In this document: positions 1 to 64,000 of the stretch, one piece after another
Numbering within the stretch: the stretch's first letter is position 1
Layout: each line of letters starts with the position of its first letter
Source: Patescibacteria group bacterium
Lineage (GTDB): Bacteria; Patescibacteriota; Patescibacteriia; Patescibacteriales; Patescibacteriaceae
Direction of reading: 5' to 3'
Length of the DNA: 64,000 nucleotides
Assembly: GCA_028704945.1 (NCBI GenBank)
Contig: JAQWEL010000002.1
Coordinates: 124,001 to 188,000, forward strand
Program-made: the position numbers and the translations under genes
The notes under the pieces: generated by a model
Seen by the model: only the letters and a program-made list of their open reading frames with translations
Database searches by the model: none
What the model was told of the DNA's origin: nothing

Positions 1-630
1 TGCTACAACCCCATGTTTGTCTTGCCCGGCTGGTTCGAGGCAAGAGATATAGAGCATAGAGATCATTCTCAGATTTTTGAGAGCGATCTCTTTGCATTTT
101 TAGAAGAGCGTCAAGGTAAGCTTGAAGGAGTAGTTATTACTGGTGGAGAGCCGACACTGCATCAAGATTTGCCTGAGTTTATTAGAAAAATAAAACAATT
201 AGGTTATTTGATTAAATTGGATACTAATGGCACTAACCCAGAAATGTTAAGCTACTTGCTGGACAATGATTTAATAAATTATGTAGCTATGGATATCAAA
301 GCCCCGCATGATAAATATGATAAAGTTGTCGGGGTCGGGGTCAATTTGGAAAATATTAAAAAAAGCGTTAAAATAATTAAAGAATCTGGAATCGGTTATG
401 AATTTAGAACGACCGTCGTGGCTGGTCTGCTGACGGCAGATGATATTTTAAAGATAGCCGAAGAAATCAAGGGGGCTAAAAAATGGTATTTACAAAAATT
501 TATAGCTGACGCCGATTTACTGAACAAAGATTTAAAATCAACTAAAAATTATACTAATAGTGAGTTAAAGCTGATAACCGAGAAAGCTAAGGAAATTGCC
601 GGTTTTTGCCAATTGAGAGGTATTAATTAA
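1..630 (+). CDS. Radical SAM activating enzyme, NrdG-like (5' end outside window)
   Basis: The reading frame is open from the first base: codons 1-4 read C-Y-N-P, which fits the last cysteine of a radical-SAM CxxxCxxC cluster motif, so the true start lies upstream and the ATG at 13 is internal. A GGEPT motif (about residues 48-52 of the visible part) and the DTNG and MDIKAP segments follow, as in activases of anaerobic ribonucleotide reductase and other glycyl-radical enzymes. Such proteins use S-adenosylmethionine and a [4Fe-4S] cluster to install a glycyl radical. The partner reductase is not in the window and may lie upstream. The family call is firm; the exact substrate is inferred. Confidence 0.85.
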   Translation, partial: CYNPMFVLPGWFEARDIEHRDHSQIFESDLFAFLEERQGKLEGVVITGGEPTLHQDLPEFIRKIKQLGYLIKLDTNGTNPEMLSYLLDNDLINYVAMDIKAPHDKYDKVVGVGVNLENIKKSVKIIKESGIGYEFRTTVVAGLLTADDILKIAEEIKGAKKWYLQKFIADADLLNKDLKSTKNYTNSELKLITEKAKEIAGFCQLRGIN

Positions 631-635
631 AATAT

Positions 636-926
636 ATGGCAAGAGAACTCAAGTCAAAAAATAAACTGGTGGCCAAAAGCCAAAAAGTTGACACAGTTTC
701 ATTAATAGAGCAAAATATTGCTTTAACTGAAGAAGTCTATCAATTGACTAAAAAAGTCCATAATTCGATTGTTTTCAGCCGGATTGTGGCTATTATTCAG
801 TTAGTTTTGTTTATTGCCCCTTTGATTATGGCTTTTATTTACCTGCCGCCAATGTTTAAAGAATTTTTAGGAGAATATAAGTCGCTTGTTAATCAATCAA
901 ACAATTCTTTAAATGTGTTGAAATAA
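636..926 (+). CDS. Small single-span membrane protein, unknown function
   Basis: A 96-residue protein with a Lys-rich N-terminus, a short predicted helical stretch (about 22-45), one strong hydrophobic segment (about 48-72, IVAIIQLVLFIAPLIMAFIY) and a polar tail. It starts 5 bp after the radical-SAM gene and ends 3 bp before cca, so it is probably co-transcribed with both. I do not recognise the family. Short one-span proteins like this are common in CPR genomes. Function unknown. Confidence 0.6.
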   Translation: MARELKSKNKLVAKSQKVDTVSLIEQNIALTEEVYQLTKKVHNSIVFSRIVAIIQLVLFIAPLIMAFIYLPPMFKEFLGEYKSLVNQSNNSLNVLK

Positions 927-929
927 ATT

Positions 930-2423
930 ATGATCCCAGCTTATATTGAAGAAATTATCAGCCGCTTGAATGCTCAAGGTTTTGAAGCGTATGTTGTCGG
1001 TGGCAGCGTACGTGATTTATTAATGGGTAAAACACCTAAAGATTGGGATATAACCACCAACGCCAGACCAGAAAATATTTTGGAAATTTTTCCTGACTCA
1101 GTTTATGAAAATTCTTTTGGAACAGTAATTGTTAAAAAAAAGAATGAGGCTGGCCAGACGACTGAAATCGCCGAAGTTACTACCTACCGTTCCGAATCAA
1201 ATTATTCAGACCATCGCCGTCCAGACACGGTTGTTTTTGAAGATAGGCTTGAAGCTGATTTATCACGTCGAGATTTTACAGTTAATGCCATGGCGTTAAC
1301 GCCGGTAACTGACAGCGGTGGAATGCAGCTCGGAGAAGGGGAATCGATAATTGAGCTTGACGGAGAAGCTTACAAGATTATTGATTTTTACGGCGGGCAG
1401 AAAGATATCCATAAGCGAGTTATTAGAGCAGTCGGCGAACCTAATATCCGTTTTAAAGAAGACGCGCTGAGAATGATGCGGGCGGTTAGATTCGCTTGCC
1501 AACTCGGTTTTGATATTGAGCCAAAAACTGAACGGGGAATTATTAAATTAGCCGGTTCACTAAAATTTATTGCTAATGAAAGAATCAAAGATGAGTTGAT
1601 TAAAATTTTAGAAACCGACAAAAGAGCTTTTGGCTTTGACAAGCTTCATGATCTTAATTTGTTGAATTATATTATTCCAGAATTAGAAACTGGTTTTAAT
1701 ATGAAACAGAATCATCATCATATTTACACTGTTTTCGAGCATTCCTTGAGATCTTTGCAATGCGTGCCTTCAAAAGAATGGCAGGTCAGATTGGCTGCGC
1801 TATTACATGATGTTGGCAAGCCAGCGGCTAGAAAAATAATCGACGGCCAAACAACTTTTTACAATCATGAATATATCGGAGCTAAAATGACTAAAAAAAT
1901 AATGTCTCGGCTTAAATTCCCAACGGCTGATATTGAACGGGTTGTTAACTTAGTCAGAAATCACATGTTTTATTACAATGTTGATGAAGTGACTGCGGCG
2001 AGTGTCAGACGTTTGATTGCTAAGACCGGTCGAGAAAATTTAAAAGATCTGATTGATTTACGGGTAGCTGATCGCTTAGGTTCAGGCACGCCCAAAGCCA
2101 TGCCTTATAAGTTAAGGCATTTGCAATATATGTTTGAAAAAGTTCAAAATGATCCTGTTTCCGTTAAAATGCTTGCTATCAATGGTGATAATCTGATTAA
2201 TGACTTGAAGTTAGAACCGAGTCCTAAATTCGGTTGTTTGCTTGACTGTTTATTAGCCGAAGTTTTAGACAATCCTGATTATAATACCAAGGATTATTTA
2301 TTGAAGAGAGCAGAGGAATTGCTAAAAGAAGATTTGGAAACTTTGCGTACTAAAGCTAAGGGTGTTATTGAGGAAAAACAAGAAGATGAAGATCAATTAA
2401 TTAAAAAACAATATAAAGTTTAA
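930..2423 (+). CDS. cca: CCA tRNA nucleotidyltransferase / poly(A) polymerase family with HD domain
   Basis: The 497-aa protein opens with the class II nucleotidyltransferase core: GGSVRDLL at 24-31 and the catalytic DWD at 38-40, then RRDFTVNAMA at 113-122 and the RNA-binding domain. An HD phosphohydrolase domain follows, with LLHDVGKP around 291-298. It should add or repair the 3' CCA of tRNAs. That is needed here because the tRNA-Ala and tRNA-Pro genes in this window do not encode CCA. It lies 3 bp after a small membrane protein gene and 6 bp before the cyclophilin gene. A poly(A) polymerase role cannot be excluded from sequence alone. Confidence 0.93.
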   Translation: MIPAYIEEIISRLNAQGFEAYVVGGSVRDLLMGKTPKDWDITTNARPENILEIFPDSVYENSFGTVIVKKKNEAGQTTEIAEVTTYRSESNYSDHRRPDTVVFEDRLEADLSRRDFTVNAMALTPVTDSGGMQLGEGESIIELDGEAYKIIDFYGGQKDIHKRVIRAVGEPNIRFKEDALRMMRAVRFACQLGFDIEPKTERGIIKLAGSLKFIANERIKDELIKILETDKRAFGFDKLHDLNLLNYIIPELETGFNMKQNHHHIYTVFEHSLRSLQCVPSKEWQVRLAALLHDVGKPAARKIIDGQTTFYNHEYIGAKMTKKIMSRLKFPTADIERVVNLVRNHMFYYNVDEVTAASVRRLIAKTGRENLKDLIDLRVADRLGSGTPKAMPYKLRHLQYMFEKVQNDPVSVKMLAINGDNLINDLKLEPSPKFGCLLDCLLAEVLDNPDYNTKDYLLKRAEELLKEDLETLRTKAKGVIEEKQEDEDQLIKKQYKV

Positions 2424-2429
2424 AAAAAT

Positions 2430-3170
2430 ATGGGAAAGATTCCAAATTTAGCAATTATTTTTATAGCAATTTGTCTTTTATCGGGCTGTAGTCTTAAAAA
2501 TACTGATAATACTGGTGAAAATAAAGCTAATCAACTAAATGAGGAAAAGACTGTTGATCAAATTTTGAACAATAACGCCACTAATACAATTAATAATAAC
2601 ACTATGGAAAACAACTCCAGTAATTTAGCCCCAATTTTTGCCGCTAATCCGGCAGTGGCTACCACTACTGATGCCGAACTTTTAGCTAATTATTCTTTTG
2701 CTTTAATTAAAACAAACTTTGGTGACATTAAAGTTAAATTATATAAAGATGATTCACCTAAGACAGTAGTTAATTTCTATCGCTTGTCATTAGTTAAATT
2801 TTATGACGGCATTAAATTCCATCGCGTCATTAAAGATTTTATGATCCAAGGGGGCGACCCGAATTCAAGAGAGGCTGATTGGTCCAGACATGGCACTGGC
2901 GGCCCGGGCTATAGTTTTGAGGATGAAATCAATACTCATCCGTTAGTGGCAGGCAGTTTAGCTATGGCTAATTCTGGCCCTGATACGAACGGTTCCCAGT
3001 TCTTCATTGTCACTGCCGAAGCCACGCCTTGGTTAGATGGCAAACATACTAATTTTGGCGAGGTGGTTGAGGGTATGGATGTGGTTAAGAAAATTGAAGC
3101 CGTTGAGGTTAATCAAAACGATCATCCTTTAAAGGATGTTGTTATTAATAGTATTGATTTGTTAAAATAA
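2430..3170 (+). CDS. Cyclophilin-type peptidyl-prolyl isomerase, predicted lipoprotein
   Basis: The N-terminus is a lipoprotein signal with lipobox LSGC (Cys20), followed by an Asn/Thr-rich linker of about 60 residues and then a complete cyclophilin domain (about 90-246). Visible family motifs are FHRVIKDFMIQGGDP (130-144), GTGGPGYSFEDE, SLAMANSGPDTNGSQFFI and the C-terminal LDGKHTNFGEV. The protein should sit on the outer face of the membrane and speed proline isomerisation in exported proteins, of which this window encodes many. It is the last gene of the cluster that begins with the radical-SAM gene, and a fold-back element follows it. Confidence 0.93.
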   Translation: MGKIPNLAIIFIAICLLSGCSLKNTDNTGENKANQLNEEKTVDQILNNNATNTINNNTMENNSSNLAPIFAANPAVATTTDAELLANYSFALIKTNFGDIKVKLYKDDSPKTVVNFYRLSLVKFYDGIKFHRVIKDFMIQGGDPNSREADWSRHGTGGPGYSFEDEINTHPLVAGSLAMANSGPDTNGSQFFIVTAEATPWLDGKHTNFGEVVEGMDVVKKIEAVEVNQNDHPLKDVVINSIDLLK

Positions 3171-3187
3171 AGATGCTTTAAAATATA

Positions 3188-3285
3188 TTTAATAACAAGA
3201 AAATAATATTTCGTTCAAGTTTGCTTGCTGGACTGATGTCCAGCAAGCAAACTCAATCCACTCAACATTATTTCTTGTTATTAAA
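3188..3285. repeat. Fold-back element family I, copy 1
   Basis: Imperfect 22-23 bp outer arms (3188-3210 with 3264-3285) enclose the linker TCGTTCAAG, a perfect 14-bp inner stem with loop TGAT (3220-3251), and a second linker CTCAATCCACTC. Three other loci (46649, 53674, 58136) share the linkers but have different arm sequences that still pair. It lies between the cyclophilin gene and tRNA-Ala, starting 18 bp after the stop codon. There is no U-tract, so it is not an ordinary terminator. Confidence 0.85.
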
Positions 3286-3324
3286 GATATAAATTTTCTA
3301 AAATAAAGAAAGATTTTATAGTAA

Positions 3325-3397
3325 GGGCCTGTAGCTCATTTGGTAGAGCGCTGCATTCGCATTGCAGAGGTGGTGAGTTCGAATCTCATCAGGTCCA
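3325..3397 (+). tRNA. tRNA-Ala (anticodon CGC)
   Basis: The cloverleaf folds by eye. The acceptor stem GGGCCTG pairs with CAGGTCC (one G-U). The anticodon stem CTGCA/TGCAG encloses loop TTCGCAT, giving anticodon CGC (alanine, codon GCG). The T-arm is GTGAG-TTCGAAT-CTCAT, with discriminator A at 3397. CCA is not encoded: the next bases are CAA. It probably depends on the CCA-adding enzyme encoded at 930-2423. Confidence 0.95.
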
Positions 3398-3420
3398 CAA
3401 AATTGAGTTAATTAACAATT

Positions 3421-3459
3421 CCGCTTCCGTCTCCGCCAGTCGGCGGATGGTGAAGGTGG
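3421..3459. repeat. GC-rich palindrome of the kind dispersed in CPR genomes
   Basis: The core TCCGCC-AGTC-GGCGGA (3432-3447) is perfectly palindromic. Outer arms continue as an imperfect pairing of CCGCTTCCGTC with TGGTGAAGGTGG. It is strikingly GC-rich against the AT-rich surroundings, and short GC-rich palindromes of this type are repeated in many CPR genomes. It ends 13 bp before the start of the next gene. Confidence 0.6.
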
Positions 3460-3472
3460 ATAATAAAAAAGT

Positions 3473-3805
3473 ATGCTTATAATACGCTGGATTATTTCCG
3501 CTTTAACAATTGTTTTAGCCACCTATATAGTACCAGGAGTATTTATTGCTAGTTTTTGGTCGGCCCTGTGGGTGGCCGCTTTATTAGGTTTTGTCAACGT
3601 AACGATTAAACCATTATTGATTATTTTAACCCTGCCTTTAAACATTTTAACCCTGGGTCTATTCGCTTTGGTTATTAATGCTTTTATGATTATGTTAATT
3701 TCTGGTTTAGCTAAAGGATTTAGTGTTGATGGTTTTTGGCAAGCCTTGATTTTCGGAGTTGTTTTGGCTATACTCAATTTTGTTTTCAGTTTTGGTAAGG
3801 AATAA
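3473..3805 (+). CDS. YvlD/4-TMS phage-holin-superfamily membrane protein
   Basis: A 110-aa, almost wholly hydrophobic protein with about four membrane segments. Its pattern (LPLNILTLGLFALVINAFMI followed by a glycine-containing loop and a last helix) is characteristic of the YvlD family, often labelled phage holin family protein. These are widespread chromosomal membrane proteins of unclear function, so the name is no sign of a prophage. No other phage gene is nearby. It precedes the tRNA-Pro locus by a few bases. Confidence 0.8.
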   Translation: MLIIRWIISALTIVLATYIVPGVFIASFWSALWVAALLGFVNVTIKPLLIILTLPLNILTLGLFALVINAFMIMLISGLAKGFSVDGFWQALIFGVVLAILNFVFSFGKE

Positions 3806-3858
3806 TGGTTTCGGGCCATGGTATAGTGGTATTATGCACGATTCGTTCGCCCTTTTGT

Positions 3859-3929
3859 CGGGGCATGGTATAAAGGTATTACACACGATTCGGGTTCGTG
3901 TAATCCCGGTTCAATTCCGGGTGCCCCGA
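3859..3929 (+). tRNA. tRNA-Pro (anticodon CGG)
   Basis: The acceptor stem CGGGGCA pairs perfectly with TGCCCCG (3922-3928), with discriminator A3929. The anticodon stem CACGA/TCGTG carries loop TTCGGGT, so the anticodon is CGG (proline, codon CCG) with G37, as usual for tRNA-Pro. The T-arm is CCCGG-TTCAATT-CCGGG. The D-arm is short (GTA/TAC). CCA is not encoded. The gene sits inside the two halves of a degenerate tRNA. Confidence 0.9.
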
Positions 3930-3951
3930 CAAAGATGCGAACATTGGTTCG

Positions 3952-3971
3952 CCTGCCTGCCGGCAGGCAGG
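3952..3971. repeat. Perfect 20-bp GC palindrome inserted in the tRNA-like 3' half
   Basis: CCTGCCTGCC followed by its exact reverse complement GGCAGGCAGG. This palindrome type recurs in CPR genomes and often inserts into genes, giving LPAGRQ-like peptides; here it interrupts the anticodon region of the degenerate tRNA. Function unknown. Confidence 0.75.
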
Positions 3972-4007
3972 TGCGACCCCGGTCCAATTCCGGGTGGCCC
4001 GACAATT

Positions 4008-4031
4008 AAACCGTCTTTTGGGCGGTTTTTT
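4008..4031 (+). terminator. Intrinsic terminator of the tRNA-Pro locus
   Basis: AAACCGTC, a short T-rich loop, then GGCGGTTTTTT: a 6-7 bp hairpin followed directly by a T-run. Confidence 0.8.
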
Positions 4032-4048
4032 GTTATATTAACAAAGTG

Positions 4049-4077
4049 TTGACAAAAGTAAATAAAAATGCTGATAT
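4049..4077 (+). promoter_or_regulatory. Sigma-70-type promoter for the 4132 gene
   Basis: TTGACA (4049-4054), a 17-nt spacer, then TGATAT (4072-4077), about 55 nt upstream of the ATG at 4132. It follows the tRNA terminator, so the two hypothetical genes downstream form a separate transcription unit. Confidence 0.6.
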
Positions 4078-4131
4078 ATAAGCCATAAGTTAGCTCTTTT
4101 TATTTTTTTAATAAATTTTTGAGGTGTCGTC

Positions 4132-4428
4132 ATGAAAAATTTAGCAACCGCCATAAGTAAAGAATTCGGGCTTGATTTAAAAGAAATTTCCGAAATCAAG
4201 ACTGTCTTAAGCACAGAAAATCCGGTAGACTTTATTAAAATTAAAGAATTTACCCAAAAGCATTATGACTCTCTGGCTATCAATATTGATAACCTTGGAA
4301 TCGGAAAAGGCGAGCTGTTTATTTATTTTACTGCTCAGCATGCGGAACCAAGACAAATTATCTTCGGGTCAATTCGCTTAGTTAAAGAAATGCCAAGTCG
4401 ATATGTGCTTGCTATTGAAGAGTGTTAA
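4132..4428 (+). CDS. Hypothetical protein, 98 aa
   Basis: Soluble-looking protein with no membrane segment, no signal peptide and no motif that I recognise. The start is set by a clear Shine-Dalgarno sequence (GAGGTG, 7 nt before ATG), which most genes in the window lack. The next gene starts 43 bp later with the same GAGGTG...TCATG arrangement, suggesting a two-gene unit under the promoter at 4049. Function unknown. Confidence 0.65.
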   Translation: MKNLATAISKEFGLDLKEISEIKTVLSTENPVDFIKIKEFTQKHYDSLAINIDNLGIGKGELFIYFTAQHAEPRQIIFGSIRLVKEMPSRYVLAIEEC

Positions 4429-4471
4429 GTTCGAAATAAACAAACAGTTTAAATTAAGTAAGAGGTGTGTC

Positions 4472-5038
4472 ATGACAGAAATTGTCTACATTTGTCTAGG
4501 TTTATTATTGATTTTTATTGTAGTTCTTTACAATAAAAATCCTTCAGTTAAAGCGGCTAGAGCAAGAAAAAGGGCGGTAATAGAAAAAAGAAAAAGCGAT
4601 TTGGTAAAAGAATTCTATGCACAGCGTTTAATTTTGTGTGTTGTGCGGCCGAAATGGGAAGGAGAATATCAAAAACCAGTAGCCTTTGATAGTTTTATGT
4701 CAGCTTTATTGAAAAAATTAACTGACGAGAAAGTCACGTTTGAATTATTGAAAAAAGAAGAATTTAAAGAAAGACTTTCCGATGACAGCGGGTGTGTCAA
4801 GAACAATCTTTTTTTATTTTGTAATTTTTCGATTACCAGGCGTGAATTACGTAATCCCGACCGCAGTGTTTATCGATTTTCTGACGACAGTCATGTAAAA
4901 TGTTGTTTAAGAATGGTAAATAAAAAAGGAAAAATTAAGACTATTGCCAAACATCATTATAAAAGAGATTATTATGATGTTCATGGCTTAGCAGCGCTAA
5001 TTTTTTCTGAGCTTATCTCAGATTTTTCAAAAACATAA
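4472..5038 (+). CDS. Hypothetical membrane-anchored protein, 188 aa
   Basis: The frame is open from 4403, but the ATG at 4472 has a Shine-Dalgarno (AGAGGTG) and starts the protein at MTEIVYICLGLLLIFIVVLY, one N-terminal membrane segment. A basic stretch (about residues 28-45) and a soluble domain of about 140 residues follow. No catalytic motif is evident. It is probably co-transcribed with the 98-aa gene just upstream. Not recognised. Confidence 0.65.
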   Translation: MTEIVYICLGLLLIFIVVLYNKNPSVKAARARKRAVIEKRKSDLVKEFYAQRLILCVVRPKWEGEYQKPVAFDSFMSALLKKLTDEKVTFELLKKEEFKERLSDDSGCVKNNLFLFCNFSITRRELRNPDRSVYRFSDDSHVKCCLRMVNKKGKIKTIAKHHYKRDYYDVHGLAALIFSELISDFSKT

Positions 5039-5067
5039 CGGATTAATAATTTTTTTATCCGTCTACA

Positions 5068-5096
5068 AGCGTCTTATTAGAGTAAGGCGCTTTTTA
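5068..5096 (+). terminator. Intrinsic terminator after the 4472 gene
   Basis: AGCGTCTTA pairs with TAAGGCGCT (one G-U), followed by TTTTTATTT. A smaller AT hairpin (CGGAT...ATCCG) precedes it. Confidence 0.7.
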
Positions 5097-5109
5097 TTTA
5101 TAAATTAAT

Positions 5110-5565
5110 TTAATTATTTTTAATGTGATACATGGCGATACCAGCGGCAATGGAAACGTTTAATGATTCTTTGTTGCCATACATCGGTATGTGAACAACG
5201 TGTTCACAAAGGGTTTGGGTTTCTATCGGAATACCATCAACTTCATTGCCAACAATTAAAGCAATATTGCCAGAGTAATTAATCGAATTGATTAATCGGC
5301 TTTGTTCGGTTTTTTCTAAGCCGATAATAGTAAAACCTTCTTGTTTTAACTGATTAATAAGTTCTGGTAGATTTTGTCGTGTTTCAAAGGGTACCCAAGT
5401 TTCAGCGCCCAGAGATACTTTATCTATTCTTGGATTCGGTGGAGCAGGTGTAAAACCAACTAAGAATATTTTATCCACGCCACAAGCATCAGCGGTGCGA
5501 AACATCGCGCCGACGTTAAAGCAGGAGCGGATATTAGGGAGAATTAGATAGAATTTTTTAAGCAT
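5110..5565 (-). CDS. SPOUT-class RNA 2'-O-methyltransferase (TrmH/SpoU family)
   Basis: At 151 aa it is a minimal SPOUT domain. All three SpoU motifs are visible: NIRSCFNVGAMFRTADACG near the N-terminus (motif 1), LIVGNEVDGIP (motif 2) and IPMYGNKESLNVSIAAGIAMYHI (motif 3). It should transfer a methyl group from S-adenosylmethionine to a ribose 2'-OH of tRNA or rRNA; the substrate cannot be told from sequence. It is divergent from the alkD-like gene, and their promoters overlap. Confidence 0.9.
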   Translation of the reverse strand: MLKKFYLILPNIRSCFNVGAMFRTADACGVDKIFLVGFTPAPPNPRIDKVSLGAETWVPFETRQNLPELINQLKQEGFTIIGLEKTEQSRLINSINYSGNIALIVGNEVDGIPIETQTLCEHVVHIPMYGNKESLNVSIAAGIAMYHIKNN

Positions 5566-5589
5566 AGTATAGATTTTTATTATTTTATT

Positions 5590-5644
5590 ATCATAGCGAT
5601 GTTTTGCTGATTGTCAATTTTTTAAAATAAAGATAAGATATAAT
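5590..5644. promoter_or_regulatory. Overlapping divergent promoters (trmH-like / alkD-like)
   Basis: Reverse strand: TTGACA (complement of 5612-5617), 16-nt spacer, TATGAT (complement of 5590-5595). Forward strand: TTGTCA (5611-5616), 17 nt, TAAGAT (5634-5639), with a TATAAT at 5639-5644 as an alternative. The two -35 boxes share the same bases, so the promoters may compete for polymerase. Confidence 0.65.
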
Positions 5645-5666
5645 AAAAATTACATCAAATATAGTT

Positions 5667-6392
5667 ATGGCAACAGCTAAAGAAATTCAAAAAAGATTAA
5701 GACAAGTAGCTGACCCAGATAAAGCTAAAACATTAGCTGGTTTTTTCAAAACCGCCAAGGGACAGTACGGGGAGGGTGATAAATTTTTAGGTATTACCGC
5801 GCCCCAGCAACGCTTGATAGTTAAAGAATTTAAAGATTTGCCGATTGAAGAAATTAAGATTTTATTAGAAAGCCCTTGGCACGAAGATCGACTAACCGGG
5901 GTTTTGCTATTGGTCTATAAATTTGAACATAGCCAAAAAACTGAACAGAAAAAAATTTTTGATTTTTATTTAAAAGAACGAGCCGGAATTAATAATTGGG
6001 ATTTAGTGGATTTATCGGCTGACAAGATTATTGGCGCTTGGCTTTATGACAATTTTGATCAAAAGTTGATTGATAAATTATCTTCTTCTGGAAATATTTG
6101 GGATAGACGAATTGCTGTTTTAGCTAGTTTTTATTTTATTAAAAATGGGCGTTCTGATTTGACTTTCGCTTTAGCTGAAAAATTATTGTACGATAAGCAC
6201 GATTTAATTCAAAAAGCAGTTGGCTGGATGCTTAGAGAAGTAGGCAAGAGGATTTCTGAACAAGAGTTAGTGAATTTTTTGGAAAAATATGCTACAATAA
6301 TGCCTAGGACAATGTTGCGTTATGCGATTGAAAGATTGTCAGAAAAGGATCGGCTGGCTTATTTGAAAAATAGTACCAAATTAAATAATTAA
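5667..6392 (+). CDS. DNA alkylation repair protein, AlkD-like
   Basis: The 241-aa all-helical protein resembles the HEAT-repeat AlkD glycosylase family. The diagnostic NNWDLVDLSADKI segment lies near the middle, followed by WDRRIAVLASFYFI and the C-terminal WMLREVGKR and YAIERLS repeats. Family members remove N3- and N7-alkylated purines. The ATG at 5667 lies about 20 nt downstream of the -10 region, so the leader is short. The cupin gene follows after 16 bp and is probably co-transcribed. Confidence 0.88.
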   Translation: MATAKEIQKRLRQVADPDKAKTLAGFFKTAKGQYGEGDKFLGITAPQQRLIVKEFKDLPIEEIKILLESPWHEDRLTGVLLLVYKFEHSQKTEQKKIFDFYLKERAGINNWDLVDLSADKIIGAWLYDNFDQKLIDKLSSSGNIWDRRIAVLASFYFIKNGRSDLTFALAEKLLYDKHDLIQKAVGWMLREVGKRISEQELVNFLEKYATIMPRTMLRYAIERLSEKDRLAYLKNSTKLNN

Positions 6393-6408
6393 TTATTAAT
6401 TTAAACAT

Positions 6409-6792
6409 ATGAGCTACATCATTGATTTGGAAGCCAAAACTTTGAAAAATAATAATTTTCGTGAAGTTTTGTTTACCACCAAGAATGCGCAATTAGTAGT
6501 GATGAATTTAAATCCAGGTGAAGAAATAGGAGAAGAGATTCATGAGCTTGATCAATTTATCAGGTTTGAAGCCGGCACAGGCAAAGTTGTCTTGGATGGC
6601 GTTGAAAACGAGGTGTCTGACGGTTGGGCAACGGTTATTACAGCTGGCACTAAGCACAATGTTATCAACTCTGGCATTAATCCGATGAAGTTGTATACAA
6701 TTTATACACCGCCAGAGCACAAGGACGGGACTATCCATGTTACCAAAGTCGATGCCTTGGCTGATCATAATGATCACTATATTGTTGGATAA
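6409..6792 (+). CDS. Cupin-domain protein
   Basis: A 127-aa single cupin barrel. The first motif region reads NPGEEIGEEIHELDQFIRFEAGTGKVVLDG and the second WATVITAGTKHNVINSG, so at least two conserved histidines and a glutamate suited to metal binding are present. It resembles cupins found beside redox or stress genes; the substrate is unknown. It lies 16 bp after the AlkD-like gene, and a strong terminator follows. Confidence 0.85.
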   Translation: MSYIIDLEAKTLKNNNFREVLFTTKNAQLVVMNLNPGEEIGEEIHELDQFIRFEAGTGKVVLDGVENEVSDGWATVITAGTKHNVINSGINPMKLYTIYTPPEHKDGTIHVTKVDALADHNDHYIVG

Positions 6793-6803
6793 TTATAATT
6801 TTT

Positions 6804-6833
6804 AAAAACAGGTTGATTATTTAACCTGTTTTT
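6804..6833 (+). terminator. Intrinsic terminator after the cupin gene
   Basis: AAAAACAGGTT and AACCTGTTTTT form an 11-bp stem with an 8-nt loop, ending in a T-run. Confidence 0.85.
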
Positions 6834-6873
6834 AAACTGTATTTTTGTCTAAAATTTTGCTACAATAAATAAT

Positions 6874-7338
6874 ATGTTAGATATAACTATTATTGCCATT
6901 GGCAAGATAAAAGAAAAATCAATTGCCTCAGCTAGTGCCGAGTATATTAAGCGTTTGGCGCCTTATGCTAAGCTTAATTTAGTGGAATTAAAGCCCGAGC
7001 CGTTTAATGAATCAACTAGAAGCAAGGCTAAGACCGAAGAGTCAAGACGGATTATTGAATGTTTGTCTAAATATAAAAATTCAACCGTTTGGCTTTTGAC
7101 GGAAAAGGGCAAAGAATTTGATTCTTTTGGTTTTGCTGAATTTTTACAGAAAGAAACTAGACCAATCGTTTTTGTAGTGGCGGGTAGTTTGGGTTGGAGT
7201 GATTCAATTGTTAAAAATCATAAAAATCACTTGTCATTGTCTAAACTGACTATGCCTCACGAGCTGGCTCGTTTGGTTTTTTTTGAACAGCTTTATCGAG
7301 CTGTTACTATTAATCTCGGGAAAACTTATCACTATTGA
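6874..7338 (+). CDS. rlmH: 23S rRNA pseudouridine-1915 N3-methyltransferase RlmH
   Basis: 154 aa, the normal RlmH length (about 155). It begins ITIIAIGKIKEKS, has the SPOUT knot motif VVAGSLGWSDSI, and ends with the conserved LTMPHELARLVFFEQLYRAVTINLGKTYHY. It methylates pseudouridine 1915 in helix 69 of 23S rRNA on the assembled ribosome. A TACAAT -10-like box lies just upstream. The next gene starts 5 bp after the stop codon. Confidence 0.95.
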   Translation: MLDITIIAIGKIKEKSIASASAEYIKRLAPYAKLNLVELKPEPFNESTRSKAKTEESRRIIECLSKYKNSTVWLLTEKGKEFDSFGFAEFLQKETRPIVFVVAGSLGWSDSIVKNHKNHLSLSKLTMPHELARLVFFEQLYRAVTINLGKTYHY

Positions 7339-7342
7339 AAAT

Positions 7343-8836
7343 ATGTTTAAAAAAATTATCAATTTGACGGCAGTCGTAATAATTCTGTTAGCGCCGCTAG
7401 GCAGTTCGGCGATTTCTGAAATGAATAGATTGAGTGGACGGTTTTTGCTCCAGTCTGGCGGTAAAGTTCAGTCGCTTTGGTACGTTTATCCTAAAGACAA
7501 ACATCGTTATTTTATTGCTAATAATGATGAGGCTGCTAAAGTTATTTATGCTTTAGGAACGGTTATAAATAATAAAACTTATCAAGCTTGGAAAAATAAA
7601 GCCCCCAAGAGTTACGCTGGACTGATTTTGACTGTTAGCGATGATAAGAACAAATCCTATTATGTAAATCCTGATAATTTTAAGTTGATTTTTCTTGGTG
7701 ACAACAAAAATTTGTACACCAATATTAAAAAACAGGCTTTAGTGGTTAAACCGACTTCTTTAGCTGAAATACCGGCCGAGTTCAACTTGAAGAAATATAT
7801 TGCTAATACCGCCAAAACAACCGCTCCGACGAATTTGAAAAATTTTGCTTGGAAGTATAAGGGTAAAAATTATTCACTTAATCTCAGTATGACTGCTGCT
7901 AAGTATAATGAATATCGTAATGCTCAGAAATTTTATAAATATCAAGGCGCCTTGCCAGCTAATTGGCACAATGATTATTATGCCATGTTCTTAAAACCCT
8001 TTGGTAGTGATAGGGCAATTAAGGATTTAGCTTTGGGCTTAAAAAAAATCGCTACTGATAATAAATTTGATAACGATAGTTTGATAGAATTAGCCGCCGC
8101 TTTCGTGCAAAGTATTCCCTATGATTCTGCTAAAGCTGCTAATAATTCTGCTAAACCCAACTATCCTTATGAAACGCTGTATAACAAGCTCGGTGTTTGC
8201 ACTGATAAGTCATTATTGATGGTTGCTGTGCTAAGAGAGTTAGGTTACGGGGCAGCCTTGTTTGATTTTGAAAAAGTTAATCATGCCGCTGCCGCTGTGC
8301 AGTGCCAATCGGGCTATGATACAGCTAAGACTGGTTATTGTTATATCGAAACAACTAATTATTTTCCAATCGGCGTTACGCCTAAATCTTTTTCTTCAAC
8401 CGGTATAGTATCGAATAAAAATTTTACTGATTTTAAGGGGCAATTTAATGATTTATTCAATATTACTAAATTGGGTCAGCTTGATATTTTTATTAAAACT
8501 TCCGGTAGTAAATATAATGGTATTGTAAATACGGTTAATAAAGTTAGTAAGATGCAATCGCTTGAGGGAATGATTAGCCAGGAAAAAAAAGACATTGATT
8601 CTTTAAGTAAAAGAGCGGCTGAGGCTAAAAATGAGCTTGACGGCGTTTATTTTGATATGTCTGCTAAAAGAGATAGCGGCGATATTAATGGTTATAATAA
8701 TTTAGTGCCTAAATATAATGAATTGAGTAATCAATATAATCAAGCAGCGGCTAATTATAATTTTAAGATTAGTGAATATAATTCTGATATCGCTAGATAT
8801 AATTATTTTGTAAGCGATTTTTACTCAGCTCAGTAA
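7343..8836 (+). CDS. Exported transglutaminase-like domain protein with N-terminal cell-surface domain
   Basis: The ATG at 7343 (497 aa) gives a clean signal peptide, MFKKIINLTAVVIILLAPLGSSA; the upstream in-frame codons overlap rlmH and are unlikely. Residues of about 30-150 carry the WYVYPKDKHRYFIAN and YYVNPDNFKL motifs often seen at the N-terminus of CPR surface proteins. The middle (about 240-390) is transglutaminase/protease-like with GVCTDKSLLMVAVLRELGYGA, VNHAAAAV and YIETTNYFPIG, supplying candidate Cys and His residues. The last 90 residues are coiled coil. It is paralogous to the 44068-45252 gene. Likely role: cell-wall or surface protein processing. Confidence 0.8.
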   Translation: MFKKIINLTAVVIILLAPLGSSAISEMNRLSGRFLLQSGGKVQSLWYVYPKDKHRYFIANNDEAAKVIYALGTVINNKTYQAWKNKAPKSYAGLILTVSDDKNKSYYVNPDNFKLIFLGDNKNLYTNIKKQALVVKPTSLAEIPAEFNLKKYIANTAKTTAPTNLKNFAWKYKGKNYSLNLSMTAAKYNEYRNAQKFYKYQGALPANWHNDYYAMFLKPFGSDRAIKDLALGLKKIATDNKFDNDSLIELAAAFVQSIPYDSAKAANNSAKPNYPYETLYNKLGVCTDKSLLMVAVLRELGYGAALFDFEKVNHAAAAVQCQSGYDTAKTGYCYIETTNYFPIGVTPKSFSSTGIVSNKNFTDFKGQFNDLFNITKLGQLDIFIKTSGSKYNGIVNTVNKVSKMQSLEGMISQEKKDIDSLSKRAAEAKNELDGVYFDMSAKRDSGDINGYNNLVPKYNELSNQYNQAAANYNFKISEYNSDIARYNYFVSDFYSAQ

Positions 8837-8866
8837 ATATGTCTTTAACTGTTTTTTTTAAAATAT

Positions 8867-8892
8867 AAAACAAGGCTTTTAAACCTTGTTTT
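8867..8892. terminator. Intrinsic terminator between convergent genes
   Basis: AAAACAAGG pairs with CCTTGTTTT around a 7-8 nt loop. It serves the transglutaminase-like gene and, read in reverse, the 8916 gene. Confidence 0.75.
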
Positions 8893-8915
8893 AATATAAG
8901 ATGACTTTTAATATT

Positions 8916-9215
8916 TTAATCATCGTGTCTGCGGCCGAATATTTTTGATAAAACATATAGCCCGCCAACAATAGCTAAGCCGCCGACGATTCCTTTTTTG
9001 ACCTGGGTTTTTCTTTCGGCCGGTTGCTTTTTCCAAGTTTGCTTGGCTTTCTCAAAACAGTTTTTGCCTTCATCAGCCATTTTGTTCAAGCTTTCATTAA
9101 AATCAAAATGGCAATCTGTTTGGCAATCTTCACCACAGCAGTTATCATCGCAATTACAATTTTCATCACAAAAATCGTAATTTTCTTTTTTGGTAGACTT
9201 GTCAGATTTACGCAT
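8916..9215 (-). CDS. Small cysteine-cluster protein with C-terminal membrane segment
   Basis: This 99-aa protein carries eight cysteines in residues 16-35 (CDENCNCDDNCCGEDCQTDC), interleaved with acidic residues, which could bind metal. An amphipathic helix and a C-terminal hydrophobic stretch IVGGLAIVGGLYVLSKIF (about 76-93) follow. The start is the ATG at 9215. I do not recognise the family. The cysteine cluster also recalls the abundant exported Cys-rich proteins here, but there is no N-terminal signal, so the cluster may face the cytoplasm. Confidence 0.65.
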   Translation of the reverse strand: MRKSDKSTKKENYDFCDENCNCDDNCCGEDCQTDCHFDFNESLNKMADEGKNCFEKAKQTWKKQPAERKTQVKKGIVGGLAIVGGLYVLSKIFGRRHDD

Positions 9216-9281
9216 ATAGGTTATATTATTTTTGTTTCTTTATTATATCACAATTTATTAATTTATACTATTACATTAATT

Positions 9282-9854
9282 ATGAGGACAATTTATTTGA
9301 TTCGCCATGGGCAATGTGTTGACAATGCCTTGAGAATTTTAAATGGACATAGAGATACCGAACTTACCGAACTTGGCAGAAAACAAGCTAAAGCAAGTGC
9401 TAAAAAGTTAAAAAATAAAAAAATAACCGTTATTTATTCCTCGCCGCTTAAAAGAGCGCTGGAGACAGCTGAGATTATTGCCGATGAAATTGGTGTTGAT
9501 CTTATTAAATTAGATAAAGATTTAATTGAACGTGACTTTGGTAAATTAACTGGACAGTTGATTGCTGATATTCCGAATTTAGCTACCCAGACTTGTCCGA
9601 TAAATGGCATCTGTTATTTTTTGGATGGGCCAGGCGTGGAAACTTTTCCTAAACTTTATTCGCGAGTTAAGCGAGCTTTAAAAAAAATATTAAAACAAAA
9701 TTCTGATGGAAATATTGCCATCGTGACTCACGGTGATACTGGTATGATGTTGCAGGCTGCTTTTTATGACTGGGATTGGGAGCGAGGCATTAAATATCGT
9801 TTTTGGAAAAACGCTGAGATTTTTGAATTAAAAGAATATAAACATGATGATTAA
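9282..9854 (+). CDS. Histidine phosphatase / phosphoglycerate mutase-like
   Basis: The real start is the ATG at 9282 (190 aa): MRTIYLIRHGQCVDN, with the catalytic RHG at residues 8-10. The frame is open further upstream, but that part is antisense to the 8916 gene. The other family marks are SSPLKRALETAEIIADE, a glutamate in LIERDFGKLTG, and the second histidine in IVTHGDTG. It may be a cofactor-dependent phosphoglycerate mutase or a general phosphatase. Its position 22 bp upstream of enolase makes a glycolytic role attractive but unproven. Confidence 0.85.
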   Translation: MRTIYLIRHGQCVDNALRILNGHRDTELTELGRKQAKASAKKLKNKKITVIYSSPLKRALETAEIIADEIGVDLIKLDKDLIERDFGKLTGQLIADIPNLATQTCPINGICYFLDGPGVETFPKLYSRVKRALKKILKQNSDGNIAIVTHGDTGMMLQAAFYDWDWERGIKYRFWKNAEIFELKEYKHDD

Positions 9855-9876
9855 AAAATAATTAAAAATAAAATTT

Positions 9877-11157
9877 ATGAAAATTAGATCAATCGAATCA
9901 ATTGAAATTTTGGATAGCCGTGGCAATCCTACTATAGAAACGACTGTCGTTTTAGAAGATGGTTCAACTGGCACCGCTGCTGTTCCGTCTGGCGCTTCAA
10001 CTGGTAGTTATGAAGCCCACGAATTAAGAGATGGCGGGGAGCGTTATTTGGGAGCCGGAGTTTTACAAGCTATCGCCAACATCGATAAAATTGCTGAAGC
10101 TTTAGTCGGTTTTGATGCTGAAGATCAATCCGGTCTTGATAATAAAATGATTGAACTGGATGGCACTGAGAATAAATCGAGTTTAGGCGCTAATGCTATT
10201 TTGTCTGTTTCTTTGGCGGCCGCCGTAGCCAGCGCTAAAGCCGAAAATAAGCCATTGTTTGCTTATTTAGCTAAATTTAATCCTGATTTTGATGGTAAAT
10301 ATAAACTACCAATCCCGATGATGAATATTATGAATGGCGGCAAACACGCTAATTGGGCAACGGATATCCAAGAGTATATGGTTTTACCAGTTGGTGCTAA
10401 AACTGAAACCGAGGCTGTCTGTATGTGCGCTGAAGTGTATCAAAATTTAAAAAAAGTTTTAAAAGCCAAGGGTTATAATACTGCTGTCGGCGATGAAGGC
10501 GGTTTTGCTCCGGTTGTTAAGACTAATGACGAACCCTTTGAATTAATGATTGAAGCCATTGAAAAAGCTGGTTATAAGCCCGGCCAGGATGTTTATCTTG
10601 GTATTGATGCCGCAGCCACTGAATTTTATCATGATGGTAAATATGTTTTAAATAAAGAAGGCAAGACTTTGTCGGCTGATGAGCTGATTGAGTTTTACGC
10701 TGGCTTAGTTGAAAAGTTTCCGATTATTTCTATGGAAGATATTTTTGCTGAAGACGATTGGGAGACTTTTGCTAAATTTCATAATCGTTTTCCAAGTGTG
10801 CAATTAGTTGGTGATGATTTATATGTGACTAATATTAAGCGTTTAGAAAGAGGTATTAATGAAAGCACTACTAATTCAATTTTGATTAAATTAAATCAAA
10901 TCGGCACTTTAACTGAAACTGTCAAGGCGGTGATGATGGCGAGAGCCAATAAAATGACCGCGGTAATCTCACATCGCAGCGGTGAAACTGAAGATACTTT
11001 TATCGCTGACCTCTCAGCGGCTTTAGGCACTGGTCAGATTAAGACTGGCGCCCCAGCTCGTAGTGAGCGCACCGCTAAATATAATCGTTTAATGAAGATT
11101 GAGAAGCAACTTGGTGGTTCAGCTGAATACAGCCAATGGCCATTTGAGATTAAATAA
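9877..11157 (+). CDS. eno: Enolase
   Basis: The 426-aa protein has full-length enolase architecture. [16 protein letters not shown] near the N-terminus forms the mobile substrate loop. The metal ligands sit in [17 protein letters not shown] and [10 protein letters not shown]. The signature [14 protein letters not shown] and catalytic [14 protein letters not shown] lie in the C-terminal barrel. It interconverts 2-phosphoglycerate and phosphoenolpyruvate, directly upstream of pyruvate kinase (27821-29236) in the pathway. It is preceded by the phosphoglycerate mutase-like gene with a 22-bp gap and is probably co-transcribed with it. Confidence 0.98.
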
Positions 11158-11168
11158 ATAATTTTTAA

Positions 11169-11205
11169 TAATAAAAAAGAAGCTCAAGCGAACCTCTTTT
11201 TTATT
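11169..11205 (+). terminator. Weak intrinsic terminator after enolase
   Basis: AATAAAAAAGAAG and CCTCTTTTTTATT pair with one mismatch around a short loop, with a T-run inside the 3' arm. Confidence 0.55.
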
Positions 11206-11217
11206 TACTCCAAAAAA

Positions 11218-11246
11218 TTGTCATGATGGTTAAGGTAAGGTATAAT
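11218..11246 (+). promoter_or_regulatory. Promoter of the 11368 pilin gene
   Basis: TTGTCA (11218-11223), 17 nt, then TATAAT (11241-11246) in the context AAGGTATAATAAAT. The same -10 context and a TTGTCG -35 occur before the second large pilin (55265-55294). It implies a leader of about 115 nt. Confidence 0.7.
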
Positions 11247-11367
11247 AAATATAAACTAGAAAATCTTTTTGTTTTAGAATAATCCGCCCTGGTCAGAGAA
11301 AAGAGGAATCGCTTTTATATTTTTAAAAATATTATACCTCGTCTAAGGTTATTGGCGAGAAAAAATT

Positions 11368-12483
11368 ATGAGCAAGACTAATAAAGGTTTTACCTTAATA
11401 GAATTATTGGTAGTAATAGTAATTATCGGTATCCTAGCAACTTTAACAACAGTGGCTCTAAGTACAGCTCGAGTTAAAGCGAGAGACGCGAAGCGTATCT
11501 CGGATATAAAACAAATGCAAACTGCTCTAGAGCTATATTATAATGAAGAGAATACCTATCCGCCTACTTCTGCCTTAGATGTCGGTAAAGCCTTAGTCGG
11601 AGCACAATCTGGTAAAACCTTTATGGGTAAGATACCAGCTGGACCTAATACTGGAGAAACCTATACCTATGCTCAGATAAATAGCGGCACTTCCTATGCC
11701 TTAGGCTATGTCTTAGAAAAACCAGTTAATGAATTGGCTGCTGGCGCAGCGATAGCTCTACCTGGGAGTATTAATAACCAATGCATGCCTAATTGTATTG
11801 GTAAGTATTGTGGTGATGGCGACGGTTGCGGTGGTAAATGCATAGCTATTCCTATTTTAACCTCTGGTTCTTTAACTTGTGATTTAAGTACTTATCAACT
11901 AAAGTGTGGTACAACGGTTGTTGCTGATTATACTAAGATTAATCAATGCTCTGTTAATACGGCTAGTTGTAGTGGTTCCACTTGTAGTGGAGTACAAGTT
12001 TGTATTAGTGGCACTTGCCAAGATCCTTGCGTAACTAACACTGATTGTGGCTCTTGCAAAAAATGTTCTTCTGGTTTTTGTGTTAATCAAGTAGCGGAAG
12101 ATTTAAAAAGTGAATGCGGAACAAATATTTGTTATAATGATAGTTGTTGCACGCCAGCAGCTTGCGGTGGAGCAACTGGTCTTTGCTCCGGTCAAACAAC
12201 TTGTGGAATAACTTGCAATACACCTTGTGACAGTTGTTGTAAAAGTGATAATTATTGTGGGACAGTGAGATCTTTTAATATTAGTGGTTGTAGTGCCTCT
12301 TGTATAAATAGCAATACTATAGGTAGGTCGGGCAGTTGTTTTTCTGGCGCGTGTAATTTTGGTACTGTAAACTACAGCTGTTTAGGTTGTCAGCTTAAAA
12401 GTACACAATTAAACTCTGGAACAAATGGATGTGGTAATTCGCTTAATAATTATAATTTTGTCTGCAATAATGAATGTAATTAG
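11368..12483 (+). CDS. Type IV pilin-like protein with cysteine-rich C-terminal region
   Basis: 371 aa. A class III signal, KGFTLIELLVVIVIIGILATLTT, with the conserved Glu at +5 after the cleavage glycine, leads into a pilin domain (to about residue 135). From about residue 135 the protein switches to a cysteine-rich region of about 235 residues (CGDGDGCGGKC, CKKCSSGFCV, CDSCCKSDNYCG). The first 135 residues are almost the same, also at DNA level, as in the 55837 gene, while the C-terminal parts differ completely. It is likely a surface-exposed pilin or minor pilin stabilised by disulfides. It is transcribed alone and followed by a 30-bp palindromic terminator. Confidence 0.88.
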   Translation: MSKTNKGFTLIELLVVIVIIGILATLTTVALSTARVKARDAKRISDIKQMQTALELYYNEENTYPPTSALDVGKALVGAQSGKTFMGKIPAGPNTGETYTYAQINSGTSYALGYVLEKPVNELAAGAAIALPGSINNQCMPNCIGKYCGDGDGCGGKCIAIPILTSGSLTCDLSTYQLKCGTTVVADYTKINQCSVNTASCSGSTCSGVQVCISGTCQDPCVTNTDCGSCKKCSSGFCVNQVAEDLKSECGTNICYNDSCCTPAACGGATGLCSGQTTCGITCNTPCDSCCKSDNYCGTVRSFNISGCSASCINSNTIGRSGSCFSGACNFGTVNYSCLGCQLKSTQLNSGTNGCGNSLNNYNFVCNNECN

Positions 12484-12530
12484 TTGAGCTTGGTTTAGTG
12501 TTTCGCTATTAAAATAATTTCAAAAAATAT

Positions 12531-12560
12531 AAAACCGCTTTAAAATTTTAAAGCGGTTTT
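12531..12560. terminator. Bidirectional terminator, perfect 30-bp palindrome
   Basis: AAAACCGCTTTAAAA followed by its exact complement TTTTAAAGCGGTTTT, between the convergent pilin and superoxide dismutase genes. T-runs occur on both strands. Confidence 0.85.
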
Positions 12561-12572
12561 AAGTATAAGTAA

Positions 12573-13151
12573 TTAAATAAATTTAATCAGCTGCCACCAA
12601 GCTTCAATATATTCTTGACGTCTATTCTGATATTTAAGATAATAGGCGTGCTCCCAAACGTCGATAGTTAAAAGCGGGGTGTGGCCTTTAGCTAAGGGAC
12701 TGTCTTGATTAGCCGTTGCATAAATTTCCAGTTTATTATCGCTATTGCGCACCAACCAAGTCCAACCGCTACCAAAATGTTTTAGGGCGGTTTCACTAAA
12801 TTTTGTTTTCATAGCTTCGACCGAACCAAAAGTTTCGATAATTTCTTTTTCTAAATTTTCGTCTTTAGTTAAAGCTGGATTCATAATCTGCCAAAAGAAA
12901 TTATGGTTAACCACACCGCCACCATGATTTTTAATAGCGCTTTTATCAGCTTCGATAACTGGTAAAGAATCTAAATCTTTAATAATTTCTTCCGGAGTTT
13001 TGGTTTGCAAATCAGGATAATTTTCTAAAGCTTTGTTAAAATTATTAACATAAGTTTGATGATGTTTGGAGTGGTGTATTTCCATGGTTGCAGCATCAAT
13101 TATCGGCTCTAACGCGTTATAGGCGTAAGATAGTTTTTGTAGCTCGTACAT
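12573..13151 (-). CDS. Fe/Mn superoxide dismutase
   Basis: The 192-aa enzyme matches the Fe/Mn family. Metal-ligand contexts are MEIHHSKHHQTYVNN (His26), GGVVNHNFFW (second His) and TIDVWEHAYYLKYQNRR (Asp and His three residues apart). It converts superoxide to peroxide and oxygen. The metal (Fe or Mn) cannot be decided by eye, so no symbol is given. The gene is monocistronic and divergent from the AI-2E family gene. A superoxide dismutase in a presumed fermenter points to oxygen exposure. Confidence 0.96.
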   Translation of the reverse strand: MYELQKLSYAYNALEPIIDAATMEIHHSKHHQTYVNNFNKALENYPDLQTKTPEEIIKDLDSLPVIEADKSAIKNHGGGVVNHNFFWQIMNPALTKDENLEKEIIETFGSVEAMKTKFSETALKHFGSGWTWLVRNSDNKLEIYATANQDSPLAKGHTPLLTIDVWEHAYYLKYQNRRQEYIEAWWQLIKFI

Positions 13152-13279
13152 ATTTTTAATTTTCCGCCAACAAGTGGATTATTTATTATGTTTAGTTTAA
13201 CAAATATTTTTAATTCCTGCAAATTTAGTAGGAATTGCCAGATTATTATAAATTTGTTAAAATATATTTATAAAATATT

Positions 13280-14278
13280 ATGTGGAAAGAAAAAAGTGTT
13301 AAAAGAGCAATGGCCTTATGCTTGGTTATTTTGATTACCGGCATTATTTTTTATGCTTTAAGAAAATACCTTAATGCTTTTTTAGGGGCGTTTATTTTGT
13401 TTGTTATTTTTAGGCCTATGCATGACTGGCTGGTTAATAAAATTAAATTTAACCGCAGTTTATCTGCCGCTTTAGTTATTCTTGTTTCGGTGGTCGTTTT
13501 TTTAATACCTTTGTCTTTATTAGTTTCAGTTATTTATCAAGAATTAGAAAATATTTTGCCGCAAATAATTTATTGGGCGGAACATAATATTTGGCTTAAT
13601 CAGCTTTGGCAAACTGTCGGACAGACTGATGCTATTACCGCGCAGCTAACTAAGGCTGGTCCCGCGGCTAAGAATTTTTTCTTTGGCACTTTGTCGATGG
13701 TTTCCGTCCAAGCCATTACGGCAGTGATTATGTATTTTTTGTTTTATTTTTTACTAGTAACTGAAGACAAAAAATTAAAAAAATTTATTTATTCTATTGT
13801 ACCTTTTTCTGACAGCAATACTATTCGTTTGGCGCATGAATTTAGAAAAATAACTTATGCCACCTTATTAACCAGCGGATTGATTGCTCTAATCCAGGGT
13901 AGTTTAGTAACGATTGGTTTTTTAGCTTTTAAAATTCCAGGCGCTTTTTTTTGGGGATTTGCCGCTACGTTATTAGCCTTTGTGCCATTTTTGGGCACCC
14001 CATCGGTTTGGGTGCCGGCCGTTATTTACTTATTGGTTAATGATCGTTTGTTGGCTGGATCAATATTCCTTGTTTGGGGCTTGTTTATTAGCACCATTGA
14101 TAATTTTTTGAGGCCAGTTATTCAAAAACGAGTAGGACAAATCCATCCATTGCAATCTTTAATTGGCATTTTTGTTGGCTTTTCATTATTCGGCTTAATC
14201 GGCATAGTTTTGGGCCCGCTTTTGATTTCTTATTTTATCCTAACTGTGCAAATGTTTAAAGAAGAATATATACAATAA
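13280..14278 (+). CDS. AI-2E family transporter
   Basis: 332 aa with about eight hydrophobic segments and the family arrangement: N-terminal helix pair, a soluble loop with an amphipathic helix (about 85-135), then a C-terminal bundle containing TSGLIALIQGSLVTIGF, PFLGTPSVWVPAVIYLL and DNFLRPVIQKRVGQIHPLQSLIGIFVGFSLFGLIGIVLGPLL. The family includes the autoinducer-2 exporter TqsA and Na+/H+ antiporters; the substrate here is unknown. A 100-aa membrane protein gene follows 12 bp later. Confidence 0.92.
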   Translation: MWKEKSVKRAMALCLVILITGIIFYALRKYLNAFLGAFILFVIFRPMHDWLVNKIKFNRSLSAALVILVSVVVFLIPLSLLVSVIYQELENILPQIIYWAEHNIWLNQLWQTVGQTDAITAQLTKAGPAAKNFFFGTLSMVSVQAITAVIMYFLFYFLLVTEDKKLKKFIYSIVPFSDSNTIRLAHEFRKITYATLLTSGLIALIQGSLVTIGFLAFKIPGAFFWGFAATLLAFVPFLGTPSVWVPAVIYLLVNDRLLAGSIFLVWGLFISTIDNFLRPVIQKRVGQIHPLQSLIGIFVGFSLFGLIGIVLGPLLISYFILTVQMFKEEYIQ

Positions 14279-14290
14279 AATATAAACACT

Positions 14291-14593
14291 ATGTATAAGC
14301 TCTTGTGTACTCATAAAAAGAATCCCATTAAACGTCGTATTTATATTGTCGGTTTTACTTTATTGGGCTGGCTGTTAGCTTTTTCCATCTATTCGTTTGG
14401 AGAGTATCTATGGCTTAATGCCTTGGTGGATAATTTTGATAAGTATTCTCATGGCTTAAGCTGGGATCAATGGTGGTTTATTCATTATTTGATTTTATTA
14501 GTTTTTTCTTTTGGTGGTATTATTTATGGTTTTTGGCAAGGGCATTATTGGTGGAACAAGGTTTATGATTGTTCAGGCAATATAAAGAAATAA
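14291..14593 (+). CDS. Small two-span membrane protein, unknown
   Basis: 100 aa. Basic N-terminus, hydrophobic segments at about 18-38 and 62-84, and a Trp/Tyr-rich C-terminus (GFWQGHYWWNKVYD). It lies 12 bp after the AI-2E family gene and is probably co-transcribed with it. I do not recognise the family. Confidence 0.6.
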   Translation: MYKLLCTHKKNPIKRRIYIVGFTLLGWLLAFSIYSFGEYLWLNALVDNFDKYSHGLSWDQWWFIHYLILLVFSFGGIIYGFWQGHYWWNKVYDCSGNIKK

Positions 14594-14637
14594 TGATTTT
14601 GGCTGTATTTTTTAATTTTTAAGTAAGTTTGTTACTA

Positions 14638-14666
14638 TTGATAAAATCAAGTTTTAATGTTATATT
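14638..14666 (+). promoter_or_regulatory. Promoter of the ATP-grasp gene
   Basis: TTGATA (14638-14643), 17 nt, then TATATT (14661-14666), about 80 nt upstream of the ATG at 14750. Confidence 0.6.
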
Positions 14667-14749
14667 AAAGCCTTGTTTTTAGTTATTAAAAACAAAGTAA
14701 GTTAGTTAACGCCAACAGTTTGGCACTAAAAATTATTAACCATTGCATT

Positions 14750-16015
14750 ATGCAAAAAAGAGATTTGATTCTGTTTGTAAATAGCGCGCCGAGCGAGGCT
14801 ATTAAGGCGGCTCATTTATTGAATGATAAATTGGGGCGTGAAATTCGTGTCGGTTTGGTACGTGATCTTAAAACGGTTGAACATAGAGAAAAACCCAACG
14901 GATTTGATGTAGTGATTGATATTGACCTTAGCAAGCCATTAAAGGCTAAAAAGATTTTAATGGAATATCGAGATGAAATTTTGGTAGTGACTTGCCGTAA
15001 AGATCAAAATATACCAACTTTTGCTAAAATTATTCCTCATATACCTTATGTTCGTACGCCAACTTCCGAGTCGTTAAAAGTGGCTGTCAATAAGATTGCT
15101 ATGCGTGAGCATTTTGCCGCTTATGACAAGAAAATTAGTCCTAATCATGTTGTTATAACCAAGAATAACAAACAGACTATTAAAAAAATTGTTGAGGAAG
15201 TCGGTTTTCCCTTAGTTATAAAGCCAGCTAATTTAGCAGCTAGTCTTTTGGTAACTATCTGTTTTCATGAAGAAGAGCTTGAAGAATCGTTGACTAAGAT
15301 TTTTAAAAAGATTAATAAAATTTATAAAGAAAACGGTAGAAAATCAGAACCAGAGATTTTAGTGGAGCAGTTTATGGAGGGAGAGATGTATTCAATTGAT
15401 GCTTATGTTGATGGACGTGGGCAAATAACTTTTTTACCGATGTGTCATATTAAAACCGGACGAGCAATCGGTTTTGATGATTTTTTTGGTTATTTACAGA
15501 CCACTCCGACCATGCTTTCTAAAGAAGAAATAGTTAGTGCCGAAAAAGTTGCCACTAAAGCTGTTTATGCTATTGGACTTCGAAGTTCCACGGCTCATAT
15601 AGAATTAATGTATACACATGGTAAGTTTAAGATTATAGAGCTCGGTCCGCGGGTTGGTGGCTTTAGACACAAAATGTATGAAATGTCTTACGGCATTAAT
15701 CATTCATTGAATGATATCTTAGTTCGTATTCCTCAAAAAATAGTTACTCCTAAAAAAGTGTTGGGTTATACCGCTGCTATGAAAATTTTTGCCAAAAAAG
15801 AGGGCAGGATTAAAAAGATAGCCGGAGTTAATAAAATTAAAAGCTTAGAATCATTTGTTTCTTTGAATCAAGGCAAAAAGGTGGGTGAAATGTGTAATTA
15901 TGCTAAAAATGGAGGTAAAAGCGTTTTAAATATTTTTTTGCATAACAGTGAACGCTCTAGACTTTTAGCTGATATCAGACGAGTGGAAAAGACAATTGAA
16001 ATTGTAACCAAGTAA
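14750..16015 (+). CDS. ATP-grasp domain ligase, substrate unknown
   Basis: The ATG at 14750 gives 421 aa (a TTG at 14720 is possible but less likely). An N-terminal pre-ATP-grasp region (LILFVNSAPSEA) is followed by the ATP-grasp fold: VGFPLVIKPANLAAS (ATP-binding lysine), EILVEQFMEGEMYSIDAYVD (adenine hinge and glutamates), and HIELMYTHGKFKIIELGPRVGG with the metal-binding Glu and Arg. It resembles carbamoyl-phosphate synthase-like or D-Ala-D-Ala-ligase-like enzymes that join a carboxylate to an amine. The response-regulator gene starts 60 bp downstream and may share the transcript. Confidence 0.85.
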   Translation: MQKRDLILFVNSAPSEAIKAAHLLNDKLGREIRVGLVRDLKTVEHREKPNGFDVVIDIDLSKPLKAKKILMEYRDEILVVTCRKDQNIPTFAKIIPHIPYVRTPTSESLKVAVNKIAMREHFAAYDKKISPNHVVITKNNKQTIKKIVEEVGFPLVIKPANLAASLLVTICFHEEELEESLTKIFKKINKIYKENGRKSEPEILVEQFMEGEMYSIDAYVDGRGQITFLPMCHIKTGRAIGFDDFFGYLQTTPTMLSKEEIVSAEKVATKAVYAIGLRSSTAHIELMYTHGKFKIIELGPRVGGFRHKMYEMSYGINHSLNDILVRIPQKIVTPKKVLGYTAAMKIFAKKEGRIKKIAGVNKIKSLESFVSLNQGKKVGEMCNYAKNGGKSVLNIFLHNSERSRLLADIRRVEKTIEIVTK

Positions 16016-16075
16016 TCTTCAGGCGGGGGCTTGCTAAAGATTGTTTTGCTTGTTATGATTATATAAGGAAAATAT

Positions 16076-16441
16076 ATGGCCAAAAAAATATTAATTGCTG
16101 AAGATGAAACAACCTTATCTAAGGCGCTTCAGCTAAAATTATCTAATTTAGGTTTTGAAGTTACGGTAGCTAATGATGGCGCTGAAGCTTTGGATAATCT
16201 AAAGACAAAATCATTTGATTTAGTTTTGCTTGATTTAATGATGCCTAAGGTAGATGGTTTCGGCGTTTTAACAGAAAAGAAGAGTTGGAAAAACAAACCA
16301 ATTGTATTTATTAATTCTAATTTAAGTCAAAAGATTGATATTGATAAGGCGCTTGAATTAGGCGCTGATGATTTTTTAGTTAAATCAGACATCTCCTTAA
16401 AGGACATTGTTGATAAAATAAATTCAAAATTATCTAAATAA
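16076..16441 (+). CDS. Stand-alone CheY-like response-regulator receiver
   Basis: 121 aa, receiver domain only. The acidic pair is at Glu9-Asp10, the phosphoacceptor is Asp53 (LVLLDLMMPKVDG), the switch Ser81 follows NS in VFINSN, and Lys103 lies in DDFLVKSD. No output domain is fused and no histidine kinase gene is present in the window. In CPR such single receivers often accompany type IV pilus genes, so a pilus or motility role is plausible but is inference only. Confidence 0.93.
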   Translation: MAKKILIAEDETTLSKALQLKLSNLGFEVTVANDGAEALDNLKTKSFDLVLLDLMMPKVDGFGVLTEKKSWKNKPIVFINSNLSQKIDIDKALELGADDFLVKSDISLKDIVDKINSKLSK

Positions 16442-16462
16442 TTTGTTGATAGATAAAAAATT

Positions 16463-16504
16463 AGAACAAGCTGTCTACAAGATAAACAGCTTGTTCTTTT
16501 TTTT
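16463..16504 (+). terminator. Strong intrinsic terminator after the response regulator
   Basis: AGAACAAGCTGT and ACAGCTTGTTCT make a 12-bp stem followed by a run of eight T. Confidence 0.9.
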
Positions 16505-16584
16505 AAAAAAGTTTGTTATAATAATATTAACAATATGTTCTAAAATATTTAATTTGTTTTTATATTTTTAAATCCCCATTGCTT

Positions 16585-19500
16585 ATGAAAAGATTTTTTT
16601 TACGTGTGCCTCGAGCAGCCGAAGTTTTTTCGGTATGCTTTTTGGCGCTTTTTTTATTACTGGCAGCTAAGCCAGTGTTAGCGGTGCCTGAATGCGGTCC
16701 TTTTAATGTTGATGATAATTCAGGTTCATGTCTAAGCGGTATAGCCTCAATGGCTTCATGGAATTCTAGTAATCGTCGCTGGTCTTGGACTTGCCAAGAG
16801 GGTAGGGACTCTGTTAATTGTTTTTCTTCGAATTGTGGCAACGGCGTACGTGATGATAGCGAAGAATGTGATGGGAATGATTTGCCGGGAGGGAGTAATC
16901 AATGCAGTGTTTATAATAGTAATTATGTCAGTGGAATTTTAACTTGTAGCGCTGACTGTCGACTTAATACCAGCGATTGCGCCACCGAAGTCAATCCCTG
17001 TGGCAATAATATTCTTGATGAGGCCAGAGGTGAACAATGCGATCTTGTTAATGGACGGCCTGTTTATGCAGATGGAATAACAAATTGCGAAACAGCTGGT
17101 CAAGGTTATGGAGAAATAAGTTGTGATAATTGTTCTGTAAACTACCGTCGTTGTGCTAAGTGTGGTAATACACGTGTTGAGACTTATGATATCCCTAACC
17201 CGTTGGGTGGATATTCGCCATTTGCAGAGCAATGCGATAATAGTAATTTAAATAATCAAACTTGTCAGCGGATAACCTTCCCTAATCTACCAGGTTATTC
17301 TTTTACTAATGGTAATTTAGCTTGTTATACCGACTATTTGCCGGGCGGACAGGTCAATCTTAGCGCTAAAAAATGCACTTTTGACACTAGTCGTTGCGAA
17401 GGGCCAGCAATTTGTGGCAATGGCAAGAAAGACGTTGATGAAGAATGCGATGGAGGTGATTTTGGCGGGCTAACTTGCTCTTCGCTTGGTTGTGATGTTA
17501 GCCGAACCGAAGCGTTAATTTGCGATAGCAATTGCCAGGTTGCCAGGGATGCTGATGGTTTCCCAACCGGTTGTAAACGGCCGTGTTTTGCCAGGGCAAC
17601 ATCAACATCGAGTTGTTTAGCAACTAATTGGAGTGACTGGGCTGACTTTCCGTTAACGGCAAACAGTTATTTTGCTAAACCTTGCGCTGCTTGTGGCTTG
17701 GCTAATGATAAGTGGTATGATGAAGACGAAAAGCCTAGTTCCGAATTATGCGGCGCTTTTGATGATGGCAATACTAATCCAATCGTTAGAGAGGTTCTTA
17801 GTTCTTCTGGACAACTTGACTATTGGGAATGGCGTTGCGGTGAAACGCAATGTTATGCTTATCCAAATCCTAAATGCAGAATTGATTTGACTAAACAAGG
17901 AGATCCGTGCGACCCGGAAGGACCAAACTCAATTTTTCTCACTAAAAGCGATTATTTTAATAAAGCTAATGAAAGAGGTGTTTTTGTTGAACAAAACGAA
18001 AGAAGATTTTGCGATATCGGTCTTCCAAGTTCCTACGCTTCTATAGAGTACCCTAATGCGCAAACTTATCCAGGATATTGTGGTTATGATTATAAAGCCC
18101 CGGATAATAGCGCTTGGAATCCTAACTACAACTCGGGCTGGACATGCAGCAAAACTAAAAAATATTCCAATACTAATGAAGATCGTTTAAAGACGGTTAA
18201 TTGTTCTGTTGGTTGGGGAGATAATGGCGTTTGTGGTAATAAAAATAATGGAGAATACTATGTTCCAGCACCAACAGTGGCACAATCAACTTGCACTAAC
18301 GATGCTTTCTTTGGCTTAAAAAGCGCTCCAGCCAATCCTGATTTATGTGGAACAGATTCAACGCCTATAATTGAAGGTTATAGTAGAGAGAGTGGTAAGA
18401 TTGTTTTTAAATGGCAATGTGAATGGAGAAAGAATTTACCTAATTTTGGTCCAGGCAATTCTTTGAGAAAAGGCACCAAAGTAGATTGCAAAGCTTCTTT
18501 GAATGGAATTTGTGAATCTGATAGTGTTCGTAATAAACCGGTTTGTGGTAATGATATTTTTAAAAAATTTCCTGATTCAACTGGAAGTTTAAAACCAGGA
18601 GCCGAATTATGTTTTATTGGAACCTCGACTATACCTGGCTATAATAGTCAGACAGCTACTTGGGCTTGGAATTGTAATATAGGTACAAGCAGTTTGCCTT
18701 GCAGTGTAACCGAAAGAGCTACCTGTGGCTTAAAGGATTCAAGTGCTTTAATGACAGAAAGTCAAATCAGAGCAGCTACGCCATGCTTAAAAGGTAGGCT
18801 GAAAGATAACGTTATAAATAATTTTGATGATGAGTGGACTTGGCAATGCGAAGATCCTGAAGATGAGGGGATAATGGTCGATTGTTCTTTAAGTAAATGT
18901 GGTACGGCTAATGGTAAAAATTTAACCGACAATCTTTGGAATAATATTATCACTAATAATATACCTGGCCAGTTATGTGGTATTAGTGGCAGGGCCGTTA
19001 ATATAAATGCAGAAACCAATAATCTTAAAAGAACTTGGCAATGTTCTTATCCTGGTTTAAGTGGGTCAAGGGATACGATTGTTGATTGTTATGCTAAACG
19101 AGTTTCTTGTGGAGAATATAATAACAGGACAGTGAGTCCTTATGATGTTGATCGATCAGCTCGATTAACAGCCACTAGTCTTTGTACTCGTGGCGATGTG
19201 GTTAATTTGCGAGAGACCGACAGAGATTTAAATGGTGACGGCGTAATTTCGCGCTACAATGATTATGTTAAGGGTGCTTGGAATTGGCAATGTCGTGGCT
19301 CTTATAATGGTCAGATAGATTTAGTGTCTTGTCAGGCTGAAAAAGCGATTTGCGGTGATGCCAACAATAAATCATTAACTAAAACTCAGTTTGATTATTT
19401 GAAAACAAGTGAGCCATTTCATCTCTGTGGTGGCAGTTTGACTGCTGGTAATTTTGTTGAAGATAGCCTTGGAAATTATGTTAATTGGGATTGTTTTGAT

Positions 19501-20118
19501 AGTCTTGGGACTAAATTAGTTAATCGTTGTTATGCTACTTTTGCTGATTGCGGCCTAAGCGTGGATTGGGATCAAACATTGACTACTAATACAGTTTTAA
19601 ATTTTAAAAATAGTTCGACGCAAAGAAATATGGTTTGCAGCCCAGGTACTAAAAGTATTAGCGGATTAGATATTATTTTAGGCAATAAGACGCTTAACTG
19701 GACTTGTGACGGTGATGATGTGGCGAGTAATGATTTAGCTACAAAAAATAATAAGAAAAAATGTTCTGTTAATCATTTACGTTGCGATCCTTTTTATTCG
19801 ACTGGTTCAGCTACTGAAGTAGAAATGAGTAGAAATTGTTCTGAAGGTGGTACCATAAAACTCTGTAGTTTCGGTTGTGAAAATGAAGATGAATTTGTCT
19901 CTGATATTACTGGCAATCGCAGTCCCGGTTATTATACTTACCAAGAAGGGTATGGCAATGTATTTATGCGTTTTAACGTCAGGTCGGTCAATTTTAACTT
20001 CCCACCGAATGCTATTAATCCATTTTTTGATACTTTAAATAACCGTTGGAAATGGTATTGTAAAGACAGTTACAATGGTTTGTCCGAACCTTGTTATTTA
20101 CCCAAAAGAAACAATTAA
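16585..20118 (+). CDS. Giant exported cysteine-rich repeat protein, 1177 aa
   Basis: The start is the ATG at 16585, followed by a basic N-terminus and signal segment (about 14-34: FSVCFLALFLLLAAKPVLA). The first third carries Myxococcus-type Cys-rich repeats (CGNGVRDDSEECDG, CGNNILDEARGEQCD, CGNGKKDVDEECDG). The rest is a series of modules of about 60-90 residues with the pattern CG-x-LC-x-G ... W-x-W-x-C ... DC-x-A, spaced regularly. No membrane anchor or sorting signal is seen at the C-terminus. It lies 8 bp before the even larger 20127 gene with the same modules, so they form an operon. It is probably a disulfide-rich surface or adhesive fibre; function is inferred. Confidence 0.85.
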   Translation: MKRFFLRVPRAAEVFSVCFLALFLLLAAKPVLAVPECGPFNVDDNSGSCLSGIASMASWNSSNRRWSWTCQEGRDSVNCFSSNCGNGVRDDSEECDGNDLPGGSNQCSVYNSNYVSGILTCSADCRLNTSDCATEVNPCGNNILDEARGEQCDLVNGRPVYADGITNCETAGQGYGEISCDNCSVNYRRCAKCGNTRVETYDIPNPLGGYSPFAEQCDNSNLNNQTCQRITFPNLPGYSFTNGNLACYTDYLPGGQVNLSAKKCTFDTSRCEGPAICGNGKKDVDEECDGGDFGGLTCSSLGCDVSRTEALICDSNCQVARDADGFPTGCKRPCFARATSTSSCLATNWSDWADFPLTANSYFAKPCAACGLANDKWYDEDEKPSSELCGAFDDGNTNPIVREVLSSSGQLDYWEWRCGETQCYAYPNPKCRIDLTKQGDPCDPEGPNSIFLTKSDYFNKANERGVFVEQNERRFCDIGLPSSYASIEYPNAQTYPGYCGYDYKAPDNSAWNPNYNSGWTCSKTKKYSNTNEDRLKTVNCSVGWGDNGVCGNKNNGEYYVPAPTVAQSTCTNDAFFGLKSAPANPDLCGTDSTPIIEGYSRESGKIVFKWQCEWRKNLPNFGPGNSLRKGTKVDCKASLNGICESDSVRNKPVCGNDIFKKFPDSTGSLKPGAELCFIGTSTIPGYNSQTATWAWNCNIGTSSLPCSVTERATCGLKDSSALMTESQIRAATPCLKGRLKDNVINNFDDEWTWQCEDPEDEGIMVDCSLSKCGTANGKNLTDNLWNNIITNNIPGQLCGISGRAVNINAETNNLKRTWQCSYPGLSGSRDTIVDCYAKRVSCGEYNNRTVSPYDVDRSARLTATSLCTRGDVVNLRETDRDLNGDGVISRYNDYVKGAWNWQCRGSYNGQIDLVSCQAEKAICGDANNKSLTKTQFDYLKTSEPFHLCGGSLTAGNFVEDSLGNYVNWDCFDSLGTKLVNRCYATFADCGLSVDWDQTLTTNTVLNFKNSSTQRNMVCSPGTKSISGLDIILGNKTLNWTCDGDDVASNDLATKNNKKKCSVNHLRCDPFYSTGSATEVEMSRNCSEGGTIKLCSFGCENEDEFVSDITGNRSPGYYTYQEGYGNVFMRFNVRSVNFNFPPNAINPFFDTLNNRWKWYCKDSYNGLSEPCYLPKRNN

Positions 20119-20126
20119 AAAAATAT

Positions 20127-23100
20127 ATGAATAGAAAAATAAATTTTTATTTCGCCGCCGCTTTTATTTGCCTTACTTTTGGGTTATTTATTTTTTGGCC
20201 CAATAATATTGTTTCGGCCGTGGACTGCAATAAACCAACCTTAATTCAACCAATAGTTGATACTAATTGGGGTTTTATTGATTTGCGTTGGAATGCCGGG
20301 TCAGGCGCTAAACGATACAAGCTTGAGGTTTATGAAAAAAATCCTGATGGCACTAAGGGCAGAAAAGTAAAAGAAGTCTATGTTGATGGGACAAGATACA
20401 GGATTACTGATAAAGATTTGTTAAATTGCGGTAATTTTATTTGGCAAGTTCAAGCCGAATGCTGTAGTGATCGCTGCGATGCTTGTGAGGGGGTAGTAGA
20501 TATGACTAACATGACATCATATTGTCAAGGCTTAAAAGTCCTTTATGATCGAATTTCAACTAATGTCGCTAATGGTAAAGCTGATCCCAGTGCCGCTTGT
20601 TTTTGTCGCGACGAAGAATATCCAACCTTAATACTTGCCCAGTGGGGAGGTGACGGATACTCTGTTTTTAAATTTAAATATTCTGATGGAACTGAGAGTA
20701 CTGATTATGATGCTAATAAAGTTGTTGTGGGTTGCTCTTGGGATTGCAAGGGAACATCTGGCTCGGCTAGTTTTGATAAAAAATGCGGGATTGATTATAA
20801 AGCTACGTGCGCTGAACAACCTAATGGCGCTCACACTGCTTTAATCGCTTCTACCACTACATTAAGCAGTAGATTATGCAAATTAAATGACGGAAAACAG
20901 GTTATTTATGGAGGTGAAGCTGATAAGCACGCTGTGCCTCAACCACCAATATCTTTGTTAACTGGCGAAAATGTTTGGCGTTGGAATTGTGATGCAGTTG
21001 GTATGGCCACAACGACTTATGATGATAATCATTGTATTGCTTGTCGGCGTGCTGAATGCGGATCAGCTTATAGCAAGCTGTATTCAAAGGGCAAGACACC
21101 AACACCCAACGAATTGTGCAATGCCAAAGCTGATAATTGGAAAACAGCTCAGGAAACTTGGTTGACGCCCAATGATAATGGTGTTTTAACGCCTAATGCG
21201 GATGGTTATTATGAATGGAATTGCGTTGGCACTCAAGAGTGTAATGATGCTAATGGTGAAAAAAATCAAAATTATATTCCTGATAAATATGATAAAGACG
21301 GCAAAGTGCTAAGTTGGAAACAGGTTGAGAAATGTTATGCCACAGCAGCTATTTGCGGTCTTGCTAATGAACAAACAGTTACAGCCGAGACCATCAAAAA
21401 TGCTCAAGGACCTAATTCTACTAGCACTTTGAAAAATTTCTTTTGTCCGGCTTCGGGTCATTTAGTTTTGGGATCGCTCAAACATCAATTGTTGAGAGTT
21501 AACAACAGTTTGCAAGGAGAATATTATAGTGGTGGCTGGACATGGGAATGTCTTTTTCCTAAAAGTAAAGGCGCTATAGATTGTCGAGCTTATCAAGCCC
21601 ACTGCCGTACAACTGACAAAATTAGTCCGAACACTTATTTAAAAAATAATTTAACAGAGAAAAATTACAATAAACAAATTATTGAATTAGGTAGACTGGA
21701 AGCATCTGAAAAGCAATTTTATTGCGGTAACGGCTATAGCTTATTTATTGATATAGCAAAAGATAATTTAATTACAGAACCAGATTCTGTAAAATTATCA
21801 AATGGTTTTTGGAAATGGATTTGTAAAGATAAATTTGGCGGAAAAGAAAATTGTTCCATCAATCAAACTAATTGCGCTAAGCCGCCGCATCAAGGAACTT
21901 ATTGGGATTATGACGCTATGGCTAAAGCGGCTGTAAAAAATGGTTTTTGTCTGAACGGAGAAGTAAAAGGCTTGAAAACAGTTGTTGATTCTGTTACTGG
22001 CGAAACAAAATGGGTTTGGCAATGCGGTGATTTTTTTGGTGATATTGATGGCACGGTTGATTGCGAAGCTTATTCTGTAAAATGTTCTCAAAATATTAAC
22101 AAACAAGTTTATTCAAGTTGGGAATCTTTTTGCCAAGGGATAGCTAAAGATCCTAATGTAACTAACTGTAACGGCATTTGTACCGGAATTGGCGATGTCA
22201 GAGATTGTATTAAGGTTTGCGCTGATGGACACATGGCCACCGTAACTAAAAAAGGCAACCAATGGCTTTGGAATTGCGGACCGAATAAATGTGAAGCCGA
22301 TTATCTAACTTGCGCCACCAATGCTAATAAATATTATTTTATTGGTTGGGATGATTTTTATGGTGCTGTAGTTAGAAATTTTGGTCAAAATAAAGAAGGT
22401 ATTGAGTTATGCGATATCAAGCCAGAAGATATAGAAGCTATTAATAACGGTAAAGAGATAAAAACTAATTTTAAATGTAAGGGGTTGTGTAATCAGCCGA
22501 ATAATGAAGTTGAAGTAACTTTTGATGGAGAAAAAGGAATCTATCACTGGTCATGCGGTAAAGAGAATGATTGTTTTTCTTATTTAGCCGCTTGTGGTTC
22601 ATTAAACGAAAATATTGTTAGTTATCAGGATATGAATAATATTACCAATGATGCTGTTGTGAGCAAACTATGTAAAAATTCAAGTAATAATGTCAATGTT
22701 TCTTGGTATAATGAATATCACAATTTAAACAATCTTTATCAGAAAGGCTATACACCATTTGGTAAAAATGAATTTAAGTCTTTGTTAGTCGGCGGGAATT
22801 GGCAAGACTTGCTTAACGTTAGTATACCAAGAGCTAATGCTACTTATAACTCTGTTATGTCTGATGTGTGTTTAGCTGACAATTCTGGTAATTTGAAATT
22901 TTGTGATTATGATAGCCCTTGGTATAAAGAGGGTTCTTGGATGTGGCAGTGTAATTATACTAATCCTGATGGGACAGAAGTTGTTTTTCCTGACAAGAAT
23001 ATTAATTTGAGATATTACGGAGTTGCTACTGGGAAAGATGATGAATTTTCAGTTATTAGATATTGCCAAACCGCAGAGAAAGGTGTCTGCCATAATTTTG

Positions 23101-26100
23101 GTACCAGCAGTGTCACTATTAAACTTTTAGAAACTCAGTCCGCTGATCTTAATCCGAAATTAAGAGGAGGACTTGATAGGGCTTTAAACATCGGAGGAAG
23201 ATTGTGTGATTATGGTATAGTCAATAAAAGTGATTATAATATTGGCAATAAGCAGTTTGTAAAAGGTTTTTATTGCGATAAAGTTACTAAAAAATGTGAA
23301 TATTCTTGCGATAATGGTTTAAAAAGAGGTAGTGGGGAAATGTGTAGTATTAGCTATAAGGGTTGTAAAATTCCGCCCACTGGAGGTAGTTTTACTAACG
23401 ATGAATTCGCGCCATATTTAAATTTAGTTAACCCGGTTTGCGATAGCGGAGTCACAGCTTCCACCCCTGTTTTAAAAACTGATGGCTCTGGTTGGACTTG
23501 GGAGTGCGGTGGCGATAAATGTGAAGCTTTTAAGAGTAGCTGTGCTGAGCCACCACACGGAGGTCATTATCTTGATGCTGAATTTGCTCAATTTGCGCCA
23601 ACAACTTTGTGCGTTGGTGGAATTACAGCCACGGCCATAACGGCTAAAACTGATGGATCGGGTTGGACCTGGAAATGCGGCAGTGATAATTGCCAAGCTT
23701 TCAAGAGTTGCGAACAAACTAGCGGTGTTGTTATTCATGGACCAGATGCCAAAAAATGTATTGGCAGCCCAATGAGCTTTTCAGCGGAAGTTTCCGGTTC
23801 TTGTTCTCCTAACAATATTCGTTATCAGTGGTTTTCAAATAATCCGGATAATAATACTGTTATAAAGGATTGGTCCAACGATGCTTCTATCACACTTAAT
23901 ACTGATCAGCTAAAACAGGTTGGCTCCACCTTGATTGGAGTTAAAGTAAAATGTCAAAATAATTGTGCTACTAGCACTATGCAAACATCCGGTAATTATG
24001 ATTTTAGATATGATCCTACTAAGATTTTAACAATTACCAGCACTGCCAATTTGACTAATATTTGTCCAGCCAAAGTTAATTCAATAAATTTGACAGAAAC
24101 TCATAGTGGAATACCAAGCCCATGCTCTGGCAGAAATACTACCATTTCTTGGAGCTATTCTGATGATAATAATACTTGGACTAGTTTAGATGGTTCGCTA
24201 ATTTCTTCACCTTTTATTAATAATCGTTGGTATCGGGCAGAATATAATTGTGCTGATGAAGACTGCCACAATGCGCCAGTCTATGGTGCTAAGAAATTAA
24301 CCTTAGCTGAAATAGTGAGTCCAGTTGTTAATATTGATGCCCCAGGATCTGTTTGCGCTGGCACGCTATTCAATGTAACTTCTACCGGTAATTGCTTGGA
24401 TCCGAGATATAACTTATCGTTTAATTCAAATGCCACCATAGTTCCGGGTGTAACTGGAAAATGGCGAGTTTCTTTGCCTAATGGCGTTTCATCATCCATC
24501 GCAACCGTTACCATGGCTTGTAACAACAGTCTTGGTTGTTATGCTAACGGAGGCATAGTGACATCTACTAAAATTATAAATGTTCAGGGCAGTCAGACGA
24601 TTTCCAGCGTTTCTATTGCCACTACCACTATTTGCTCATCTTCAGTGAGCGAATGGGAAGCTATGCCTGTGGGCACTTGTAACCCCAGTGATATAACTTA
24701 TGATTGGAGAAAAATGATAGGTGCGTCGCCCAATGCCAACCTTGATGTCGCCTTAGGCACTAATAAGAAAATAAGCATTACCAACTCGTTTAATAATGGT
24801 GATAAGATTTATGTTAAAGCAAAATGTAATTCAATTTGCGTAACAGGAACGAACACTAAACAATCATCGTTGGCTACGATTTCATTCGTTCCTAATAGAC
24901 AAATGGGTGTTAATCTGACCGTCAGCCCATCGTCTATTTGTTCTGGCTCAACCCAGAATATCAATCTTGTGGCTAATCAAACAGGTAGCTTTAATTGTCC
25001 AGCTAATCAACAAGTTTGGTCTTGGCGTTATAGTGTTGATAACGGAGCTACTTGGTCAGAATCAATAAATAATTTTGGATCAACTTATACTGACAATTTT
25101 GTTTCAGCTGCTAAATGGTACAGAGTTAAATTAAGTTGTTCTAATGAAGCTTGCGCACCTGATGTCGAGGATCTTAAGTCAGTTGCTATAAGCAATCCTC
25201 AACCTTCAAATTTGTCAATGATAGTTACACCTAATCCTGTTTGCGCTAATCAAGCAGTAACCATTAGAACGATTTCCAATTGCTCAATGAATATGCAGAA
25301 TGATGTCATAATTACTGTTAATGGGGTATCAACAGCTTTAAATTATGGCCAAGCTCAGCCAGGCTTTGTAGCTAATGGCACAACCACTTTTGCTAACCCA
25401 GGTACTTATACTATTGGCGCTAGTTTACTGTGTCCAGGCTGTTATACTGCTAAAAGTACTTCTACAATATTAACTGTTTTAAACAGCACTAATTTATCAA
25501 GCGTTGACATAACGGGTAATAGTCAGCTTTGCGCAGGAAATTCAACTAATTTGACAGCTAATGTTGCCGGTAGCTGTTCTGATAGGACTTACAGTTGGTA
25601 TAAGGATAATGTTTTGTTGGCAAATAGTAATAACGTTGTTTGGACCGCAAATAGCGCCGGGATTTATAAAGTCAAAGTTCATTGTAATGATAGTTGTTTT
25701 ACTGGTAGTAATGACTTGGAAGCAAGCTTAACGGTTTCTTCAGTCGCCACCAGCACAGCTTCTGTAATAATTCCTACAAACACTGCTAATATTTGTTCTA
25801 ATGTTTTAGACTTGACTTTGAGTAGTAATATTACTGGGACTTGTGAAAATCCAACCTATAGCTGGAAATATGCTAATGCCCAAGCTGGTCCATGGACTAA
25901 TTTTTTGGGCGGGACAAACAACTCACAACTAATTAGTCCATTAAGCTCTTATGCTAATAAATGGATTAAATTGTCTGTTTCTTGCGGAGGAGCTTGCCCG
26001 TTTGTAATTAATTCCCCAGTTAAACAAATAACCTTGCAACCGCTTGCCAATCCTATCGTTTCTATTAATACTAACAAGAATCAATTCTGTACTAATGCGT

Positions 26101-27710
26101 TACCAACTTTGTCTGTTACCAGTTTAATCAATTGTATAAATCCAAGTTATGCTTGGAAACTTGATGGGACAGTGGTTGCCAGCTCAGCTACTTACATACC
26201 AAGCTCTTTGGCGGTTGGTGGTCATAATGTAACTTTGTCAGTCACTTGTCAGGCTTCAGGTTGCGCTACACTTAATACTACTACCTCAGCCCCTATAGCT
26301 TTGACCGCAGCCGATTGCGCTTGTGGTAGTGCTAATAATGGTAATTATGTTAGCTCCAGCTCTATTAGCAATGAATTAGCTTGTGCAGCTGGAGGAATTC
26401 CATCAAATGTTACGATTGTTGATGGCAAATGGCATTGGACTTGTAATTTTTATGGAACAAATATTGATTGTTCGGCTAATAGGACTGCTTGCGGTATATT
26501 AAACAATAATTATTATACTGAAACTAAGTGGAACACTAAAGCAATTAGTAATTTATGTGTTCATGGTAATCCGTTTAAAAGTAATGGCTTCTCGTCTATC
26601 GGAGTAATAGGCGATGTTGATAAGTTGGGGACAACACAACCAGGTTATTATGAATTGATGGATAAATGGAATTGGAAGTGCAAGGGTGACGACACTGGTA
26701 ATGTCTTGGCTGACTGTAATGCTAAATTGGTTCAATGCGGTATTGCTTCGGCTGAACAAACGGTGAATAATAACCGGACTATAAAACCAGTTACGCCTGG
26801 CGGAGCTTATTATGGATCATTTGATAACACCACTTTTAATTCTTTTGTCGCTGGCGCTAATGGCGGTGAGGCTGGTCCAGGTAGAGCTTGCACTTATTCT
26901 CTTGCTCCAACTGGATCCAATATAGCTACCGTGGTCGGCACAGGTCTTAGCGGTTCATATAAGCGGAGGGGAGAATATTATTGGCAATGTTATGGCACTG
27001 AAGCAAACGATAGTACCGAGTGTCAAGCCAGAAGAGATTGCGGTTGGGCAGGGACTTATGCCACGATTGATTTCGCAACTGGTCAAAGTGATACCACTAT
27101 GTGTTGGACAGCTGAAGACGTTTCTAATGGCTTGAATCAGACCGAATTATATTTTAATGATATAGTTAATTTGAGCGCTACTTCTTGGTTGCCGATTAAG
27201 TATAGACACGGTTCTAGTGTTGGTGTTAATTACGGATTGAATACTCAGGGTATTTGTCCAACCGGTTATATGTTGCCAAACAATACTAATTGGTCTACTT
27301 TAGAAAATAGCCTGAAAGTGCCAGCTACCACAGCTAATCTTTGTTCAAGTACTAGGATAAATGTTGACGGCGGGGCTAATGGCGCTGGCTGTGCGGGGTC
27401 AGGAGCAGCTAATAATACTGGTTATGCTACTGATGGATTAAGAAATCCGTATGGCTTTAATGCTAATTTTACTGACAAATATTGGGTTTATGGCACATCA
27501 TATCCGGCTGGACCATTGTGCGCGACAGCCGCAGGTGATATAGTTTGTGGAGGAGCATCTGTTCCTGCTGGAGAGACTTATTGTGACCGTAGCCCATATT
27601 TAAGGCAATTTGGAGATGATAATAATGCTTACATTAAAGCTGACTATGATTATTGCGCTAATGAAGCAACCCATAAATTAAGATGTGTTAAGATTCCGAC
27701 CAGTAAGTAG
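20127..27710 (+). CDS. Giant exported modular surface protein, 2527 aa
   Basis: The ATG at 20127 gives a signal peptide (FAAAFICLTFGLFIFWPNNIVSA). In order: a fibronectin-like segment (about 25-110); a long run of Cys modules of the W-x-W-x-C ... DC type shared with the 16585 protein (to about residue 1200); a series of Ig/PKD-like repeats with paired cysteines (about 1200-2080; recurring ICS..., YSWYKDN, and RAEYNCADEDC or RVKLSCSNEAC); more Cys modules; and a C-terminal FISUMP-like domain (NGLNQTELYFNDI, GICPTGYMLPNNTNWSTL, ending LRCVK). It is likely a large cell-surface adhesin or stalk. At 7.6 kb it is about 12 percent of the window. Confidence 0.88.
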   Translation: MNRKINFYFAAAFICLTFGLFIFWPNNIVSAVDCNKPTLIQPIVDTNWGFIDLRWNAGSGAKRYKLEVYEKNPDGTKGRKVKEVYVDGTRYRITDKDLLNCGNFIWQVQAECCSDRCDACEGVVDMTNMTSYCQGLKVLYDRISTNVANGKADPSAACFCRDEEYPTLILAQWGGDGYSVFKFKYSDGTESTDYDANKVVVGCSWDCKGTSGSASFDKKCGIDYKATCAEQPNGAHTALIASTTTLSSRLCKLNDGKQVIYGGEADKHAVPQPPISLLTGENVWRWNCDAVGMATTTYDDNHCIACRRAECGSAYSKLYSKGKTPTPNELCNAKADNWKTAQETWLTPNDNGVLTPNADGYYEWNCVGTQECNDANGEKNQNYIPDKYDKDGKVLSWKQVEKCYATAAICGLANEQTVTAETIKNAQGPNSTSTLKNFFCPASGHLVLGSLKHQLLRVNNSLQGEYYSGGWTWECLFPKSKGAIDCRAYQAHCRTTDKISPNTYLKNNLTEKNYNKQIIELGRLEASEKQFYCGNGYSLFIDIAKDNLITEPDSVKLSNGFWKWICKDKFGGKENCSINQTNCAKPPHQGTYWDYDAMAKAAVKNGFCLNGEVKGLKTVVDSVTGETKWVWQCGDFFGDIDGTVDCEAYSVKCSQNINKQVYSSWESFCQGIAKDPNVTNCNGICTGIGDVRDCIKVCADGHMATVTKKGNQWLWNCGPNKCEADYLTCATNANKYYFIGWDDFYGAVVRNFGQNKEGIELCDIKPEDIEAINNGKEIKTNFKCKGLCNQPNNEVEVTFDGEKGIYHWSCGKENDCFSYLAACGSLNENIVSYQDMNNITNDAVVSKLCKNSSNNVNVSWYNEYHNLNNLYQKGYTPFGKNEFKSLLVGGNWQDLLNVSIPRANATYNSVMSDVCLADNSGNLKFCDYDSPWYKEGSWMWQCNYTNPDGTEVVFPDKNINLRYYGVATGKDDEFSVIRYCQTAEKGVCHNFGTSSVTIKLLETQSADLNPKLRGGLDRALNIGGRLCDYGIVNKSDYNIGNKQFVKGFYCDKVTKKCEYSCDNGLKRGSGEMCSISYKGCKIPPTGGSFTNDEFAPYLNLVNPVCDSGVTASTPVLKTDGSGWTWECGGDKCEAFKSSCAEPPHGGHYLDAEFAQFAPTTLCVGGITATAITAKTDGSGWTWKCGSDNCQAFKSCEQTSGVVIHGPDAKKCIGSPMSFSAEVSGSCSPNNIRYQWFSNNPDNNTVIKDWSNDASITLNTDQLKQVGSTLIGVKVKCQNNCATSTMQTSGNYDFRYDPTKILTITSTANLTNICPAKVNSINLTETHSGIPSPCSGRNTTISWSYSDDNNTWTSLDGSLISSPFINNRWYRAEYNCADEDCHNAPVYGAKKLTLAEIVSPVVNIDAPGSVCAGTLFNVTSTGNCLDPRYNLSFNSNATIVPGVTGKWRVSLPNGVSSSIATVTMACNNSLGCYANGGIVTSTKIINVQGSQTISSVSIATTTICSSSVSEWEAMPVGTCNPSDITYDWRKMIGASPNANLDVALGTNKKISITNSFNNGDKIYVKAKCNSICVTGTNTKQSSLATISFVPNRQMGVNLTVSPSSICSGSTQNINLVANQTGSFNCPANQQVWSWRYSVDNGATWSESINNFGSTYTDNFVSAAKWYRVKLSCSNEACAPDVEDLKSVAISNPQPSNLSMIVTPNPVCANQAVTIRTISNCSMNMQNDVIITVNGVSTALNYGQAQPGFVANGTTTFANPGTYTIGASLLCPGCYTAKSTSTILTVLNSTNLSSVDITGNSQLCAGNSTNLTANVAGSCSDRTYSWYKDNVLLANSNNVVWTANSAGIYKVKVHCNDSCFTGSNDLEASLTVSSVATSTASVIIPTNTANICSNVLDLTLSSNITGTCENPTYSWKYANAQAGPWTNFLGGTNNSQLISPLSSYANKWIKLSVSCGGACPFVINSPVKQITLQPLANPIVSINTNKNQFCTNALPTLSVTSLINCINPSYAWKLDGTVVASSATYIPSSLAVGGHNVTLSVTCQASGCATLNTTTSAPIALTAADCACGSANNGNYVSSSSISNELACAAGGIPSNVTIVDGKWHWTCNFYGTNIDCSANRTACGILNNNYYTETKWNTKAISNLCVHGNPFKSNGFSSIGVIGDVDKLGTTQPGYYELMDKWNWKCKGDDTGNVLADCNAKLVQCGIASAEQTVNNNRTIKPVTPGGAYYGSFDNTTFNSFVAGANGGEAGPGRACTYSLAPTGSNIATVVGTGLSGSYKRRGEYYWQCYGTEANDSTECQARRDCGWAGTYATIDFATGQSDTTMCWTAEDVSNGLNQTELYFNDIVNLSATSWLPIKYRHGSSVGVNYGLNTQGICPTGYMLPNNTNWSTLENSLKVPATTANLCSSTRINVDGGANGAGCAGSGAANNTGYATDGLRNPYGFNANFTDKYWVYGTSYPAGPLCATAAGDIVCGGASVPAGETYCDRSPYLRQFGDDNNAYIKADYDYCANEATHKLRCVKIPTSK

Positions 27711-27726
27711 TCGCTATAAATAATTT

Positions 27727-27762
27727 AATCAAAAGCAGACTAAAACAGTCTGTTTTTGATTA
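27727..27762 (+). terminator. Terminator after the giant-protein operon
   Basis: AATCAAAAGCAGACT and AGTCTGTTTTTGATT form a 15-bp stem with an AAAAC loop. Confidence 0.85.
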
Positions 27763-27769
27763 GCAACTA

Positions 27770-27798
27770 TTGCCAAAAAAAACATTTTGTATTATGAT
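27770..27798 (+). promoter_or_regulatory. Promoter of pyruvate kinase
   Basis: TTGCCA (27770-27775), 17 nt, TATGAT (27793-27798), 23 nt before the ATG at 27821. Confidence 0.65.
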
Positions 27799-27820
27799 TT
27801 GCAAATAACAATAAAATAAT

Positions 27821-29236
27821 ATGATTAAAAAACAAACAAAAATAGTAGCCACAATTTCAAGTGAAAATTGTGCTATTGATTTCATTAAGAAGCTGCATCA
27901 TGAGGGTGTTGATGTTGTTCGTTTGAATACTGCTCATCAAACACCAGAAGAATCAAGCTTAGTAGTTAAGAATGTCAGAGCCGCCTCAGAAAGACTGGCT
28001 ATTTTAGTTGATACTAAAGGACCTGAGATGAGGACATTGCCTTTTGAAAATGGAAATTTAGTTATTAAAAAAGGAGACATTATTAAAGTGGCCGGAGCCA
28101 AGACAGGTTTTTCTTCGGAAAAATTATTATTGGTTAATTTTCACGGTTTAGTTGAAAAAACGCCTAAGGGAGCTATGATTTTGATAGATGATGGCGAGAC
28201 GGCTTTATTGGTAACAGGTAAGAAAAATGATGCTTTATTGTGTGAAGTCCAAAATGATGGCGTTATTAAAGGCAAAAAGAGTATTAATATACCTGGTGTT
28301 GAATTAAATTTACCTTCATTAAGCGCTAAGGATAAATCTTTTATTAGTTGGGCTATTAAAGAAGACATTGATTTTATTGCTCATTCTTTTGTCAGGAATG
28401 ATAAAGACGTTGTTGCTATCCAAAAAATGCTTGATGCTAAAAAAAGCCCAATAAAAATTATTGCCAAGATTGAAAATCAGGCTGGTGTTGATAATATTGA
28501 TAAAATATTAAACCACGCTTATGGTATTATGGTGGCCCGCGGTGATTTGGGTGTAGAAATTCCAATGGAGGAAGTGCCTTTTGTGCAAAAAATGTTGATT
28601 AAGAAATGCGTTGAGCGTCAGAAGCCTGTTATTACTGCTACACAAATGTTGCATACCATGATTGACAATCCTCGACCAACCAGAGCTGAAGTTTCTGATG
28701 TAACTAATGCTTTGTTGGATGGTACCGATGCCATCATGCTTTCTGGAGAAACGGCTTATGGTAAACATCCGATTAGCGCAGTCAAAACAATGTCAAAAAT
28801 CGCTGGTAAAGTTGATCGAATGAAATCGTTGGTTTTTAATGCTTCAATTCGTGATGAAAACAAAGCTATTGATTATTTATCAAAATCAGCCGTTAAGGCT
28901 GCTGAAGAATTAGGAGTTGAGGAAATAATAGTTAGCGATTTGAGTAATTTTTCAGTTGAAGTTTTATCTTCCTATCGCCCAACTGTGCCTTTGTTTGTAA
29001 AATGTTCTGATAAAAAAAGAGTTAGAGAACTTTCTTTATCTTATGGCGTCAATGCTCATTATATTGAACCAGCTTGGTTTAAAGAAGATCTTTTAACTAA
29101 GGTTTTATCTGACTTAGTTAAAAAGCAAAGATTGTATCCCAAGGATATTATAGTTTATCTTTCTGGCGATGAGAAAAGTAAGTATACTTCTTGCAACATG
29201 GAGATTTGCGAAGTGGCTAAATATATTAAAAAATAG
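27821..29236 (+). CDS. pyk: Pyruvate kinase
   Basis: 471 aa. It starts KKQTKIVATISSENC and has VDVVRLNTAHQT, ILVDTKGPEMRT (active-site region), the catalytic lysine segment KIIAKIENQAGV, MVARGDLGVEIPMEEVPFVQK (metal ligands) and ITATQMLHTMIDNPRPTRAEVSDVTNALLDGTDAIMLSGETAYGKHP. The C-terminal allosteric-fold domain is present. It converts phosphoenolpyruvate and ADP to pyruvate and ATP, the last ATP-yielding step of glycolysis. It has its own promoter and terminator, so it is monocistronic. Confidence 0.97.
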   Translation: MIKKQTKIVATISSENCAIDFIKKLHHEGVDVVRLNTAHQTPEESSLVVKNVRAASERLAILVDTKGPEMRTLPFENGNLVIKKGDIIKVAGAKTGFSSEKLLLVNFHGLVEKTPKGAMILIDDGETALLVTGKKNDALLCEVQNDGVIKGKKSINIPGVELNLPSLSAKDKSFISWAIKEDIDFIAHSFVRNDKDVVAIQKMLDAKKSPIKIIAKIENQAGVDNIDKILNHAYGIMVARGDLGVEIPMEEVPFVQKMLIKKCVERQKPVITATQMLHTMIDNPRPTRAEVSDVTNALLDGTDAIMLSGETAYGKHPISAVKTMSKIAGKVDRMKSLVFNASIRDENKAIDYLSKSAVKAAEELGVEEIIVSDLSNFSVEVLSSYRPTVPLFVKCSDKKRVRELSLSYGVNAHYIEPAWFKEDLLTKVLSDLVKKQRLYPKDIIVYLSGDEKSKYTSCNMEICEVAKYIKK

Positions 29237-29242
29237 ATACGA

Positions 29243-29278
29243 TTAAAACCCTTGATGAAATATTTAAGGGTTTTTAAG
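29243..29278 (+). terminator. Terminator after pyruvate kinase
   Basis: TTAAAACCCTT pairs with AAGGGTTTTTAA around a 12-nt loop. Confidence 0.8.
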
Positions 29279-29320
29279 TAGACTAAATTTATTTTTTTAT
29301 GTTATAATGTTAAAAGATAT

Positions 29321-30769
29321 ATGCCAAAAAAAATAAAACCAAAATCGTTTAAAAACGGCGAAGATTTTTTATCTTTTTTAAATAGTCAATTCGGCCAGCA
29401 CGATACTGACGGTGATGGCATCTGCGATGAGGTGGAAAAAATGATTGGCACTAATCCTAATAAGTTTGATACTGACGGTGATGGTGTCGGTGATGGTGAT
29501 GAGATTAGAGCCGGCAGGAATCCTTTAGGTAGAGGCAGTTTTAAGGATTTTTTTGTGCCGCATGACGGTAATAATTGGCGTCCGCAAGCTATTCATCCTA
29601 AGCGGATAATGTTTTATGCCTCTACGGCTGTGGTGACTAAGGTTTTGGTAATCATGTTTGTTTTAGGATTGCCATCTATTGCTTGGCTGTCACCTGATGT
29701 TATTAGAAATTATGTTACAGAAATAATTAGCTTAACCAATCAAGAAAGAAAAAATGTATCAGTTGCTCCTTTAACGGAAAATATTCAGTTATCACAAGCT
29801 GCTTATGCCAAAGCAGAAGATATGTTGGTCCAATCATACTTTTCACACACTGGACCTGACGGTAGAAAATTGTCCGATTGGCTTAAGGACTATGGTTATC
29901 GCTATACTGTGGCCGGAGAAAATTTAGCCGTCGGCTTTAATAGCGCTAAAGAGGCAGTTGAAGCTTGGAAAGAAAGTAAGACGCATTATGCCAATATGAT
30001 TGATCCTGATTTTAGCCAAATAGGGGTCGGCGTAGTTGTTGGTAATTTTGAAAATGAAAATACCATGTTAGCTGCGCAGTATTTCGGTTATCCTGATAAA
30101 ATTATTACCGAAGTAAAACCAGAGAAGAAACCGCAAGCAATTTTGCCGCCAGCTAAAAATAAGGTTAATCGAATTTCCGTTTCGGTTAAAAATGATAAAA
30201 AAATAGTAAAGAATTTAGATAATGTTAAGCCAGTCATTGATAATTCTATTTTTGTAGATCAAGAAAAATCAATCATTGACTATAAAGTGTTGCCAGACAA
30301 AACAGCTATTATCAGAGCTGATATTTATACTTCGGGCGACATCAATCATATTAATATTAAAGCCGGCCAACATTTGATATCCTTAATCAAAGATGTAAAT
30401 CAGGCTAATCGTTGGTTTGGCCAGGTTTTATTAGATAAAAAAGAAGCTTCAACTTTTTCAACCATTGCGCCCGCCAGCATAGCTTTAACCAATAATCAGG
30501 GTAAAACTTTTTTAGAAGATTTACCTTTTGCTAAGGTTGTTAACCAGCAGGTGTCCGGTATCAAGCAGTATGCCTGGGCTAAAGATGTTAGTACCGGGCC
30601 GGTCAAGGCGATTTTTACAGTCAGTAGTTTGTTCTATAAAACTTTATTTTTCGTCAATCTGTTAGCCTTGTTTTTTTCCTTGGTTGTTGGTTGGAACAAG
30701 TTGCACAAAAGAACTATCGCCGCAGCCAGTTTAACTTGTTTGCTTTTTGGTATATTAATCATAATTTAA
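29321..30769 (+). CDS. Membrane-anchored CAP/SCP-domain protein with calcium-type repeats
   Basis: 482 aa. Residues of about 28-65 hold two thrombospondin-3/EF-like repeats (DTDGDGICDEVEKMIGTNPN, DTDGDGVGDGDEI). A membrane helix follows (about 101-124), then a CAP domain (about 135-265: LTNQERKNVSVAPL, SHTGPDGRKLSDWL, AGENLAVGF, VEAWKESKTHYANM, QIGVGVVVG) with histidines in the usual positions. A linker leads to about two C-terminal membrane segments (about 440-482). CAP proteins without eukaryotic partners are often extracellular and cell-wall associated. It overlaps no neighbour; the next gene starts 4 bp later. Confidence 0.88.
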   Translation: MPKKIKPKSFKNGEDFLSFLNSQFGQHDTDGDGICDEVEKMIGTNPNKFDTDGDGVGDGDEIRAGRNPLGRGSFKDFFVPHDGNNWRPQAIHPKRIMFYASTAVVTKVLVIMFVLGLPSIAWLSPDVIRNYVTEIISLTNQERKNVSVAPLTENIQLSQAAYAKAEDMLVQSYFSHTGPDGRKLSDWLKDYGYRYTVAGENLAVGFNSAKEAVEAWKESKTHYANMIDPDFSQIGVGVVVGNFENENTMLAAQYFGYPDKIITEVKPEKKPQAILPPAKNKVNRISVSVKNDKKIVKNLDNVKPVIDNSIFVDQEKSIIDYKVLPDKTAIIRADIYTSGDINHINIKAGQHLISLIKDVNQANRWFGQVLLDKKEASTFSTIAPASIALTNNQGKTFLEDLPFAKVVNQQVSGIKQYAWAKDVSTGPVKAIFTVSSLFYKTLFFVNLLALFFSLVVGWNKLHKRTIAAASLTCLLFGILIII

Positions 30770-30773
30770 TAAT

Positions 30774-31421
30774 ATGTTTAAACATTTTAATAAGCCGATT
30801 ATTTTTATCCTCGGTATCGCTGTTGGTATAGTTTTTATGGGTTTAATGGCTTTGAATTTGCCAATTATGAATAATCTTTATAATTCCGCCAAAAATAATA
30901 AAGCAGATAATGTTAAATCGCCTGAAGGCCAAAAAGTTTCTTTAAAAGGAATAGTTAAAGAAATAAAAGGTGATTATTTAATGATTAATAAAGAGGATCA
31001 AAGCGTTGTAAAAATTATGTTTAATGATTCGACTATTTTTTATTCAATTACTAAAAAAACCGATGAAGAGAAATATGGTGAACAAGCAAATGCCCTGAAA
31101 GCAATTAGTGACAGCTTCAATGGCCCTGGGCTTGATGATAGGAAGAGCAGCGAGTTGTTGAAGGAAAGATCAGTATTGCTTAATGAAGTAAAAAAAAGAA
31201 ACGAGAAAAATATCAAAATTATTGATGAAAAATTAAGCAAAGCTGATCCGAATAACAAAGATTTAATTAATCAGCTAACTTTGGAAAAGAATCAAATAAA
31301 TTCAGAAACCAAAATGCTTAAATCAAGTCCCGATGCTATTAAAGAGGGCAGCAGCGTCAATATTTTTAGTATAAACCAGGGAGAAAATTTGCTCGCGCAA
31401 ACTATCCAAATTATTAATTAG
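30774..31421 (+). CDS. Membrane-anchored hypothetical protein with coiled coil
   Basis: 215 aa. An N-terminal membrane helix (about 8-30, PIIFILGIAVGIVFMGLMAL) is followed by a small beta-rich segment (VSLKGIVKEIKGDYLMINKEDQSVVKIMFNDSTIFY) that resembles DUF5666/OB-like domains. Then comes a Lys/Glu-rich helical region (about 115-185) and a short final strand region. It sits between the CAP gene (4 bp) and rlmN (2 bp), suggesting one operon. Function unknown. Confidence 0.65.
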   Translation: MFKHFNKPIIFILGIAVGIVFMGLMALNLPIMNNLYNSAKNNKADNVKSPEGQKVSLKGIVKEIKGDYLMINKEDQSVVKIMFNDSTIFYSITKKTDEEKYGEQANALKAISDSFNGPGLDDRKSSELLKERSVLLNEVKKRNEKNIKIIDEKLSKADPNNKDLINQLTLEKNQINSETKMLKSSPDAIKEGSSVNIFSINQGENLLAQTIQIIN

Positions 31422-31423
31422 CT

Positions 31424-32443
31424 ATGGACATACTGTCAAATATTGAACAAAGCTTATCAGGGGAGCCTTCATACAGATTAAAACAAGCTCGGGCGGCATT
31501 TTTTAAAGAGCTTATTACTGATTGGGGACAGGCAAGCAGCTTGCCTGTTTTATTGCGAGAAAAATTATCAAAAGATTGTTCGATTTTAATAAAAACACAT
31601 TCACGCCAATCAACCTCGTCTAATTCCTTTAAAGCGTTGATAGATTTTGGCGATGTTAAGATTGAAACTGTTCTGATTAAGCATCGAACAGGCCGCAACA
31701 CTGTCTGTGTATCTTCTCAAGCTGGTTGTGTTTTAAATTGCGCTTTTTGCGCTACTGGACAGCAGGGTTTTAAAAGAAATTTAATGCCTGGCGAAATTGT
31801 CAGTCAGGTTGTTTATTGGGCTAGGGAATTAAAGGAAACTAAAGAAAGGGTGGAAAATGTTGTTTTTATGGGTATGGGTGAGCCTTTTTTAAACTATGAT
31901 AATGTTATTGAAGCTATAAAAATTTTAAATGATGATAACGGGCTAAACATAGGCGCTAGACATATTTCAATTTCAACTGCCGGAATAGTCCCAGGTATTT
32001 TAAGATTAGCCGCTGAACCTTTACAGGTTAATTTAGCCATCTCTCTGCATGCGCCAGACAATGAATTAAGAAGTAAATTAATGCCGATTAACAAAAAATA
32101 TAACATTGAAGCAGTGTTAAAAGCGGTTGAACAGTATGTTAACAGAACTAATCGGCGAGTAATGTTTGAATATTTATTATTGGAAGGAATTAATGATTCC
32201 TTGGCTCAAGCAAAACGCTTAGCTGTTATTGTAAATAAACCCTTATATTTAGTTAATTTATTGAGATATAACCCGACTGGTTCATTTGTAGAAACCAATC
32301 CAGCACAAGCCAAACGATTTCAATCAGCCTTAGAGGAGGCTGGCGTCAAGACAACTTTTCGACTTAGCTTTGGGACAGATATTTCAGCGGCTTGCGGTCA
32401 ATTATCAAGCAGGACTTGGCAGAAGAAAAATGATAAATTATAA
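31424..32443 (+). CDS. rlmN: Dual-specificity RNA methyltransferase RlmN
   Basis: 339 aa. The radical-SAM cluster motif CVLNCAFCATG follows VCVSSQAG. Other RlmN marks are VFMGMGEPFLNYDNV, ISISTAGIVPGI, LAISLHAPDNELRSKLMPINKKY, and the C-terminal GTDISAACGQL containing the second catalytic cysteine. It methylates C2 of A2503 in 23S rRNA, and in many bacteria A37 of some tRNAs. It is the last gene in the CAP operon, 2 bp after the preceding stop. Confidence 0.96.
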   Translation: MDILSNIEQSLSGEPSYRLKQARAAFFKELITDWGQASSLPVLLREKLSKDCSILIKTHSRQSTSSNSFKALIDFGDVKIETVLIKHRTGRNTVCVSSQAGCVLNCAFCATGQQGFKRNLMPGEIVSQVVYWARELKETKERVENVVFMGMGEPFLNYDNVIEAIKILNDDNGLNIGARHISISTAGIVPGILRLAAEPLQVNLAISLHAPDNELRSKLMPINKKYNIEAVLKAVEQYVNRTNRRVMFEYLLLEGINDSLAQAKRLAVIVNKPLYLVNLLRYNPTGSFVETNPAQAKRFQSALEEAGVKTTFRLSFGTDISAACGQLSSRTWQKKNDKL

Positions 32444-32486
32444 TATTAAGGCACAAATAATTAAATTTATAATTAATTTTAATAAC

Positions 32487-33542
32487 ATGAAAAACAAACT
32501 TTTAGCTGTTTTTATAGCAGTAGCAGCAATTTTTATTTTTTCCGCTGGAATAATCAACGCGGCGACAACAACTAAAACTAAAAGCGTTAAAACAACGCAG
32601 ACCAAAACGACAATTAAGAAAACAAAATTGACTGTCGCTCAAGCAGTAAAAGCGGCTGAAAAATTTGTTAGCGAAAATTACATGGACGGAGGCGCTGTTA
32701 AGGCTAAAAATTTAAGATATGCTAATGGGATTTATTATCTTGAAATAACAGTTACTGGGCAATCCGGATCGGTTAATTCGGCTATTTCAGATGATGGCAA
32801 ATATTTTTTTGTTAATGTAGTTGATATTGATAAAGCTAATAAAGAAAGAGTTAAAGAACAGGCTGCTCTTGATAAAGCCAAGAAAGAAGCAGAAGCAGAA
32901 AAAGTTAAAAAAGAAGCCGCTGCCGTTAAGAGTGATAAGCCAATAGTAGAATTATTTATCATGAGTCATTGCCCTTACGGCACGCAGATTGAGAAAGGTA
33001 TTATCCCGGTAGTTGAATTATTGGACAATAAGATTGATTTTCAATTAAAATTTGTTGATTATGCTATGCACGGTGAAAAAGAATTAAAAGAAGAAATGAA
33101 TCAATATTGTATTAATAAAAATGAACCAGCTAAGCTCTTACCTTATTTGAAATGTTTTTTGGTTGCCGGTAACAGTGAAGAATGTTTAAAAACAGCTAAT
33201 ATTGATAGTGCTAAATTAAGTTCTTGTAATCAAGAAACTGAAGCTACTTATAAGATTTTAGCTAACAACGCCGCTGGTAAAACTCCAAATGGATCATATC
33301 CAGAATTCCCAATCTATAAATTAGACAATACTCGCTACGGGGTTCAAGGCTCGCCAACTTTAGTAATTAATGGACAACAGGTTGATGGCGGCCGCGATTC
33401 TAAGAGTTTATTAAAAGCAATTTGCGCTAAGTTCAATATTAAGCCAGCTGAATGTGATAAAGAATTATCAAGCGCTAGCCCTTCGGCCGGATTTGGTTAT
33501 AGTGAAGCCGCTGCCGCCCAGACTTCTTCTTGTGGAAATTAA
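32487..33542 (+). CDS. Exported DsbA-like/thioredoxin-fold protein
   Basis: The ATG at 32487 (351 aa) starts a signal peptide MKNKLLAVFIAVAAIFIFSAGIINAA; the frame is open upstream but overlaps rlmN. A small PepSY-like segment (about 45-115) and a charged Lys/Glu helix (120-148) lead to a thioredoxin fold with CPYG at 162-165, a cysteine-containing helical insert, and the cis-proline loop GVQGSPTLVING. The CxxC motif in an exported protein suggests disulfide formation or shuffling. With the giant cysteine-rich exported proteins upstream, a role in their folding is plausible. Confidence 0.88.
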   Translation: MKNKLLAVFIAVAAIFIFSAGIINAATTTKTKSVKTTQTKTTIKKTKLTVAQAVKAAEKFVSENYMDGGAVKAKNLRYANGIYYLEITVTGQSGSVNSAISDDGKYFFVNVVDIDKANKERVKEQAALDKAKKEAEAEKVKKEAAAVKSDKPIVELFIMSHCPYGTQIEKGIIPVVELLDNKIDFQLKFVDYAMHGEKELKEEMNQYCINKNEPAKLLPYLKCFLVAGNSEECLKTANIDSAKLSSCNQETEATYKILANNAAGKTPNGSYPEFPIYKLDNTRYGVQGSPTLVINGQQVDGGRDSKSLLKAICAKFNIKPAECDKELSSASPSAGFGYSEAAAAQTSSCGN

Positions 33543-33556
33543 TTGAAATATATTTA

Positions 33557-33593
33557 ATAAAACAGGCTATAAATTGTAGCCTGTTTTATTTTT
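33557..33593 (+). terminator. Terminator before the pilus operon
   Basis: AATAAAACAGGCTA and TAGCCTGTTTTATT pair around a short loop, followed by T residues. Confidence 0.85.
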
Positions 33594-33619
33594 ACCATTA
33601 TCAAAAAATATGATATAAT
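33592..33619 (+). promoter_or_regulatory. Candidate promoter of the type IV pilus operon
   Basis: TTACCA (33592-33597), 16 nt, TATAAT (33614-33619), 34 nt before the pilB ATG. The -35 overlaps the T-run of the upstream terminator. Confidence 0.5.
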
Positions 33620-33653
33620 AATTCGATAAACTCACATTACGTAAGAAAAAAAT

Positions 33654-35342
33654 ATGATTGATAATGACCAATTAAAAGATTTGCTTTTAAAAGAAAATTA
33701 TCTTACGGCTTCAGATATCAAAGCGGCTGAAAAAATAGCTTCTTCATACAAAATGACCTTAGCCGATGCCTTGTTGTCTGAGGGCTTAATTACTAAAGAT
33801 TTATTAGGCGCAGCTTTGGCTGAAAAGTTTGGTGTGCCTTACCTTGATTTAAAAAAAGAAAAAATAGTTCCGGAATATTTAGAAATGATTCCTGAGGCAG
33901 TTGCTAGAACTTTCCGTTTTGTGCCAGTTGATAAAGTTGACGACAAGATTCGTATAGCCATGGTTGATCCGGCCGATCTATCAGCCATCCACTTGGCGGA
34001 AAAAAGATTAGGGGAGCGGATAGAAGGTTGTTTTACCTTAGAACAAGATTATGAAGACGCCCTGTCTTATTATGGGGGCAGTTTAGCCGATGAATTTTCT
34101 GAAATTATAAAATTACTAGGCGATGAAGATTTAAGTTTAGAAGACCGTGATGAAGCAACCATCAAGATTGTTGATTTGTTGTTAGAAAAAGGTTATTCAG
34201 CTAAAGCTTCTGACATTCATATTGAACCTGGCGTGGACAAGATTGTAGTTCGTTTCCGTATTGACGGCGTTATGCATAGAGTTTTAACAATGGATAAAAC
34301 TTTAGCTGATTTGGTTATGACCAGAATTAAAGTAATGTCTAAGCTGAGGACTGACGAGCATCGCAGCGCCCAAGATGGAAAGTTAAAATTTGATTATAAT
34401 GGCAAAGATATTGATGTTCGTGTCTCTATTGTTCCTATTACCGGAGGTGAAAATACGGTATTAAGGCTTTTGTCAGCCAAAACACATAACCTAAATCTGC
34501 CTAATGTCGGCTTAGGCGAAGCAAATTTTAAAAAAGTTAAACGCGCCATTGTGAAGCCGCACGGTATGATTTTGGTAACCGGACCGACCGGATCAGGTAA
34601 AACAACTACTTTATACGCGGTTTTAAATATTTTAAATAAAGAAGAGGTTCATATCGCCACGATTGAAGATCCGGTTGAATATGCTATCGATGGAATTAGC
34701 CAGATACAAGTTGATAATAAGACTAATTTAACTTTTGCGGCTGGTTTGCGTTCAATTTTGCGTCAAGACCCAGATATTATTATGATTGGAGAAATTAGGG
34801 ATGCCGAAACCGCTAATATCGCTGTTAATTCTGCCTTAACCGGCCACTTAGTTTTATCCACTCTGCACACCAATGATTCGCCCACAGCTCTGCCCAGGCT
34901 TTTAGATATGGGGATAGAACCTTTTTTGATAGCCTCGACTGTTAATATGGTTATAGCTCAACGTTTAGTTAGAAAAAATTGTGAAAAATGCCGTGTTTCT
35001 TCAAAATTATCCGAAGACGAACTTTTGATAATTGAAAATGAACCAGCTATCCAAAAATGGTTAAAAAGCAAAAATTACAAAGATGCTAAAAAGATAAATG
35101 TGTTTAAAGGTAAAGGCTGCAGAATTTGTGATTACACTGGTTATCAAGGCAGAATCGGAATTTTTGAAGTTTTGGAAGTTGATAATAAAATTCGTAAGAT
35201 GATTATGGATAAAAAAGATTCCAGTCTTATAATGGAAGAAGCCAGAAATAATGGTATGACTACTATGCTTGAAGACGGACTTGAAAAAGTCTTGGAAGGA
35301 GTAACTTCTATTGAAGAAGTTTTGAGAGTAACTAGAGATTAA
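33654..35342 (+). CDS. pilB: Type IV pilus assembly ATPase PilB (GspE family)
   Basis: 562 aa. An N-terminal MshEN-like region (to about 150) is followed by the ATPase core: Walker A GPTGSGKTTTLYA (about 309-321), ATIEDPVEYAIDGISQIQV (Asp box), LRQDPDIIMIGEIRDAET (Walker B) and TGHLVLSTLHTND (His box). A four-cysteine zinc site (CEKC ... CRIC) lies near the C-terminus. It powers pilus extension at the inner membrane. It heads the operon and is followed by pilC after 1 bp. Confidence 0.96.
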   Translation: MIDNDQLKDLLLKENYLTASDIKAAEKIASSYKMTLADALLSEGLITKDLLGAALAEKFGVPYLDLKKEKIVPEYLEMIPEAVARTFRFVPVDKVDDKIRIAMVDPADLSAIHLAEKRLGERIEGCFTLEQDYEDALSYYGGSLADEFSEIIKLLGDEDLSLEDRDEATIKIVDLLLEKGYSAKASDIHIEPGVDKIVVRFRIDGVMHRVLTMDKTLADLVMTRIKVMSKLRTDEHRSAQDGKLKFDYNGKDIDVRVSIVPITGGENTVLRLLSAKTHNLNLPNVGLGEANFKKVKRAIVKPHGMILVTGPTGSGKTTTLYAVLNILNKEEVHIATIEDPVEYAIDGISQIQVDNKTNLTFAAGLRSILRQDPDIIMIGEIRDAETANIAVNSALTGHLVLSTLHTNDSPTALPRLLDMGIEPFLIASTVNMVIAQRLVRKNCEKCRVSSKLSEDELLIIENEPAIQKWLKSKNYKDAKKINVFKGKGCRICDYTGYQGRIGIFEVLEVDNKIRKMIMDKKDSSLIMEEARNNGMTTMLEDGLEKVLEGVTSIEEVLRVTRD

Positions 35343-35343
35343 T

Positions 35344-36450
35344 ATGGCAACGAAAGACAATAAAGAAAAAAAACCTAAACCTAAAGCAGGTCTTAATATG
35401 GAGCTGGGACGAGTAACTTTGTCGCAGAAGCTTATTTTTGCTAAAAATTTTGCCTTAATGCTTAAATCAGGTTTAACGGTTTCAGAGGCGTTGGAAGTTT
35501 TAATTAAGACTTTAGGTAGTGGAAGATTAAAAATAGTTTTGAATGAAATTTTGACATCAGTTCGTTCCGGCAGCTCCTTGTCGCAAGCTATGACACGTTA
35601 TCCTAAAGTTTTTTCTGGATTTTTTATTGGTTCAGTTTACGCTGGAGAAAATTCAGGCAGATTAACTCAGAATTTTGAAGTTATTGCCGATGAATTGGGT
35701 AAAGAAAAAGAATTGATTAATAAAGTCAAAGGAGCATTAATTTATCCGATTGTAGTTTTTTCCGCCGCTATTATTTTGGGCATCGTCCTTTCTTTCGTGG
35801 TCTTACCTAAAATTATCCCAATGTTTGAAGGACTTAAGATGAAATTGCCAATAGCGACAGTAATATTAATTAAATTAGCTAAATTTTTAAAAGCATACGG
35901 CCAAGAAGCAGCTATTGGCTTGATTTTAGCTTTCTTTGGAACTTGGTTCGGTTTAACCAGAAAAAGGAGCCGTCCTTTTGCGCATGGTCTTATTTTAAGA
36001 TTACCTATCTCTTCGAAAATAAGTCGCAACTTAAATGTCTCCCGCTTTTGCCGAACATTAGCTTCGATGTTATCAAGCGGCTTGAATATTATTGAATCAC
36101 TTGAAGTTTCAGGCAACACTTTGTCGAATTGGCATTATCGTCGAGCAATAGAGCAAGTTAGACGCGGTGTTGATAAGGGAGGTAAAGTGTCTGACTATTT
36201 AGTCCAATATAATTTTTTATTCCCAGATATGATGATTAGGATGATTGCGGTTGGTGAGGAAACCGGTAAATTGGAAGAAACTTTATTTTATTTAGCTGAT
36301 TCTTATGAGAGTGAAGTGGACGAAGCTGCCAAGAATTTATCGGCTACTATCGAACCAGCTTTACTGATTATTATCGGTTTGGCGGTTGGATTTTTAGCGT
36401 TATCAATAATCACGCCAGTTTATAATTTGACCGGCAGTCTCGCAAAATAA
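35344..36450 (+). CDS. pilC: Type IV pilus inner-membrane platform protein PilC (GspF family)
   Basis: 368 aa with the two-repeat GspF arrangement. Each repeat has a cytoplasmic helical domain (FAKNFALMLKSGLTVSEALE; FCRTLASMLSSGLNIIESLE) followed by membrane helices. The conserved FSGFFIGSVYAGENSGRL and FPDMMIRMIAVGEETGKLEE segments are both present. It anchors the PilB ATPase and organises pilin assembly. It starts 1 bp after pilB, and the pseudopilin gene begins 3 bp after it. Confidence 0.95.
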   Translation: MATKDNKEKKPKPKAGLNMELGRVTLSQKLIFAKNFALMLKSGLTVSEALEVLIKTLGSGRLKIVLNEILTSVRSGSSLSQAMTRYPKVFSGFFIGSVYAGENSGRLTQNFEVIADELGKEKELINKVKGALIYPIVVFSAAIILGIVLSFVVLPKIIPMFEGLKMKLPIATVILIKLAKFLKAYGQEAAIGLILAFFGTWFGLTRKRSRPFAHGLILRLPISSKISRNLNVSRFCRTLASMLSSGLNIIESLEVSGNTLSNWHYRRAIEQVRRGVDKGGKVSDYLVQYNFLFPDMMIRMIAVGEETGKLEETLFYLADSYESEVDEAAKNLSATIEPALLIIIGLAVGFLALSIITPVYNLTGSLAK

Positions 36451-36453
36451 TTT

Positions 36454-36906
36454 ATGCGCAAAGCCTTTACTCTTACTGAAATATTAATTGTTTTAGCAAT
36501 TTTGTCAGCTCTATTAGCTACGGGCTGGCCAATTTTAGCTGGTTATCAAAGATCGGCCGCTGTAAAAGAATATACTATCAAAGCTGTTTCTTTGATTAGA
36601 CAGGCTGAGTTTGAGGCGGTCGCTGGCTTTTTGAATGTGCCACATGGTGTTAAATTGTTTACTAATAAAATGATAATTTTTGCTGGATCAAGTTATAGCT
36701 CGAGAAATACTGCTTTTGACAGAGAATTACCGCTTGATGAAGCTGTTGTTAGTTGGTCATTATCAGGCTCGGGTTCATCAAGCGAAGTTGTCTTTTCTAA
36801 AAGTCGCGCCGAACCATCTCGAAATGGAACTATCAAATTTACTTTTAAAGACGGTGTTATAAAAAATATTATCGTTTCTAATCTTGGCTTAATAGAAATA
36901 CAATGA
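36454..36906 (+). CDS. Pseudopilin (prepilin-type N-terminus)
   Basis: 150 aa. The start RKAFTLTEILIVLAILSALLATGWPIL is a class III prepilin signal with Glu at +5, though the residue before the cleavage site is Ala rather than Gly. The remainder is a short GspH-like beta domain. It belongs to the pilus operon and overlaps the next gene by 4 bp, so translation is probably coupled. Confidence 0.85.
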   Translation: MRKAFTLTEILIVLAILSALLATGWPILAGYQRSAAVKEYTIKAVSLIRQAEFEAVAGFLNVPHGVKLFTNKMIIFAGSSYSSRNTAFDRELPLDEAVVSWSLSGSGSSSEVVFSKSRAEPSRNGTIKFTFKDGVIKNIIVSNLGLIEIQ

Positions 36907-38561
36907 AGTTAATATCAAAAATTAAAAGAGCTTTTAGTTTAATTGAAGTTATTATAGCGATAACTATTTTTGCTTTAGTCGCTGCTGGATTGACGATGTT
37001 AGCGCTTGGTGGTTTTGATGGTTTTAATTCTTCAACCAAAAGAAGCGAAGCCGCTAATTTTTTAAATGAAGCGGTAGTTGGTAGCCAAGTTTTAGCACAG
37101 ACCGATTGGTCATCTTTTATTTATAATTCTTCAGGTATTGAAAAAAATGGAGCTAATTGGGTTTTAAAAGGCGAAGGGACGTCTGATAGCCTAAATGGCA
37201 TGTCCAGAATTTTAAAAATTGAAAATTTATGTCGTAATGAGCTTGGTTTATATCGCGATTGTTCGGGTTCGGCCGTTGATGCTCATGCTAAAAAAATAAC
37301 AGCCGAGGTTGATTGGACGGATAATTTTGGTCGTGATAATAAATTAACTAAAATGTTTATTATTAGAGACTCTGGTCTTACGCCAGCGCCGGTTTGTTTA
37401 CCTGTTTGTATTGATAAGTGTTCTGGCGAGTTAGATTCTTGCGGTAAGCCAACTTGTACTAATCCTATTGGCGGTCTGGCGATTGTTAGCGGCGTAACAG
37501 CCGTGGCTAATGGCTCAACTAAGATTGATGTAAGTTGGACAGCCACAAGTTCTTACTCTAATACAACATATAGATTAGAGTATAGTCGATCTGATGATGG
37601 TGTTATTTGGGGTGCTTTCTCGTCAGTGAGCGGCGCTTCTGCTTTAGCCACTACTACCTATACTCATACTGGAATAAGTGATGTTTATTATTATAAATAC
37701 AGAGTTAGACCAACTATTTGTTCTTCAATAGCCGGCGCAATAAGTTCTGAGTCTAATTCGACTACTTGTCCTTATACGGTAGCTACGCCAGCAACTTTAA
37801 CTTTAGCAACTAGCACGGGCCGAGTTTCGGCCAGTTGGTCGGCTGTTCCAGGTGCTGCTAATTATATTCTTTATGGGAATACTAATGGTTCAAATAAGCA
37901 GCTCTATTTCGGTTCCAATAGATCTTATGCAGATACTGGTTTAACTAATAACCAAACTTATTATTATTCTGTGGCAGCTGTGGTGTGCGGTGTTACTAGC
38001 ACTAAATCTACACAAAAAAGCGCTAAACCTTTGTCAGCTTATGAGCCAGCTTGCATAGCTAGTACCCCCCTTGGTTCTGCTTGTGGTGGCGGTTGGCTGA
38101 TTTGTAAACCAAATGATGGCAATTGCTCAGATAGTCCAACTAAATATGTAGTAGTAGCTCCGGCTGATATCAGTACAAATAAATGGATAAATGCCGTTAC
38201 TGCTTGTAATAATTATTCTAATGACTCTAGTTATTACGGCTGGTCTTTGCCTAAACTGAGCATAGATCAATATAATAGTTCTGGTAACTTTGGAGTTAAT
38301 AATGAAATCTGTCAAATGATGAAACGGTCCAATGTTTGTGTGGGGATGACTAATGCTACTGGTTGTAGCGGCGGCTGCTCATCGGGTACTCGGCCAGTTG
38401 TAGGTATCCAGTCAGGTCAGCCTTATTGGTCTTTAACACAAGTGGGGCCAGGAGCAGATAACTTTTATAGTTCTTATTGGACACAGTCTTCTTCGTTTGG
38501 TAGTCAGCAACAATTACCAGGAAGATGGCTTAATTACGTTCGTTGCGTGCGTCGATTTTAA
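36903..38561 (+). CDS. Large pseudopilin with fibronectin-like and C-terminal DUF1566-like domains
   Basis: 552 aa. A prepilin signal (KRAFSLIEVIIAITIFALVAAGL) starts at about residue 9. A pilin-like domain with paired cysteines runs to about 165 (VCLPVCIDKCSGELDSCGKPTC follows). Two fibronectin-type-III-like repeats occupy about 195-380. The C-terminal domain (about 385-552) is DUF1566/Lcl-like with WSLPKLS and YWSLTQVGPGADNFYSSYW, ending YVRCVRRF. It is probably a pilus-tip or minor pilin adhesin. The stop codon overlaps the next start. Confidence 0.85.
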   Translation: MKLISKIKRAFSLIEVIIAITIFALVAAGLTMLALGGFDGFNSSTKRSEAANFLNEAVVGSQVLAQTDWSSFIYNSSGIEKNGANWVLKGEGTSDSLNGMSRILKIENLCRNELGLYRDCSGSAVDAHAKKITAEVDWTDNFGRDNKLTKMFIIRDSGLTPAPVCLPVCIDKCSGELDSCGKPTCTNPIGGLAIVSGVTAVANGSTKIDVSWTATSSYSNTTYRLEYSRSDDGVIWGAFSSVSGASALATTTYTHTGISDVYYYKYRVRPTICSSIAGAISSESNSTTCPYTVATPATLTLATSTGRVSASWSAVPGAANYILYGNTNGSNKQLYFGSNRSYADTGLTNNQTYYYSVAAVVCGVTSTKSTQKSAKPLSAYEPACIASTPLGSACGGGWLICKPNDGNCSDSPTKYVVVAPADISTNKWINAVTACNNYSNDSSYYGWSLPKLSIDQYNSSGNFGVNNEICQMMKRSNVCVGMTNATGCSGGCSSGTRPVVGIQSGQPYWSLTQVGPGADNFYSSYWTQSSSFGSQQQLPGRWLNYVRCVRRF

Positions 38562-39076
38562 TGATTATGAAAATGGTTGTTAATGAAAAAAGAGGCTTTA
38601 CTTTAATGGAATTAACGATTTATATCGCGATTATTGGCATAGCTTTATTTGCGATTATCGGTGTTGCCATTAATTTAAGCGACGCTTTTAACAAGGGTTC
38701 GGCTATAGCTGAGGTTGAATATTCAAGTCGATTTTTTGATTCGGTTATGTATAAAAAAATCGCTGAGTCAGGTGGTATAAATATAAGTGATTCAATTTTT
38801 TCTACTAATAGCCGCTTAAGTCTTTTGCCGGCATCCACTAGCTCAAATCCAGTTATTATATTTTACGATAGCTCTTCTAAAAGACTTAAAATAACGGAAA
38901 GCACAACTCAATTTTTGACACCCGCTTCAATTATAGTTAACGGTTTCACTTTATATAATAATGGATCATCAAGCGTTTCGATTATGCTTGATTTAAGTGT
39001 AGCCTCCTCTAACAATGTTTATTCATCATTTAACAAAACATATAATTATGCCTATTTTGTTGAAAAAACGCCGTAA
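38561..39076 (+). CDS. Pseudopilin (PilW/GspJ-like position)
   Basis: Starting at the ATG 38561 (overlapping the upstream TAA as TAATG) gives 171 aa; the ATG at 38567 is an alternative. The prepilin motif KRGFTLMELTIYIAIIGIALFAIIG has Gly at the cleavage site and Glu at +5. A beta-rich soluble domain follows. It is the third pseudopilin of the pilus operon. Confidence 0.82.
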   Translation: MIMKMVVNEKRGFTLMELTIYIAIIGIALFAIIGVAINLSDAFNKGSAIAEVEYSSRFFDSVMYKKIAESGGINISDSIFSTNSRLSLLPASTSSNPVIIFYDSSSKRLKITESTTQFLTPASIIVNGFTLYNNGSSSVSIMLDLSVASSNNVYSSFNKTYNYAYFVEKTP

Positions 39077-39455
39077 GGGAGTGACAGCTTTAATTGTAGT
39101 TATGATTGTTTCAGCCGCTGGTTTGATTTTTGCTATTAGCTTAGCTTTTATCAGTCTTAATGAAGCGCAAACTTCTTTTGCTTGGGTTAAGGGTAGGGAG
39201 GTAGTATCTTTAGCTGAAGGTTGTCAAGATTGGGCAGTATCATCGTTGGCCGCAACTTCTAGCTATTCAGGCGAGTCCTTGTCTATTGGCGATGGTTTTT
39301 GTATAATAAACGTAACTGATGGGGCTAATCCGTCGATTAAGAATGTTTCGGTTAAGGCAAGCATCGGCGATTATTCAAGAGCGTTAACATTTGTTAGTCA
39401 AAATAATAATGAAAAAATAAAAGTTTTGAATTGGAAGTTATCTAATAGCTATTAA
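39048..39455 (+). CDS. PilX-like minor pilus protein
   Basis: From the ATG at 39048 it has 135 aa and overlaps the previous gene by 29 bp. A basic start (KKRRKGVTALIVVMIVSAAGLIFAISLAFISLNEAQTSF) resembles PilX-type proteins, in which the usual prepilin glutamate is replaced. A small domain with a pair of cysteines follows. The start is less certain than for its neighbours. Its place in the pilus operon supports the call. Confidence 0.7.
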   Translation: MPILLKKRRKGVTALIVVMIVSAAGLIFAISLAFISLNEAQTSFAWVKGREVVSLAEGCQDWAVSSLAATSSYSGESLSIGDGFCIINVTDGANPSIKNVSVKASIGDYSRALTFVSQNNNEKIKVLNWKLSNSY

Positions 39456-39461
39456 ATTAAT

Positions 39462-41510
39462 ATGTTTCTTATTAATAAATCAGTGGTGGGTCTTGATATT
39501 GACGATCGGTCAATCGAGGTTGCTCATATAAAAAAGCAAGGTGATAATATTAAGATTTTGAGTTTGGGTAGAATGATTTTGGAACAAGGAATTGTTGATA
39601 ATGGCAAGATTAAGCAAATGGCTCCGCTTATTTCCGCCATTAAAGAAGTAATGGCTAAAGCAAGGCCAGTTGGTATCAAAAATAATAATATCGTTTTGGG
39701 TCTTCCAGTCAATCAAGTTTATTCAGTTTTGGTTAAAATACCGACAGTTGTAGCAAACAAGGATATAGCCATTAGAGCCGAAGCTAAAAGAAATATACCG
39801 CTTGAAGATGATGATTTGTTTATTACTTATAAGTCTTTGCAAAAAACAGCTGATAATGAAGAAATTTTAATTACCGGAGCCAGTAAAGAAGTTGTTGCTC
39901 AGTGGCAAGAAGTGGCTAAAAGATTAAAAATAAATGATTCTAATTTAGACATAGAATTATATGCGTTATTCAGAGATTTGGACATAAAGGACAAGAGCCA
40001 ACCAGCTTGTTTGGTTGATATCGGCGCTACTACTACCAACATCGTTATTTTTCATGATAATGATATTCAATATACTTGCAGTCTTAAATTTGCCGGAGAT
40101 CGTTTTACTCAAGCGGTGGCCGATAAATATAAGATTGATTTCAATATTGCTGAGGTTAAGAAAATAAGGTTAGGGTTGAATCGCCAGCTTTTTCCGGTTA
40201 TCGAAAATGAATTAGCAGAAATTGCCGATGAAATAAAAAGAGTTTTAGATTATTATCGCAATAAATCAGGTAAAACTATTAGCGAAGTTCTATTGGTGGG
40301 CGGCTCAAGCAAATTAAAAGGTTTAGTGCATTATTTAGAAGATAAGCTTGGTTTGCCAGTTAGATTTGGCAAGGCTGTTTCTGTTAGTGGAGATTATCCG
40401 GAATATGTGGGCGCAATCGGTTTTGCTTTAAGAAAAATTTTTCCGGAAAAATGGCAAGATGAACCAATAATTAAATATGAAAAAACAAATAATAGCTGGT
40501 TAACTAAACAAGAGCCAGAAGTTATTAAATCAAATACAATTATGTCTAAAAAAATGATAAATCCCAACGACGATTTTGGGCCGATTGTTTCTCGACGAAA
40601 TCAAGAGAGAGGACAGTCAAGTGAAGATAAAAAAATAGCTTTTGAAAAAAAGGCTTTAATCTTGATTTTGATTTTTGGTTTGATTCTGGTTGGCGGCTCT
40701 TTTTGGTATCGAGAACAGGGCAAAAAACAAAAAAAACAGCAAGAACTAGCTAACGAAGCTGAAAATTCTTTAAATAATCAAGCGATTAATTTTAGAGTCG
40801 GACTTGTCCTATCTGGCGACAGTGGAATTAAGGCTAAGGTAGTAGAAGATAAGATTGAAACAGCTTCTGATTATTCAGAGGCAGAGTCGCTCTCTCGGCG
40901 TAATGTTGAAAGTAAGCTGGCACAAGGCGAGAGTATTTGGAAAGATCCGCTAAATGAAATTTTAGATAAAAAAACATTTAAATCGCCAGTAACCTTTAGA
41001 TGGCTAGTTTATTCGGATAAAGATATACTCCAACAGTTGTTTGCGGATATTGATAAAAAAAATTCAGATGGTATCCAGTATTCTTTTAGTTCTTGGACAA
41101 AAGATAAATTAGAAAAGACGGATAGCGCAGATAAGCTTTACTTGAGCGGTGTTTTAAATTTAGCTTCAGCTAAAATATTGCCAGTTGATTCTTTAGGCGA
41201 AATTATTCCGATAGCGGCCACCTCATCCACTTCGACGACCCCGACAACAACCATAGAAAGCGACACCCAGATTGATAGCGCTAGTATACCAGACGCCAGT
41301 CAAACTAGTTCTAAAAAAGGAACAGTTAAACAAACGGAAACAGGTTGGTTGAATGTTAGACAAGGACCAAGCGCTAGTGACGAATTGATTACAAAGATAA
41401 ATCCCGGAGAAGTTTATGATATCTTAGAAGAACAAACCCAGTGGGTTAAGATAAAATTAAAAGATGGAAATAGTGGTTGGGTAGCTATTAAATACTTAGA
41501 AATAAAGTAA
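39462..41510 (+). CDS. pilM: PilM-type pilus ATPase fused to a membrane segment and SH3 domain
   Basis: 682 aa. Residues of about 1-340 are PilM, an actin-fold ATPase with LDIDDRSIEVAHI, VDIGATTTNIVIF (phosphate-binding) and VLLVGGSSKLKGL. After a linker comes a membrane helix (about 396-414) and a periplasmic-type region (to about 590) that may stand in for PilN/PilO. The last ~64 residues are a bacterial SH3 domain (WLNVRQGPSASDELI, WVKIKLKDGNSGWVAIKYLEIK). PilM normally docks PilN at the membrane. This fusion is unusual and may compress the alignment complex into one chain. It begins 6 bp after the PilX-like gene. Confidence 0.85.
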   Translation: MFLINKSVVGLDIDDRSIEVAHIKKQGDNIKILSLGRMILEQGIVDNGKIKQMAPLISAIKEVMAKARPVGIKNNNIVLGLPVNQVYSVLVKIPTVVANKDIAIRAEAKRNIPLEDDDLFITYKSLQKTADNEEILITGASKEVVAQWQEVAKRLKINDSNLDIELYALFRDLDIKDKSQPACLVDIGATTTNIVIFHDNDIQYTCSLKFAGDRFTQAVADKYKIDFNIAEVKKIRLGLNRQLFPVIENELAEIADEIKRVLDYYRNKSGKTISEVLLVGGSSKLKGLVHYLEDKLGLPVRFGKAVSVSGDYPEYVGAIGFALRKIFPEKWQDEPIIKYEKTNNSWLTKQEPEVIKSNTIMSKKMINPNDDFGPIVSRRNQERGQSSEDKKIAFEKKALILILIFGLILVGGSFWYREQGKKQKKQQELANEAENSLNNQAINFRVGLVLSGDSGIKAKVVEDKIETASDYSEAESLSRRNVESKLAQGESIWKDPLNEILDKKTFKSPVTFRWLVYSDKDILQQLFADIDKKNSDGIQYSFSSWTKDKLEKTDSADKLYLSGVLNLASAKILPVDSLGEIIPIAATSSTSTTPTTTIESDTQIDSASIPDASQTSSKKGTVKQTETGWLNVRQGPSASDELITKINPGEVYDILEEQTQWVKIKLKDGNSGWVAIKYLEIK

Positions 41511-41565
41511 TTTGTGTAAATTTTAAAAAGTTGCTATAATTATAAAAAAGATTTAATTAAAAAAT

Positions 41566-42069
41566 ATGCCAAAAAGCATTAACAAAAAAGGTTTTACATT
41601 AATAGAGCTATTAATAGTCATTGCTATCATTTCTATTATCGCGGCAGTTGTTTTTGTCGCCCTTGATCCGTTAACTCGTTTTAGAGATTCACGCGACGCT
41701 AAACGTTGGGCTGACATTACGGCTGTCTTGAGTGCTGTTAAGATTGATCAAGTTGATAACGGCGGAGATTATTTATCAGCTGTTAAGAATCTATCGACTA
41801 ATACAGTTTATATGATTACAGGGGAAGATTCTACTTCTTGTGGCGATGCTACTAATTGTAAAACCGATATTGCTAGCGACTCTAGTTGTGTTAATCTGTC
41901 GGAATTAGTCACTCAGGGTTATTTAGGCAGTGTGCCAGTCAGTCCCAATGGTGAAGGTAGCTGGGGGATAAAGAAAACTGGTTATACTATTGAAAAAAGC
42001 GCAACTGGTATTTTAACTGTTAGAGCGTGTGAAGGTGAAAATACTACTGAAATCAGAGCTTCAAGATAA
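41566..42069 (+). CDS. Type IV pilin
   Basis: 167 aa. KKGFTLIELLIVIAIISIIAAVVFVALDPLTRFRDSRDAKRWADI is a canonical class III signal plus N-terminal helix. A small globular domain with two pairs of cysteines (CGDATNC; SSCVNL and RACEG) follows. It is the compact, presumably major or abundant pilin of this locus, separated from pilM by 55 bp and followed by a terminator. Confidence 0.88.
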   Translation: MPKSINKKGFTLIELLIVIAIISIIAAVVFVALDPLTRFRDSRDAKRWADITAVLSAVKIDQVDNGGDYLSAVKNLSTNTVYMITGEDSTSCGDATNCKTDIASDSSCVNLSELVTQGYLGSVPVSPNGEGSWGIKKTGYTIEKSATGILTVRACEGENTTEIRASR

Positions 42070-42086
42070 GGTAAATTTAATTATGA

Positions 42087-42114
42087 AAACAGGTATTCAA
42101 GTATACCTGTTTTT
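42087..42114 (+). terminator. Terminator of the pilus operon
   Basis: AAAACAGGTAT and ATACCTGTTTT pair around a 6-nt loop, followed by TAGTTTT. Confidence 0.8.
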
Positions 42115-42174
42115 AGTTTTATTTTTTTGCTATAATTAAGCTGTGATAATTCAATCAAACTATTTTTTGTTGGT

Positions 42175-42861
42175 ATGAAAAACAGCTTAACGCAAATTGA
42201 TACTTTGATTATTTCCGATCTGCATCTCGGTTTTAAGTTTTGTCGGGCAGAAAAATTGATTGAAGTTTTAAAAAATTATAATTATAAACGATTAATTTTA
42301 AATGGTGATATTTTTGATGATTTGAATTTTAATCGATTAAATAGCGAGCATTGGGATGTCTTATCTTATATTCGACACGCCAGCAAGACTAAAGAAGTTG
42401 TTTGGATTGTCGGTAATCATGATGGTCAAGCGCAGATTTTATCAAAATTGGTCGGGTTAAAAGTGCGTAATTATTATATTTGGCAAGAGAAGAATAAAAA
42501 ATGTTTAGCCATTCATGGTCATCAATTTGATCGGCTGATATCTAAAAATCCTTTAATCAGTTATGTTGCCGGTTGGCTATACTATGGTATTAAATTCTTT
42601 GAGCACAACAATCAAGTGGTAACTGACTGGATTAGACATACTAATAGGAGCTGGTTGAGATTATCTGACGAGGTCTCTAAAAAAGCTATTTGGTTTGGAC
42701 GATGGCATAAAGCTGATTTTGTTTTTTGTGGACATACTCATCAGGCGCTTGAATTAAAAAAGTCAGATATTTATTATTACAATTCCGGTTCTTGGGTTGA
42801 TTCTCCTTCAACTTTGATAACTATTAAAGACGGAGAAATAAAATTAGTTAATTTTAAATAA
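42175..42861 (+). CDS. Metallophosphoesterase, LpxH-like
   Basis: 228 aa with the full calcineurin-type motif set: SDLHLG, LNGDIFDD, GNHD, AIHGHQFD and CGHTHQ. This arrangement resembles UDP-2,3-diacylglucosamine pyrophosphatases (LpxH), but CPR cells generally lack lipid A, so the substrate is probably different. It stands alone between two terminators. Confidence 0.88.
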   Translation: MKNSLTQIDTLIISDLHLGFKFCRAEKLIEVLKNYNYKRLILNGDIFDDLNFNRLNSEHWDVLSYIRHASKTKEVVWIVGNHDGQAQILSKLVGLKVRNYYIWQEKNKKCLAIHGHQFDRLISKNPLISYVAGWLYYGIKFFEHNNQVVTDWIRHTNRSWLRLSDEVSKKAIWFGRWHKADFVFCGHTHQALELKKSDIYYYNSGSWVDSPSTLITIKDGEIKLVNFK

Positions 42862-42890
42862 AAAATAACTGCCGTAAAGCAGTTATTTTT
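42861..42890. terminator. Bidirectional terminator
   Basis: AAAAATAACTGC and GCAGTTATTTTT form a 12-bp stem between convergent genes. Confidence 0.85.
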
Positions 42891-42908
42891 TATTTAAATG
42901 ATTTGGTA

Positions 42909-43853
42909 TTACCTAAGTCTAAGGTTTAAATTAAGTTGTTTTTTGTAATCTTTTTTGCCAGTGAATATTTTGTAAGCATCCTCGACTGACTTGTTATAAA
43001 TAGAGATAGCGGCGATAGCGTTAGCGAAATTAATCGCTTCTTCAAGTTTGTGCTGATGGATATTGCGCCCAGTAGCATTACCGCTGGCGCCAGCTTTTAT
43101 CTGTTCAGCTAAAGTTTTTAAGAAGTTTTTTGGGTCGACCGCTGATCCGCCTGAAAAAATTACACCAGTTCTGCCAGCTGCCGAAATAATTTCTTTGATA
43201 TTAATATCCTTGCTTTTAGCGCTTGGCTTGGGATAATTTAGTTTTACAAAGTCGGCTCCGAGCGAGGCAGCTAAACCAGCGCAACCAGCAATTAAATGAG
43301 AGTCGCGTTCATTCTTAACCGCCTTACCTCTTGGATAAATCCATAAAACAGTTAAGAGACCATGCTTGTGGGCGCTGGTTATGACCTGAGCAGCCTCTGA
43401 TAACATTTTGGCTTCATATTTAGAACCAGGATAGATAGTGTAACCAATGCCGACAATTTTTAATTTGGAATATTTTTTTAAGTCAATTATCTGTTCAATC
43501 GTTGTTAGGGCAGCAGAATAAGGATCATCGTTTTCAACCGGCACTAAATCTGTTTTGGAATTCAGCTTGATAATATAAGGAATATTGCGATAGCTATCGG
43601 CATAATTGGCAATCAAACCTAATTGAGCGGCAAAAGCGCCGATATCGGATTTGGAAGCAATTTCAAACAAATGTTCAGGGTTGGCATCATCAGAATGTAT
43701 GTCAGCGCCGTAAAAATCTTCATTAAGATGTTCTATTTTTTGGTCGCCAGCGAACAGCATTAAACGGCCAGTATTTTTGGTGGCTAAACGCCAATTATAT
43801 AAATATTCACCTCGGTTAAAAGAGGGGACGGTTGAAGGGATATGTTTTTTCAT
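42909..43853 (-). CDS. Class I fructose-bisphosphate aldolase (FbaB/DeoC family)
   Basis: 314 aa. Family marks are LMLFAGDQKIEHLNEDF near the start, YTIYPGSKYEAKMLSEAAQV, VLWIYPRGKAVKNE, GADFVKLNYPKP (the Schiff-base lysine region) and GVIFSGGSAVDPKNFL. This archaeal-type class I aldolase cleaves fructose-1,6-bisphosphate to two triose phosphates without a metal. It feeds GAPDH (48720-49727). No other upper-glycolysis gene is in the window. Confidence 0.9.
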   Translation of the reverse strand: MKKHIPSTVPSFNRGEYLYNWRLATKNTGRLMLFAGDQKIEHLNEDFYGADIHSDDANPEHLFEIASKSDIGAFAAQLGLIANYADSYRNIPYIIKLNSKTDLVPVENDDPYSAALTTIEQIIDLKKYSKLKIVGIGYTIYPGSKYEAKMLSEAAQVITSAHKHGLLTVLWIYPRGKAVKNERDSHLIAGCAGLAASLGADFVKLNYPKPSAKSKDINIKEIISAAGRTGVIFSGGSAVDPKNFLKTLAEQIKAGASGNATGRNIHQHKLEEAINFANAIAAISIYNKSVEDAYKIFTGKKDYKKQLNLNLRLR

Positions 43854-43928
43854 ATTTATTGATTAGAGGAATTTATATTTTTATTATAGCAGTTTTATCA
43901 GTATGACTCAAATTTAGTAATGTTCTTG

Positions 43929-43960
43929 TCTATATTATAAAAAGACTATATTATAAAAAA
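43929..43960. repeat. Short AT-rich tandem repeat
   Basis: Two head-to-tail copies of a 16-bp unit containing CTATATTATAAAAA, in the region between the aldolase gene and ferredoxin. Each copy contains a -10-like TATATT or TATTAT. Confidence 0.6.
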
Positions 43961-44017
43961 ACATTGACCAACCCTTGTTTATGTTATAACATTTGATTAA
44001 TTAATAAAAAGAAAAAT

Positions 44018-44188
44018 ATGAAAGTTGACCAAAAAAAATGTATTGGTTGCGGTGCTTGCGCTTCACTTTACCCGGATAATTTTAAAATAAATAAGGATGG
44101 TAAAGCGGAACCCATCGTTGGTTCGGATAATTCTGACGCTGCTGATGTCATCGGCATCTGCCCAGTTAGCGCTATTTCTAATGAATAA
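44018..44188 (+). CDS. Small 4Fe-4S ferredoxin, 56 aa
   Basis: The short reading frame from the ATG at 44018 translates as MKVDQKKCIGCGACASLYPD..., ending GICPVSAISNE. It has the CIGCGACAS and C-terminal CP motifs. CxxCxxC plus the single later Cys gives four ligands for one [4Fe-4S] cluster. A TTGACC box lies about 45 nt upstream. It overlaps, antisense, the last 121 bp of the 44068-45252 ORF, which is probably over-extended. Confidence 0.85.
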   Translation: MKVDQKKCIGCGACASLYPDNFKINKDGKAEPIVGSDNSDAADVIGICPVSAISNE

Positions 44189-45252
44189 TTGAAGTAATAA
44201 AATAAAACCCCAAAGCTTTGTGCTAAGGGGTTTGTTTTTTGGTTAAAATTGTAAAAATATTGTTTAGGAATTTCTCTGATGATTATCGGTTTTAATCTGT
44301 AATCATCTTTTGAATTGGATAGTTTTAGGTCTCGGCCAAAAGTATAGTCGCCGACACCAGGTAAATAGCCAATTGGAAAATAAGCGTTTTGTTCAACGTA
44401 ACAATAACTGCTTTTATTTAAGCCATATCCCGGAGTACATTGGAGTCCGATAGCAATGTGATCATTATTTGAACCGGTTTGATTATAGAAAAAGAAAGCC
44501 GAGCCAATATCAAGTTTTTCTAACAGCGCCTTGGCCAGTAATGATTTTTCCATGCAAACTCCGCGCTGCTCAAATAAAGTCAGATAAGGATGAAAATAGC
44601 CAGTGTAGGAAAGGCGGTTTTGAAAATTAAGGTCAAAACTGATAGCATTTTGCACGAAGCTGAAAATCAATTCAATAAATCCATCTTGATCAAGCTTTAA
44701 TTGGGCCTTAATCATTAATAATTCGTTAATTAATCGATCAAGCGTTTCATCACGCGGTAAAGTTTCCGGCACTTTCTGGTTTAAATAGTAGTCGTACTTA
44801 AGCTGGCTATTGTTAGGATATCTTTCTCGCGGTAATTGGCGATAGTAATCAATTAGGCTTTTTTTAAAGCTAAGTTTCGCCTTGACAGTAGTTTCTCTAA
44901 ATGGCCACTCATAAATAATTTCTTGATTGTCAGATTTTTTGACGTAAGCCAAAGATTTTTGGAAAGTGTCTGGATTAGTTGGTCGCGGTAATTGAACCGG
45001 CCCATCAATTTTTGGCATCATTGGCTGAGTAAATGAACCATTGTTAGTGTTGCTGTTAGTCGGTTGATTGTTAGCGCTGTCGGCATTATTCGGATATTTG
45101 CTTAAGCCAACGATTTCAGGTGTCGGCGGCATAATTATTTCATTTGCTCGATTGGCAAAGGATTTATTACAAGCTACCAAGTAAGGTGCTAGAAGCAGTA
45201 TAATTAGCAGAATGCGCCAATTATTTTTGCCAAAACAAAAGATTTTTTTCAA
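44068..45252 (-). CDS. Transglutaminase-like exported protein; C-terminal end probably over-extended
   Basis: 394 aa as read. A signal region with a possible lipobox (LLLAPYLVACN) precedes a proline-rich linker and a transglutaminase-like core. That core has ERGVCMEKSLLAKALLEKLDIGSAFFF, NDHIAIGLQC and YCYVEQNAYFPIGYLPG, matching its paralogue at 7343-8836. The last ~55-60 codons read through a terminator hairpin and antisense into the ferredoxin gene, so the natural stop is probably near 44250 and was lost or frameshifted. The 5' end is divergent from uvrC with back-to-back TTGACA boxes. Confidence 0.75.
   Translation of the reverse strand: MKKIFCFGKNNWRILLIILLLAPYLVACNKSFANRANEIIMPPTPEIVGLSKYPNNADSANNQPTNSNTNNGSFTQPMMPKIDGPVQLPRPTNPDTFQKSLAYVKKSDNQEIIYEWPFRETTVKAKLSFKKSLIDYYRQLPRERYPNNSQLKYDYYLNQKVPETLPRDETLDRLINELLMIKAQLKLDQDGFIELIFSFVQNAISFDLNFQNRLSYTGYFHPYLTLFEQRGVCMEKSLLAKALLEKLDIGSAFFFYNQTGSNNDHIAIGLQCTPGYGLNKSSYCYVEQNAYFPIGYLPGVGDYTFGRDLKLSNSKDDYRLKPIIIREIPKQYFYNFNQKTNPLAQSFGVLFYYFNYSLEIALTGQMPMTSAASELSEPTMGSALPSLFILKLSG
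44204..44240. terminator. Terminator after the ferredoxin gene
   Basis: AAAACCCC and GGGGTTT pair around a long loop; a T-run follows on the forward strand. It lies inside the nominal reverse ORF 44068-45252. Confidence 0.75.
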
Positions 45253-45320
45253 GTTAACCTCTATTTTAAATTGTTAATATACTAATTTATTTTTGTATAT
45301 ATATCATATTTTTGATGTTT

Positions 45321-45337
45321 TGTCAAGTATATTGACA
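45321..45337. promoter_or_regulatory. Back-to-back -35 boxes of the divergent transglutaminase-like and uvrC promoters
   Basis: TGTCAA (45321-45326, i.e. TTGACA on the reverse strand) and TTGACA (45332-45337) form a palindrome TTTGTCAA...TTGACAAA. This dyad could also be an operator. The -10 boxes are weaker (forward AATAAT around 45355). Confidence 0.55.
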
Positions 45338-45369
45338 AAATTTGGCTAATATTCAATAATAAATATATT

Positions 45370-46629
45370 ATGAAAATTACTGAAGTTCAACAATTAAATA
45401 TACCGAAAACAACTGGTTCTTATCAATTTTATAATAAACTTGGCCAAGTTATTTATGTTGGGAAAGCCATAAATCTCCATTCCCGCGTTTTGAGTTATTG
45501 GCGTAAAAGCTCAAATTTAACGCCAGCTAAGTTAAGAATGATAGAGGAAATAACTAAAATTGATTGGCTGGAAACCGAAACCGAAATTGAAGCCTTGCTC
45601 TTGGAAGCTAATTTAGTTAAAAAATATCAACCTTATTATAATGTTGATTTGCGTGATGATAAGCGTTTCACTTATATTAAGATTGATTTAGAGGCGGAAA
45701 TTCCGACTGTTATGGCCACTAGGAAAATAGACAAAAGTGGCAGATATTTTGGGCCATTTGTCAGCTCAATGGCTGTAAAAGAAACTTTGAAGACTATTCG
45801 AAAAATTTGGCCTTATTGCACTAATAAAAAAATAACTACTAAGCCTTGCTTTTATTATCAATTGGGGCGCTGTGATGGAATTTGTGGCGGCATCGTTAGT
45901 AAGTCTGAGTATATTAAAGATGTTATTAAGCCAATCATTGCTTTTTTGGAAGGTAAAAAAGGCAAAATTATTAAAGACTTGGAGAAAGAATTAAAAAAAG
46001 CTAAATCCCTTGGCGATGAGCTTGAAGCTAACAAAATCCAATGGCGGATTATTAATATGCGCCAAGTTTTGGCTAATTCCAGAGTTTTAGAAGTTGGTGA
46101 TAAATATATCAATGATGTTGAGGAATTGGCTAAAGTTTTAGGTTTGGCAAAAATTCCTGAAAGAATTGAGGGTTATGATTTATCAACCTTATTCGGTGGG
46201 GAGTCGGTCGGCTCCATGGTGGTTTTTGAAAATGGTGAAGCTGAAAAATCAGAGTATCGTAAATTTAAAATTCGTTCCGGTGCCGTCAGTGACGTGGAAA
46301 TGTTGGAAGAAGTTTTGATTAGGCGTTTTGGCCATGATTGGCCTCAGCCGGATTTAATGATTATTGATGGTGGTAAAGCTCAGCTTAATGTAGCAAACAG
46401 GGTGTTAAAAAGATTAAAACAAGACGTATTAGTGATTGCTATTTCTAAAGGCGAGGGGCTGAGGTCGAGCGTCGCGCCTGATAAGATATTTTTTCCTGGT
46501 GAAAAAAAACCGCTCGAATTACCTTTGGCTTCGCCGGTTCTTCATTTAGTTAAGCGCGTTCGTGATGAAGCGCATCGTTTTGCAATCGGTTATCATCGCC
46601 AACTTCGTCGTCAGAAGTTTTGGCAATAA
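45370..46629 (+). CDS. uvrC: Excinuclease ABC subunit C, short form
   Basis: 419 aa. The GIY-YIG nuclease domain (about 12-90: GSYQFYNKLGQVIYVGKAINLHSRVLSYW) is complete, followed by the CxxxxxxxxCDGIC zinc-type region, a UVR-like helical pair and the RNase H-like second nuclease domain (YDLSTLFGGESVGSMVVFENG, PDLMIIDGGKAQL, HRFAIGYHR). Full-length UvrC is about 600 aa; the C-terminal helix-hairpin-helix DNA-binding domain is absent. It makes the dual incisions in nucleotide-excision repair. It is convergent with uvrB, with fold-back element I-2 between them. Confidence 0.93.
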   Translation: MKITEVQQLNIPKTTGSYQFYNKLGQVIYVGKAINLHSRVLSYWRKSSNLTPAKLRMIEEITKIDWLETETEIEALLLEANLVKKYQPYYNVDLRDDKRFTYIKIDLEAEIPTVMATRKIDKSGRYFGPFVSSMAVKETLKTIRKIWPYCTNKKITTKPCFYYQLGRCDGICGGIVSKSEYIKDVIKPIIAFLEGKKGKIIKDLEKELKKAKSLGDELEANKIQWRIINMRQVLANSRVLEVGDKYINDVEELAKVLGLAKIPERIEGYDLSTLFGGESVGSMVVFENGEAEKSEYRKFKIRSGAVSDVEMLEEVLIRRFGHDWPQPDLMIIDGGKAQLNVANRVLKRLKQDVLVIAISKGEGLRSSVAPDKIFFPGEKKPLELPLASPVLHLVKRVRDEAHRFAIGYHRQLRRQKFWQ

Positions 46630-46648
46630 TTTTTTACTTATGGTTGCA

Positions 46649-46746
46649 ATAATGATTATAGCTTAGTGATTCGCTCAAGTTTACCCGCAGGACTAAAGTC
46701 CTGCAGGTAAACTCAATCCGCTCCATCACTAAGTTATAATCATTAT
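46649..46746. repeat. Fold-back element family I, copy 2
   Basis: 22-bp outer arms (46649-46670 with 46725-46746, one G-U) enclose the linker TCGCTCAAG, an inner 14-bp stem (one mismatch) with loop TAAA, and the linker CTCAATCCGCTCC. It is almost identical over about 115 bp to copy 4 at 58136. It lies between the convergent uvrC and uvrB genes. Confidence 0.9.
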
Positions 46747-46763
46747 CTAATTTTTAAAATATT

Positions 46764-48581
46764 TTAATTATTAGCTCCTTTAACATTTTTCGAAACAGTG
46801 GAGCGAGGAGTAATATGATGTTTTTTGTTGTAATCCATTTGCGTATTGCGACGACGTTCGGTTTCGCTAATCGCCTCTTTCATAGCTGGACTGATTTTGT
46901 CAGCATACATAATGACGTGGCCATGCTCATGGCGGGCGGCGCGGCCCATGGTTTGGATTAAAGTAGTCGTGGTTCTTAAGAAGCCGGACATATCGGCGTT
47001 TAAAATGGCCACTAAAGAAACTTCTGGTAAATCAAGGCCTTCACGCAGAAGATTGACACCGATTAAAACATCATATTTGCCCGATTTTAAATCATTTAAA
47101 ATTTCTACTCTTTCAAACGTGCCGACTTCTGAATGGATATAAGCCGACTTCAAACCTTCTTCGTGCAAGAATTCAGCTAATTCTTCAGCCATGCGTTTGG
47201 TTAAGGTTACAGCTAAAGTCCGTTCATTATTCTTTACCCGATTTTTTATTTCTTGCATTAGATCACTGATTTGATTTTCAGTTGGTCTGATTTCGATATC
47301 GGGGTCTAATAAGCCAGTTGGTCTTATTAATTGTTCAGCTACTTGGCTGGATTTTTTTAGCTCATATTCGGCTGGCGTGGCACTGACATAAATCACTTGA
47401 TTGACTTTACTGGTAAATTCTTTGAAATTAAGCGGACGATTATCAAAAGCCGATGGCAAACGCCAACCAAATTCGATTAAAGTCTGTTTGCGAGAATGAT
47501 CACCGGCGAACATGCCTCTAATTTGAGGAACGGTTGCGTGCGATTCATCGATTAGCATTAAGAAATCATCAGGAAAATAATTTATTAAAACGTCAGGCGG
47601 TAAATCAGCTTCTCGCAAAGATAAATGTCTGGAGTAATTTTCAATACCATTACAATAGCCAAGCGATTCCAACATTTCAATGTCATAGTTGGTTTTTCTT
47701 TCTAAACGATAAGCTTCAACAAATTTTTCTGCCTTTTTTAATTCGTCTAATCTCTCGGCCAATTCAATTTTTATCCGAGCAATCGCTTCAGCCATTTTAT
47801 CTTCTCTCATCATGAAATGTTTAGCTGGCATGATGGTTATTTTAGCCAATGATTCGCCTAAAGAATCGCGTAGATTCTCTAACCAGCCAACAGAGCCAGG
47901 TTTGATATAAAAACGATAAATCTTGTCTATTTCATCACCGAAAAAAGTAAAACGGATGACTTCTTCGCCGGTAGCTAAGTGTAAATCAATGTTGTCGCCA
48001 ATAACGCGAAAACTGCCACGCTTAAGGCTGACGTCGTCACGTTCATATTGAATTCTGATTAAATCTCTAAGCATAGTATTGCGCTTAATAGTTTGTTTGG
48101 CGGCGTAACGCAAAGATAATTCTTCGTAGTTTATTTTTTCGCCTAAGCCATAGATGCAGGAAACGGAAGCAACAATAATGCAGTCACGGCGATTGATAAG
48201 TGATTGAGTGGCAGCATGGCGTAAGCGATCTATCTCCTCGTTAATCTGAGCTTCTTTTTCAATATAAGTATCGGTTTGCGGAATATAAGCTTCTGGTTGA
48301 TAATAATCATAATAGGATACAAAATAATGGACGGCATTATCAGGAAAGAAATTTTTAAATTCACTGGCTAATTGGGCGGCTAAAGTCTTGTTGTGGCTAA
48401 TTATTAAAGTCGGTCTTTGCCAAGCTTCAATAATTTTGGCCATCGTAAAGGTTTTGCCAGAGCCAGTCACGCCTAAAAGCGTTTGGTCGCTGTAGCCTTG
48501 TTTAAGGCCATTAACCAAAGTTTCGATAGCTTGAGGCTGGTCGCCAGCCGGTTCAAACGGAGCAACAAGTTTAAAATCCAT
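46764..48581 (-). CDS. uvrB: Excinuclease ABC subunit B
   Basis: 605 aa. Helicase motifs are complete: GVTGSGKT (37-44, Walker A), HNKTLAAQLASEF, YFVSYYDYYQPEAYIP (the beta-hairpin that probes damage), LIDESHATVPQIRGM, YVSATPAEYEL, and DVLIGVNLLREGLDLPEV with QTMGRAARH. The C-terminal UVR domain that binds UvrC is missing, matching the shortened UvrC. It verifies damage and loads UvrC. UvrA is not in the window. Confidence 0.97.
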   Translation of the reverse strand: MDFKLVAPFEPAGDQPQAIETLVNGLKQGYSDQTLLGVTGSGKTFTMAKIIEAWQRPTLIISHNKTLAAQLASEFKNFFPDNAVHYFVSYYDYYQPEAYIPQTDTYIEKEAQINEEIDRLRHAATQSLINRRDCIIVASVSCIYGLGEKINYEELSLRYAAKQTIKRNTMLRDLIRIQYERDDVSLKRGSFRVIGDNIDLHLATGEEVIRFTFFGDEIDKIYRFYIKPGSVGWLENLRDSLGESLAKITIMPAKHFMMREDKMAEAIARIKIELAERLDELKKAEKFVEAYRLERKTNYDIEMLESLGYCNGIENYSRHLSLREADLPPDVLINYFPDDFLMLIDESHATVPQIRGMFAGDHSRKQTLIEFGWRLPSAFDNRPLNFKEFTSKVNQVIYVSATPAEYELKKSSQVAEQLIRPTGLLDPDIEIRPTENQISDLMQEIKNRVKNNERTLAVTLTKRMAEELAEFLHEEGLKSAYIHSEVGTFERVEILNDLKSGKYDVLIGVNLLREGLDLPEVSLVAILNADMSGFLRTTTTLIQTMGRAARHEHGHVIMYADKISPAMKEAISETERRRNTQMDYNKKHHITPRSTVSKNVKGANN

Positions 48582-48660
48582 AATTATCTGTTTAATGACA
48601 TAAGTATAAGCGATTTTTTGGATAAAAACAACCTGGCTTAAAATTTAATTTTTACTTGTT

Positions 48661-48689
48661 TTGTTTTTTTTATAGCCTTGTTATATAAT
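48661..48689 (+). promoter_or_regulatory. Promoter of gap
   Basis: TTGTTT (48661-48666), 17 nt, TATAAT (48684-48689), 30 nt before the ATG at 48720. Confidence 0.65.
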
Positions 48690-48719
48690 AAATACATAAT
48701 GAAATTAATTTAAAACAAT

Positions 48720-49727
48720 ATGAATGTAGCAATTAATGGCTTCGGCCGCATCGGGCGCTCGACTTTTAAGGCGCTTCTTAATAAACCAGGTATTAAAGTC
48801 GTGGCTATTAATGACTTGACTGATACCGCTACTTTGGCTAATTTATTGAAATTTGACAGTTGCTATGGCAAATACGAGCGAGAAGTCAAAGCTGTTAAGG
48901 ATGGCTTAATAGTGGGCGGGGTTAAGTACCCTGTATCAGCCATTAAAGACCCGCAAATGCTTCCTTGGAAGGCTTTAAAGGTAGATGTGGTCATTGAGTC
49001 GACCGGTATCTTTACCGCTCGTGACAAGGCTACAGCGCACCTGACCGCTGGTGCTAAAAAGGTTATTATTACGGCGCCAGCCAAAGGTGGTGATGTTAAA
49101 ACTTTTGTTATCGGTGTTAATGAAGATAAATTAAGCAAAAAGGAAGATATCATTTCCATGGCTTCTTGTACGACTAATTGTTTAGCGCCAGTTACTGAAG
49201 TTATAAAGAATACCTTTGGCATCAAAAAAGCTTTGATGAGTACGGTTCATGCTTATACTGCCGATCAGAATTTAGTTGACGGTCCGCACAAAGATTTACG
49301 ACGTGGCCGAAGCGCTGCCATGAATATTGTGCCAACCACTACCGGTGCCGCTATTGCCGTAACTGAAACTTTGCCGGAATTAAAAGGCAAGTTTGATGGC
49401 ATGGCTATCCGCGTCCCAGTCCCAACTGGTTCTTTGTCAGATATGACTTTTGTCTTGAATAAAAAAGTTACAGCCGAAGAAGTTAATAACGCCTTAATTA
49501 AGGCCTCTAAAACATCTCGTCTAAAGGGCATATTAACTACAACCACTGATCCAATCGTTTCGATTGATATCGTTGGCAATCCAGCTAGCGCTATTGTCGA
49601 TTTAGGATTAACTAAGGTGGTTGACGGCGATTTTGTTAAAGTTATCGCTTGGTATGATAATGAGTGGGGTTATTCAAATCGTTTGGCTGATTTGTGTGAA
49701 TATATTAATAAGAAAAAGTTGGTTTAA
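48720..49727 (+). CDS. gap: Glyceraldehyde-3-phosphate dehydrogenase, type I
   Basis: 335 aa, the normal length. It starts VAINGFGRIGRSTFKAL (NAD-binding). The catalytic cysteine is Cys150 in SMASCTTNCLAPV, with HAYTADQNLVDGPHKDLRRGRSAAMNIVPTTTGAA following (catalytic His in the STVHAYT segment). It ends AWYDNEWGYSNRLADL. It oxidises glyceraldehyde-3-phosphate to 1,3-bisphosphoglycerate. Its own promoter precedes it; a 68-aa membrane protein gene starts 35 bp after it. Confidence 0.98.
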   Translation: MNVAINGFGRIGRSTFKALLNKPGIKVVAINDLTDTATLANLLKFDSCYGKYEREVKAVKDGLIVGGVKYPVSAIKDPQMLPWKALKVDVVIESTGIFTARDKATAHLTAGAKKVIITAPAKGGDVKTFVIGVNEDKLSKKEDIISMASCTTNCLAPVTEVIKNTFGIKKALMSTVHAYTADQNLVDGPHKDLRRGRSAAMNIVPTTTGAAIAVTETLPELKGKFDGMAIRVPVPTGSLSDMTFVLNKKVTAEEVNNALIKASKTSRLKGILTTTTDPIVSIDIVGNPASAIVDLGLTKVVDGDFVKVIAWYDNEWGYSNRLADLCEYINKKKLV

Positions 49728-49762
49728 TATCAAAGGTGTTTTAAACAGCACCTATTAGCTTT

Positions 49763-49969
49763 ATGAAAAACGAAAATAATCGTTATCTCTACGTTACCGG
49801 AATAGCTACCGGCTTAATAATGGCGTTGTTGTCTATGGGCATAGCTTTTAAAATGGTAGGCTATGTTGAAAGGGGTGGCTCTTATTTGTCGGTTATCGCC
49901 ATGGCCATAATTGTTGCTTTGATGTTTTGCGTCGCTATTACTTTTGCGGTTGAAAAAATAATTAAATAA
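49763..49969 (+). CDS. Small two-span membrane protein, 68 aa
   Basis: Two hydrophobic segments (about 8-30 and 42-64) joined by a short polar turn (ERGGSY). It lies 3 bp before the DUF475/TerC gene, suggesting translational coupling and a shared role. I do not recognise it. Confidence 0.6.
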   Translation: MKNENNRYLYVTGIATGLIMALLSMGIAFKMVGYVERGGSYLSVIAMAIIVALMFCVAITFAVEKIIK

Positions 49970-49972
49970 AAT

Positions 49973-50896
49973 ATGATTTGGCACATAGTTATCGTTTTGC
50001 TTGGTTTAGCTTTGTTTGAAATCGTTTCCAGCGTAGATAATGCTGTTATTAATGCTCACATCTTAAAAACCATGCCGGAAAAATACCGGAAAATTTTTTT
50101 GGTTTGGGGTTTACTGTTTGCTGTATTTTTAGTCAGGGGACTATTACCATTTCTAATCGTTTGGATGGCTAATCCGGCTCTATCCATTATTGAAGTTTTT
50201 TCTTCGGCTTTTTCCCAGAGTTCGACCATAACAAACTCGCTTGAACATTCAAAACCACTGTTACTTTTAGGTGGCGGCATTTATTTATTTTTTGTTTTTT
50301 TGGCTTGGCTGTTTTTGGAAGAAAAAAAGTATGCTTTTTTGGCGGAAAATTTTATGCATAAGCAAGGTGTTTGGTTTTACGCCATTACTTCAGTCACGAC
50401 TACAGTTATAGTTTATTTAGCTTTAAAAACTAATCCAATTTTAGCTTTAGCTGCCACCATCGGCGTAACTGCCTTTTTTATTACTGATGGTTTTAAGAAA
50501 AATGCTGAAGAAAAAGAAAAGGAATTATTAACTGGTAGCGGTATGAGCGCTTGGTCAAAAATATTGTATTTAGAAGTTTTAGATGCCAGTTTTTCAATTG
50601 ACGGCGTAGTTGGAGCCTTCGCTTTTACCATGAGCGTCCCGCTGATTATTCTTGGTAATGGTTTAGGAGCGTTTATTGTTCGAGAATTTACTATTAAAGG
50701 AATTAATGTAATCTCTAAATTTGCTTATCTTAAAAATGGCGCCATGTATTCAATTGGCGTTTTAGGGGCGATTATGATTTTGGAAGCTTTTGGCGCACAT
50801 TATCCTTTTTGGCTTTCTCCAGCAGTGACCTTTACGCTCTTATTACTTTTCTTATGGTTGTCGATGAATGAATGGAAGAAGGAGGTTGCTAAATAA
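49973..50896 (+). CDS. DUF475/TerC-family integral membrane protein
   Basis: 307 aa with about nine hydrophobic segments. The N-terminal EIVSSVDNAVINAHILKTMP and the internal YLEVLDASFSIDGVVGAFAFT carry the paired acidic residues (SVDN, SIDG) conserved in DUF475 and TerC proteins, which are associated with metal-ion handling or tellurite resistance. The transported ion is unknown. It is probably co-transcribed with the 68-aa protein. Fold-back element II-1 follows. Confidence 0.88.
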   Translation: MIWHIVIVLLGLALFEIVSSVDNAVINAHILKTMPEKYRKIFLVWGLLFAVFLVRGLLPFLIVWMANPALSIIEVFSSAFSQSSTITNSLEHSKPLLLLGGGIYLFFVFLAWLFLEEKKYAFLAENFMHKQGVWFYAITSVTTTVIVYLALKTNPILALAATIGVTAFFITDGFKKNAEEKEKELLTGSGMSAWSKILYLEVLDASFSIDGVVGAFAFTMSVPLIILGNGLGAFIVREFTIKGINVISKFAYLKNGAMYSIGVLGAIMILEAFGAHYPFWLSPAVTFTLLLLFLWLSMNEWKKEVAK

Positions 50897-50918
50897 AAAA
50901 TATTATATAACCGATTTT

Positions 50919-51017
50919 AAGACATTAAATAATAATATATCGGCAACTATTTTCGTGTCGTATCTAACGATGCGGACACGAAAATTTTAATGCCTCTCTA
51001 TCATTATTTAATGTCTT
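50919..51017. repeat. Fold-back element family II, copy 1 (prfB leader)
   Basis: 18-bp arms (50919-50936 with 51000-51017) enclose a conserved core: GGCAACT, the inner stem TTTTCGTGTC/GACACGAAAA capped by a stem-loop with CTAACG, and AATGCC. The core matches 59567-59616 almost base for base, but the arms do not. It ends 14 nt before the prfB start codon. Confidence 0.85.
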
Positions 51018-51031
51018 TTCAGGGATATTAT

Positions 51032-52112
51032 ATGAATGATTTAATAGATAAATTAGGGAAACTCCTCGCTAAAGTGCAAGAAGCGGGGAGATTACTTTGA
51101 CCTTGATGACAAGGAACAAGAAGTAAAGAAATTAACCGAAGCGCAATCCGCTCCGGATTTTTGGCTTAATCCGAGCGAGGCCGGCCAGATTTCTAAAAAA
51201 TTAGAAGATTTAAAAAAAGAAATAAGCGAGTGGCATAGTTTTGAAGCCGAGATTGCTGATAATTTAGAATTAGCTAAGGCCAATGAAAGCGAATTTTTAG
51301 AGCAATTGGAAGGTGATTATCAAAAATTGTTAGCTAAATACGAAAAAATGGAATTCGCTTTATTATTTAGCGGGGAGTATGATAGCGCTAATGTCTTTTT
51401 ATCAATCCACGCCGGCACTGGCGGAGTCGATGCTCAAGATTGGGCTGAAATGTTGGAAAGAATGTATTTGCGTTTTGCTGAGAAAAATAATTGGACGACT
51501 GAAATTTTGGAACGCAATCTGGGTAATGAGGCTGGTATTAAGAACACCTTGATTAAAATTGTTGGACGCTATGCTTATGGTTATTTAAAATCAGAAGCTG
51601 GCGTGCATCGCTTAGTCCGAATTTCTCCTTTTGACGCCGAGTCTTTACGCCAAACTTCTTTTGCTTTAGTGGAAGTCTTGCCAGAGTTAGAAAATGATAA
51701 TAAAATCGAGATTAAGCCTGAAGAGATTGAATTGGAATTCCACCGTAGTGGCGGTCCTGGTGGACAAAATGTGAATAAAGTCAGTTCGGCGGTGCGGATT
51801 AAGCATTTGCCAACCGGCATAGTGGTTAGTTGCCAGTCAGAACGTAGTCAATCTCAAAATCGTGAGGCTGCCATGAGTTTGTTAAAGGCTAAATTATTAG
51901 TTTTGCGTTTAGCTGAACAAGATTCTAGAACCGCTTTGATTAAAGGCGATGTGCAGAAAGCTGAATGGGGTAGACAGATTAGAAGCTATGTCTTACAACC
52001 ATATCAAATGGTCAAAGATCACCGGACTGAATATGAAACCTCGGACACTGCTGGGGTTTTGGCCGGTGGTATTGATAAATTTATTGAAGCCTATTTAAAA
52101 ACACAAGTTTAA
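51032..52112 (+). CDS. prfB: Peptide chain release factor 2 with programmed +1 frameshift
   Basis: The protein is made from two frames. Codons 1-22 (MNDLIDKLGKLLAKVQEAGRLL) run from the ATG at 51032 to an in-frame TGA at 51098-51100. The signal is CTT-TGA-C, with an SD-like GGGGAG four bases upstream. Slipping one base at CTT continues as DLDDKEQEVKK from GAC at 51099, giving about 359 aa, the normal RF2 length. The tripeptide SPF (about 198-200) recognises UGA/UAA, and GGQ (about 243-245) lies in SGGPGGQNVNK. Low RF2 makes UGA slow to terminate, so more RF2 is made. The TGA is not an error. Confidence 0.96.
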
Positions 52113-52116
52113 GCTT

Positions 52117-53616
52117 ATGAAAATTGATTGGCTTAAATCTCCCAGTAAGAGATTTATGTCATATTTGGCGGCTTGGCTTTTGGGTCTTTTACTCGCGCCA
52201 AGTTTACCAAATATTATTTATCAAGGAGGCTGGTATTTATTTTTAAGTGCCGGCTTTTTGTTTACCGGCGGATTGTTTTGGCGTCAGGCTAAGCGAGGTG
52301 TGATTTTATTTTGGCTGGCTTTTTTCATTTTGTCTTTATGGCGCTTTAACTTGGTTTTGCCGATTAATAATGATAATTGGGTTGCTTATTATAATGGTCA
52401 AAAAGTTTCTTTTACTGGTGTTATTAATGGTTTTCCGACTATTAATGATAATCGCCAAGAAGTCGTTATGACTAAAATTAATCTAAATAACAAGTTCGTG
52501 GCAGGTGATATAATCACTTGGTTGCCGCGTTATCCTGATTATAATCCGGGGGATCAGCTGAATTTAACTTGCAAATTAAGCGCGCCAAAGATTAAAGATG
52601 GTTTTCGTTACGATCAATATTTAGCTTCTAAAAGAATTTATAGTCTGTGCCAAAATCCTAAGGTAGAAATTCAAGCTAAGGGTGAAGGTTTTTTCTTTGA
52701 GCTTTATCGCTTGCAATCGTTTTTGTCTGATAAAATTAGGGCCGGCTTGGTTGATCCTGAGGCTGGTCTGGCCGAGGCGATGACTTTGGGACGGCAAGAT
52801 AGTGTCAGCAAAGAGTGGCTTAATATTTATAGTTTATCAGGCATAATCCATATTATTTCCGTGTCTGGTTTCCACATGGCGGTTATTTTGTGGATTATGA
52901 TGGCTATCTTGTTATTTTTAGGAATGAATCGGCGGCTTATTTTTTGGCTGGCCTCAAGTTTGATTATTTTTTATGTTTTGTTGGTTGGCGCGCCGGCTGC
53001 CGCTATTAGGTCGGCAGTTATGGCTATTTTAGCTTTGTCAGCCTTGCAGCTTGGCCAATGGGGCAAGCCTAGTAATCTTTTGTTTGCGGCTGCTTTTTTA
53101 ATGACCGCCATCAATCCTTGGTTAGTGGCGGCTGATTTAAGTTTTCAATTGTCTTTTTTGTCTTTGGCCGGGTTAATTTGGTTAGCTGAGCCACTGTTTC
53201 TGATTTCAGAAAAGATTTTAAAAAGATTTAATTTGAATAATAAAATCTTAAAAAATTTGTTAATGATAATTTCAGCTACCTTAGCTGCTCAATTAGCAGT
53301 TTGGCCGATAGCCGTCAACGCTTTTGGTAGATTATCTTTAATTGGACTTTTGGCTAATGTGATTTTAGCGCCTCTATCATCAATTTGGTTAACAATGATT
53401 TTTGCTTCTCTGACTTTATCTTTTATTTTTGGACAATTATTTTGGTTGCCGACAGCTGTGGTGGGACGCTTGATAACTGGCGGAGCTAAATTTTTTGCTT
53501 TTTTACCTTTAGCTTCAGTTAGTTTTCCTAAATTTTCGGTTTGGTTGATTATATTTTATTATCTGGTTTCGTGGTTTGTTTTTATTAAAAAAAGACCAAA
53601 AAAGGTGACAAAATAA
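52117..53616 (+). CDS. comEC: ComEC/Rec2-family DNA uptake channel
   Basis: 499 aa. An N-terminal pair of membrane helices is followed by a soluble OB-like domain (about 75-190) and a competence membrane core with YSLSGIIHIISVSGFHMAVILW, VGAPAAAIRSAVMAILAL and LSFQLSFLSLAGLIWLAEP. It would pass single-stranded DNA across the inner membrane; the C-terminal metallo-beta-lactamase domain of long ComEC proteins is absent. With the type IV pilus operon it supports natural transformation. It starts 4 bp after prfB. Confidence 0.92.
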   Translation: MKIDWLKSPSKRFMSYLAAWLLGLLLAPSLPNIIYQGGWYLFLSAGFLFTGGLFWRQAKRGVILFWLAFFILSLWRFNLVLPINNDNWVAYYNGQKVSFTGVINGFPTINDNRQEVVMTKINLNNKFVAGDIITWLPRYPDYNPGDQLNLTCKLSAPKIKDGFRYDQYLASKRIYSLCQNPKVEIQAKGEGFFFELYRLQSFLSDKIRAGLVDPEAGLAEAMTLGRQDSVSKEWLNIYSLSGIIHIISVSGFHMAVILWIMMAILLFLGMNRRLIFWLASSLIIFYVLLVGAPAAAIRSAVMAILALSALQLGQWGKPSNLLFAAAFLMTAINPWLVAADLSFQLSFLSLAGLIWLAEPLFLISEKILKRFNLNNKILKNLLMIISATLAAQLAVWPIAVNAFGRLSLIGLLANVILAPLSSIWLTMIFASLTLSFIFGQLFWLPTAVVGRLITGGAKFFAFLPLASVSFPKFSVWLIIFYYLVSWFVFIKKRPKKVTK

Positions 53617-53673
53617 AAAACCTGTGTTATTTTAGTATTAAAGGTAAGTATGTTTTATTAAATTTGTTGATAT

Positions 53674-53754
53674 AAAGAAACAATAGTTCGCTCAAGTTTT
53701 CGCGCCGGATTGAAGTCCGGCACAAAGGCTCAATCCGCCTGACTATTATTCTTT
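53674..53754. repeat. Fold-back element family I, copy 3
   Basis: Short outer arms (53674-53687 with 53742-53754, imperfect) enclose the linker TCGCTCAAG, an inner stem with GCCGGAT-TGAA-GTCCGGC, and CTCAATCCGCC. The inner stem differs from copies 1, 2 and 4 but still pairs. It is followed 35 bp later by element II-3. Confidence 0.8.
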
Positions 53755-53788
53755 TTAATGTAATTAAGGAATTTATTTTTTAAGATAA

Positions 53789-53894
53789 AAAATTTATAAA
53801 CAATAAATAATGTCTTAGCAAGATTTTCTGCGCCCACAACTAGCGTTATGGGGCGGAAAATACGCTTCACCATTATTTATTGTTTATAAATTTT
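53789..53894. repeat. Fold-back element family II, copy 3 (hisS leader)
   Basis: A perfect 24-bp outer arm pair (53789-53812 with 53871-53894) encloses AGCAAG, the inner stem ATTTTCTGCGCCC/GGGGCGGAAAAT with loop CTAGCG, and ACGCTTCAC. The loop and linkers resemble copies 1 and 2 (CTAACG; GGCAAC; AATGCC), so I place it in family II more tentatively. It ends 20 nt before the hisS start codon. Confidence 0.75.
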
Positions 53895-53914
53895 AGTTAC
53901 TAATTAAAATATTT

Positions 53915-55192
53915 ATGTCGATCTCTAATCAGCCTCCAAAAGGCACAGCCGATTGGTTTCCAGAAGAATTTGCTGTCCGCAAATATATTTTTGATACTTG
54001 GCGCAAGGTTTGTTTGCGTTATGGTTATGAGGAATATTTAACTCCTTTAGTCGAATCAGCTGAAGTTTATCGCGCTAAATCAGGGGAGGATATCGGTGGC
54101 AAAGAATTGGTAACCTTTACTGATTTGGGCGGTCGAGAATTATCAATCCGTCCTGAAATGACCCCATCAGTTACTCGCATGATAACTCAAGTTTATGATA
54201 GCGCGCCTAAGCCGATCAGGTATTTTTCTATCGCTAATTTTATGCGCAATGAAAAACCGCAACGTGGCCGTAATCGGGAATTTTGGCAATTAAACGTGGA
54301 TTTGTTTGGCGCTACCGGCGCCTTAGCTGATGTAGAGATTTTGTCTTTGGCTATGGATATTATGTTGGAATTCAATCCACCTAAAGATTCTTTTAAACTT
54401 TGCCTTAATCATCGTGAATTGATTAACGGCGCTTTGACGGCCGCTAATGTTTTACCAGAAAAGAAGGATGAAGTAGTTCGTTTGCTTGATAAATATGAAA
54501 AAATAGATTTCGCTGTTTTTAAAGAAGGTTTAGCTAAGTTCGATGTAGTCGAGGATGGCGTTGAAAAATTAGCTAAATTTTTGGAAGCCGTAAGTTTGGA
54601 TGAGCTCTTAGTCGCCTTGCCAGAGTTAGCTGACAATAAAGGTTTGATAGAATTAAAAGTTGTTTCTAAATATTTAACCGAGCTGGGTTATAGGGATTGG
54701 TTAAGTTTTAAGCCAAGCGTAATCAGAGGCTTTGATTATTACGATGGTATCGTGTTTGAAATTTTTGATAATCATCCTGACAACAAAAGAGCTTTATTTG
54801 GCGGTGGTCGCTATAATGGCTTAGCTGGCATTTTTGGCGGCAAGACTTTTCCGGCTATTGGTTTTGCTCCTGGTGATGAAACTTTGCGTTTATTTTTAGA
54901 GTCTTGGGATATGGATAAAGAAATTAAAGACAAGCTTAGGTCCAAGATTTATTATTTCCCGTTATTGGCCAATGAATTAGAAAAGAAAGTTTTGTCTTTA
55001 ACAAGTGAACTCAGGCAGGACGGTAAGGAAGTGATAATGGGCTTGGATACTACTAAAATAAATAAAGCCTTAGAATATGCCAATAAAAAGAAAGTCGCTT
55101 ATACCATAATTTATGGTGAAGATGAGGCTGAAAAAAATATTTACAAAATTAAGGATATGGAGAGTGGTCAAGAAGAAATTGTTAAATTATAA
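53915..55192 (+). CDS. hisS: Histidyl-tRNA synthetase
   Basis: 425 aa. Class II motifs include PPKGTADWFPEEFAVRKYIFDTW at the start, RPEMTPSVTRMI and FMRNEKPQRGRNREFWQLNVDLFG (motif 2), the histidine-binding GFDYYDGIVFEIFD and ALFGGGRYNGLAGIFGG (motif 3). A C-terminal anticodon-binding domain follows from about residue 330. It charges tRNA-His. It is preceded by fold-back elements I-3 and II-3 and followed by its own terminator; no T-box sequence is seen. Confidence 0.97.
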   Translation: MSISNQPPKGTADWFPEEFAVRKYIFDTWRKVCLRYGYEEYLTPLVESAEVYRAKSGEDIGGKELVTFTDLGGRELSIRPEMTPSVTRMITQVYDSAPKPIRYFSIANFMRNEKPQRGRNREFWQLNVDLFGATGALADVEILSLAMDIMLEFNPPKDSFKLCLNHRELINGALTAANVLPEKKDEVVRLLDKYEKIDFAVFKEGLAKFDVVEDGVEKLAKFLEAVSLDELLVALPELADNKGLIELKVVSKYLTELGYRDWLSFKPSVIRGFDYYDGIVFEIFDNHPDNKRALFGGGRYNGLAGIFGGKTFPAIGFAPGDETLRLFLESWDMDKEIKDKLRSKIYYFPLLANELEKKVLSLTSELRQDGKEVIMGLDTTKINKALEYANKKKVAYTIIYGEDEAEKNIYKIKDMESGQEEIVKL

Positions 55193-55200
55193 TATCAAAT

Positions 55201-55230
55201 ATAAAACAAGCTTTAACGAGCTTGTTTTAT
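55201..55230 (+). terminator. Terminator after hisS
   Basis: ATAAAACAAGCT and AGCTTGTTTTAT form a 12-bp stem with a 6-nt loop. Confidence 0.85.
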
Positions 55231-55264
55231 GTATTTAAGGGTTATAATTTGTTTTTTTAAAAAC

Positions 55265-55294
55265 TTGTCGAGAAGGGGTAAAATAAGGTATAAT
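55265..55294 (+). promoter_or_regulatory. Promoter of the 55837 pilin gene
   Basis: TTGTCG (55265-55270), 18 nt, TATAAT (55289-55294) in the context AAGGTATAATAAAT, the same as before the 11368 pilin. If used, the mRNA has an unusually long leader of about 530 nt. That leader holds two small hairpins (55372-55390; GTTAGC/GCTAAC at 55390-55420) and fold-back element III-1. Confidence 0.6.
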
Positions 55295-55587
55295 AAATAA
55301 AAGAAGTTTTTATAATATCAGTCAGGTTTATTCCTCTTTTTCTTTTTTATAAATAGCCTTTTAAAATCAGCGCGAAATTTGGCAATTTCGTTAGCTAAAA
55401 TAAACAGCTACTTCGCTAACTCCTCAAAAAATATTTATTGATTTTTTATAGGTATTTTTTCGTCAGACAGAGCTCAGCTATTATCTGATTTATTTTAGAA
55501 CGAAATCGAAACAATTTCTTATGATTTTAAAAAGCTATCTTATGGTTAATTTTTTAAATGCGAATCTAATAAAATAAAATATTACCC

Positions 55588-55780
55588 ATAGATAAGTTTT
55601 ATGAATTATGAGAAATCGTTGCAATTCAGTAGTAAGACCAGGAGCGTAGCGACACATGTTTGAAGACAAAAATACATTATATATTAATTAATAATATTTT
55701 TGTCTGAGTTGTGGAGCAGCGACGCTAGTCTTACTAAACTGAATTGACAGATTTCGTGCTAATTCAGAAAGCTTATCTAT
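55588..55780. repeat. Fold-back element family III, copy 1
   Basis: About 190 bp. Outer arms ATAGATAAG...GAAATC / GATTTC...CTTATCTAT, then conserved CAATTCAGT/ACTGAATTG, then a stem GTAAGAC/GTCTTAC, conserved CATGTTTGA and GAGTTGTGG, and an AT-rich terminal stem. Copy 2 (58242-58462) shares the conserved blocks, while its stems differ and still pair. It lies in the leader of the 55837 pilin gene. Confidence 0.85.
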
Positions 55781-55836
55781 ACAAAGAAAGAAGTAATTAC
55801 ATTTTTAAATATAAAATTATTTTTTAAAAACTCTTT

Positions 55837-57189
55837 ATGAAATTAAAAAACCTAAAAGGTTTTACTTTAATAGAACTATTAGTAGTAATAGTTATTATTG
55901 GTATCTTAGCGACTTTAACCACTGTAGGTCTGAGTACAGCTCGAGTTAAAGCGAGAGACGCGAAGCGTATCTCGGATATCAAACAAATGCAAACTGCTCT
56001 AGAACTATATTACAATGAAGAGAATACCTATCCGCCTACTTCTGCCTTAGATGTCGGTAAAGCCTTAGTAGGAACACAATCTGGTAAAACCTTTATGGGT
56101 AAGATTCCGGCTGGACCTAATACTGGAGAAACCTATACCTATGCTCAGATAAATAGCGGTACTTCCTATACCTTGAGTTATGTTTTAGAGAAACCAGTTA
56201 ATGAATTTGGTGCTGGCTTAGCTATCGCTTTACCAGGCAGTATTAATAATCAGTGCACACCAGATTGTAGTGGCAAGAGTTGCGGCCCTAATGGTTGTGG
56301 CGGTATTTGTGGCACCGCCTGCACTGGATCTACCCCTGTTTGTAAAAGTGATTATACCGCTTGCGTTGGCTGCAATACTAACAGTGATTGTTCCGGAACA
56401 CCTGCGACGCCATATTGCGTTGGTAATGCTTGTAGTGCCACCAGATCTACTCCTTGTTCCGATACGGCTAGCGCCGCCGTTGAATGTAATAGCTCCAGTG
56501 CTTACGGCTCTATTTGTGGTGGAGGATATTTAGTTTGTAAATCCGGTGATAATAATTGTGGCAATATTAACTTGGTGGCCGCACCCTCAGGTTGCAATGG
56601 TTCATCTGGTGCCGTCGGTACAGTTTGTACTTGTGCTACTGATGGTGCTACGGTGGTAAAAACTTGGAGCGACACTAATCCTGGAAGCGCTATCGGTTTG
56701 TTTGATGCTGTTTATGGTCTTAATAATTTTTCTGATGGTGCTGATAGCACAACAGCAACAGCTTTTTACACGGGCAACACCGCTAATTACGATGCTGCTA
56801 ATTATTGTTTAAACCTAACGCTTAGTGTTGGTGGAGTTCCTTATAGTGACTGGTATTTGCCAGCAGCTAAAGAATTAGCTGCTATTATTAAGAGTAGCGA
56901 ACATTTTTATAGTTATAGTAGTAAGTATACTAGTAATGCTTACTATGGTGAAAACACTACTAGCGCTACTTTGATAAATGCTAGCAGTAATTATAATGCC
57001 ACACCTTTAATAAGCGCATTGATTGATTCTCGAGTAGCTGGTTTACAAAATGGTGCGCCTTATTGGTCATCAACTGAATATGCTGCTACAAGCGCCTGGC
57101 TTCAATATACTAATTCGGGCAGGCAATATAATGTCAATGATCGTTTTAAAGAGTCTACCGCTAATGTTCGCTGTGTCCGAAGATTCTAA
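55837..57189 (+). CDS. Type IV pilin-like protein with Cys-rich linker and DUF1566 lectin-like C-terminus
   Basis: 450 aa. The prepilin signal KGFTLIELLVVIVIIGILATLTT and pilin domain (to about 135) are almost the same as in the 11368 gene. A cysteine-rich linker follows (about 137-245). The C-terminal domain (about 250-450) is DUF1566/Lcl-like: FDAVYGLNNFSDGADS, SDWYLPAAKELAAI, YWSSTEYAATSAWLQYTNSGRQYNV, ending NVRCVRRF. It ends like the 36903 pseudopilin. It is probably a pilus-borne adhesin. Its long leader carries fold-back element III-1. Confidence 0.87.
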   Translation: MKLKNLKGFTLIELLVVIVIIGILATLTTVGLSTARVKARDAKRISDIKQMQTALELYYNEENTYPPTSALDVGKALVGTQSGKTFMGKIPAGPNTGETYTYAQINSGTSYTLSYVLEKPVNEFGAGLAIALPGSINNQCTPDCSGKSCGPNGCGGICGTACTGSTPVCKSDYTACVGCNTNSDCSGTPATPYCVGNACSATRSTPCSDTASAAVECNSSSAYGSICGGGYLVCKSGDNNCGNINLVAAPSGCNGSSGAVGTVCTCATDGATVVKTWSDTNPGSAIGLFDAVYGLNNFSDGADSTTATAFYTGNTANYDAANYCLNLTLSVGGVPYSDWYLPAAKELAAIIKSSEHFYSYSSKYTSNAYYGENTTSATLINASSNYNATPLISALIDSRVAGLQNGAPYWSSTEYAATSAWLQYTNSGRQYNVNDRFKESTANVRCVRRF

Positions 57190-57204
57190 AATTCAAATTA
57201 AATT

Positions 57205-57245
57205 ATAATATAAAAACACGAGCTATTCTCGTGTTTTTATATTAT
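57205..57245. terminator. Bidirectional terminator
   Basis: A stem of about 18 bp centred on AAAAACACGAG/CTCGTGTTTTT with a 5-nt loop, between the convergent pilin and prmC genes. Confidence 0.85.
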
Positions 57246-57246
57246 C

Positions 57247-58116
57247 TTAAAATTCCGCAACAGCCAAACGGTCTTTATGGCAGTAATCTTTTAAAATTAG
57301 TGTCTTAGCGCCTAAAATATTTTTGATTTTATTCGCTTGATTTGGTTGAATTTCAGCCAAACAGACTATTTTTAATAATTTGTTTTTGTTTTTGACAGTT
57401 TTTATTTCCTTAGCTAAGCGGCGATATAAATCTAATCCATCAGCACCACCAGCCAAAGCTAAAGCCGGCTCAAAGGCCAAGCTTTTATTATCTGGTTTAG
57501 TTAATTTTTTTAAATAAGCTGTCGGCACATAAGGCAGGTTGGCACAGATAACAAGTTGTTCAACTCCTCGCAATAGCGTGTTCTGTTTTATTATTAAGGT
57601 TAATAAATCGCTTGAACGGAAGCTTATCAGTTTATCAACTTGATTGAGTTGGCTATTTTTTTTAGCTACTACCAAGGCTTTTTGAGAAATATCAAAGGCT
57701 AAATATTTAGCTTTATCTTTTAATTTATTAGCTAAAGAAATAATAATAGCCCCAGAACCAGTGCCGACATCAAGATAAAGGGTGTTTTTGGCGTAATTTT
57801 GTAAAGCGGTTTCTACTAACAGCTCGGTTTCTGGACGGGGAATAAGAGTATTTTTATTAACCTTAAATTTTAAACCCATGAATTCTTGTTCGCCGATTAA
57901 ATAGGCGATCGGTTGGTTTAATAATCTTTTTTTAACTAAATTATTAAATTTTTTTTCCTCGACTTTAGTAAGTTGATAGTCGTTATGCGCTATTAGCCAT
58001 GATCTAGGTTTAGCTAAAACAGCTGACATTAATAAATCAGCCTCTATATTTGGATTAGCTGTTTTTAGAGAGTTTATTCTTTTAGTAGCTAGTTTTATTA
58101 AAGTCGATATGTCCAT
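57247..58116 (-). CDS. prmC: Release factor glutamine methyltransferase PrmC
   Basis: 289 aa. The S-adenosylmethionine site YLDVGTGSGAIIISLA and the catalytic tetrapeptide NLPY (VICANLPYVPTAY; NPPY in most homologues) are visible, after an N-terminal helical domain and LIPRPETELLVE. It methylates the glutamine of the GGQ motif of RF1 and RF2, both encoded nearby. It follows prfA on the reverse strand, but a 355-bp gap with two fold-back elements separates them. The Leu in place of Pro in NPPY is an oddity. Confidence 0.93.
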   Translation of the reverse strand: MDISTLIKLATKRINSLKTANPNIEADLLMSAVLAKPRSWLIAHNDYQLTKVEEKKFNNLVKKRLLNQPIAYLIGEQEFMGLKFKVNKNTLIPRPETELLVETALQNYAKNTLYLDVGTGSGAIIISLANKLKDKAKYLAFDISQKALVVAKKNSQLNQVDKLISFRSSDLLTLIIKQNTLLRGVEQLVICANLPYVPTAYLKKLTKPDNKSLAFEPALALAGGADGLDLYRRLAKEIKTVKNKNKLLKIVCLAEIQPNQANKIKNILGAKTLILKDYCHKDRLAVAEF

Positions 58117-58135
58117 TTTAATTTTATTGTTGCAA

Positions 58136-58235
58136 GATAATGATTATAGCTTAGTGATTCGCTCAAGTTTACCCGCAGGACTAAAGTCCTGCGGGTAAAC
58201 TCAATCCGCTCCATCACTAAGCTATAATCATTATC
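58136..58235. repeat. Fold-back element family I, copy 4
   Basis: 22-23 bp perfect outer arms and a perfect 14-bp inner stem (TAAA loop), with linkers TCGCTCAAG and CTCAATCCGCTCC. Near-identical to copy 2 (46649), including flanking bases outside the palindrome, so the two are a recent dispersed duplication. Confidence 0.9.
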
Positions 58236-58241
58236 TAATTT

Positions 58242-58462
58242 AAAAAATATTTATATTTAGTTTTTGAAAACACTGTAAAATCGTTACAATTCAGTCGTGA
58301 AATAAGGAGAGTCTTGCTACATGTTTGACGAAAAATTATTCTTTATTCGTTTAAAAATTAATAAATGATTTTGAGGAGTTGTAGCAAATTCGACGTTAAT
58401 TTCACTAAACTGAATTGACAGATTTTTCTCGTGTTTGAAGAAAATAAGTATAAATATTTTTT
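58242..58462. repeat. Fold-back element family III, copy 2
   Basis: About 220 bp. Conserved blocks AAATCGTT, CAATTCAGT, CATGTTTGA, GAGTTGTAG and ACTGAATTGACAGATTT are shared with copy 1. Compensatory differences occur in the stems: GTGAAAT/ATTTCAC here against GTAAGAC/GTCTTAC in copy 1, and TTGCTACA/TGTAGCAA here. Long AT-rich outer arms (from 58242 and to 58462) also pair. It fills the prfA-prmC gap with element I-4. Confidence 0.85.
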
Positions 58463-58471
58463 ATGCTGTCG

Positions 58472-59506
58472 TTATTTTAATTCTTGGCGCAAGGCTTCGA
58501 TAATTGGATCAATATCGCCCTCTAAAATTTTATTGATGTTGTGCCAATTTTGATGGATGCGATGATCGGTAATACGATCTTGAGGAAAATTGTAAGTGCG
58601 AACTTTGTCTGAGCGGTCGCCAGAACCGACCTGAGATTGGCGGGTAGCTGATTCTTCAGCGCGGCGTTTTTCTTCAGAAATAGCCAATAAACGAGAACGC
58701 AAAACTTGCATAGCTTTTTCTTTATTTTGGTGTTGCGAGCGCGAGTCTTGGCAAGAAACAATCATGCCGGTTGGAATATAGAGAATGCGAATAGCGGAAT
58801 AAGTTGTGTTGACACCTTGTCCGCCAGGACCAGAAGAGCAGAAAGTATCGATGCGGATATCAGCCGGATTTATTTGAATATCAACTTCTTCGGCTTCAGG
58901 CAGAACAGCGACGGTAGCAGCTGAAGTATGAATGCGGCCAGCTTTTTCAGTTTCTGGGACGCGTTGGACGCGATGAGTGCCAGCCTCATATTTTAAAAGG
59001 CCATAAGCGCCTTTGCCGTGCACTTCAAAAATTATTTCTTTGAATCCGCCCAGTCCGTTTTGGCTGGAATCGACTATTTCAACTTTAAAACCTTTGTTCT
59101 CAGCCCAACGGGCATACATGCGATAAAGATCGGCGGCAAATAAAGCTGATTCATCACCGCCAGTTCCGCCTCGAATTTCAATGATAGCATTTTTTTTGTC
59201 TAAGGGATTAGCTGGGTGCAATTCTTCATCGATATTTCTTTTTAGTTCTTCAGCTTTTTTTTCTAAAGCGGGCAACTCTTCGGCAGCCATAGCGGCGATA
59301 TCGGCATCGTCTGAATTTTTAAGCTCAGTATTTTCAATAATTTGTTTTTCTATTTGCTCTAAGTTATCAATCAGGCTGACCACTTCTTTTAAATCCGAGT
59401 GTTCTTTACTAACTTCCATTAATTTTTTGGTATCACTAACCAAGCTGGGTTCAGACAACCGAGCTTCAACTTCTTTAAATTTTTGTTTTATTTCTTCGAA
59501 AGTCAT
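58472..59506 (-). CDS. prfA: Peptide chain release factor 1
   Basis: 344 aa. The stop-codon tripeptide PET (184-186, in [17 protein letters not shown]) marks RF1, which reads UAA and UAG. GGQ (228-230) is in [15 protein letters not shown]. Length is typical (about 355). The gene runs in the order rpmE-prfA-prmC on the reverse strand, a common bacterial arrangement. Fold-back element II-2 lies in its leader, 37 nt upstream of the start. Confidence 0.98.
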
Positions 59507-59542
59507 AAAGATATTAGATGATAAGCTATAAGTTTATTTAAT

Positions 59543-59645
59543 ATTTTATAACAATAAAGATAATAGCTCAGCTGATTTTTGTGTCGTATCTAACGATGCG
59601 GACACGAAAAATCTAATGCTTTGTATTATTTTATTGTTATAAAAT
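59543..59645. repeat. Fold-back element family II, copy 2 (prfA leader)
   Basis: About 22-bp arms (59543-59566 with 59624-59645) enclose CAGCTGA, the stem TTTTTGTGTC/GACACGAAAAA, loop core CTAACG, and AATGCTTT. The core is nearly identical to copy 1 (prfB), but it lies in the opposite orientation relative to its gene. The arms have a different sequence. Confidence 0.85.
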
Positions 59646-59663
59646 TAATGAATATAAAATAAA

Positions 59664-59742
59664 ACGGCCGCTATTGGTTATTTTGATAATCGCACATCCG
59701 AAAAATCGGCGATTGCGTATCGAAAAAACCAATAACAGCCGT
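59664..59742. repeat. Long hairpin after rpmE (unassigned fold-back)
   Basis: 16-bp arms (ACGGCCGCTATTGGTT with AACCAATAACAGCCGT) enclose a second, smaller imperfect hairpin (GATAATCGC ... GCGTATC, tip CCGA/TCGG). It begins 5 bp after the rpmE stop codon. On the reverse strand a T-rich run follows the 3' arm, so it may act as the rpmE terminator with an added internal hairpin. Confidence 0.65.
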
Positions 59743-59747
59743 CCTGG

Positions 59748-60032
59748 CTACTTGCCGGCTTTGGTAGTGCGAGCTTGAGTGCGGGCAGCGCGTTTGGTTT
59801 TCTTGGAAACGGCTGACTTGGCAGCATTTGAGCTGGCAGAAACTTTGGCCTGGAATTTTTCCACGCGGCGAGCAGTGTCGACTAATTTCTGCTTTCCAGT
59901 ATAGAAAGGATGGCAGGCTGAACATAATTCAGTCTTTAAGTCGGCATCAGTTGAACCGGTGACAAAACTGGCTCCACAGGCGCAAGTAACGGTCACTTTA
60001 TCGTGATACTTCGGATGAATGTCCTTTTTCAT
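59748..60032 (-). CDS. rpmE: 50S ribosomal protein bL31 with basic C-terminal extension
   Basis: 94 aa. Residues 1-65 match zinc-type bL31: [23 protein letters not shown] and [24 protein letters not shown], with Cys17 and Cys19, then a later CxxC. About 28 extra residues rich in Lys, Arg, Ala and Ser follow, a common tail in CPR and actinobacterial homologues. It sits at the large-subunit interface and stabilises intersubunit bridge B1b. First gene of the reverse-strand rpmE-prfA-prmC group. Confidence 0.95.
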
Positions 60033-60127
60033 AGTTTTTATTATTTATAACCGTGAAAACACAATAGCACGTAAATTCAGTTTTGGCAAGGTTTTTTGAT
60101 TTAAAAAGTTATCTTTTTCTTCAACTA

Positions 60128-60156
60128 TTGACTTTTTCTTTTAAATATGCTAAAAT
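60128..60156 (+). promoter_or_regulatory. Promoter of the 60216 gene
   Basis: TTGACT (60128-60133), 17 nt, TAAAAT (60151-60156), about 60 nt before the ATG at 60216. Confidence 0.65.
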
Positions 60157-60215
60157 ATAGTAAGTTTTTTAAAAAGTAAATAATTATAATATTTCCCAAT
60201 ATATAGGAGTTTTTC

Positions 60216-60794
60216 ATGTTTAATCCTGATCAATTAGGACAACTTGTCCGTTTGCTGCTTGATGCAGAAAATAATGGCGTAAGTTTTGACGCTATTAAAT
60301 CCGCTCTACAAAACATTCAACCTCAAACGGTTGAAGTTAAACCCGAACAATCTGCCGTGGCTATTACCGAATATACAGGAAAAGTTGATTACAGTTTGTC
60401 TATTAAAGAAGCTGTTAAAGCCGGTAATTATAACTGGGTAAACAAGTATATTACCGCAGATAATTATCCTGTTTTACCAGGAGAAGAAGGTCAAAAAGAC
60501 CTTAAGTTCGTCTTAGTACACTATAACCGCGAAATGAGTTCCGATAACGCCATTGCCGAAATGAATAATAAATTAAGACCGGCCACAGCCAGAGAATTTT
60601 TTAGCTTTTGCGCTAAATATCCGGATTTGCAAAGACAATTCCCGATTACTGCTTTAGGGCAGCAATGGGTTAATATCGACGGCTTTCGCAAGGTGCTTTG
60701 TTCGGTCCGGTACGATTCTGACCGTGGTCTTGACCTTATTTCGTTTGGCTATGATTGGCCTGGCTATTACCGGTTTTTGTTTGTTTGCAAGTAA
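60216..60794 (+). CDS. Hypothetical protein, 192 aa
   Basis: Soluble protein without a signal peptide or membrane segment. The N-terminal ~40 residues look helical (MFNPDQLGQLVRLLLDAENNGVSFDAIKSALQNI); the rest is mixed and aromatic-rich (YDWPGYYRFLFVCK at the end). No catalytic motif was recognised. A clear Shine-Dalgarno (AGGAG, 6 nt before ATG) sets the start, as in the two unknown genes at 4132 and 4472. It has its own promoter and terminator. Function unknown. Confidence 0.65.
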   Translation: MFNPDQLGQLVRLLLDAENNGVSFDAIKSALQNIQPQTVEVKPEQSAVAITEYTGKVDYSLSIKEAVKAGNYNWVNKYITADNYPVLPGEEGQKDLKFVLVHYNREMSSDNAIAEMNNKLRPATAREFFSFCAKYPDLQRQFPITALGQQWVNIDGFRKVLCSVRYDSDRGLDLISFGYDWPGYYRFLFVCK

Positions 60795-60900
60795 AGCCCT
60801 TACCCGCCCGCCTCTGAAGGGGATGCTTTGACCCTTAGCTCTTTCTTGCCCTTTCTTGTCCGCCTTGGGTGGAGACTCTTGGATTCTTTAAAACATTATT

Positions 60901-60942
60901 CCCTGTTCCAATTCTTTAAAAAAAGAAGGAGCAGGGTTTTTT
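60901..60942 (+). terminator. Terminator after the 60216 gene
   Basis: CCCTGTTCC pairs with GGAGCAGGG (one G-U), with an inner TTCTTT/AAAGAA stem, then TTTTTT. The ~105 bp between the stop codon and this hairpin are C/T-rich and hold no gene I can see. Confidence 0.8.
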
Positions 60943-61000
60943 ATATCCCAAAAATATGTTTTTGTTTAATCTTGGCTAAAAATATAAAAAGGGCTAATAT

Positions 61001-61027
61001 TTGACAAAAAAATAATAATATTATAAT
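61001..61027 (+). promoter_or_regulatory. Promoter of rpsB-tsf
   Basis: Consensus TTGACA (61001-61006) and TATAAT (61022-61027), with a short 15-nt spacer. The transcript would have a leader of about 115 nt. Confidence 0.7.
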
Positions 61028-61075
61028 CTATTAGCACATGACACAGCTGTCGTGTTTTTATAATTAATAAAATCT

Positions 61076-61142
61076 CTAATGTTTAACACATTCCTTGTCT
61101 ACCTAACTATACTTGGTAGATCCGTTAAACACGAGAGTTAAA
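61076..61142 (+). promoter_or_regulatory. Structured rpsB leader, possible ribosomal-protein autoregulatory site
   Basis: CTCTAATGTTTAAC (61073-61086) pairs with GTTAAACACGAGAG (61125-61138), and inside it CTACC/GGTAG makes a second stem around TAACTATACTT. rpsB leaders of other bacteria bind S2 for feedback; whether this one does is inferred from position and structure only. Confidence 0.5.
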
Positions 61143-61152
61143 GGAAAAATTT

Positions 61153-61872
61153 ATGAATATTCCCAGTATTGAGGAATTGTTGAAGTCTGGTATGCACTTC
61201 GGTCACCGCACTTCCAAATGGCATCCTAAAATGGAGCCGTATATTTTTGGCGCCCGCAAAGGCATCTATATTATTGATTTGGAAAAATCACGTCAATATA
61301 TGGAAAAAGCTTTAAATTTTTTAGCTGACACCACTGCTAAAGGCGGGAAAATCCTTTTAATCGGCACTAAGGCTCAGGTTAAGGGCTTGTTAAAAAAAGT
61401 TGGCGATGAAACTGGCATGCCTTATGTTAGCGAGCATTGGCTTGGCGGAACCATGACTAATTTTAATGTGGTCAAGAAATCTATCCGCAAATATCGTGAT
61501 TTAACTGAAAAGAAGGCTGCCGGAAAATTGTCTAAATATACTAAGAAAGAGCAATTGATGTTTGATCGCGAAATTGCTAAAATGACCTTGTCTTTTGGTG
61601 GTTTAGTCGACTTAAATAATATTCCTGACGTTGTCTTCATTTGGGACATCAAAACTGAAAAAACAGCCTTAGCCGAAGCTAAGAAAAGGGGCGTTAAGAT
61701 TGTGGCTGTCTGTGACACTAATGTTAACCCGACTGGCGTTGATTATATCATTCCTGCCAATGATGATGCTTCCAAGACCATTAAATTAGTAATGGAATTG
61801 ATTAAACAAGCTATTATGGAAGGTAAAACTCGCCAAGAGGCTGGTAAAAATAAACCAGAAAAAAAAGATTAA
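61153..61872 (+). CDS. rpsB: 30S ribosomal protein uS2
   Basis: 239 aa. SIEELLKSGMHFGHRTSKWHPKMEPYIFGARKGIYIIDLEKS and the WLGGTMTNFNVVKKSI segment are characteristic of S2; PDVVFIWDIKTEKTALAEAKKRGVKIVAVCDTNVNPTGVDYIIPANDDA follows. It binds at the 30S platform near S1 and initiates late assembly. It is followed after 52 bp by tsf, the usual order. A structured leader and a strong promoter precede it. Confidence 0.98.
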   Translation: MNIPSIEELLKSGMHFGHRTSKWHPKMEPYIFGARKGIYIIDLEKSRQYMEKALNFLADTTAKGGKILLIGTKAQVKGLLKKVGDETGMPYVSEHWLGGTMTNFNVVKKSIRKYRDLTEKKAAGKLSKYTKKEQLMFDREIAKMTLSFGGLVDLNNIPDVVFIWDIKTEKTALAEAKKRGVKIVAVCDTNVNPTGVDYIIPANDDASKTIKLVMELIKQAIMEGKTRQEAGKNKPEKKD

Positions 61873-61924
61873 AATTTTAAAACTTAAATATTTAAGAATC
61901 TTGTGTTCTTAAAGGCTTAAAAAT

Positions 61925-62722
61925 ATGGAACAGATTAAATTGCTTCGCGAAAAAACAGGCGCCGGCATGGTTGATTGTAAAAAAGCTTTAGATGAAGCTA
62001 ATGGCGACTTGGAAAAAGCGATTGAAATTTTGCGCAAAAAAGGCATTGCTAAGGCCGCTAAGCGCGATGATCGTGAAACTAAAGAGGGCATGGTTAAGTT
62101 TGCTGTCAGCGATGATAGCAAAAAGGCGATTATAATCGAATTCGGTGCCGAAACTGATTTTGTGGTTAGGAACGAACAATTCCAAAAGTTTGCTGAAGAT
62201 GTTGTTGCTTTAGCTAAGGTTAATTGGCCAACAGATTTAGAGGCTTTACTTAATATGACTATGGCTGATGGCAATAGCGTTAAGAGTAATTTAGATAATA
62301 TGTCTGGTGTAATTGGAGAAAAATTATCTATCGGTAAAATGAATTTTATCGAAACTACTGGAATTATCGGTGCTTATCTTCATGCCAACAACAAATTGGG
62401 TGTCTTAGTCGCCTTATCTGGCAGTGATACTGATTTAGCCCGTGATATTGCTATGCAAGTCGCTGGCGCTAACCCAAAATATATTACTCCAGCTGAAGTC
62501 GAACAATCCGAAATCGATAAAGAAAAAGATGTTTACGCTGTCCAGCTTAAGGCTGAAGGCAAACCAGAGCAGATGATTGAAAAAATCATGGAAGGTAAAT
62601 TAGCTAAATTTTACGAAGGAATCTGCTTGGTTAAACAAGAATATATCAAAGATGACAAATTGAAGGTAGAACAAGTCTTAAAGGGAGCCACGGTTGAAAA
62701 ATTTGTCCGTTATTCACTTTAA
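61925..62722 (+). CDS. tsf: Translation elongation factor Ts
   Basis: 265 aa. The UBA-like start EQIKLLREKTGAGMVDCKKALDEANGDLEKAIEILRKKGIAKAAKR is diagnostic, followed by IIIEFGAETDFVVRNEQF and the dimerisation core IGAYLHANNKLGVLVALSGSD. It exchanges GDP for GTP on EF-Tu. The partner EF-Tu gene is not in the window. It lies 52 bp after rpsB and is presumably co-transcribed with it. Confidence 0.98.
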   Translation: MEQIKLLREKTGAGMVDCKKALDEANGDLEKAIEILRKKGIAKAAKRDDRETKEGMVKFAVSDDSKKAIIIEFGAETDFVVRNEQFQKFAEDVVALAKVNWPTDLEALLNMTMADGNSVKSNLDNMSGVIGEKLSIGKMNFIETTGIIGAYLHANNKLGVLVALSGSDTDLARDIAMQVAGANPKYITPAEVEQSEIDKEKDVYAVQLKAEGKPEQMIEKIMEGKLAKFYEGICLVKQEYIKDDKLKVEQVLKGATVEKFVRYSL

Positions 62723-62799
62723 CTATTATTATTGCCAAATAATCATTACGGGCGTCTCTTAAATTGGGGACGCTCGAATGTTATAGGCAAGTTAACTAT

Positions 62800-63621
62800 A
62801 TGGCTTTTGTGCAATTGCAGTTTGCCCCTTGGGATAAAGTTATTTCCTTAGAAACCTCGCTCGAAGTCAGGCTTTATGACCGGGTGGTCGTTAAAATTGA
62901 TAGCGGAGTTGATTTAGCGAAAATAATCGAAGTTTCAGCAACTCCTTATCCGGCTGAGACTTTAGACACGACTTGTGAAATATCCCGTTTGGCTGTACCA
63001 GAAGATTTTGTCCGTGATAAAGAAAATGAAAGCGACAAGGATACGGTTATGAATACAACCAATGAGCTCATTAAAAAAAATGAGTTGGATATGAAATTGA
63101 TTGATGTTAGACGCTCATTGGATGGCAACCGTTTGACTTTCGGCTTCGTAGCTGAGGGTAGAGTTGATTTTAGACAGCTTGTTAAAGATTTATCCAAAAC
63201 TTTTAGCCGCAATATTCGTCTTCAACAAATCGGTATTCGCGATGAAGCTAAAATGGTGGGCGATTGCGGTCGTTGCGGCCGTGAGCTATGTTGTCGTGAA
63301 CATTTAACTAAATTTTCTTCAGTGACTGGCGAAATGGCTGAAGTCCAATCATTAAATTTGCGTGGCTCTGACCGTTTGTCAGGCGCTTGCGGACGTTTGA
63401 TGTGTTGCTTGTCTTACGAAGCGGAGGGTTATAAGAAATTGATTGAAAAATTACCAGCCATCGGTTCTAAAATAACCATTGATGGTCGCAAGGGAATTAT
63501 TGTCGGTCATCATGCTTTGAAGCAGACAATTGATGTCGAATTTGATGGTGATGGCGATGGCGGTAAGTATGTTTTGGAAGTAGATTTGAACAGTAATAAG
63601 GCTAAAGATAAGAAAAAATAA
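62800..63621 (+). CDS. PSP1-domain protein (YaaT/RicT-like)
   Basis: The ATG at 62800 (273 aa) is preferred over a TTG at 62764. The core PSP1 motif includes DYRQLVKDLS-like RVDFRQLVKDLSKTFSRNIRLQQIGIRDEAKMVGDCGRCGRELCC and the later RLSGACGRLMCCLSYE. These cysteine pairs bind an iron-sulfur cluster in RicT of the Ric complex of Bacillus, which affects mRNA processing. In CPR its role is unproven. It lies 77 bp after tsf. Confidence 0.88.
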   Translation: MAFVQLQFAPWDKVISLETSLEVRLYDRVVVKIDSGVDLAKIIEVSATPYPAETLDTTCEISRLAVPEDFVRDKENESDKDTVMNTTNELIKKNELDMKLIDVRRSLDGNRLTFGFVAEGRVDFRQLVKDLSKTFSRNIRLQQIGIRDEAKMVGDCGRCGRELCCREHLTKFSSVTGEMAEVQSLNLRGSDRLSGACGRLMCCLSYEAEGYKKLIEKLPAIGSKITIDGRKGIIVGHHALKQTIDVEFDGDGDGGKYVLEVDLNSNKAKDKKK

Positions 63622-63625
63622 ATTA

Positions 63626-63654
63626 TTGACAAGACTTTTAGCTTTATGTATAAT
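63626..63654 (+). promoter_or_regulatory. Near-perfect sigma-70 promoter before the KH gene
   Basis: TTGACA (63626-63631), 17-nt spacer, TATAAT (63649-63654): both boxes match consensus. About 90 nt upstream of the start codon at 63746. Confidence 0.85.
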
Positions 63655-63745
63655 ATTGTCATAAGGCTTGTTAGAGCCTGTAAGATTATTAATAAATTCT
63701 TCAGATTGTTCTTGGGGGACAATTTGTTAGATCAGCTACAAACGT

Positions 63746-64000
63746 ATGGTAGAGAATTATCAGGATAAAGCTTTCTTGGAGATGCTTGTTAAATCAATCG
63801 TTAGCCACCCAGAAAATGTCGTGGTTGACAGAACTGTTGATGAAATGGGCGTTCTTTTGACTTTAAAACTCGATCCAAGTGATATGGGTTATGTCATTGG
63901 ACGCAAAGGTCAGACTGCCCAAGCTATCCGCACCTTGTTGAAGATTATTGGCGCTAAAAATAATGCCAGAGTCAATTTGAAGATTTATGAACCAGAGGGC
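63746..64000 (+). CDS. KH-domain RNA-binding protein, KhpA-like (3' end outside window)
   Basis: The ATG at 63746 reads open to the window end (85 codons). It has MVENYQDKAFLEMLVKSIVSHPENVVVD, then the type II KH motif MGYVIGRKGQTAQAIRTLLKIIGAKN with the GRKG loop. It resembles KhpA (YlqC), which forms a heterodimer with KhpB and binds many RNAs. A consensus promoter precedes it, suggesting strong expression. The 3' end is not visible. Confidence 0.9.
   Translation, partial: MVENYQDKAFLEMLVKSIVSHPENVVVDRTVDEMGVLLTLKLDPSDMGYVIGRKGQTAQAIRTLLKIIGAKNNARVNLKIYEPEG

Follow-up and report, generated by a model that had tools for sequence, protein, structure and literature searches.

A proline tRNA gene nested within another proline tRNA gene, and the recurrence of such nests among Patescibacteria

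Why should a complete tRNA gene lie between the two halves of another tRNA gene for the same amino acid, and what would have become of each of them? The question is raised by a locus (positions 3812-4002) in a 64,000-nucleotide stretch of DNA, hereinafter the window, from a Patescibacteria genome assembled to 984 kb in 13 contigs. On its upstream side, the nest adjoins the gene of a Phage_holin_4_2 family membrane protein (3473-3805), with tRNA-Ala(CGC), the usual neighbor of tRNA-Pro(CGG) in this order, at 3325-3398; directly 3' of the nest is a terminator-like hairpin (4008-4034; a consensus match only) with a 9-bp stem and a T-rich tail. All these features are on the forward strand.

The core of the locus is an intact tRNA-Pro(CGG) (3859-3930), called by both ARAGORN and Rfam (59.1 bits in Rfam), which has the cloverleaf and the proline anticodon and is, accordingly, predicted to be a functional tRNA-Pro. 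It is the only Pro(CGG) gene found in the source genome, with Pro(TGG) on contig C8 and Pro(GGG) on contig C11. The outer tRNA is called by neither program. Its 5' half (3812-3845) comprises the acceptor strand CGGGCCA, the D-arm, the 5' anticodon stem GCACGA and the loop up to G35 (TTCG), and its 3' half resumes with G36, G37, T38 and the stem segment TCG (3946-3951), to be completed, after an interruption, by the stem segment TGC, the variable loop, the T-arm CCCGGTCCAATTCCGGG, the acceptor strand TGGCCCG and A73 (3972-4002). The pairing of CGGGCCA (3812-3818) with TGGCCCG (3995-4001), pointed out in the first-pass annotation, extends over all seven pairs; because the outer acceptor is thus fully paired and differs from the inner one (CGGGGCA/TGCCCCG) by one whole base pair, both outer halves belong to one tRNA. 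Each half is linked to the inner tRNA by 35-nt direct repeats that are 86% identical. The outer anticodon stem, given in the same annotation as TGCAC with GTGCG, has to be shifted: in the correct register, GCACGA (3836-3841) pairs with TCG (3949-3951) and TGC (3972-3974), which are split by the palindrome CCTGCCTGCCGGCAGGCAGG. This GC palindrome of 20 nt (3952-3971), also noticed at the outset, interrupts the outer anticodon stem on its 3' strand and is dispersed in Patescibacteria, with another copy in the source genome and many in related genomes.

To restore the outer tRNA, both 3846-3945 and the palindrome have to be deleted. The segments 3812-3845, 3946-3951 and 3972-4002, when joined, make a sequence of 71 nt that ARAGORN calls as tRNA-Pro(CGG), with a normal anticodon loop and with 61 of the 71 positions identical to the inner tRNA. 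The inner unit therefore sits exactly between anticodon nucleotides 35 and 36 (35|36), which makes precise the earlier claim that a complete tRNA-Pro(CGG) is contained in the outer anticodon arm. The inner tRNA is flanked by a 5' arm, TTCGCCCTTTTGT (3846-3858), and a 3' arm, AAAGATGCGAACATT (3931-3945); the bracketing sequences are complementary, GTTCGC..TTTTGT (3845-3858, including G3845) pairing with ACAAAG..GCGAAC (3929-3942) in a continuation of the inner acceptor stem, and GCGAAC can pair either with 3845-3850 or, alternatively, with 3947-3952. Folded as RNA, 3811-4003 is predicted to adopt the nested structure, with an energy of -97.5 kcal/mol and z = -6.3 versus dinucleotide shuffles, and the nested D-arm pattern matches once in the window compared with 0 matches in 100 shuffles. 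The insert is also flanked by a direct repeat of 10/11 nt, ATTCGTTCGCC (3841-3851) and ATTGGTTCGCC (3943-3953), which could be a target-site duplication and, if so, would put the palindrome in place before the arrival of the inner tRNA; inspection of the other nests by eye revealed no repeat of this kind.

The exact 35|36 junction and the normal anticodon loop of the joined window exons are compatible with the insert being an intron, such that the outer tRNA would be spliced and both tRNAs would be used. This possibility appears highly improbable, given that the outer tRNA of the window retains the 20-nt palindrome in its anticodon stem, that several outer tRNAs of other nests lack T33 (with loops CGCG, CACG, CATG and TGCG), that a cmscan search of the window and 16 nest loci against Rfam returned tRNA only, with no ribozyme or intron family, and that the exons would be broken if RNase P excised the inner tRNA. 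The internal loops were also considered as a bulge-helix-bulge (BHB) intron, a reading that was rejected, the central helix being missing by eye.

The nested arrangement is not confined to the window. Among 84,980 species genomes, a search for two tRNA-Pro D-arms of which the second begins before the first has its T-arm, a pattern tuned to Patescibacteria-like tRNA-Pro that detects only nests with a well-kept outer D-arm, yielded 59 stretches; since L092 is a protein repeat, L095 is a tandem pair and L106 holds two nests, the count comes to 58 nests besides that in the window (59 altogether), all from Patescibacteria or from metagenome-assembled genomes labeled 'bacterium'. TGG, CGG and GGG all occur as inner anticodons. 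Of 380 genomes sampled from the phylum, four have a Pro nest, two AT-rich chance matches apart, and about 99% of the sampled Patescibacteria genomes have no detectable Pro nest; no match to the nested pattern was found in viral contigs. In L106, two consecutive nests, with CGG and GGG, occupy 1414-2010 of a single genome's locus, and the T-loop of the first outer tRNA contains a further long hairpin with the arms GCCCCGCACCATTTC and GAAATGGTGCTGGGG. Nearly all the source genomes were assembled from metagenomes, which is the one reason to suspect an assembly error, a caveat raised at the start; the recurrence of nests in dozens of independent assemblies, the existence of diverged syntenic nest pairs and the five nests of tRNA-Thr described below render this explanation very unlikely, to the point of being negligible.

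An outer 3' half could be identified for 41 Pro nests, including the window, and in 34 of these its acceptor strand pairs 7/7 with that of the 5' half, a count to be read in light of the search by acceptor match, which favors pairing outers. In 36 of the 41, the outer acceptor is not the same as the inner one. These numbers bear on the origin suggested in the first-pass annotation, recombination or deletion among tandem tRNA-Pro copies that left two flanking halves. Such an event would account for the resemblance of the outer halves to the inner tRNA, and Pro-Ala-Pro tandem clusters are present in the order, but outer acceptor strands that are complementary to one another and distinct from the inner ones speak against it, and it leaves unexplained the complementary arms, the fixed 35|36 point and the triple nest L102 (see below), so that we consider this origin most improbable.

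The comparison with relatives that had been proposed gave the following picture. Most members of the order that were checked have a plain tRNA-Pro(CGG), often beside tRNA-Ala(CGC), and in several relatives, what appears to be the same kind of holin-family gene precedes it; an uninterrupted tRNA-Pro is found in relatives at the syntenic place, and nests recur there as well, in the second genome of the genus (G001, locus L078) and in G045 (L081), with arms that differ from those in the window. The outer anticodon stem of the G045 nest is perfectly paired over 22 bp, and the inner tRNA caps this helix.

With a second D-arm pattern, five loci with tRNA-Thr inside tRNA-Thr (L137, L146, L147, L148 and L149) and no other isotype were identified, the isotype specificity resting on these two D-arm classes. 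One of these nests (L137) occurs in a genome that also has a Pro nest, and the other four come from 379 sampled genomes. The insertion point is 35|36 in L148 and L149 and the variable loop in L147; L146 has the outer 5' half only. Apart from the two AT-rich chance matches in the Pro search, the two D-arm searches produced nothing beyond Pro and Thr nests. Non-Pro tRNAs are seldom enclosed by leader-trailer inverted repeats, although a few strong ones exist; two of these, with no recognized outer tRNA, surround tRNA-Gly(TCC) in L091 (5965) and tRNA-Ala(CGC) in L081 (739, minus strand).

The arms are complementary within each nest but not between nests. The pairing score of the two arms within a nest has a median of 11.8 and is at least 8 in 50 of the 59 nests, compared with a median of 5.9, and at least 8 in 87 of 697 pairings, for arms taken from different nests (p = 1e-24); by this statistic, the arms are terminal inverted repeats such as delimit MITE-, REP- or RPE-like elements. 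Because the arm sequences vary widely among nests, no single element family can be defined. The inserts also match their targets: nucleotide 34 of the outer tRNA is that of the inner anticodon in 18 of the 26 readable outers, whereas 10,000 shuffles gave 7.9 on average and 16 at most. Insertions of a hairpin without a tRNA into tRNA-Pro were found in 0 of 380 genomes, and arm hairpins devoid of a tRNA were found in one of 27 genomes. No arm-tRNA-arm unit was detected anywhere but inside tRNA genes, nor are there multiple dispersed copies of it in the source genome, where just the 20-nt palindrome has another copy, and no transposase, integrase or reverse transcriptase is seen among the immediate neighbors of the nests. 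Stand-alone palindromes of the arm family exist in L145 (G491, Jorgensenbacteria CG23_54_14). In this locus (approximately 1400-1660, minus strand), a GAPDH gene lies behind two N-terminal fragments, MARVGINGFGR and MARIAINGFGR, both cut at the same codon by an arm-family palindrome (CCCCGCACCAAAA..), after which the full gene follows; possibly, this is the same insert-and-restore process in a protein-coding gene.

Some nests are layered. L102 is a complete triple nest, whereas its syntenic relative L069, 71% identical over 1,155 nt from the nest into the downstream region, is a double nest, and because the two are syntenic, the inner tRNA of L069 represents the uninterrupted state of the middle layer of L102. 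Of the seven substitutions between the outer insert of L069 and its counterpart in L102 (L102-O0), six make up three compensatory pairs, one per hairpin, the seventh is in a loop, and no pair is broken. In L104 and L119, which are syntenic on both sides, there are two compensatory doublets, together with two pairs that are broken in one of the loci only. L079 and L094 were considered as another orthologous pair and excluded from this comparison, as BLAST of their flanks gave no support for synteny. Just 3' of the outer 3' half, these otherwise non-syntenic loci share a segment of about 65 nt that looks, by eye, like this half in inverted orientation, with a palindrome inside.

The conservation of pairing is pronounced in class B, a subgroup of nests with three hairpins, of which P1 bears the inner tRNA at its tip and has arms that continue directly from the inner acceptor stem. 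Over 15 nests, 94% of the P1 pairs are kept, through many pair types, compared with 61% (74% at most) after shuffling; for P2, the respective values are 99% and 69%, and P3 is visible in the RNA folds. Together with the three compensatory doublets and the absence of broken pairs in L069/L102-O0 and, less cleanly in view of the two broken pairs, the doublets in L104/L119, this conservation is what one would expect if the composite were a working RNA, in which the outer tRNA-like body, together with the helical arms, would keep the inner tRNA in place or see to its processing, for instance through RNase III or RNase P acting on a long helix, so that the nest would be kept by selection. The three compensatory pairs of L069/L102-O0 count against the outer layer being a dead relic, unless they were brought about by template-switch correction. 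Selection on the composite is hence a serious alternative, albeit one that we regard as distinctly unlikely: about 99% of the sampled Patescibacteria genomes do without a detectable Pro nest, and parts of the composite structure have been lost in some nests.

The acceptor stem of the inner tRNA is fully paired in every nest with a complete sequence, and in some nests, the outer 3' half or the arm pairing is gone while the inner tRNA is intact. C1 or G2/G3 is missing in eight outers, palindromes are found in T-loops, variable loops and D-loops, and the T-arm or the anticodon stem has been lost in some cases; L090 resembles L123 without the outer 3' half, which is the pattern expected from recombination between the inner and outer 3' ends. 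The initial suggestion that the outer tRNA is a pseudogene agrees well with the palindrome-broken anticodon stem in the window and with outers elsewhere that lack C1, the T-arm or an entire half. Two other loci contain fragments of related appearance: in L019 (G028, 1400-1800, minus strand), an outer T-arm and acceptor come after a tRNA-Pro, the 20-nt palindrome lying in the T-loop, and no outer 5' half is recognized, and in L018 (G016), about 100 nt upstream of a tRNA-Pro, there is a degenerate tRNA-Pro-like copy with the anticodon arm replaced by the palindrome CCCGCCGCGGCGGG.

An origin by local fold-back duplication, in which the tRNA gene would fold as a hairpin during replication and a strand would switch templates at the anticodon loop, copy a tRNA and return to its own flank, so that the nested copy ends up between perfect inverted arms and subsequent changes in one arm are passed to the other by quasi-palindrome correction, is the other serious alternative, unlikely in our estimation. 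It fits the class B arms, which prolong the inner acceptor stem without a break, it would yield compensatory doublets in orthologous nests with no need of selection, and, judged by eye, the inverted copy of the tRNA 3' half downstream of the nests in L079 and L094 is in its favor. The identical or nearly identical inner and outer bodies of L079, L074 and L102 fit such a duplication as well as they fit an incoming cassette. However, in the fresh-looking nest L079, the arms are, by eye, unlike the outer flanks, and neither the arm families shared across isoacceptors nor the finding of nests for Pro and Thr only is explained by template switching.

The explanation that we favor, evenly balanced between acceptance and doubt as it is on the available sequences, is that an arm-tRNA-arm cassette was inserted into a resident tRNA gene for the same amino acid, at its anticodon loop. 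We infer the mechanism as follows: a complete tRNA gene at the tip of a hairpin, between an arm and its complement, would enter the anticodon loop, usually at 35|36, and the inner tRNA would take over as the working gene, whereas the outer one, the former working gene, would become a relic that decays as point changes accumulate, as palindromes enter its loops and as recombination with the inner tRNA removes one of its halves. The hairpin cassette would then act in the manner of small palindromic elements (MITE- or REP-like), and would persist at this site only if the tRNA that it carries can stand in for the broken one. A cassette that is tolerated because it replaces what it breaks would explain the matched isoacceptor, the absence of hairpin-only insertions, the layered nests and the decaying outers. 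More tentatively, and with considerable doubt on our part, the cassette might be a self-propagating minimal element, consisting of one tRNA gene and two complementary arms, that invades Pro and Thr anticodon loops and supplies the replacement tRNA, successive invasions giving rise to loci built like Russian dolls.

The nests amount to site-specific, repeated, in-place replacement of essential tRNA genes, and the ordered outer, middle and inner layers allow one to study how a tRNA gene dies. They pose the question of whether a parasite carries its own antidote or replication makes a hairpin-specific error. There is also a practical aspect: tRNA finders miss or mislabel such loci, calling the inner tRNA only, and reads of tRNA halves from the respective cells have to be interpreted with care. 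To our knowledge, a tRNA gene within another tRNA gene of the same amino acid has not been described; full-text searching of the literature covered found no description either, which does not prove absence.

Among known systems, Rickettsia palindromic elements (RPE), REP/BIME and MITE resemble the nests in being short dispersed palindromes inside genes, with inverted terminal arms, and in that members of the arm family also occur alone, as in L145. Integration of RPEs has been described for unrelated metabolic (protein) genes (PMC10969869). Unlike these elements, the hairpin of a nest carries a complete tRNA with the amino acid specificity of the interrupted gene, and no multicopy family of arm-tRNA-arm units was found. 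With tRNA introns, both the bacterial group I introns (PMC3984707) and the archaeal and eukaryotic BHB introns (PMC4090602), the nests share a fixed insertion point in the anticodon loop, but the insert is a tRNA with simple arms, with no ribozyme match and, by eye, no BHB geometry, and the outer tRNA is often unable to yield a normal anticodon loop. Nor does removal of the insert leave a usable tRNA, considering that in the window the palindrome must go too and that many outers have no T33 or no T-arm. In permuted, split and disrupted tRNA genes (PMC3978253, PMC3218864, PMC4390854), the tRNA gene is likewise in separated pieces, whereas the halves of a nest keep their usual order, and an intact second tRNA gene lies between them. 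In the window, they are neither reversed nor at separate loci, the 5' half preceding the 3' half within 191 nt. A further comparison is with mobile elements that integrate in tRNA genes and restore the tRNA. As in the nests, a tRNA gene is targeted and its function is preserved by the cargo of the element; in the nests, however, no adjacent integrase gene and no attachment-site fragment are seen, and a whole tRNA replaces the target from inside the anticodon loop.
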